From positions 1 through 23,231 of IMG/VR virus record IMGVR_UViG_3300003323_000493: a stretch of DNA of 23,231 nt; one strand, given 5' to 3'. A program made the translations under genes and the position numbers. The DNA is from a virus. This document shows, one piece after another, positions 1 to 23,231 of the stretch. The notes beneath the pieces are model-generated. The model did not search any database and was not told where the DNA came from. It saw only the letters and a program-made list of their open reading frames with translations. How positions within the stretch are numbered: position 1 is the stretch's first letter; each line of letters begins with the position of its first letter.

Positions 1-1437
1 GACTACTCTGACGGCTGCATGATCGCCCTCTACCCTCCTGCCGACGTTGCGCAGGCGCTCGCCGTAGAGGGTGGGCTGCCGGCCGACGAGATGCATGTGA
101 CCGTCGCCTACCTCGGAGAGGCTGCGGACATCGACGGCGACGTAGTCCGCCAGGTCACGGCCGAACTCGCCGAGCGGCAACCGATCCAGGCCCGGATCGC
201 CGGGCACGCTCGGTTCACGGGCGGCGACAAGGACGTCATCGTTGCCCTCGTCGACTCCGCTGACCTCGAAGACCTTCGCCGGGACACCCTCGATGTCCTC
301 CGTAAGCGCGGCATCGAGCCGCCGAGGGACCACGGTTACTGTGCCCACCTCACGATTACCTACCTCGACACGAACGAACCGGCTCCGATCGAGCGACTCG
401 ACGCCCGCGACGTCGACTTCACAGTGCTGGCCGCCGTGCACGGTGCGGACCGGACCGACAGCACGCTGGAACATCCGATCGCGGCACCGGCCCGGGAAGC
501 GTTCGCCGTGGGATGGGCGCTGTCCGGCGGCCCGATGACGGAGCGCGTGAAGGCCGCCAGCACCGCGGCCGTCCAGACCGCGATCGAGCGTGCCGACGAC
601 CCGCACATCCTCGAAGTCACCATCGACCTCGGCCGGCTTGAGGGCATGTGGGCCAAGCTGTTCGGCCGGCGTGAGGAGAAGCAGGCCGAGCACACCCGGC
701 TCGTCACCGACGCCTGGCGGCCACTCATCGACCGGGACGCCGTCGCCGACATGGTCGACCGCTTCCGCAGCAACGCCGGACTAAGCGAAGCCGCCAGGGA
801 CTTCCTCGCCGAGGCCCTCGCAGCCGCTCGGCGCATGCTCCAGGCACTCGCCGACCTCACCGGCTGGACCGCCATCCGGGCACGGCTCCGGGACGCTATC
901 GCTGCCGGGAACGCCGAAGGCATGGTCAATGCCGTCGCCATCGCAGCCGAACGCGTCGGCACGATCGGCTTGGACTGGGACCTCGCGTTCAAGGACGCCT
1001 ACGAGTCCCTCGCGCGCCTCGACGAGCTGTGGGGCAACGCGGACGGCTGGCTCGGGCGGATGGTCGACCGGGCATCCGCCGACCTCGGCCGGGCCCTTGC
1101 GCAGGCCGCTGAAGACGGTGCCACCCGCGACGAGATGATCGACGCCGTCATGGACATCCTCGACAGCGACGACGTCGAAGCGGTCGCGTTCACCGTCGAC
1201 TGGGCCATGACCACCGCCGCCGACGACGGCGCCCTACGCCTCTACCGCTCCGAGGGTGTCCAGCAGATCGACACCATCAGTGCTGGAGATGGCCGCGTCT
1301 GTCAGACGTGCCTCGACTACGAAGCTGGCAGCCCATGGTCGGCGCTTGACGTGCCCCGGCTGCCGACGCACCCCGCCTGCCGCTGCTGCTATGCCGCCGC
1401 GCCGTCCCTGGCCAGCTTTGCCAGCTGGTTCGCCTGA
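1..1437 (+). CDS. Minor head protein: 2H phosphoesterase-like domain fused to MuF-like C-terminus (5' end cut by window)
   Basis: The frame is open from base 1. The first ATG (19) has no Shine-Dalgarno sequence before it, so the gene probably begins upstream and only its 3' 479 codons are seen. Counting from that ATG, residues 25-33 (MHVTVAYLG) and 107-115 (YCAHLTITY) carry the paired HxT motifs (H26/T28, H110/T112) of the 2H phosphoesterase / 2'-5' RNA ligase superfamily. A helical middle follows. The C-terminus has a CxxC (VCQTCLDYE) and HPACRC, the pattern of Mu gpF-like minor head proteins, which join the portal inside the capsid. Position just before the protease and capsid genes fits a head-morphogenesis role. 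MuF proteins often carry variable enzymatic domains, so the 2H part may be an injected or capsid-internal activity on 2',3'-cyclic or 2'-5' linked nucleotides; that is inference. The MuF call is good; the 2H domain rests on two motifs with the usual spacing. Confidence 0.8.
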   Translation, partial: DYSDGCMIALYPPADVAQALAVEGGLPADEMHVTVAYLGEAADIDGDVVRQVTAELAERQPIQARIAGHARFTGGDKDVIVALVDSADLEDLRRDTLDVLRKRGIEPPRDHGYCAHLTITYLDTNEPAPIERLDARDVDFTVLAAVHGADRTDSTLEHPIAAPAREAFAVGWALSGGPMTERVKAASTAAVQTAIERADDPHILEVTIDLGRLEGMWAKLFGRREEKQAEHTRLVTDAWRPLIDRDAVADMVDRFRSNAGLSEAARDFLAEALAAARRMLQALADLTGWTAIRARLRDAIAAGNAEGMVNAVAIAAERVGTIGLDWDLAFKDAYESLARLDELWGNADGWLGRMVDRASADLGRALAQAAEDGATRDEMIDAVMDILDSDDVEAVAFTVDWAMTTAADDGALRLYRSEGVQQIDTISAGDGRVCQTCLDYEAGSPWSALDVPRLPTHPACRCCYAAAPSLASFASWFA

Positions 1438-1456
1438 CCTTGGAAGGGAGGCCCGC

Positions 1457-3271
1457 GTGGCCGCTCGCATTGGCACCATCACCGGTATCGCCCTCGTCCC
1501 CGGCGTCTCCCGAAACGGGCGTCTCTACACTGCCGAGGCCATCGGCCGGGCCGCGAAGCGGGCCCAGGCCCGCATCGACGAGGACGGCGACCCGCTCACG
1601 ATGCTTACGCACCATGCCGCCGACGACGACTCCACCCAGATCGTCGGCCGTCTCACCAGCGTCAGGCAACTCGAAGACGGCAGCGCCGCCTACACCGCCG
1701 ACCTCGCCGACACCGACGAAGCTCGGGACATCGCCAAGCTTGTCGACCCCAACAAGGGCCCGGCGTACCTCAGGGGCGTGTCCATCCGGGGAGCCTGGGT
1801 CGGCAAAGTCCGCCGCCAACCGGGTCCGAGCGGTGCGCAGGTCGAGACCGCCGACGACCTGGAACTCGATGGCCTCGACTTCACCCGGAAGCCCGGCGTC
1901 GTCGGGGCCCGGGTCGACAGTTTTACCCCCGAGGCGGCCAGTGCCCCGGCGGAGACGGCACCCGGCTGCCGGGTGCTCATCACCGAGTCAGTGCAGGAGG
2001 CGCTGGTGACCACCACGACCGAGGCCGACACCCCGAAGGCGGAAACGCCAGTGCCGGGTGGCGGCCCGTATGCGGACCCGGGCTACCAGGCCGACAAGAA
2101 GAAGCGGTACCCCATCGACACAAAGGCCAGGGCCAAGGCCGCCTGGAGCTACGTGAACCAGGCCGACAACGCGCGCCTGTACACGTCCGCTCAGCTGAAG
2201 CGGATCAAGCAGCGCATCACGAAGGCCCTCAAGTCCTTCGGCGTGCAGGTCGCCACTCAAGAGGGCTGGCTGATCGAGCCTGCGGCTCAGGTGACCGAGG
2301 CGCTCGCCGAGTGCTGGGACATGGATCAGCCGCAGGGCAGCCTGTATCTGTCGCTGACGAACGGGCCGACCACGGTCACCGTGTCCTCGTACCTGCTCGA
2401 CGCCCACGACCTCGACCTCGTCGGGCGTGCCGCGATGGCCGGCGCCTGCAACGCGCTGCTGCAGCTCGACCCGGACATGGACGCCGACATCGACATCCCC
2501 GGTGCCCCCGCCGAGGACGACGACGATGACGCCTCCCCGGCGACCGCAGCGGGTGCGGTGTGCCCGTGCGGTTGCGGCTGCGCGATCCCGGAGACCCCGG
2601 GGGGCTGCCCGTGCACCTGTGGCGCAGGTGACTGCGTGCACTGCATGGGCGAAGACGACGACGCGATGGAAACCGCCATCGAATCTCCCGCCCCACAGGT
2701 CGCCGAAAGCGGCACCGTCGTCGCCGCAGGCGCGACCGATGGCATCACTCAGACTTCGACGCCGGAGACGCCGGCTGTCGAGAACCCCACCCCGGAAGGA
2801 GGCCCCGCCATGGCGGAGCCCACCACCGCAGCGGAGACCGCTGCCGCCCCCGCCGCTGGTGGGGTCACCCTGACCGACGACCAGTTCTCGCAGCTCCTTG
2901 CGCGGCTCGCCCCCGCGCCTGCCGCTGCCGCCACAGCGGAGTCGGCGGCGACCGAGCCGGTCGCCGAGGCCCAGCAGGCAGCCCCGACCGTCGAGGTCGC
3001 CGAGACCGAAGACCAGCGCATCGCCCGTCTCGTCGCCGAGGGCGTCAAGGCGGCGCTGCCGCAGGCGATCCAGGAGCACGTCCAGCAGACGGGCGGCCCG
3101 GCCCGCAAGGGCATCGTCCCGCAGGTCTCCGAGAGCACCGGCACTGGCGGCAACGCGCAGGGCCTTCCGGAGGGCGCGCCCGACAAGCCGCTCCACGAGT
3201 ACACGCCGGAGGAGTGGAGCAAGTACATCGCCCCCTCCGTCACCGGAGCGATCTTCCAGGGCCGCGGTTGA
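1457..3271 (+). CDS. Prohead protease-scaffold fusion protein
   Basis: GTG start at 1457 is chosen because GGAAGGGAGG (1442-1451) sits at the right distance; the frame runs further upstream only as overlap with the previous gene. 604 aa. Residues 1-165 resemble phage capsid-maturation proteases: GVSRNGRLYT near the N-terminus, a LTHHAAD segment, and YLRGVSIRGAW followed by LDGLDFTRKPG. The protease would cut scaffold and capsid during head maturation. After a linker comes a 70-residue basic domain (KKKRYPIDTKARAKAAWSYV region, DUF6582-like), a 28-residue stretch with nine Cys (residues 369-396), then an Ala/Pro/Glu-rich, coil-forming C-terminus ending in HEYTPEEWSKYI, typical of scaffold. The gene directly precedes the major capsid gene, as expected. 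I cannot assign the catalytic triad with certainty. Two internal in-frame starts with good ribosome sites (2006, 2810) suggest shorter nested products. Confidence 0.8.
   Translation: MAARIGTITGIALVPGVSRNGRLYTAEAIGRAAKRAQARIDEDGDPLTMLTHHAADDDSTQIVGRLTSVRQLEDGSAAYTADLADTDEARDIAKLVDPNKGPAYLRGVSIRGAWVGKVRRQPGPSGAQVETADDLELDGLDFTRKPGVVGARVDSFTPEAASAPAETAPGCRVLITESVQEALVTTTTEADTPKAETPVPGGGPYADPGYQADKKKRYPIDTKARAKAAWSYVNQADNARLYTSAQLKRIKQRITKALKSFGVQVATQEGWLIEPAAQVTEALAECWDMDQPQGSLYLSLTNGPTTVTVSSYLLDAHDLDLVGRAAMAGACNALLQLDPDMDADIDIPGAPAEDDDDDASPATAAGAVCPCGCGCAIPETPGGCPCTCGAGDCVHCMGEDDDAMETAIESPAPQVAESGTVVAAGATDGITQTSTPETPAVENPTPEGGPAMAEPTTAAETAAAPAAGGVTLTDDQFSQLLARLAPAPAAAATAESAATEPVAEAQQAAPTVEVAETEDQRIARLVAEGVKAALPQAIQEHVQQTGGPARKGIVPQVSESTGTGGNAQGLPEGAPDKPLHEYTPEEWSKYIAPSVTGAIFQGRG
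1995..2008 (+). promoter_or_regulatory. Possible internal ribosome binding site and GTG start within the protease gene
   Basis: AGGAGG (1995-2000) lies five bases before an in-frame GTG (2006-2008) in the protease-scaffold gene. Translation from here would skip the protease and give a 421-aa product starting with the DUF6582-like domain and including the scaffold. The site falls exactly in the linker after the protease domain. It is weaker evidence than the 2810 site because the six bases also encode ordinary residues (QEA). Confidence 0.35.
2810..3271 (+). CDS. Nested scaffolding protein from an internal in-frame start
   Basis: An ATG at 2810 is in frame with the protease-scaffold gene and is preceded by GGAAGGAGG (2794-2802), one of the best Shine-Dalgarno matches in the window, seven bases away. 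The product would be 153 aa: MAEPTTAAE, an Ala-rich segment, a helix (TDDQFSQLLARL), another Ala/Glu-rich segment, a helix (EDQRIARLVAEGVKAAL), and a C-terminal segment with YTPEEWSKYI that could bind capsid protein. Low complexity, acidic and helical composition fits a scaffold. Phage lambda makes its scaffold Nu3 in the same way, from an in-frame start inside the protease gene C. The coding sequence itself is certain; separate initiation is inferred from the ribosome site. Confidence 0.6.
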   Translation: MAEPTTAAETAAAPAAGGVTLTDDQFSQLLARLAPAPAAAATAESAATEPVAEAQQAAPTVEVAETEDQRIARLVAEGVKAALPQAIQEHVQQTGGPARKGIVPQVSESTGTGGNAQGLPEGAPDKPLHEYTPEEWSKYIAPSVTGAIFQGRG

Positions 3272-3277
3272 GCCCCT

Positions 3278-3381
3278 GACGCTACGGCGTCCCCTGAACC
3301 ACCCCTGACCGCCAGCAGATTGCTGGTGCCGACTCGGCAGTGATGGTCGCCCAGCCCCGCTACACCCTTCGTGCGCGGGGC
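3278..3381 (+). other. Three stem-loops in the leader of the capsid gene
   Basis: The 147-base gap before the capsid gene holds three hairpins: GACGC/GCGTC (3278-3282/3287-3291), CGCCAGCA/TGCTGGTG with a GAT loop and one G-T pair (3310-3317/3321-3328), and GCCCCGC/GCGGGGC (3354-3360/3375-3381). None has a T-run after it, so they look like mRNA stability or processing elements, or a leader controlling capsid translation, rather than terminators. No convincing promoter is seen. Confidence 0.5.
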
Positions 3382-3418
3382 TTCGCCGTGTTCCCACCCA
3401 GCCAGAAGAGGCATCAGC

Positions 3419-4786
3419 ATGACAACGAACGAGCTCCGCGAGGCGCTGACCGCGTCCGGTGCATCTCCGCTCGTCCCCACGATCGTCGACCCGATGCTGC
3501 TGGAGTACCAGCGGCGCTACTCCCCGCTCGTCCGATCGATCCCCACGCGCAAGTGGGACTCGACGGTCTACTACTTCAACCAGAGGACCGCGCGCGCTGC
3601 GGGCGGCTTCGTCACCGACGGGGGCGCCCGGCCCGTCTCCAACTCCACGTACGTGCAGAACCAGTACACGATCCGCAACATGCAGGCGGTCGGCGCGGTC
3701 ACCGGCTACGCCCAGGCCGTCACCAAGGGCCTGATCGGCGACCTGAAGCAGCAGGAAGTCGAAGGCGCGATCCAGGGCCTGTACTGGGACATCGAGACCG
3801 CCATCCTGTGGGGCAACAGCGCCTCCACGGCCCTGGGCGCGTACCCGCAGTTCGACGGCCTCGACACCCTGACCTCCACGTTCTCCGGGAACAACCAGAA
3901 CGCGCTCGACATCAACGGCGCGATGACCCTGGGCACCCTGGACCGGCTCATCGACATGGTCGAGCAGCAGGCCGCGATGGGCGTCTACGACGCGCAGTGG
4001 ATGCTCGTCATGAGCTCCACCGCCGCGTCGAAGGTCTCGCAGCTCCTGCAAGCCCAGCAGCGGTTCTCGAACCAGGTCCAGGTCGCCTCCGGCCTGAACG
4101 TGCCGACCTACCGCGATGTGCCGATCATCAAGTCGTCGTTCCTGTCGGCGCGTTCGTACGGAATGGGCGCCGTCACCACGGCGACCGCCACCACCGGCGG
4201 CACCCTGGCGGCGGCCACGTACTACTACCAGGTCGTGCCGGTCATCGCCCGCCAGGGCGAGATCCTCCCGTCGGTCGAGGTGTCGCAGGCCACCACGGGC
4301 TCCACGTCGACTGTGACGCTGAGCTTCTCGACGCCGACCGGCCTCGACGGCTCCCAGCCGAACCTGTACAAGGTGTACCGGTCCACGGCCACCGGCACCG
4401 AGACCCTCCTCGGCTACGTCGACGCCTGCGTCGGCCTCGCCGCCGACGGCGTCACCCCGATCCTCACCACGAGCATCGTCGACGACGGCACCAAGCTCAC
4501 CCCGAAGAACGGCTCCACCGTCCCCGCCCAGGGGCCGGCGGCCTACGTCGGCACCAACAGTGCCGTCAAGCCCCCGGCCGCCGGGCAGGAGAACATCTAC
4601 CTGATGGCCCGCGACCAGAACTTCGTGGTGCGCCCCTACGTCCGCGAACTCAGCCCCCTCGATGTCTTTCCCACGACGGCCGGACCGGACCAGCTGCCGT
4701 TCGCGATCGCCTCGGACACCTGCCTCGCGGTACGTGCGCCGAAATACCTGGGCCGCGCCGCCCGCGTCACCACCACCCTGTCCTGA
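3419..4786 (+). CDS. Major capsid protein (HK97 fold) with Ig/FN3-like insertion
   Basis: ATG at 3419 (MTTNELREAL) is preferred over the upstream ATG at 3371, which has no ribosome site; AGAAGAGG lies at 3404-3411. 455 aa. The body (residues 1-245) has features of HK97-type coat proteins: an N-terminal helical arm, WDSTVYYFNQRTARAAGG, a long spine-helix region (GLIGDLKQQEVEGAIQGLYW), and a P-domain-like stretch ending in VPTYRDVPIIKSSFL. Residues about 250-370 are Thr/Ser/Val-rich with TYYYQVVPV and YKVYRSTATG, typical of a fibronectin III / Ig-like beta sandwich. The capsid fold then resumes: GQENIYLMARDQNFVVRPYV to the C-terminus. The insert would sit on the outer surface of each subunit. 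The preceding scaffold and following connector genes support the call. Confidence 0.9.
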   Translation: MTTNELREALTASGASPLVPTIVDPMLLEYQRRYSPLVRSIPTRKWDSTVYYFNQRTARAAGGFVTDGGARPVSNSTYVQNQYTIRNMQAVGAVTGYAQAVTKGLIGDLKQQEVEGAIQGLYWDIETAILWGNSASTALGAYPQFDGLDTLTSTFSGNNQNALDINGAMTLGTLDRLIDMVEQQAAMGVYDAQWMLVMSSTAASKVSQLLQAQQRFSNQVQVASGLNVPTYRDVPIIKSSFLSARSYGMGAVTTATATTGGTLAAATYYYQVVPVIARQGEILPSVEVSQATTGSTSTVTLSFSTPTGLDGSQPNLYKVYRSTATGTETLLGYVDACVGLAADGVTPILTTSIVDDGTKLTPKNGSTVPAQGPAAYVGTNSAVKPPAAGQENIYLMARDQNFVVRPYVRELSPLDVFPTTAGPDQLPFAIASDTCLAVRAPKYLGRAARVTTTLS

Positions 4787-4793
4787 CCCCTGT

Positions 4794-4823
4794 GGCGCGC
4801 GTCGCCGCAAAGTAGCGCGCGCC
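4794..4823 (+). other. Strong GC stem-loop after the capsid gene
   Basis: GGCGCGCG (4794-4801) pairs perfectly with CGCGCGCC (4816-4823) around a 14-base loop, 7 bases after the capsid stop. There is no U-tract, so readthrough into the next gene is likely; the hairpin may protect the 3' end of the capsid mRNA or terminate partially. Confidence 0.5.
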
Positions 4824-4850
4824 CGTCCCCCCTTGTGAGGAGTGGAGAGC

Positions 4851-5162
4851 ATGGCGCTCATCCGCAAGCAACAGGCCGGAAGCGACAGCTTCGGCCACAC
4901 CTGGCCCGAGGACGGCGCCACCGTCGAGATCGACGACCCCGAGCAGATCGCCTCGCTCATGGCGATCCCCGACGCCGGATTCAGCGAGGTCACCCCGACC
5001 AGCGACGATGGTGCCGACAACGACCCGCCGCAGGACCCGGACGCGAAGAAGGAGATCTCCGAGATCGATCCCGACGCGGTCGACGCGGAACCGGACGCCA
5101 AGGCGCCGGCGAAGAAGACCGCCGCTCGCAAGACCGCGGCCAGCCAGCCCGTCCAGGAGTAG
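4851..5162 (+). CDS. Small acidic/lysine-tailed protein of the head module, unknown function
   Basis: ATG at 4851 follows GTGAGGAG (about 4835-4842); a GTG in the same frame at 4842 overlaps that site and is unlikely. 103 aa. Residues 1-45 look folded (MALIRKQQAG, GHTWPEDGATVEIDDP). The rest is an acidic, probably disordered stretch (SDDGADNDPPQDPD) ending in a Lys/Ala-rich tail (KAPAKKTAARKTAAS). I do not recognise a family. Between the coat and connector genes, phages often carry small decoration or head-associated proteins. The Lys-rich tail is reminiscent of DNA- or coat-binding tails. Its first residues (LIRKQ) resemble the start of the 86-aa protein at 6418 (LIRQR), which has the same folded-acidic-basic layout. 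Confidence 0.75.
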   Translation: MALIRKQQAGSDSFGHTWPEDGATVEIDDPEQIASLMAIPDAGFSEVTPTSDDGADNDPPQDPDAKKEISEIDPDAVDAEPDAKAPAKKTAARKTAASQPVQE

Positions 5163-5165
5163 CCC

Positions 5166-5834
5166 ATGGCCGCGGATGCCCCCGTCCCGCTCGCTACCAG
5201 CGCGGACATGCAGGAGGGACAGTTCGCGGACCTGGTGCGTGACTATAGTTCTGCTGCCCTCGATCAGATGATGATCGACGCCACGCGTGTCTGCGAGGGC
5301 ATCGCCGGACGCAGACTCGCCCCGTTCACCGGGGTCCCGGAGACGCACCGGGCCACGGGCATTGACCCGGACGAGTACACGGACTCGACGAACCTGCCGA
5401 TGGACATCCTCGGCTCCCTGGGCCGTTCCTACGCGAACGCGCTCGGCGCGGGCGACCAGGTGCGGCACGTGTGGTTGAACGAGTTCGCGCCCCGCTACCC
5501 GGAGATGTGGACCTACTCCAACCTGCAGATCACGATCCTCCGCTCGTATGGCGGGTCGCAGGTCGTGAACACGGCGAGCATCATCGGCGCCGAACCGGAC
5601 TCCGGGCACATCTGGTTCACGCTCGGCACGTTCCTGCCGCTCGGCTCGCTGATACGGGCCGTGTACGACGGCGGCTACACCACCGTCCCGGCCGACCTTT
5701 CCCGGGCGTGCAAGCTGAAGGCCGCGGTCCTGGCGCTCGGTGAGATCGATCCGGGCGGAACCCAGTTCGGCCACGACCCGGCCGCGTTGAGCAAGCAAGC
5801 CGACGACATCCTGTGCCGCTACCAGCCCACCTGA
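5166..5834 (+). CDS. Head-tail connector (HK97 gp6 / Phage_connect-like)
   Basis: ATG at 5166 lies 3 bases after the previous stop, with AGGAG at 5155-5159. 222 aa. The N-terminus (residues 12-50) is an alpha-helical segment (FADLVRDYSSAALDQMMIDATRVCEGIAGR), the usual opening of head-tail adaptor proteins, where a Cys-containing helix precedes the 'GR' turn. A beta-rich middle follows (IRAVYDGGYTTVP), then a C-terminal helix (ADLSRACKLKAAVLALGEI). 'YxGGY..vP.dl..A' near the C-terminus is characteristic of gp6-like connectors that form a ring under the portal. It is longer than HK97 gp6 (about 110 aa) because of a central insertion at residues 65-150. Position after the coat gene agrees. Confidence 0.7.
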   Translation: MAADAPVPLATSADMQEGQFADLVRDYSSAALDQMMIDATRVCEGIAGRRLAPFTGVPETHRATGIDPDEYTDSTNLPMDILGSLGRSYANALGAGDQVRHVWLNEFAPRYPEMWTYSNLQITILRSYGGSQVVNTASIIGAEPDSGHIWFTLGTFLPLGSLIRAVYDGGYTTVPADLSRACKLKAAVLALGEIDPGGTQFGHDPAALSKQADDILCRYQPT

Positions 5835-5850
5835 CCGGGAGGTGAGCGGG

Positions 5851-6342
5851 TTGAGTACAGCGGATGCTGTGCAGCGTGAGGCTGACTGGCTGGCGGCCTT
5901 CGATCCGGCGGACGGTCTGCCTGCGCTCCTGAAAGGCCAAGGCGGCCTGTTCGATGTGGTCCAGGCGTATACACAGCGCACGGGGGCGCAACGCCAGGCT
6001 CGACTGTACGTGACCCGGTCGAACCTGCGGGTGGAGCGGTTCGGCTTCAATCGAAAGATCAACCACCACACGTTCGTGTTGCGCCTGTACTGGCCTCAGT
6101 CGTCGCCCTCGGGACAGGCCGAGTCCGTGCAGCAGGGTCTCGACACTGCGGTCGACCTCGTCGTGCAGCGGATCTCGGGCCTGTTCCAGGACAAGACGCA
6201 CGGAGCTCGCTTCCTGTCTGTGGCGGAGAATCCCAACGACATCGACGTGCAGTTCGCCGACCCCGAGGCTTCGATCCTGGCCAAGGCGGAGCTGACGGCG
6301 ACGATCACCTACCAGGCGGACGACGTGGACTACACGTCCTGA
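5851..6342 (+). CDS. Putative tail terminator / head-tail completion protein
   Basis: TTG at 5851 (MSTADAVQRE) is chosen because GGAGGTGA (5838-5845) is five bases upstream; the in-frame GTG at 5842 lies inside that ribosome site. 163 aa. After a variable N-terminal region come alternating beta strands and a helix: LYVTRSNLRVERFGF, NHHTFVLRLYWP, a long helix (ESVQQGLDTAVDLVVQRISGLF), and strands at the C-terminus (AKAELTATITYQ). This beta-beta-helix-beta layout, and the place between connector and tail tube, match tail terminator proteins that cap the tail tube and join it to the head. No catalytic motif is expected or seen. The assignment is by layout and context, not by a diagnostic motif. 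Confidence 0.55.
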   Translation: MSTADAVQREADWLAAFDPADGLPALLKGQGGLFDVVQAYTQRTGAQRQARLYVTRSNLRVERFGFNRKINHHTFVLRLYWPQSSPSGQAESVQQGLDTAVDLVVQRISGLFQDKTHGARFLSVAENPNDIDVQFADPEASILAKAELTATITYQADDVDYTS

Positions 6343-6368
6343 CCTGCCCCTTTATTCTCTGGCCTTCG

Positions 6369-6408
6369 CCTCGCGGGGGCCTTCTTTCATGCCCGCATTC
6401 CCGCGAGG
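6369..6408 (+). promoter_or_regulatory. Inverted repeat that buries the ribosome site of the gene at 6418
   Basis: CCTCGCGGG (6369-6377) and CCCGCGAGG (6400-6408) are exact reverse complements with a 22-base loop. The right arm overlaps the Shine-Dalgarno GCGAGGAG (6403-6410) of the GTG at 6418. An alternative shorter stem (GGCC 6361-6364 with GGCC at 6377-6380) followed by TTCTTTC would free the ribosome site and could act as a weak terminator. Translation control is inferred. Confidence 0.5.
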
Positions 6409-6417
6409 AGCCCACCC

Positions 6418-6678
6418 GTGCCCGAGCCCGAAGAGACACCACCGCTGATCCGGCAGCGCAACACCACCGGCTACACCGTCACCGTCGCCGAGACCAAGGA
6501 CCACCCGGCCTACGCCGTCCACCCGGGAGAAGAGGCCGTCTTCCCGGCCCTCCTCGACGGCTGGACGGCCATCGAAGACGAGCCGGAAGCGAAGGCCGAA
6601 GAGGCCATCCCGAAGCTCCCCAGCAGGAAGCGTGCCGCCGCAGCGGACCAGGACAAGGAAGGCGGTGAGCTGCAGTGA
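6418..6678 (+). CDS. Small unknown protein before the tail tube gene
   Basis: GTG at 6418 with GCGAGGAG 7 bases upstream. 86 aa. Residues 8-50 are beta-rich (LIRQRNTTGYTVTVAE, then HPGEEAVFPALLDGWTAIED); the tail is acidic then basic (AKAEEAIPKLPSRKRAAAADQ). It overlaps the tail-tube gene by four bases (GTGA), so the two are probably translationally coupled. Short proteins of this 'TVTVAE..HPGEE..FPALLDGW' kind are common just before tail-tube genes in actinophages, but I know no function. A resemblance in layout to the 103-aa protein at 4851 is noted there. Confidence 0.75.
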   Translation: MPEPEETPPLIRQRNTTGYTVTVAETKDHPAYAVHPGEEAVFPALLDGWTAIEDEPEAKAEEAIPKLPSRKRAAAADQDKEGGELQ

Positions 6679-7841
6679 CGCTGCTGTCCCGGCTCGGCTA
6701 TGTGGGCCTCGCCAAGGAAACCGTGCAGGGCACGTGGGTGACGCCCGCGTACTACCTGGCCTGCACGAAAATCGACTTCGAGGTCAACTACGACCAGCTT
6801 CGCGACGAGTCGTACCGCGCGAACGACTCCAACCTCCAGGGCCTCTATCAGGGCGCCGGAGATAGCACGGTCGACCTGGAGTTCAACGGCTACCCCGATG
6901 CGCTCGGCTACGCCCTCAGGATCATCGGCCCGGACACCGTCACCCCGGGCGTGTCCACGACCCTGTCCTCCTCGACCACTGCGGGCGCCACGTCGATCAG
7001 TACGGCGGCAACGATCCCGGCCGGCTCCACCATCATGATCGACACCGGGGTGAAGGTCGAGTACGCCACCACCGGCACCCCCACCGGCTCGGGCCCCTAC
7101 ACCATCCCGATCGCCACCCCGACGACCGGCCTCACCTACGCGCACAACTCGGCCGTGGCCGTTGTCAGCCAGACCACGCACACGTTCAAGCAGTCCGCGA
7201 CCGCAGCCAAGCCCACCTACAGCCTCACCGAGTCCAACGTGCTCGAAGCCTGGGGCTACCCGGGGCAGATGCTCACCGACGTGTCCATCAAGGTCGACCC
7301 GAAGGGCATCGTCACCTGCGGCGCCAAGTACATCGGCTGGATCCCCGCCATCCAGGCAGGACCGTTCACGCCCGCGTTCACCCAGCCTGCTCCGCTGCTG
7401 GGCTGGCAGATGGCCATGACCAACGCGGGTGCCTCGTCGACGCGCGGCCTGTCCTACGAGCTGGACCTGAAGAGGCCCGGTGAGGCGATCCACGCCTCGA
7501 ACGGGGTGCAGCAGCCTCGCGAGGTGTTCACGGGCGTCCTGGACGCAGAAATCAAGTACAAGGCGATCTACGAGAACGACACCGACTACAACCTGTACTT
7601 GCAGGCCCTGCAGAACAACCCGACGTCGATGGCGCTGGTCGCGCCGGTCGGCGCGGGCGTGGACGCGAACGGGTCGTCGCTGACGATCACGACGACGCAG
7701 GGCGGCTGGAGCAAGGGCAAGCCGGATCTCAGCGGCACCTACGTGACCGGCGACTTCGAAATCTCCGGCATCTACAACGCCACCGACAGCGGCAGCGTCC
7801 AGGCCGTGCTGAAGAACTTCGTCGGCACCAGTTACACGTAA
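6675..7841 (+). CDS. Major tail (tube) protein with inserted beta module
   Basis: GTG at 6675 overlaps the previous stop (GTGA), with GGCGGTGAGC just before it. 388 aa. The N-terminus (LSRLGYVGLAKETVQGTWVT, then YYLACTKIDFEVNYDQLRDE) is the hallmark of the phage tail tube family: 'G.AkEt.yGT...p..y......'. Later segments include QGAGDSTVDLEFNGYPDALGY and, near the end, KAIYENDTDYNLYLQAL and a C-terminal strand (GSVQAVLKNFVGTSYT). Residues about 99-165 (TTAGATSIS to AHNSAVAVVSQ) form a Thr/Gly-rich beta module that also appears near the C-terminus of the tail-tip protein (12895-16326). Subunits stack into the tube through which DNA passes; the insert would project from the tube surface. A long hairpin follows the gene. 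Confidence 0.85.
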   Translation: MTLLSRLGYVGLAKETVQGTWVTPAYYLACTKIDFEVNYDQLRDESYRANDSNLQGLYQGAGDSTVDLEFNGYPDALGYALRIIGPDTVTPGVSTTLSSSTTAGATSISTAATIPAGSTIMIDTGVKVEYATTGTPTGSGPYTIPIATPTTGLTYAHNSAVAVVSQTTHTFKQSATAAKPTYSLTESNVLEAWGYPGQMLTDVSIKVDPKGIVTCGAKYIGWIPAIQAGPFTPAFTQPAPLLGWQMAMTNAGASSTRGLSYELDLKRPGEAIHASNGVQQPREVFTGVLDAEIKYKAIYENDTDYNLYLQALQNNPTSMALVAPVGAGVDANGSSLTITTTQGGWSKGKPDLSGTYVTGDFEISGIYNATDSGSVQAVLKNFVGTSYT

Positions 7842-7853
7842 CCGCCTCTCGCC

Positions 7854-7895
7854 CCCGGTCGTGCCTGCGCGTGAGGGCGTCGCAGCACGACCGGG
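7854..7895 (+). other. Long stem-loop after the tail tube gene
   Basis: CCCGGTCGTGC (7854-7864) pairs perfectly with GCACGACCGGG (7885-7895). Inside, TGCG (7866-7869) pairs with CGCA (7881-7884) after a single bulged C, giving a 15-bp stem with an 11-base loop. No T-run follows. It sits 12 bases after the tail-tube stop, in the same relation as the hairpin after the capsid gene, so it may stabilise the upstream mRNA or reduce transcription into the chaperone genes. Confidence 0.6.
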
Positions 7896-7935
7896 ATCCA
7901 CGCCCTCAGCGCCCTCACCTGCAAGGAGAACGCCC

Positions 7936-8334
7936 ATGGCGGGCTACACCAACCCTTATGTGCTGCTGGAGTTCCCGGAACTCGGTGACGACGTCAGCGT
8001 GCTGATGAAGAATCCGCAGCTCATCGCTCCGTCCAAGCTCCAGGCCCGCGACGTCCCCCTGGACGAGAACGGACAGCCTCTTGACCCGCGCGAAGCCCAA
8101 GAGGCCAGCTACGAGGTGATGGAACGGCTGATCGTGGCCTGGAAGGTCTACGAAGCCTTTTCCGATGATGTGGAGATCGACCCCGAAGCCGATCCGGCTG
8201 AGCTGTTCCAGCAGCTCGCCGCTGGAGAGCCGAAGCGCCTCGGGAAGGTGACCACGGAGAACATCAGCCGTCTGCCGCTGGCGATCCTGAATCGGATCGG
8301 CGAGGAGGTCGGCCGGGTCGCGGACCCTCTCTAG
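7936..8334 (+). CDS. Tail assembly chaperone G
   Basis: ATG at 7936 follows AAGGAG (7923-7928); the frame runs to 7861 but only through the hairpin. 132 aa. It is acidic and helical: YVLLEFPELGDDVSVLMKNP at the N-terminus, EVMERLIVAWKVYEAF in the middle and RLPLAILNRIGEEVGRVADP at the end. Size, composition, and place between the tail tube and tape measure genes fit lambda gpG-type chaperones, which coat the tape measure before tube assembly. The reading frame stops at 8334, and the -1 frame is open from 8169 to 8597, as expected for a G/G-T pair. Confidence 0.8.
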   Translation: MAGYTNPYVLLEFPELGDDVSVLMKNPQLIAPSKLQARDVPLDENGQPLDPREAQEASYEVMERLIVAWKVYEAFSDDVEIDPEADPAELFQQLAAGEPKRLGKVTTENISRLPLAILNRIGEEVGRVADPL

Positions 8335-8597
8335 GCCCCGGCTCCCCCTACTATGAGAACGTCCTCCTGCCGGTCGAGTCCATCATCGAGGGCAACTGGG
8401 GCGGCAGCGAGGCGCCCCCGACGGAATGGGTCGACTTCGCGCTGATGCGGCAGATGCGCTGGTCGTGGGAGGAACTGCAGCAGACCCCCATGTACGTGCG
8501 CATGTACTGCGTCGACTTCCTCGGAATGATCAACGAGCAGGAAGAGCGGCAGATGGAGCGGGAGCGCCGGAAGGCGGACCGGGCGTCCAGGGGGTGA
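7936..8597 (+). CDS. Tail assembly chaperone G-T, probable -1 ribosomal frameshift product
   Basis: A second open frame, -1 relative to G, covers 8169-8597 with no start codon before about 8446 and no ribosome site. It encodes a good protein sequence (SPYYENVLLPVESIIEGNW, EWVDFALMRQMRWSWEEL, YVRMYCVDFLGMINEQ, ending in a charged RQMERERRKADR helix), as in the T part of lambda gpG-T. The shift must occur between 8169 and 8334. No classic XXXYYYZ site is present. The best place I see is CCT at 8326-8328, where proline tRNA could slip to CCC (8325-8327) just before the G stop; GAGGAGG at 8302-8308 could act as a stimulating internal SD. With that site the product is 220 aa, join 7936-8328 and 8328-8597. 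The T reading frame is secure; the slip point is not. Confidence 0.65.
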
Positions 8598-8600
8598 GCC

Positions 8601-9056
8601 GTGGGTGAGTTGCGGCCTGGGGTGTTCACCCGGATCTTTGCTGAGGTTGAGCGCGAGGCGCAGGTGAAAGCTCGCAGGGTGCTCACGGGGATCGCGCTCG
8701 CTGTAGAACGGCAGGCGAAGATCAACGCGTCGGTCGGGGCACACAAACGCGGTACGAAGACCCCAGCAAGTCCCGGCACTGGCCCGGCGGTCATCTCGGG
8801 CACGCTGCGCCGCTCCATCACCCACTCACCGATCGTCTTCACCGGCGGCGGCTGGGAGACCAAGGTCGGTACCGGGGTCGGTTTCACCCCGCCATATGGG
8901 CGGACGCCGGCCAATAGGTACGGCCTATATCTGGAGACCGGCCTGCGGAACGGGGCCACCTACCCCTTCCTCAAGCCGGCGGTCAACTTCGGGCGCCGCG
9001 TTGTGGCCCCGCAGCTCTACCAGACCGTGTTCCGGGCCGGCTGGCCCCGCATCTGA
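8601..9056 (+). CDS. HK97 gp10-like (neck / tail-completion) protein
   Basis: GTG at 8601 lies 3 bases after the T stop, with AGGGGGTGAG before it. 151 aa. It follows the gp10-like pattern: an N-terminal helix (FAEVEREAQVKARRVLTGIALAVERQAKINA), 'SGTLRRSITHSP' (the 'tG.LrrSI' signature), strands (TKVGTGVGFTPPYG), 'YGLYLETGLRNGATYPFLKPAV' (the 'Ya.yvE.Gt....PFl.pA' signature), and a basic end. Such proteins normally help to complete the neck or attach the tail, and are usually encoded between the connector and tail tube genes. Here the gene sits between the chaperones and the tape measure, which is unusual. An alternative is a tail-tip assembly protein using the same fold. Confidence 0.65.
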   Translation: MGELRPGVFTRIFAEVEREAQVKARRVLTGIALAVERQAKINASVGAHKRGTKTPASPGTGPAVISGTLRRSITHSPIVFTGGGWETKVGTGVGFTPPYGRTPANRYGLYLETGLRNGATYPFLKPAVNFGRRVVAPQLYQTVFRAGWPRI

Positions 9057-9110
9057 CCCTCCGCGGCACCGCTCTTCCACCCCCTTCGAGTTCGAGAGGC
9101 GGTGGCTCGC

Positions 9111-12100
9111 GTGCCCGAGGTAGCCGACTTGTATGCCGTCCTGCGGGCGGAGACAGCTCCGTTCGCCCGGAGCATGCGTGCGGCGTCCGAGGAGGGCGAG
9201 TCGTTCACGACTCGCATGGGTGGCGCGTCGGCGATGCTGAAGAAGCTCGGCGCCGCGACCACGCTGGTCGGTGTCGGGTTCCTCGCCTACGGCGTGAAGG
9301 CCGCGGGTGACTTCCAGCAGAAGATGAACCTGCTGGTCACCGCATGCGGGGAGTCGTCGAAGAACCTGAAGAAGGTCTCCGACGGCGTCATGGGGCTGGC
9401 CCGGGAGACGGGCACCTCGACGGATCAGCTCGCCGAGGGCATGTACCAGGTCGAGAAGGCCGGCTACCGGTCGGCCGACGGCTTGAAGGTCCTGCGGGCG
9501 GCCGCGCAGGGCGCGCGCGAGGAGGGCGCGGATCTCAAGGACGTCACCAACGCCATGACCAGCGTCATGGCCAGCTACCACCTCAAGGCCAGCGACAGCG
9601 TCCGCGTGATGAATGCCCTCAAGACGGCCGCGGGCGAGGGCAAGATGACGATGCAGGAGTTCGCTGCGTCGCTGTCGACGGTCATCCCGATCGCCTCCGC
9701 CAACAAGATCAGCTTTGGCGAAATCGGCGGCGCGATCGCCACGCTGTCCCAGCACGGCACCAGCGCGCGGGAGGCCACACAGGAACTCGCCTCGACGATC
9801 CGGCAGCTGGCCGCCCCGAACAACGTCGCGATTCAGGAGATGCAGCGCCTCGGCCTGTCCTCGACGGACGTGTCGACGAAGTTGGGTAAGCGCGGCCTGA
9901 CCGGGACGCTTGATCTGCTGTCGCGGACGGTGCTGCAGCAGATGGGCAAGTCCGGCACCCTGCTGCTCAGCTCGTTCAACAAGACGAAGCAGGCTGCGGC
10001 GGACGCCGACCAGATGGTCAAGTCGATGCCGCCGAACTTGCAGAAGCTGGCGGCCTCCTACGCCAAGGGGTCGATCAGCCTCGGCGACTGGCGGAAGGCC
10101 CTCAAGGGGCTGCCGCCGGAACAGGCCAACCTGCTGTCCCAGTACGCCACCCTGCAGAACAAGACGAATGGGTTCTCCGCCGAGCTCAAAAAGGGCGGCC
10201 CGGCCGCACAGACGTACACCGAGGCCATCAAGAAGATGACCGGGGGCGCCATCGGGTTGAACACCACTTTGCAGCTCACCGGGGAGAACACGGAGGGCTT
10301 CAAGGACCGCGTCGCCAAGGTCTCCGCGTCCTTCAACCACGCGTCGAAGGACGTCGAGGGCTGGCAGATCACTCAGCAGTCGTTCAACGTCCAGATGGGC
10401 CGCCTGAAGGAGGCCGTCACCACTACGGCCATCGTCGTGGGCACGAAGCTGATCCCGGTCCTTCTCCACGTCGTCACCTTCTTCGAGAAAAACCGAACAG
10501 CCGCCATCGCGCTGGCCGTCGTCATCGGGGGCGTGCTCGCCGCGGCCGTGGTCTCGTTCGCGGCCACCGCTGTGAAGGGCGCGGTCACCGGCGTCATGGA
10601 CCTATCCCGGGGGATCCTGGGCGCCGCGAAGGCGGTTAGGGCGTTCGTGCTGTCCGAGCAGTTGGCGGCATTCGCCACCAGGGTCTGGGCCGGTGTCCAG
10701 GCGGTCTTCAACGCGATCATGGACGCGAACCCGCTCGTGCTCATCGTGATCGCGGTCGTCGCGCTCGTCGCCGCAGTCATCTACGCCTACAACCACTGCG
10801 AACGGTTCCGGGCCATCGTCCAGGCCGCGTTCGCCGGCGTGCGCACGGCCGCTGTGGAGCTGTGGCACATGCTGCAGACGGTGTGGTCCGGCATCGTCAC
10901 GGGCGTCACCTGGCTGTGGCATCAGATCGTCAGCATCTGGAACAGCATCGTCTCCGTCACCACCACCGTATGGAACGGCATCAGTGCCTTCTTCCAGAAG
11001 TGGTGGCCGCTCCTCCTAGTGATCTTCGCCGCGCCGATCGCCCTGCTGATCGGAGTGTGGAACCACTTCCACAGCCAGATCACCGCGGTGGCGACCGCGG
11101 TGTGGAACGGGATAGCGGCATTCTTTGGATCCATCTGGAACGGCATCAAGGCGATCGCCTCGGTGGTCTGGTCGCTGATCCAGGCGGCGGTCATCAACCC
11201 GATGATCTCCCTCGGGCAAGCGCTTCGGGCGCTGTGGGACACGGTCAAAGGCTGGCTTTCCGCAACTTGGTCGGGGATCCGCAGCCTCGCCGCGAGCCTG
11301 TGGGCCGGAATCAAAGCCTCGATGATCAACCCGATGACGGCTACGGCCCAGGCCATCTACAGGCTCATGGCCCAGGTCGTCTCAGCCATCAGCTCCCGGC
11401 TCAGCAGCGCCTGGAACACGGCCAAGAGCTGGGGCGCGAGGTTCGTCACGATCGGCTCCAGCATCGTCCACGGCATCGTCAGCGGCGTCACCGGTGCGGC
11501 TGGGTCGCTGTTCGGGTCGCTGAAGAGCCTCGCGAACGGCGCGCTGAGCGCCGCGAAAAGCGCCCTCGGGATCAACTCGCCGTCGAGGCTGTTCGCCGAC
11601 AACGTCGGCGCGCACATCACGGGGGGCATCGCGCAGGGCGTCACGGACGCGGCCGGCACCGCGCATGCCGCGGTCCGGCGTGTGGCTCTCGGGATGATCA
11701 CGGAGACATCGAAGACGCTCGGGATCGCGTCGCCGTCGAAAGTCTTCAGAAGCCTCGGCATCTACGTCAACGAAGGCCTGATCGACGGCCTGACCGGCTC
11801 TACGGCGAAGGTGAAGGCGGCGACGCGCCGTATCGAGTCGCTGCTCATCCAGACGTACAACCGGGTCGCGGACCTCAAGGGCACCAAGGGCGTCAGCAGC
11901 AAGTGGGTGACGTCCCACGAGGCGACGATCAAGCGCCTTGAGGCGTATGCGGCGAAGGAAGACAAGGTGCTTCGCAGTCTCGCGGAGAAGCGGGACTCGG
12001 TGGCCGCGCGGATCAAGGTGGCGCAGAAGAACCTGACTGCCCTCCAGAAGCAGTGGTCCGACGAGGTCAAGTCGGTCGCGCAGGGCGTCATGCAGGGCTT

Positions 12101-12848
12101 TTCCGTCATCACGAACGCCCCGCAGGAGGGATTCGCGCTGACCGCGCAGGACGTGGTCAACAAGATGCAGGACCAGTTCCAGAAGGCCGCCCAGTTCGCG
12201 GCTCAGCTGCAGGCTCTGCAGAAGAAGGGCCTGTCGAGCGACTTGGTCGCGCAGATCGCGGCGGCGGGCGTGGACCAGGGCGGCGCGACGGCGGCCGCCC
12301 TGGTGGGGGCGACGAAGGGACAGATCCAGCAGATCAACCAGCTGCAGACGGCGACGCAGGGCGCGGCGAACAACGTGGGCGCCGCGGTCGCCGACTCGAT
12401 GTACGGGGCTGGGATCAGGTCCGCACAAGGCCTGGTCAAGGGCCTGCAGTCGCAGGAGAAAGCGATCGAGACGCAGATGATGCGGATCGCCAAGGCCATG
12501 CAGAAGGCGATCAAACAAGCCCTCGGGATCAAGAGCCCGTCAACGGTGTTCGCGGCGATCGGCCAGTGGATTCCCCGCGGTCTCGCCGCCGGTGTTGATG
12601 GCTCCGCGCACCATGCGACAGGAGCTGTGCACCGTCTCGCCGGGGCGGTGGCAGGTGCAGGCGCTGTGACCGGCCCCGGACTGGCCATGGCCGGCGGTGG
12701 AAGCGGTGGCGCGGTGGTGCACAACCACGTCCATCTGACGGTGCAGGGGCACGTCTTGACCGAGCGGAACCTGCGCAACCTGATCGAGGAGCAGATGCTG
12801 CGGCTCGGCATGCGCAACTCGACCACCTACGCGCAGTACAAGCGGTGA
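9111..12848 (+). CDS. Tape measure protein
   Basis: Two GTG starts compete: 9102 is only two bases from GAGAGG (9094-9099), so 9111 (MPEVADLYAVLR) is preferred. 1245 aa, the longest gene here. Residues about 60-260 match the TP901-type tape-measure core (MGLARETGTSTDQLAEGMYQ, LKDVTNAMTSVMASYH, IGGAIATLSQHG). Hydrophobic segments occur near residues 467-488, 540-560 and 632-650. Residues about 580-745 contain many Trp at roughly 11-residue intervals (VWNGI, IWNGI, TWSGI, LWAGI). Three copies of an 'LGI.SPS.VF...G' repeat follow. A coiled coil at about 910-985 separates copies two and three. The C-terminus ends in a NLIEEQMLRLGMRN helix. It sets tail length and is thought to act in DNA entry; at about 1.5 A per residue it predicts a tail near 185 nm. 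No lytic domain is seen. Confidence 0.92.
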   Translation: MPEVADLYAVLRAETAPFARSMRAASEEGESFTTRMGGASAMLKKLGAATTLVGVGFLAYGVKAAGDFQQKMNLLVTACGESSKNLKKVSDGVMGLARETGTSTDQLAEGMYQVEKAGYRSADGLKVLRAAAQGAREEGADLKDVTNAMTSVMASYHLKASDSVRVMNALKTAAGEGKMTMQEFAASLSTVIPIASANKISFGEIGGAIATLSQHGTSAREATQELASTIRQLAAPNNVAIQEMQRLGLSSTDVSTKLGKRGLTGTLDLLSRTVLQQMGKSGTLLLSSFNKTKQAAADADQMVKSMPPNLQKLAASYAKGSISLGDWRKALKGLPPEQANLLSQYATLQNKTNGFSAELKKGGPAAQTYTEAIKKMTGGAIGLNTTLQLTGENTEGFKDRVAKVSASFNHASKDVEGWQITQQSFNVQMGRLKEAVTTTAIVVGTKLIPVLLHVVTFFEKNRTAAIALAVVIGGVLAAAVVSFAATAVKGAVTGVMDLSRGILGAAKAVRAFVLSEQLAAFATRVWAGVQAVFNAIMDANPLVLIVIAVVALVAAVIYAYNHCERFRAIVQAAFAGVRTAAVELWHMLQTVWSGIVTGVTWLWHQIVSIWNSIVSVTTTVWNGISAFFQKWWPLLLVIFAAPIALLIGVWNHFHSQITAVATAVWNGIAAFFGSIWNGIKAIASVVWSLIQAAVINPMISLGQALRALWDTVKGWLSATWSGIRSLAASLWAGIKASMINPMTATAQAIYRLMAQVVSAISSRLSSAWNTAKSWGARFVTIGSSIVHGIVSGVTGAAGSLFGSLKSLANGALSAAKSALGINSPSRLFADNVGAHITGGIAQGVTDAAGTAHAAVRRVALGMITETSKTLGIASPSKVFRSLGIYVNEGLIDGLTGSTAKVKAATRRIESLLIQTYNRVADLKGTKGVSSKWVTSHEATIKRLEAYAAKEDKVLRSLAEKRDSVAARIKVAQKNLTALQKQWSDEVKSVAQGVMQGFSVITNAPQEGFALTAQDVVNKMQDQFQKAAQFAAQLQALQKKGLSSDLVAQIAAAGVDQGGATAAALVGATKGQIQQINQLQTATQGAANNVGAAVADSMYGAGIRSAQGLVKGLQSQEKAIETQMMRIAKAMQKAIKQALGIKSPSTVFAAIGQWIPRGLAAGVDGSAHHATGAVHRLAGAVAGAGAVTGPGLAMAGGGSGGAVVHNHVHLTVQGHVLTERNLRNLIEEQMLRLGMRNSTTYAQYKR
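11562..12660 (+). repeat. Three copies of a 40-residue SPS repeat within the tape measure gene
   Basis: Copies begin near 11562 (ALGINSPSRLF), 11715 (TLGIASPSKVF) and 12519 (ALGIKSPSTVF). Each continues as '..G..I..G...GV/L' and ends in an A-[VT]-[RH]-R segment (AAVRRVA, AATRRIE, GAVHRLA). CTCGGGATC is conserved at the DNA level in all three. The first two are adjacent; the third is about 800 bases downstream after a coiled coil. Confidence 0.7.
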
Positions 12849-12894
12849 CAAGCAGCAGAATCGAAGGCGCCGGGCGCCGGATTGGGGGTGCCCG

Positions 12895-15800
12895 GTGGCC
12901 AAGTTGAGCGGCCTCGCCGACATGTTCGAGACGGGCACGCTGAACACGAGCCGATGGAACGCCTCCTCAGCGGCTCCGAACGTCCAGGTCGACACGACGC
13001 TCGACCGGGTCGCTGTGGCGTGCACGACGAGTTACTACGCCCTCGGCTCGCAGACCTGGGACGCCACGACGGCGAGCGGCACCATCCCCAACGGGGTATA
13101 TGCCCGCGTCGTCCCGGCCCCACTCGGCAACGGCTCCACAGAAACCTACTTCGAGGTCATCCTCAACAGCAGCAACAAAGCCAGCCTCTTCGTCAGCGGC
13201 GGCGTCTTCACGGCACGGGTCACCAACGCGGGCGTGAACACGTCGACGACGATCGCAGCCAACTGGGCAGCTTTCGACGCCTACAGCTACGCCTGGTGGC
13301 GGATCACCGAAGCCAGCGGATCGTTCGTCTTCTCGACGAGCCCGGACGGCTACACATGGACCCCCCGGGCCACGATCGCCTACACCTGGAACGCCACCTC
13401 GATCAAGTTCCAGTTCTCCAGCGGCTACTCGGGCACCGAGTCCGCGTCGTCCGCCTACATCGACCACGTCAACACCGCCTCTTCGGCACCCGACCAGATC
13501 AACCTGAACTGGCCGCGCATCGAGGACGGATGGGCGCCGTTCTGGAACGTCAACGCGGGCGCTTTTCCCTTCGACCGGTTCGTCGAGGTATCCGACCGGA
13601 CCCGCGGCAGCATGTCCGTGCAGCGTGGCCGCCAGTACGAGCTGGACCAGGTGCGCTCCGGGGAGGCGTCGCTGCGCCTCGCCAATACCGACGCGGCTCT
13701 CGACCCGGTCAACACCTCCGGTCCTTGGTACGGGCACATCGTCCCGTATCAGCCCTACCGGCGGCGCGCACAGTGGCCGCCCACGCGGAACCTCCTCGAC
13801 CAGGTCATGGCTACGGGCGGCGACCTCGGCGGGTTCAGCGGCACGATCAACTCCAACACCACCGACATCTTCTCCGACACCAGCAGCGGCACGTTCGCTT
13901 CCTCGGCCACGGCGTGGCAGGGGGCCACAGTCATGCAGTTCGCGGTGCCGTCCGCGACAGCGGCCACGACCCGGATCTGCCATACCCCGCGCTGGTCTCC
14001 GGTCCCGGGCCAGACGTACACGGTGCAGCTCCGCGTCCGCAACGTCACCCCGTCCACCAGCCTGAGCGTGCAGGCTCACATCGGCTGGTACACCGCCGGA
14101 GGCGGCGGGACGCCCACGAGCTTCGTCTACGGCAGCAGTTCCACCCTGACCGGCTCGGCGACCGCAGCCTGGACCTTGGTCACGGTCACCGCCACCGCGC
14201 CAGCGGCTGCGGCCGGGATGAACGTCGGTGTCGCGGTCGCCTCGACAGCGGCGGCAACCTGCTCGATCCAGGTCGACGGCTGGCAGCTGGAAAAGGGCTC
14301 GACGGCCACAACCTGGCAGGCGCCCGGCCAGTGGTATCCGGTGTACGCCGGGTGGACGGAGCGCTGGACGCCGCAGTGGAACATGAGCGGCACATACGGC
14401 GTCGTGCAGCCGACGGCCGTGGACACATTCAGCCTCCTTTCCCAGCAGACGCTGTCGGACCCGCTCACCCAGGAGATCAACAGCAACAGTCCCCGCTTCG
14501 TTTTCAAGCTGGATGACCCCAGCGGATCCACCGCAGCGACCGACTGGACGGGCAACTACCCAGCTGCCCAGATCGGCATCAGCAAGTACGGTGCAGGGTC
14601 GCTCACTTTCGGCACTTCCATCACGGCGACCGACGCGACGGGCGTGTACACCGGATCATCCGGAACGGTGGCAACGCTCAACAACTCGAACCCTGGAACG
14701 TCCCTTGTCACCGGCGGGGCGAGCTTCCTGAAGCTGACGAACTCCGGGATCAAGGGGCCTGCGGATCCCACCTTGTGGACCCGCATGATCGCTTTCCGCT
14801 ACACCGGGCCCACGCCCACGTCGGCCGCGTGTATGTGGTCGTCGATGGACTCTCAACGCGCTGGCGGGAACCCGAGCGGATCCCACATTTACGTCTACCT
14901 CTTCACCGACGGCAAACCGGTCCTCCATATGCAGGGGCCTGGCGGGACCAACCTCAACACGTACTTCAGCGGAGCTACGAACTGCGTGGATGGAGACTGG
15001 CACCTCCTTGTCTTCGGCTACAGCCAGGCTGCCAATCAGGTGATGTTGTCCCAGGACGGCGTCGTGGCCTGGGTGGGCAGCTTGTCCACCGCCGTGACAC
15101 CAACAGGCATCGTCGGAGACAACCTGGGCGGCTTCGTCGACATCACCGTCGGAAACGGCACCATTTGGAACTGGAAAGGCGACATCGCCTTCGCGGCCGA
15201 GTTCCCGTCGTACCTGTCAGCGAGCGCAGTGACGAACCTCTATCAGGCGTGGAAGTCGGCATGCGCGGGCGAGTCCTCGACTGCGCGCTATTCGAGGATC
15301 CTCCGCTACGCCGGGTACTCCGGCTCGACGGCCCTTGATGCGGGCTTGACCACCAGCATGGGCCCGGCCGCGATCGACGGTAAGGACGCGATGAGCGCCC
15401 TGCAAGGTGTCGTTGACACGGAGAGCGGAGCGCATTTCGTCTCCCGGGATGGGACGATCACGTTCAAGGCTCGCAGTGCCCGCTACAACGCGACCACCCC
15501 TGTGTACATCTTCGGCGAGAACGCGGCGGCCGGCGAATGGCCATACGAGGACTGCACGCTGGACTACGACCCGACGCATTTGTCCAACCAGGTCACCGTC
15601 ACCCAGGAGAGCTCTGGCCAGAGCTTCTATGCCGCCGATGCGACGAGCATCGCCGCCTATTTTCCGCGGACGCTGTCCCGCACGGTCAATTCGTCGGACA
15701 CTGGCGAATGTCAAGACGCCGCTGGCTACCTCCTTTCCCGGTATAGGCAACCCGCCCAGCGCGTCAGTTCGATCAAACTGCATCCGTCCGCATATCCAGC

Positions 15801-16326
15801 CATGTGGCCGGTCTGCCTGGCGCTGGAACTCGGCACCCGAGTACGGGTGATGCGCCGTCCACCTGGCGTCCCTGCGACGCAGGTCGACTGCTTCGTCGAA
15901 AACATCGGCTGGGATTTCGGGGACGGCGGCGAAGCGTGGGTCACGCTCCAGTGCTCCCCGGCCGACCTCACCCCCTACGGCGTGTTCTCGTCCTGGCACA
16001 CCACCCTGAAGAACTCCGTCACCGCAGGGGCGACGTCCATCACCATCAACCCGTCGCAGGACAACACCAACCCGCTCGCGGCCCAGGTGGCGGTTGGCGA
16101 GGTCATTACCCTCGACCCGGGCACGGCCGTATCGGAGAACGTCACCGTCTCCGCGATCGGTGCCACCTCACCGGGCTGGACATCGGCGGTCATCACGCTC
16201 GCCGCGGGGACCGTCAACGCTCACGGCGTCGGCGCGGTCGTCTGCGACCAGCTACCGGCGGGGACGATCGACCCGAACACGTGGGACCCCGTCAGCCAGT
16301 TCGACTCGACCGCCTTTGCCTACTGA
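12895..16326 (+). CDS. Large tail-tip protein (Dit/Tal-like) with LamG- and CBM-like domains
   Basis: GTG at 12895 preceded by TTGGGGGTG. 1143 aa. Reading by segments: residues 1-195, a concanavalin/LamG-like sandwich (FVFSTSPDGYTWTPRATIAY); 200-302, a Dit-like segment (WNVNAGAFPFDRFVEVSDRT, SMSVQRGRQYELDQVRSGEA); 303-480, a CenC-type carbohydrate-binding-like domain (TYTVQLRVRNVTPSTSLSV, IQVDGWQLEKGS); about 520-790, a second LamG-like domain (CVDGDWHLLVFGYSQAANQV); 800-1035, a Tal-like part (LRYAGYSGSTALDAG, MSALQGVVDTESGAHFVSRD); and 1040-1118, the beta module shared with the tail tube protein. It follows the tape measure as Dit and Tal do, so it probably forms the distal tail ring and the host-binding tip, with sugar-directed domains for wall polysaccharide. 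Exact domain borders are estimates. Confidence 0.8.
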   Translation: MAKLSGLADMFETGTLNTSRWNASSAAPNVQVDTTLDRVAVACTTSYYALGSQTWDATTASGTIPNGVYARVVPAPLGNGSTETYFEVILNSSNKASLFVSGGVFTARVTNAGVNTSTTIAANWAAFDAYSYAWWRITEASGSFVFSTSPDGYTWTPRATIAYTWNATSIKFQFSSGYSGTESASSAYIDHVNTASSAPDQINLNWPRIEDGWAPFWNVNAGAFPFDRFVEVSDRTRGSMSVQRGRQYELDQVRSGEASLRLANTDAALDPVNTSGPWYGHIVPYQPYRRRAQWPPTRNLLDQVMATGGDLGGFSGTINSNTTDIFSDTSSGTFASSATAWQGATVMQFAVPSATAATTRICHTPRWSPVPGQTYTVQLRVRNVTPSTSLSVQAHIGWYTAGGGGTPTSFVYGSSSTLTGSATAAWTLVTVTATAPAAAAGMNVGVAVASTAAATCSIQVDGWQLEKGSTATTWQAPGQWYPVYAGWTERWTPQWNMSGTYGVVQPTAVDTFSLLSQQTLSDPLTQEINSNSPRFVFKLDDPSGSTAATDWTGNYPAAQIGISKYGAGSLTFGTSITATDATGVYTGSSGTVATLNNSNPGTSLVTGGASFLKLTNSGIKGPADPTLWTRMIAFRYTGPTPTSAACMWSSMDSQRAGGNPSGSHIYVYLFTDGKPVLHMQGPGGTNLNTYFSGATNCVDGDWHLLVFGYSQAANQVMLSQDGVVAWVGSLSTAVTPTGIVGDNLGGFVDITVGNGTIWNWKGDIAFAAEFPSYLSASAVTNLYQAWKSACAGESSTARYSRILRYAGYSGSTALDAGLTTSMGPAAIDGKDAMSALQGVVDTESGAHFVSRDGTITFKARSARYNATTPVYIFGENAAAGEWPYEDCTLDYDPTHLSNQVTVTQESSGQSFYAADATSIAAYFPRTLSRTVNSSDTGECQDAAGYLLSRYRQPAQRVSSIKLHPSAYPAMWPVCLALELGTRVRVMRRPPGVPATQVDCFVENIGWDFGDGGEAWVTLQCSPADLTPYGVFSSWHTTLKNSVTAGATSITINPSQDNTNPLAAQVAVGEVITLDPGTAVSENVTVSAIGATSPGWTSAVITLAAGTVNAHGVGAVVCDQLPAGTIDPNTWDPVSQFDSTAFAY

Positions 16327-16338
16327 GAGGATGCCGCC

Positions 16339-16884
16339 GTGGGCCGGACCGTTCCCGTCTCCGCATCAGTTGCGCCGGGAAATTTTGAGACAGCCGCATT
16401 GTGGAACGCCCAGGTCAAAGCCCTCAACGATTTTTTGACCGCGCCCCCGGTCTGCTTCGCCTACCAGACCGTCGCGCAGTCCCTGACCACCGGTACGGTC
16501 TTCCAGCTCACCATGGACTCCGAGAGTATCGACTCCGACGGCGGTCACTCCACCGTCACCAACACGAGCCGTTACACGGCCACGGTGCCCGGCACCTATC
16601 TGGTCCTCGGGAACGTCGCGATCAGCGGAAGCACCGCAGGGTACCGGGTCGGCGGCGTCAAGCTGAACGGCACGATCGTGCGCGGTTCGCAGGTCGTCAC
16701 CAACCCGATCTCCTCCAGTGGCAGCACGCCGGTTGTTTTCCCCGTGTGGGCGATCGTGACGATGAACGGGGCCACGGACTATGTCGAGATCTACGCTCAG
16801 CAAACCAGTGGCGGCAGCCTGAACACCTATATCGGGGCAGCCGACATGATCTCCTGCCTGGCTGTCTACTTCCTGTCGAGGTAA
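16339..16884 (+). CDS. C1q-like tail-tip / fibre protein
   Basis: GTG at 16339 with GAGAGG (16325-16330) eight bases before. 181 aa. The start (TVPVSASVAPGNFETAALWN, then QVKALNDFLTAPP) is the usual N-terminal motif of small actinophage tip proteins: 'f..ge..tAa.wNa.v.d...fl..pP'. The rest is a ten-strand jelly-roll pattern of the C1q/TNF type: SRYTATVPGTYLVLGNVAIS, YRVGGVKLNGTIVRGSQ, ATDYVEIYAQQTSGGSLN and a final strand CLAVYFLSR. C1q-like heads trimerise and bind ligands, so it probably forms a trimer at the tail tip next to the large tip protein. Not preceded by collagen here; a collagen-like protein lies separately at 20935. Confidence 0.75.
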   Translation: MGRTVPVSASVAPGNFETAALWNAQVKALNDFLTAPPVCFAYQTVAQSLTTGTVFQLTMDSESIDSDGGHSTVTNTSRYTATVPGTYLVLGNVAISGSTAGYRVGGVKLNGTIVRGSQVVTNPISSSGSTPVVFPVWAIVTMNGATDYVEIYAQQTSGGSLNTYIGAADMISCLAVYFLSR

Positions 16885-16922
16885 CCGCTACCCCACTCAG
16901 GCAGACACCCCCTCCAGCCACA

Positions 16923-16946
16923 CCGACCTCTACGAAAGGAGGTCGG
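16923..16946 (+). promoter_or_regulatory. Hairpin enclosing the ribosome site of the secreted GH43-like gene
   Basis: CCGACCTC (16923-16930) and GAGGTCGG (16939-16946) form a perfect 8-bp stem with loop TACGAAAG. The right arm plus loop contains AAAGGAGGT, the strongest Shine-Dalgarno in the window, ending just before the GTG at 16948. In this fold the ribosome site is hidden. Such stems in T4 e and similar late genes limit translation from long transcripts; that role is inferred here. Confidence 0.6.
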
Positions 16947-16947
16947 C

Positions 16948-18063
16948 GTGCCCGCACGTATCCGTGCTGTTCTGGCCGCGCTCGCCCTCACTCTCGCCGC
17001 GCTCTTTGGGGGTGCCGCGCCGGCGGCAGCCGATCCTCCGCCGGACGGTCCGGTCCTCATTGAGGGCGTCGACCTGCACGACACGACGATCCGCAAGTTC
17101 GGCGACACGTACTACATGTACGGGTCCCGGTATGCGTGCGGCTTCCAGTGGGGGGTCTCGGGGACCCCGTGGTGCGGGTTCGGTGTCTCCACCGCAACTT
17201 CCCTGGGCGGCCCGTGGTCGGCGCCGACCCTGCTGTTCCCGACGGCCTCCACCGATCCGTCGACGGGCCGGACGTGGGCCGCGACCTGCGGCGGCACGGG
17301 GCGCGGGTGCTTCAACCCTCGCATGATCCAGCGCTCGGGCTGGGGCTATGACGATGGGGTGTTCATCCTGTGGTTCAACGCCCCGCGTCACACGGATGAT
17401 GGGGCGGCGAATGCCTACAACGTGATGGGCTGCAACGGGCCTGCGGGTCCGTGCGGTCCGACGGCTGGCGCCCCGTCCGGCTCGTACAACAAGCCAGCCT
17501 TGGATCACTGTCCCGGCAACGGCGACTTCGGGATGATCGAGTCAGGGCAGGGCGGCCGTCCGGCGATCGTGTGCACGGAACCGGGCCGGGCGGGCCTGGA
17601 CATCCAGGACCTCAACTGGTCGGGGTCGGGTGGGAACTCTGGCGTGGGCGTGATCCACGTCGCGGGCGTGACGCTCGCGGAGGGGCCGGGCGGCTGGTGG
17701 GATGAGGCGACGCAGCGGTACGTGCTCACCTACTCGGATCAGGGCTGCGGCTACTGCGCCGGGACCCCGGCCGGCTACGCCACCTCGCCCGGCCTGTACT
17801 CCGGGTGGACCGCACCCGGCAACATCGGCTGGGGCGCTCCGGACTTCGGCCGCCGCGACTTCAGCTCCGCGTCCTGCGGCGGCCAGCCCCGCACCGTGAC
17901 TGTCCTCGACGGGCAGCCCTGGCAGGTCATCGACCTGTGGGTCGGCCAGCGCAACGAGGCCTCTGCGGACACGCTCCTCGTCCCCCTCAACTACCAGCCC
18001 ACCAGTGGCACGCCCGGAGACGGGCGCCCCTGGGTCCCCCCGCTCAGCCTCACCTGCACCTGA
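16948..18063 (+). CDS. Secreted GH43-like (five-bladed propeller) protein
   Basis: GTG at 16948 with the hairpin-enclosed AAAGGAGGT. 371 aa. Residues 1-28 are a clear Sec signal peptide: basic start (MPARIRA), a Leu/Ala core, and cleavage after APAAA. The mature part begins [20 protein letters not shown] (residues 41-60), the first-blade pattern of GH43/GH117-type glycoside hydrolases, where D45 would be the catalytic base. Later blades show [20 protein letters not shown] and [10 protein letters not shown]. Twelve Cys, an even number, suit a disulfide-bonded exported protein. Members act on arabinan or xylan type glycans; the acid residue (Glu) and substrate cannot be assigned by eye. A signal peptide is odd for a virion protein: it may be a secreted glycanase that aids lysis or release, or a host-altering cargo gene. 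Ordinary late-gene codon use. Confidence 0.7.
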
Positions 18064-18085
18064 ACAACCTGCCCCAGGAGGCCAC

Positions 18086-18889
18086 TTGTACACGCACCGC
18101 TACGACCCGGCCGACCCGAGGCTGGGCCGGCACGTGGAGCACGACCCGCGGTCCCTGCGCTTCGCGTACGGCGTCCTGCCCAAGTCGGCGATCAAGTCTG
18201 TGGACTGGATCAGGCGCGCGCCTATTTTCGACCAGGGCGACCTGGGCAGCTGCACCGGCAACGCCGCGGCGGGTCTCGTCGGCACCGACTGCCTGGCCCG
18301 CACCGGGCTGACCTCCGTCGAGGTCTCCGGCAACTTGCTCCCGGTCAACGAGGCGCTCGCCGTGCAGCTGTACGGGCTAGCGACGCAACTCGACAGCATC
18401 CCCGGTACCTACCCGCCCGACGACACCGGCTCGAGCGGCCTCGGCGCCGCCAAAGCCCTCGTCAGGCTGGGGCTGGCCACCTCCTACAGCCACGCGTTCA
18501 GCGTGGCGGCCCTCACGAGCGCGCTCCAGTGCGGCCCGGTCATGGTCGGCACCGTGTGGCTGGAGTCGATGTTCGACGCAGGCAGCAACGGCTTGGTCGT
18601 CGTCGACCGTCACAGCCAGGTCGCCGGCGGCCACGAGTACGTCATCTCCGCCTACGACGCCAGCCACTGCGCCTACCGCATCGACAACTCTTGGGGCGAG
18701 TCCTGGGGAGTCGGCGGATCCGCGTGGCTCGCCGAGGCCGATCTGCAGTGGCTTCTCTCCCAGCACGGCGACGTCACCGTTCCCGCCTGGGCCGTCGCAC
18801 CCGCCCCCGACCCCACCCCAGCCCCGGCCGTCACCGCCGGAGAACTCGCCGACCAGATCCGGGCCGTGCTCACCAAGAACGGAGTCTGA
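18086..18889 (+). CDS. Papain-like (C1) cysteine peptidase
   Basis: TTG at 18086 ([11 protein letters not shown]) follows CCAGGAGG; the longer ATG-started frame (18005) overlaps the previous gene and lacks a ribosome site. 267 aa. The catalytic set is visible: Q50 ([13 protein letters not shown]) for the oxyanion hole, C56 nucleophile, H183 in [12 protein letters not shown]201 in [11 protein letters not shown]. No propeptide of the eukaryotic kind and no signal peptide are present. The last 50 residues are a Pro/Ala linker ([17 protein letters not shown]) and a short helix, perhaps for docking to another protein. Phage-borne C1 peptidases of this type lie near tail-tip or lysis genes; it could be virion-bound and cut surface proteins, or cut wall cross-bridges with the next gene's amidase. 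Substrate unknown. Confidence 0.8.
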
Positions 18890-18890
18890 C

Positions 18891-19754
18891 ATGGCAGATC
18901 TCTGGATGCCGGGGGCGACCCGGGCTGACGTCGGCGACCACGCCGCGTGCGACGCCCAGTACCCGGCCAAGGCCATCGCCCACATCACGTGGGACAAGGA
19001 CGCAACCGCGGCGGCCCCGCTCGATCTGGTGCCGTACTCGGATCTGAAGGCGTACTTCAGCGGCGATGGCCAGGGGATGGCTCCGCACATCCTGTGGGAC
19101 CCCTTCGAAGGCTGCTTCACCCAGTTCTACCCGGCGGATTCCCGCTCGAAGTCCGTCGTCGACGTCGCCGGCGGGACCCGTACCAACCGGGCTGGGAAGG
19201 TTGTCATCCAGATCGAGGCGTTGTTTTTCCCCTACTGCCGCTACAACGGCCGGGTCTACGCGAAGCTGACCGACACGCCGTGCAAGGGCTGGCAGCAGTT
19301 GCAGGACTGGGTGCACTCCTGGGGCGTGCCGAACACCTGGCCCATGGGGCGCCCCGTGGACTTCACCTCACACCGCAGCGAGTCCGTGTGGGAGGAGCAA
19401 GGCGGCTGGTATGGGCATTCGCAGGTCCCGGAGAACGACCATCAGGACCCCGGCTCGTGGCCCGCGTTCACGCCGACCGAGGTGCAGCCGAAGCCGTCGC
19501 CGCAGTACGAGCCGTTCCCCGGCGTCGCGTTCTTCCGGCCTGGCCGCAAGTCGCCGGTGGTCAAGGCGATGCGGGCGCGGCTGATCGCGGAGGGCTGCGG
19601 CCGGTACCAGTCGTCGGCAAACCCGGACGTGTGGGGCTCTGGTGATCAGGCGTCGTACGCGGCGTGGCAGAGGCGCCTCGGCTACACCGGATCGGCCGCC
19701 GACGGAATACCAGGCAAGACCAGTTGGGACAAGCTGAAGGTGCCGAACTCGTGA
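18891..19754 (+). CDS. Endolysin: AmpD-type N-acetylmuramoyl-L-alanine amidase with C-terminal wall-binding domain
   Basis: ATG at 18891 one base after the peptidase stop. 287 aa. The amidase-2 zinc ligands can be placed: H31 (AIAHITWDKD), H176 and D186 in GHSQVPENDHQDPGSW, matching AmpD's GHSDIAPGRKTDPG with H184 in the place of its catalytic Lys. It would cut the bond between MurNAc and L-Ala in peptidoglycan. Residues about 215-287 (VAFFRPGRKSPVVKAMRARL, SYAAWQRRLGYTGSAADGIP, GKTSWDKL) are a peptidoglycan-binding-1 type domain. No signal peptide, so export depends on the holin three genes on. The gene belongs to the overlapping lysis run and overlaps the exonuclease by four bases. Confidence 0.88.
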   Translation: MADLWMPGATRADVGDHAACDAQYPAKAIAHITWDKDATAAAPLDLVPYSDLKAYFSGDGQGMAPHILWDPFEGCFTQFYPADSRSKSVVDVAGGTRTNRAGKVVIQIEALFFPYCRYNGRVYAKLTDTPCKGWQQLQDWVHSWGVPNTWPMGRPVDFTSHRSESVWEEQGGWYGHSQVPENDHQDPGSWPAFTPTEVQPKPSPQYEPFPGVAFFRPGRKSPVVKAMRARLIAEGCGRYQSSANPDVWGSGDQASYAAWQRRLGYTGSAADGIPGKTSWDKLKVPNS

Positions 19755-20305
19755 CGGCGATCGACTACGACCTGGAGTTCTTGGAGGACGGCCGCACCAT
19801 CGAGCTGATCTCCATCGGCATGGTGTGTGACGACGGCCGCGAGTACTACGCCGTCAACCGTGACATGCCCGTGCGGCGCATCCGCAAGCATAAGTGGCTG
19901 ATGGAGAACGTCGTTCCGCACCTCCCGAAGGGGCACGGAGACCAGCGCATCCACATGCCGAAACGCTGGCTCTTCCACTACGCCGACCATCGAGTGAAGC
20001 ACCGGACGACGATCGCCGCCGAGGTCGCCGCGTTCATCCAGGCGGCCGGTCCGGACGTGGAGCTGTGGGCGAACTACGGCGCGTACGACCACGTCGCCCT
20101 GGCTCAGCTCTGGGGGCCGATGATCGCGCTCCCCGAGGGGGTGCCGATGTTCACCCACGATATCCAGCAGGAGCGGTCTCGTCTCGGCCTGAGTTGGGAC
20201 GACCTGCCCAAGCAGGAAGCCGGTGAGCACAACGCGCTCGCGGACGCCCGTCACAACCAGACCGTCCGGCGCTGGCTCGCCGAACAGGAAGCGAGAACAC
20301 CATGA
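19751..20305 (+). CDS. DEDDh 3'-5' exoribonuclease (Rv2179c-like)
   Basis: GTG at 19751 overlaps the endolysin stop (GTGA). 184 aa, the usual length. The DEDDh residues are all visible: D7 and E9 in DYDLEFLEDG, D113 in ANYGAYDHVAL, H160 and D165 in HNALADARHN. The opening 'DLEFLEDGRTIELISIG' and 'REYYAVN' are typical of the Rv2179c-like exoribonuclease family, which trims RNA 3' ends with two metal ions. Its place between endolysin and holin is not explained by lysis; it may change host or phage mRNA decay or process tRNAs late in infection. It is translationally coupled on both sides (overlap of four bases with the holin). Confidence 0.85.
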   Translation: MTAIDYDLEFLEDGRTIELISIGMVCDDGREYYAVNRDMPVRRIRKHKWLMENVVPHLPKGHGDQRIHMPKRWLFHYADHRVKHRTTIAAEVAAFIQAAGPDVELWANYGAYDHVALAQLWGPMIALPEGVPMFTHDIQQERSRLGLSWDDLPKQEAGEHNALADARHNQTVRRWLAEQEARTP

Positions 20306-20571
20306 GCAACGAGATTAACCTCCCCGACGTCGACACGGTCGTGAAGACGGCCAGCACCTACGGCAGAGACCTCGCCGAGCGCGTCGTGTGGACGTTCCTC
20401 GGCGGAACGGCGGCGGTCATCGCGGCGGCCGGTCCGGCCGACATGTTCCACGCCTCGTTCTGGCAGGCCGTCGGAACCGGCGGGCTCGCGGCCGTCGTAT
20501 CCCTCGGCAAGGGGCTGGTGGCCCGCTGGCGTGGGGCGACGAACTCGGCGAGCCTCGCCAAGGGCGTCTGA
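20302..20571 (+). CDS. Holin (two transmembrane segments, r1t-like)
   Basis: ATG at 20302 overlaps the exonuclease stop (ATGA). 89 aa. Residues about 27-48 (RVVWTFLGGTAAVIAAAGPA) and 53-75 (FWQAVGTGGLAAVVSLGKGL) are two membrane helices joined by a short turn, with a basic C-terminal tail (ARWRGA). This matches small Gram-positive phage holins of the r1t type, common in actinophages. It forms the membrane lesion that releases the amidase. It sits downstream of the endolysin, an order often seen in Streptomyces phages. Confidence 0.8.
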   Translation: MSNEINLPDVDTVVKTASTYGRDLAERVVWTFLGGTAAVIAAAGPADMFHASFWQAVGTGGLAAVVSLGKGLVARWRGATNSASLAKGV

Positions 20572-20584
20572 CCGAGGGGGCGTT

Positions 20585-20938
20585 GTGGCTGAAGGTGAGC
20601 CGTCGAACGGCGAACTCGGGCGGCTCATTGGCGCGCTTCAGACGCGGTTGGACTCTCGGTTCGGGGAGTTGAACGCGCGCCTCGACAAGGTCGTGTCGCT
20701 GGACGTGTACACGATCCAGACCACTCATGTTGAGCAGCGGCTCGCCCAGCTTCAGGCGGAGATCCAGCGTTGCTCGGATGCGGGCGCCGCGTTGGAGGAC
20801 CAGTTCGAGCAGTACCAGCGTGACGAGGCGAAACGCCGGGAGGTCGAACGCCAGCAGCGCCTGTATTCGGCGATCATCCCGGTGTTGATCGCGGTGGTGT
20901 CGAGCGCGATCGCGATCTGGGCGGTGGTTGCGAAATGA
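20585..20938 (+). CDS. Tail-anchored coiled-coil membrane protein of the lysis cassette
   Basis: GTG at 20585 follows GAGGGGG (20574-20580); the ATG-started extension to 20531 overlaps the holin gene. 117 aa. Residues 10-90 are strongly helical with heptads ([35 protein letters not shown]) and a charged stretch ([14 protein letters not shown]). Residues 92-115 are a single C-terminal membrane helix ([20 protein letters not shown]). With this topology the coiled coil would stay in the cytoplasm. Possible roles are second holin, antiholin or partner of the collagen-like protein; none can be proved from sequence. It overlaps the next gene by ATGA. Confidence 0.75.
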
Positions 20939-21600
20939 GTGCTGCTCGGAAACGTCGTCGTTGGGGTTGGCCGCGGGCGGAGTGGGTCGGCGTGGGGACC
21001 GCCGTGCTCGCGCTCGGGTTGATGGCGCTGCTGGCCGTGATGGTCGTGGATCAGGCGCGCGAGCTACGGGTGGAGCGGCAGGCGCGTGATGCGCTCGCCC
21101 GTCAGGTGGAGGCGTTGGGTGAGACTCCGGTGGCGGGGCCGCCGGGGAGTCGCGGGGAGCCGGGCCGGTCGGTGACCGGACCACCAGGACCCGCAGGGGC
21201 CACGGGGCCGCCTGGCGCACAGGGCGATCCGGGTGCGGCTGGCCCGTCGGGTCCTCCGGGTCCGTCGGGTGCGGCCGGCCGGGACGGCAACGCGGGCACG
21301 GACGGGACCGCGGGCTCGGCGGGTGTGCCCGGGGCCGTCGGCGCTTCGGGTCCGCCGGGTCCGGCCGGTGAACAGGGCCCGCAGGGTGCGCCCGGTCCGG
21401 CAGGTCCTCAAGGTCCGGCTGGCCCGGCTGGTGACCGGGGTCCGGCGGGGCCTACGTGTCCGGACGGGTACTCGCTCCAGGCCCCGTCGTACGATCCGGA
21501 CGCGCTGGTGTGCCGCCGGGATGCGGCCCCGCCGCCGTCGCCTGATCCGTCGGACGGACGCCCGCAGGTGGCCCTCGATCCCCTCCGCCGCCAGTACTGA
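20935..21600 (+). CDS. Membrane-anchored collagen-like protein
   Basis: ATG at 20935 overlaps the previous stop. 221 aa. A very basic N-terminus (ARKRRRWGW) and one membrane helix (residues 17-38) predict that the rest lies outside the cell. A short coiled coil ([19 protein letters not shown]) could start trimer formation. It is followed by 4 Gly-X-Y triplets, a break (SVT), then 31 unbroken triplets rich in GPP, GPA and charged X-Y pairs. The C-terminus is a small domain with two Cys ([17 protein letters not shown]) and a Pro-rich end. At 0.29 nm per residue the unbroken helix is about 27 nm, close to a Gram-positive wall. The GC-rich repeats are coding, not a DNA artefact. Function unknown; spanin-like or wall-spanning role is speculation. 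A virion fibre is less likely because of the membrane helix. Confidence 0.8.
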
Positions 21601-21604
21601 GCAT

Positions 21605-21628
21605 GGCCCTCCCCTCCGGGGGAGGGCC
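21605..21628 (+). terminator. Hairpin closing the late operon
   Basis: GGCCCTCCCC (21605-21614) pairs perfectly with GGGGAGGGCC (21619-21628) over a 4-base TCCG loop, four bases after the collagen-like gene stop. The following GCTTTCGCG has only a short T-run, which is usual for Streptomyces terminators. Confidence 0.7.
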
Positions 21629-21654
21629 GCTTTCGCGCGTTCAGGCGGCCCAGC

Positions 21655-21756
21655 CAGTGGTCAGCCTGACCAGTGGTGGACCCCGTATCCAGGAGCACGA
21701 CGGTTTGCGTCCATCATCCCGACGGACGCAAAGGGTCCGGACCAATCCGGACCCTT
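21655..21756. terminator. Hairpin cluster between convergent genes, probable bidirectional terminator
   Basis: Three inverted repeats lie in this spacer: TGGTCA/TGACCA (21658-21663/21667-21672), within a duplicated CAGTGGT (21655, 21671); TTTGCGTCC/GGACGCAAA (21704-21712/21724-21732); and AAGGGTCCGG/CCGGACCCTT (21731-21740/21747-21756). The last two share two bases, so only one may form fully at a time. They lie between the rightward late operon and the leftward GntR gene. No ORF, tRNA or recognisable attachment core is seen in 21631-21850. Confidence 0.5.
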
Positions 21757-21850
21757 GCGGAAGACATCTTGTCCCCCATAAAGAGTGCGCTGGCCTGAGG
21801 TTGCCGACAGCAGCAAGATCATGGAGGGGGTTCGGTCGGGGCGAAACCCT

Positions 21851-22609
21851 TCAGCTCGACGCGGGCGGCTGCCCGTACACGGCCACCCACCGGTCACCGC
21901 GCATCACGATGTCGGCCGTCTCGACCGCGCGGCCGGTGGCCTGGTCGTAGTACGTCCGCTCGACCGCCAGGACGGGCCCCGGCGGCGTCATCCCGAGCGC
22001 CTGCGCCTCCTGCCGGGTCGCCGTACGGGCACGCACCCTCTCCACGGGGTCGCCGACCTCGATGGAGATGACCCGCATCCGGGCGGCAACGCCGACGCCG
22101 GCGTACGGGCCGACCTCGGGCAGCGCGATCAGCGACGTGCCAGTGAGGTCAAGGGGCTCCCACGACTCGGCAAGCTGCACGGGCTGTTCGTCGGCGAGGT
22201 ACACGTACGAGGTGCGCATCACCGCAGCCCCCGGCTCGATGCCCAGGCGGACGGCGACCGTGTCGGTGGCGGCTGCGGTGGAGGATTCGTGCCGCCACGT
22301 CCCCACCGCGCCCTGCTCGGCGACACCTTCCGCGAACGGGGAATCCTCGGAACGGCGGCGGTGACGGCGGACGAGCAGTTCGGGGGTGTCGGTGCCACGG
22401 ACGTAGTGACCGGCCCCGTGCCGGGAGACGACGAGGCCCTCATCGACGAGGAGCTTGTACGCGGCCGTCGCGATGCTGTTGCTGCCGCCGTACTGGGCGG
22501 AGATCTCGGCGACGGAGGGGAGGCGGGCGCCGGGTGACAGTTCGCCGGATTCGATGCGGGCTCGGAGGTCGTCGGCGACTTGCAGGTACCGGGGCGTTTC
22601 GGCCGTCAC
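21851..22609 (-). CDS. GntR-family (HutC subfamily) transcriptional regulator
   Basis: GTG at 22609 (minus strand) follows GGGAGG with good spacing; the longer frame to 22690 runs through the operator region. 252 aa. The N-terminal winged helix-turn-helix is clear: PRYLQVADDLRARIESGELS, PGARLPSVAEISAQYG, SIATAAYKLLVDEGLVVSRH. After a linker, the UTRA ligand domain shows GAAVMRTSYVYLADEQPVQL, ESWEPLDLTG, VERVRARTATRQEAQALGM and the closing VLAVERTYYDQATGRAVETA. UTRA domains bind small ligands. Regulators of this kind (such as KorSA of pSAM2) control transfer or replication genes of Streptomyces integrative elements. It is divergent from the small genes at 22708 and probably represses them and itself through the palindromes between them. 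Confidence 0.88.
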   Translation of the reverse strand: MTAETPRYLQVADDLRARIESGELSPGARLPSVAEISAQYGGSNSIATAAYKLLVDEGLVVSRHGAGHYVRGTDTPELLVRRHRRRSEDSPFAEGVAEQGAVGTWRHESSTAAATDTVAVRLGIEPGAAVMRTSYVYLADEQPVQLAESWEPLDLTGTSLIALPEVGPYAGVGVAARMRVISIEVGDPVERVRARTATRQEAQALGMTPPGPVLAVERTYYDQATGRAVETADIVMRGDRWVAVYGQPPASS

Positions 22610-22625
22610 TCTACGCCTCCCTTCT

Positions 22626-22696
22626 CTGTGACTTGCGTGACACAGTAGCCACCCTCCCGCTACTCTCGCACGAGAGTCATTCTCTCGCATGAGAGT
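22626..22696. promoter_or_regulatory. Tandem palindromic operators in the divergent promoter region
   Basis: ACTCTCGCACGAGAGT (22662-22677) is a near-perfect palindrome: 7-base arms and a CA centre. TCTCTCGCATGAGAGT (22681-22696) is a direct repeat of it, 14 of 16 bases alike, starting 19 bases later, about two helical turns. Upstream, CTGTG/CACAG (22626-22630/22641-22645) is a weaker inverted repeat. They lie between the GntR gene and the gene at 22708, the expected place for the regulator's binding sites. No clear -10/-35 pair could be fixed. Confidence 0.6.
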
Positions 22697-22707
22697 GAGG
22701 GTCCGTC

Positions 22708-22944
22708 GTGCCCGTCAGCCTGCGCGTAGCAGCTTTACGCACTGCCCTTGAGCGCGCCACCGACCAGCCCGCGCGCCTGCTCGCCACCCCGCACGGCACA
22801 CGCGTGTACGTCACCGCCCCCGCCGACCCGGACGCCTGGGAACGCACCATCACCGCCCTCAACTCGGCGGACGGCTGGGGCAGCACGGACTCATCCGGCC
22901 GGACCGAGGTCTGGGCGCAGATCGACGACGAGGTGATCGAGTGA
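22708..22944 (+). CDS. 78-aa protein of unknown function with an early TTA codon
   Basis: GTG at 22708, 11 bases after the second operator, with GTGAGGG (22695-22701) as a modest ribosome site. 78 aa: a helix (LRVAALRTALERATD), a strand pair (ARLLATPHGTRVYVTAPA), a helix (DAWERTITALNSA) and a final strand (TEVWAQIDDE). I recognise no family. Codon 10 (22735-22737) is TTA, the only in-frame TTA I found in the window; in Streptomyces TTA needs the bldA tRNA. The gene is the first of a run of small overlapping genes that the GntR regulator probably controls. Confidence 0.8.
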   Translation: MPVSLRVAALRTALERATDQPARLLATPHGTRVYVTAPADPDAWERTITALNSADGWGSTDSSGRTEVWAQIDDEVIE

Positions 22945-23108
22945 ACCAGCAGGGCATCTACGGCTTCTGTGCCTGGCACAAGGCGTACGCCTACGGCGTG
23001 CGGGTGATCAGCCTCGTCAGGAAAGGCCGGGGTGTCACGTTCGTCCTGTACGCGTGCGGGAGCTGCCGGGACCTGTACGGCCTGACACCGCAGGCGGACC
23101 GGCCATGA
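22941..23108 (+). CDS. 55-aa protein with paired CxxH and CxxC, possible zinc microprotein
   Basis: GTG at 22941 overlaps the previous stop (GTGA) and its own stop overlaps the next ATG (ATGA), so it is well framed despite its size. It reads GIYGFCAWHKAYAYG, a strand (RVISLVRKGRGVTFVLY), then ACGSCRDLYGLTP. The C-x-x-H and C-x-x-C about 30 residues apart could bind one zinc ion. Unknown function; small proteins of this kind occur in integrative-element clusters of Streptomyces. Confidence 0.75.
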   Translation: MNQQGIYGFCAWHKAYAYGVRVISLVRKGRGVTFVLYACGSCRDLYGLTPQADRP

Positions 23109-23231
23109 TCTCCGAAGACGACCTGGAGTATCTGTCCTCAGCATGCGCGGTCGCCACCCGGTTCGGGCCAGTGTCCGGACATCGCGACTGCCGCCTCCTC
23201 AAGGACATCCCGATGCCTCACTCCAAGGGGC
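23105..23231 (+). CDS. Start of an unknown gene, cut by the window end
   Basis: ATG at 23105 overlaps the previous stop by ATGA and the frame is open to the last base. The 42 visible codons begin MISEDDLEYLSSACAVATRF and contain GHRDC. Too little remains to assign a family. It continues the translationally coupled run begun at 22708. Confidence 0.6.
   Translation, partial: MISEDDLEYLSSACAVATRFGPVSGHRDCRLLKDIPMPHSKG

Follow-up and report, generated by a model that had tools for sequence, protein, structure and literature searches.

A conserved head-assembly gene with two predicted internal start sites in Streptomyces prophages and related viral contigs: a proposed three-tier protease-scaffold arrangement

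A single gene just upstream of a major capsid gene quite probably serves head assembly in three tiers, as an in-frame nested gene whose products, read by internal initiation, would share one C-terminus. The gene lies in a 23,231-base IMG/VR record (the window, meaning the whole stretch of DNA that was analysed), whose relatives are Streptomyces prophages and metagenomic viral contigs. An earlier reading of the sequence alone (hereafter the sequence-only reading) had proposed that one gene may give a full protease-scaffold fusion, a domain-scaffold form and free scaffold. This proposal is supported by the conservation of both internal starts in dozens of orthologues, and by a relative in which the scaffold has become a separate open reading frame (ORF).

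The gene, its domains and its neighbours

The features of the gene are collected in Table 1. Its start is placed at 1457 and not at 1256, since both the Shine-Dalgarno sequence (SD) and the starts of the orthologues point there; the longer ORF from 1256 is merely a mechanical open frame and was rejected. A total of 106 ORFs matched both a protease profile and a middle profile, and 60 were left after 46 had been dropped for redundancy (at most 60% shared 15-mers). In all 60 the protease and middle region form a single ORF which, among the matches listed, as a rule runs on into the scaffold region where the end is covered. The capsid gene comes next in the orthologue loci covering that position, again among the matches listed. 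Three more scans yielded 21 loci, consisting of 12 new non-redundant orthologues, 7 redundant ones and 2 without the protease region. Because distant queries yielded them, the 12 further orthologues are a non-random sample.

Table 1. Features of the nested gene and the adjoining capsid gene (window coordinates)
Feature	Position	Strand	Remarks
SD GGAAGGGAGG of primary start	1442..1451	+	duplex -15.9
Full protease-linker-scaffold gene	1457..3271	+	GTG start, 604 aa; protease and middle region share one ORF in 60 non-redundant orthologues
Protease domain, T4 gp21/assemblin-type model	1457..1936	+	residues 1-160; invariant H53 and S109
I-T-E-S, candidate self-cleavage (release) site, L/I-X-E pattern	1979..1990	+	[ILFM]xE[SAG] here in 59/60 orthologues
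SD AGGAGG of middle internal start	1995..2000	+	GGAGG at spacing 5 in 44/48 orthologues with GTG here
Nested ORF 2: linker, DUF6582, middle domain and putative scaffold	2006..3271	+	GTG 2006, 421 aa
DUF6582 domain (PF20223)	2045..2254	+	E 2.9e-13
Cys-rich stretch CPCGCGC..CPCTC..CVHC	2561..2644	+	middle region; some orthologues have it, others lack it
SD GGAAGGAGG of scaffold start	2794..2802	+	in 44/60 orthologues, the strongest SD of any internal in-frame start
Nested ORF 3, putative scaffold	2810..3271	+	ATG 2810, 153 aa
L-P-E-G, candidate maturation cleavage site before C-terminal helix	3164..3175	+	L-P-E-[GSD] 34-41 residues from end, 22/60 orthologues
Major capsid protein (SU10_MCP), next gene	3419..4786	+	L-R-E-A at residues 6-9

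The N-terminal part of the product matches the head maturation protease family phrog_207 (E 2e-4). Searched against PDB sequences, the full profile found no more than two weak matches (E 0.31 and 0.58). An AF2 model of residues 1-364 is confident over residues 1-160 and of low confidence over 163-196. The modelled protease shares the fold of T4 gp21 (5jbl_A; Z 12.3, rmsd 2.9, 133 aligned) and of herpesvirus assemblin (1vzv, Z 11.6; 4v07, Z 11.0), with unrelated entries scoring 5.5 or less. H53 and S109 are invariant in 54 aligned rows and would form the catalytic pair. T4 gp21 cuts after L/I-X-E (PMC9026906), and the I-T-E-S and L-P-E-G motifs, judged by this pattern, may both be cleaved. Near the N-terminus of the capsid protein (window 3434-3445), [LI]xEA occurs in 47 of 48 distinct capsid proteins and is a possible T4-type cleavage site.

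A literature search for the DUF6582 domain, which follows the linker, found no paper. The model of the 153-residue C-terminal product has helices at residues 23-33, 67-94 and 133-149, the rest being mostly of low confidence (mean pLDDT 69). Searches turned up no homologue among known scaffolds; the product, partly helical in the model and encoded directly upstream of the capsid gene, is a putative scaffold.

The capsid protein scores above the Pfam SU10_MCP gathering threshold (33.5 bits vs 24.1; E 4.1e-8), and when phage records were searched with it the only matches were Leptospira phages LE3 and LE4. A search of 50,697 phage records with the protease, at E 1e-5, found no relatives. As no close relative appears in these records at the stated thresholds, the head module is regarded as uncharacterised. 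A search of 101 genomes from one genus returned a single match, the centre genome itself, and no structured RNA match was found in Rfam. Upstream, window 1-1437 encodes a protein of the minor-head type. Over its first ~140 residues it matches 2H phosphoesterases (2_5_RNA_ligase2, E 4.8e-12), with a weak match to the anti-CBASS protein Acb1 (E 0.0027); it is possibly a virion-borne 2H enzyme. Further downstream are a late gene with a papain-like C1 peptidase domain (18005-18889, E 5e-5) and a gene for a collagen-like Gly-Pro-Pro repeat protein (20935-21600).

Conservation of the two internal start sites

Both SD-start pairs read from the sequence beforehand, GGAAGGAGG with ATG 2810 and AGGAGG with GTG 2006, are exact and share the reading frame that ends at the stop codon 3269-3271. 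Of the 18 in-frame ATG, GTG and TTG codons in the window gene, 2810 has the strongest SD duplex (-15.3) and 2006 the second strongest (-10.3); the median over positions is -3.1 and the primary start scores -15.9. A blind scan was made over 618 alignment columns, each filled in at least 20 orthologues, counting the sequences with an in-frame ATG, GTG or TTG whose anti-SD duplex scores -8.5 or stronger (a threshold chosen after duplex scores had been seen, with an assumed anti-SD tail). The scaffold site ranks first (52/60) and the middle site second (44/60). The third-best column reaches 5/59 and adjoins the scaffold site, and the same scan of the neighbouring capsid gene peaks at 3/49 across 451 columns.

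Codon constraint was controlled for by 300 synonymous-codon shuffles within each gene. At the scaffold site 57 starts are observed, against a shuffled mean of 28.9 and a maximum of 37; at the middle site 44 are observed, against a mean of 9.0 and a maximum of 18. Across the 44-row clade of the window gene, only two of 16 conserved Glu columns are free of codon changes, namely E181, which lies in the middle SD, and E454, the third codon of the scaffold ORF. Synonymous conservation peaks at residue 455, just past the scaffold start (z 4.67), and residue 183, at the middle site, gives the third of the listed peaks (z 2.25). For both sites the shuffles and the clade's codon changes reject chance or codon constraint as a full explanation. 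The sequence-only reading had named a lack of SD conservation beyond codon constraint as grounds for giving up the idea; such conservation is evident at both sites in the column scan, the shuffles and the codon-change counts. Predicted RNA folding gives mild backing (the two internal sites average -12.7 and -11.9 kcal/mol, vs -16.0 for the gene average), although at 2810 the mRNA of the window is folded about as much as the gene average, not less.

The scaffold start is the better conserved of the two. A 3'-coterminal in-frame ORF with its own SD and start, the feature of nested protease/scaffold genes, is present in 57/60 orthologues allowing ±1 codon and in 11 of the 12 further ones, where its SD is the best in frame in 9 (one of them a tie) and second in 2. 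Five of the counted sites are shifted by one codon. In L024, L084 and L092 the site is unaligned and was reassigned by hand to candidates at other places in the linker (SD -8.8, -8.8 and, weak in L092, -6.8). The start codons of the 57 comprise 39 ATG and 18 GTG with no other Val codon, against a GTG share of 797/2416 (33%) among all Val codons in these ORFs. A tree of 58 of the 60 orthologues (two fragments being too short), built without the scaffold site, implies at least 8 interchanges of ATG and GTG. The peptide upstream of the start changes (EGG, EKE, ETE, EEE, LEV, RRES) and the SD is kept.

In the twelfth further orthologue, L131, the scaffold has an ORF of its own, in a different frame, and keeps the same SD-GTG (-11.6). 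An alternative start, GTG 3284 (-8.5), immediately follows the stop of the protease. The nearest relative of L131, L130, has a fused gene with the same nested GTG. In L131 (1812-3871) the protease ORF ends in an extension matching no other fetched locus. A sequencing frameshift behind this split is unlikely, since extension, spacer and scaffold ORF each have coding-like GC3 (0.90-0.95) in their own frames. These observations indicate that the scaffold start at 2810 is very likely in use. The suggestion that 2810 divides the gene exactly where low-complexity sequence begins has to be amended, for the Ala/Pro/Glu-rich stretch already starts before it.

The middle site has a start codon with SD in 44/60 orthologues. 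The codon is GTG in 48 of 52 sequences with Val at this position, the highest GTG share among 40 Val columns, and shows no codon change across the 44-row clade, where 12 other conserved Val columns have at least 6 each. Four orthologues (L024, L096, L102 and L043) have the GTG with a weak SD. In the sister group the GTG has been lost in 12 of 14 rows. Of the 12 further orthologues, five retain both a start codon and GGAGG (4 GTG, 1 ATG); L128 and L135 have GTA, and the other five GTC, GTT or ATC. In L136 GTG has become ATG, so that the residue changes and the start codon is kept. As only these 5 of 12 have both, the middle start is largely a feature of a single clade, and exceptions occur. A third start had been raised beforehand as a 'perhaps', placed at the end of the protease domain. 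It is better supported than that wording allows, within the limits of its clade, and its position needs refining: codon 184 is just past the domain (~1-160), in the low-confidence linker (163-196) and not inside the domain. Conservation suggests that the middle start is probably in use where the clade retains it.

The alternative that holds up best, which appears unlikely, is that 2810 alone is used and that the region of 2006 is kept for the release peptide of the protease (I-x-E-S ... V), its SD-like sequence being a pause site or a product of codon bias. This would account for the presence of the I-x-E-S/A peptide in 59/60 orthologues, including the sister group without the GTG, and it fits the loss of GTG in 12 of the 14 sister rows as well as the GTA codons of L128 and L135. 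However, a constraint on the peptide leaves unexplained the 48/52 GTG, the zero changes in 44 rows, the invariant GAG, the fixed spacing of 5 and the GTG-to-ATG swap in L136.

Free scaffold might instead come solely from proteolysis of the fusion, with SD-like motifs incidental to linkers rich in Glu, Gly and Lys. Candidate L/I-X-E cleavage sites are present, and purine-rich codons do yield such motifs, the shuffles still giving 28.9/60 at the scaffold site. However, the observed count exceeds that of every one of the 300 shuffles, the scaffold site holds only Met or Val with Val always GTG, the codon constraint extends downstream of the start, and L131 encodes its scaffold in a separate ORF; this explanation is very improbable. 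Equally improbable are internal promoters giving nested products from separate transcripts, for which the accessible part of one herpesvirus account offers a precedent in UL26.5 overlapping UL26 in frame (PMC4498786), but a scan of window 1-5200 for promoters of the sigma-70-like type found none, and the constraint falls on the SD and start codon, elements that separate transcripts would require as well.

A proposed scheme for head assembly

In the three-tier scheme favoured here, initiation at GTG 1457 would produce the protease-linker-scaffold fusion, a minor product carrying the protease into the procapsid, and initiation at ATG 2810 would supply the bulk of free scaffold. In the clade of the window phage, initiation at GTG 2006 would add a linker (DUF6582)-scaffold protein lacking the protease. 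The common C-terminus would co-assemble fusion and scaffold within the procapsid. The protease would then release itself by cutting ITE|S, six codons upstream of GTG 2006, and would cut LPE|G, separating the scaffold from a putative capsid-binding tail; it would perhaps also cut LRE|A in the capsid protein.

A bolder reading, which we hold to be slightly better than an even bet, is that the gene is a bacterial-virus counterpart of the nested assembly genes of CMV, built wholly by translation initiation, in which fusion, linker-scaffold and scaffold are made in a stoichiometry fixed before maturation. The middle start lies six codons past the release site; on this reading, the linker-scaffold protein would therefore be reached by both initiation and cleavage.

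If the scheme holds, one or two structural head proteins would be overlooked when these prophages are annotated. It would bear on how tailed phages and herpesviruses set their protease:scaffold ratios, and the Streptomyces prophages that carry this family, among them those of the natural lysogens Streptomyces aureus NRRL B-1941 (L026) and S. xanthochromogenes JCM 4612 (L028), make the model testable.

Comparison with known systems

Nested protease/scaffold genes are already known (lambda C/Nu3, Mu), and the three-tier form would be new. What sets the window gene apart is that a further internal start, also conserved, lies next to the predicted release site. No earlier report of such an arrangement in such phages was found in the open-licence literature, and no scaffold or protease data were found in the accessible part of the Samy prophage paper.

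The sequence-only reading had likened the gene to lambda C/Nu3. In layout this fits, both having their scaffold gene nested in frame at the 3' end of the protease gene, just upstream of the head genes; however, the modelled protease resembles T4 gp21 and herpesvirus assemblin in fold, and the lambda protease is of another type. We know of no middle start in lambda C/Nu3, and the window gene differs further in having the DUF6582 region between protease and scaffold. Going by its title, a 1980 paper by Shaw and Murialdo reportedly describes Nu3 as an in-frame scaffold gene within protease gene C (cited in PMC8508860). The accessible part of a later paper gives Mu as having a nested scaffold start and proposes one for gene 27 of PaMx73, at a Val codon behind an SD (PMC4378225). 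There, one internal start is mentioned, inferred for PaMx73 from a single genome, whereas here two sites recur across dozens of orthologues.

In Leptospira phage LE3 (L115, 3265-4911), the gene directly upstream of the related capsid gene is annotated as hypothetical. Its product reads like a protease with a charged tail, which suggests the same layout. The gene order is the same, and no internal SD stands out in this gene (best -7.9). T4 gp21 is the best fold match to the window protease, and the L/I-X-E motifs lie at the expected places. However, the T4 scaffold, gp22, is a separate protein (PMC9026906), unlike that of the window gene.

For the protease, herpesvirus UL26/UL26.5 is the closer parallel, because the model matches both T4 gp21 and assemblin; the similarity is one of fold and not of sequence. 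There too an assemblin-fold protease is fused to a scaffold, with a 3'-coterminal scaffold-only product. Herpesviruses make their nested products from separate transcripts (four 3'-coterminal ones in CMV, as the title of one study is said to put it), whereas SD-led internal initiation is proposed here. The candidate cleavage motifs of the window gene, at which cutting is predicted, resemble the R- and M-sites as described in the accessible text of a herpesvirus paper (PMC4498786). According to the same text, the free scaffold of pseudorabies virus starts 21 aa from the R-site (PMC4498786), compared with six codons between the putative release site and GTG 2006. With a conserved second start placed next to a putative release site, the window gene would give the layered assembly genes of herpesviruses a clear counterpart in phages.

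Follow-up and report, generated by a model that had tools for sequence, protein, structure and literature searches.

One gene of the window, the whole stretch of 23,231 nucleotides of viral DNA that was analysed and that is read as coming from a temperate Streptomyces phage, encodes a secreted-type GH43-like protein. This is read, with fair probability, as a Sec-exported, disulfide-braced, five-bladed glycosidase of clan GH-F, made late in infection, which would cleave a glycan of the host surface or its surroundings as an accessory aid to the release or spread of progeny. Although it scores below the Pfam GH43 cut-off, the protein probably functions as a secreted glycosidase of clan GH-F. The kind of enzyme is known, while the family and its setting appear to be new.

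The gene and its surroundings are listed in Table 1. A preliminary description of the locus had given the interval 16923-18063; its end agrees with that of the gene, but 16923 is the start of the upstream hairpin and the gene itself begins at 16948. The N-terminus of the product contains a basic n-region, a hydrophobic core and an AXA-type cleavage site. In a simple hydropathy scan its peak is 2.62, against 1.67 or less for all other genes of the window, and it is the only signal-like N-terminus there. The signal peptide ending in APAAA that had been described is therefore seen, as are the twelve cysteines, which all lie in the mature part. The protein is presumably exported and presumably forms disulfides.

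Table 1. Features at and around the GH43-like gene (positions in the window)
Feature	Position	Strand	Remarks
Small tail-region protein, upstream of the GH43-like gene	16339..16884	+	Synteny
Hairpin CCGACCTC-(TACGAAAG)-GAGGTCGG, immediately before the start codon	16923..16946	+	Fold z -5.2; register not conserved among relatives
Shine-Dalgarno AAAGGAGGT	16935..16943	+	Exact match
GH43-like secreted protein gene	16948..18063	+	GTG start; 371 aa plus stop; dN/dS 0.16 against the relative at locus L036
Sec-type signal peptide, residues 1-28	16948..17031	+	Putative cleavage between APAAA and D; hydropathy scan
D45 codon, putative catalytic base	17080..17082	+	Invariant; aligns with the GH43 Asp base; Gly at this place in 5flw
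D193 codon, putative pKa-modulator Asp	17524..17526	+	Invariant; aligns with canonical and GH43_24 Asp
E245 codon, putative catalytic acid, EGP motif	17680..17682	+	Invariant; aligned with the GH43 acid
Q313 codon (GGQPR)	17884..17886	+	At least 90% conserved; aligned with the GH43_24 base Gln
Papain-like (C1) cysteine-peptidase-like protein, downstream	18085..18889	+	Motifs read by eye; homologues beside the GH43-like gene in L054 and L060
Endolysin	18891..19754	+	phrog_17214, E 2e-81; 59.5% identity to Streptomyces phage mu1/6 endolysin

Predicted fold and putative catalytic residues

The AlphaFold (AF2) model, built from 43 sequences, has a pLDDT of 91.0 and a pTM of 0.88 and supersedes an earlier model from 10 sequences with a pLDDT of 68. 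A five-bladed beta-propeller is predicted. When this model was compared with the PDB by VIA-align, the nine top entries were GH43_24 exo-beta-1,3-galactanases or close relatives (Z 27.1-28.2), other GH43 structures ranked next (Z up to 23.8), and almost all of the entries shown were GH43 (Z 20.7-28.2). The best match among the viral structures of BFVD reached a TM of about 0.47, and no close viral relative was seen there. Sequence profiles gave fainter signals. The Pfam GH43 (PF04616) match of the window protein scores 15.3 bits against a gathering score of 32.2, so it lies below the curated cut-off, and weak GH43 HMM matches occur in 29 of the 43 members (best E 2.6e-7, the other members being represented by E-values only). 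Searches of PHROGs and NCBIfam with the protein returned no useful match, and a sequence search of the PDB returned weak matches only, which were read just for their local alignments.

Across the 43 sequences, a set in which identity falls as low as about 40%, D42, H44, D45, D193 and E245 and ten cysteines are invariant; for Q313 and the two final cysteines, conservation is at least 90%. The DLHD motif belongs to the first blade and contains D45, where the preliminary description had located it in a GH43-type blade. In a profile-profile alignment (E 6e-5), D45, D193 and E245 fall on the invariant base, modulator and acid triad of Streptomyces GH43 domains, and a profile of GH43_24-like host proteins (E 3e-5) supports D193, E245 and Q313. 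The roles would thus be those known from GH43, with D45 the base, E245 the acid and D193 the pKa modulator, and the mechanism is probably inverting. Among the outcomes named in advance as telling against a glycanase were a fold without a propeller and a lack of the catalytic residues; a five-bladed propeller is predicted, the three acids are aligned and invariant, and the reading stands.

The Asp base, Asp modulator and Glu acid of canonical GH43 (Pfam PF04616) all align with the family, although the window member is well under the cut-off. The closest fold to the model (Z 27-28) is that of the GH43_24 exo-beta-1,3-galactanases (5flw, 3vsf, Pc1,3Gal43A 7byx, BT3683 6eug/6euh), whose acid Glu, modulator Asp and base Gln also align. 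GH43_24 enzymes are without the Asp base, and the Gln has been reported as the base in Pc1,3Gal43A (PMC7939473). The phage family differs in its Cys-rich insertions and an identity of 14-19%, and in keeping D45. By its predicted fold and putative triad the family is GH43-like, but it is placed outside the GH43_24 definition because it retains this Asp base, which GH43_24 lacks. In the ERPK motif of GH43_24, the Glu (Glu102 of Pc1,3Gal43A) recognises the galactose C4-OH; the window protein has FNPR where ERPK is expected, a correspondence taken from motif order only and lying outside the profile alignment.

Among actinophages, an enzyme shown experimentally to be active on an actinobacterial wall glycan is the endo-D-arabinanase DUF4185 of Gordonia phage GMA6 (PMC10115798). 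It belongs to a different family, and the match between a putative GMA6 lysin and the model is weak (TM 0.30).

Relatives and gene neighbourhood

The family occupies 38 loci on viral contigs. Of the 395 Streptomycetaceae genomes sampled, 20 contain a match, which in some is partial and in some may belong to a prophage. When 50,697 deposited phage records were searched by tblastn, neither the window protein nor the divergent L053 member had a match. Across the class, a search of 395 genomes returned the query genome itself as the sole match, so Streptomycetaceae and their phages appear to be the centre of the family. Judged from these searches, it is an undescribed gene family that occurs both in dozens of phages known only from uncultured sources and on the chromosomes of some Streptomyces. 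Bacteroidales loci L013-L024 were considered as members and rejected, the match covering about the first 60-90 residues only.

Examination of wider flanks places the host loci L012, L034 and L121-L127 among ordinary chromosomal genes. The chromosomal copies stand alone, one of them adjoining a LacI-type regulator. In the tree, copies from phages and from hosts are intermingled, and of seven label changes at least five are forced by well-supported branches, which indicates that the gene has moved repeatedly between phages and hosts. The family shows purifying selection, with dN/dS of 0.16-0.40 in ten pairs. According to the hydropathy scan, signal-like N-termini are present in most relatives, including the chromosomal copies. 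A lipobox occurs in L063:4220-5323 and L072:7887-8906, which are possibly membrane-anchored members. The host copies at L080, L084 and L085 are double: a single open frame of about 750-790 codons holds two GH43-like units in tandem. Larger host proteins at L088:1342-3321 and L090:1312-3297 contain a distant DAHDG-type version of the domain, at about 29-31% identity, and are a possible outgroup.

In most viral loci the gene follows the tail genes and precedes amidase-type endolysins, C1-peptidase-like genes or GH25-like proteins, the last in L052 and L054. In about nine relatives its position is instead close to the terminase or to other genes. The window endolysin most resembles the endolysins of Streptomyces phages mu1/6 and VWB, so that the host probably belongs to Streptomyces. 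Integrases or serine recombinases occur in several relatives, and these relatives are therefore temperate. Phage VWB carries homologues of both products encoded beside the gene in L036, the small tail protein and the endolysin, without a GH43-like gene between them. Its endolysin is 72% identical to that of L036 over the first 198 residues, and the 343 bases between the two VWB homologues hold a small ORF and a hairpin like that before the L036 endolysin. Since VWB has the flanking homologues but not the gene itself, the best interpretation of the GH43-like gene is that of an accessory gene where two modules meet.

The product of 18085-18889, between the GH43-like gene and the endolysin, has no signal peptide and no match in Pfam or PHROGs; a relative of it is encoded elsewhere in L053. 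A collagen-like protein at 20935-21600 resembles phage tail-fibre families, and its homologue directly follows the GH43-like gene in L011.

Proposed role and alternative readings

The favoured course of events would begin with late translation from a strong ribosome binding site between the tail and lysis genes. The enzyme would leave the cell before or at lysis and, once outside, would cut terminal sugars from a glycan of the host mycelium or its surroundings. The benefit would most likely be accessory help to the release or spread of progeny; cargo for the lysogen and removal of receptors would follow in that order of likelihood. A lysis-linked role is in any case not the sole use of the gene, because about nine relatives lie elsewhere and hosts keep stand-alone copies.

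Cargo for lysogenic conversion or nutrition, a secreted polysaccharidase that helps the lysogen in soil and is encoded next to the lysis genes, where accessory genes are usual, is a possible but doubtful explanation. It would suit the temperate relatives with integrase-type genes, the repeated exchange with Streptomyces chromosomes, the stand-alone chromosomal copies (and the LacI-type regulator beside one) and the GH43 genes reported in soil viromes (PMC10227523). The late position in gene order, adjoining lysis genes in most relatives, argues against it, as does a scan for sigma-70-type sites that found no promoter-like site upstream of the gene. The same late position, the export signal and the lipobox variants in L063 and L072 would also fit an exported, sometimes lipid-anchored enzyme that strips the adsorption glycan, thereby shielding the infected mycelium from superinfection and keeping progeny off debris. 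Such receptor removal is unlikely, given that most members have no anchor and that related phages such as VWB manage without the gene.

That the propeller is degenerate and only binds sugar without catalysis is very improbable. The score below the Pfam GH43 gathering score would allow it, but the three catalytic acids are invariant over 43 diverse sequences and the family is under purifying selection. Least credible of all is a virion-associated glycanase with an N-terminus that does not serve as a signal peptide. The gene does come directly after tail genes, but no feature of the family is more general than the signal-like N-terminus, which extends to the chromosomal copies, the conserved cysteines suit extracellular folding, and lipobox variants exist. 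The signal-like N-terminus likewise counts against a virion-attached depolymerase in the form of a trimeric fibre or spike. The model, the conservation and the N-terminus support the view in the preliminary description of an exported propeller protein, not an ordinary part of the virion.

A more specific form of the release reading is tentative and rather doubtful. The family would be a separate, undescribed branch of clan GH-F, with both the canonical Asp base and a GH43_24-type Gln. In temperate Streptomyces phages it would serve as a soluble exit factor, exported by Sec, and would open the outer host glycan in step with lysis. If so, the exit factor would form a layer of phage release additional to holin and endolysin. 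A secreted glycosidase with full catalytic residues, which many uncultured actinophages keep next to their lysis genes, which Streptomyces chromosomes share and which is absent from the deposited phage genomes searched, would point either to a glycan layer that matters when phages leave or spread among filamentous soil bacteria or to a cargo directed at soil polysaccharides.

The hairpin at the start site

The CCGACCTC/GAGGTCGG stem has eight Watson-Crick pairs and one U-G pair, and the 31-nt hairpin segment folds at -18.1 kcal/mol (z -5.2 against shuffles). The Shine-Dalgarno (SD) AAAGGAGGT recurs once in the window, at 15728-15736 on the - strand. The perfect 8-bp stem around the SD that had been described is thus real, with the wobble pair added, but it is less special than it seemed, since the stem at 12895 is stronger: a large tail gene starts there at an 11-pair stem, CGCCGGGCGCC/GGTGCCCGGTG, within 12850-12905, with a local fold of -30.2 kcal/mol. 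Stems are longer in the GH43-like family than at other SD genes (6.6 against 4.2 pairs, p 0.0002), whereas the pairing probability of the SD is not significantly higher (0.68 against 0.59, p 0.17).

Eight close relatives share the identical leader GAAAGGAGG. No pairs were predicted when eight close leaders were folded to a consensus, the sequence of the ribosome binding site itself being conserved; MAFFT may have misregistered the left arms. In L039, L042 and L043 the SD (GAAAGGA) lies mostly in the hairpin loop, L046-L048, L060 and L069 have an upstream terminator-like hairpin instead, and some relatives are without any hairpin. The proposal that an SD-hiding hairpin serves as a switch does not hold across the family; a regulatory role is possible, unsupported as a conserved feature.

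The start-associated sequences (SAS/ESAS) of cluster K mycobacteriophages place an SD core inside a conserved start-site element, some with upstream inverted repeats (PMC3203893). The SD core of the GH43-like gene is similarly placed. In contrast, SAS is a fixed 13-bp sequence present in 11-19 copies per genome, and AAAGGAGGT is found at one gene start in the window.

A scan of 12700-23231 for intrinsic terminators found none. A hairpin with a TTTCTTCATG-type tail recurs at the borders of the GH43-like gene (L036:9050, L039:9143, L042:9094, L046:7911, L060:7868), before the endolysin or the GH43-like gene, and a similar one precedes the VWB endolysin.
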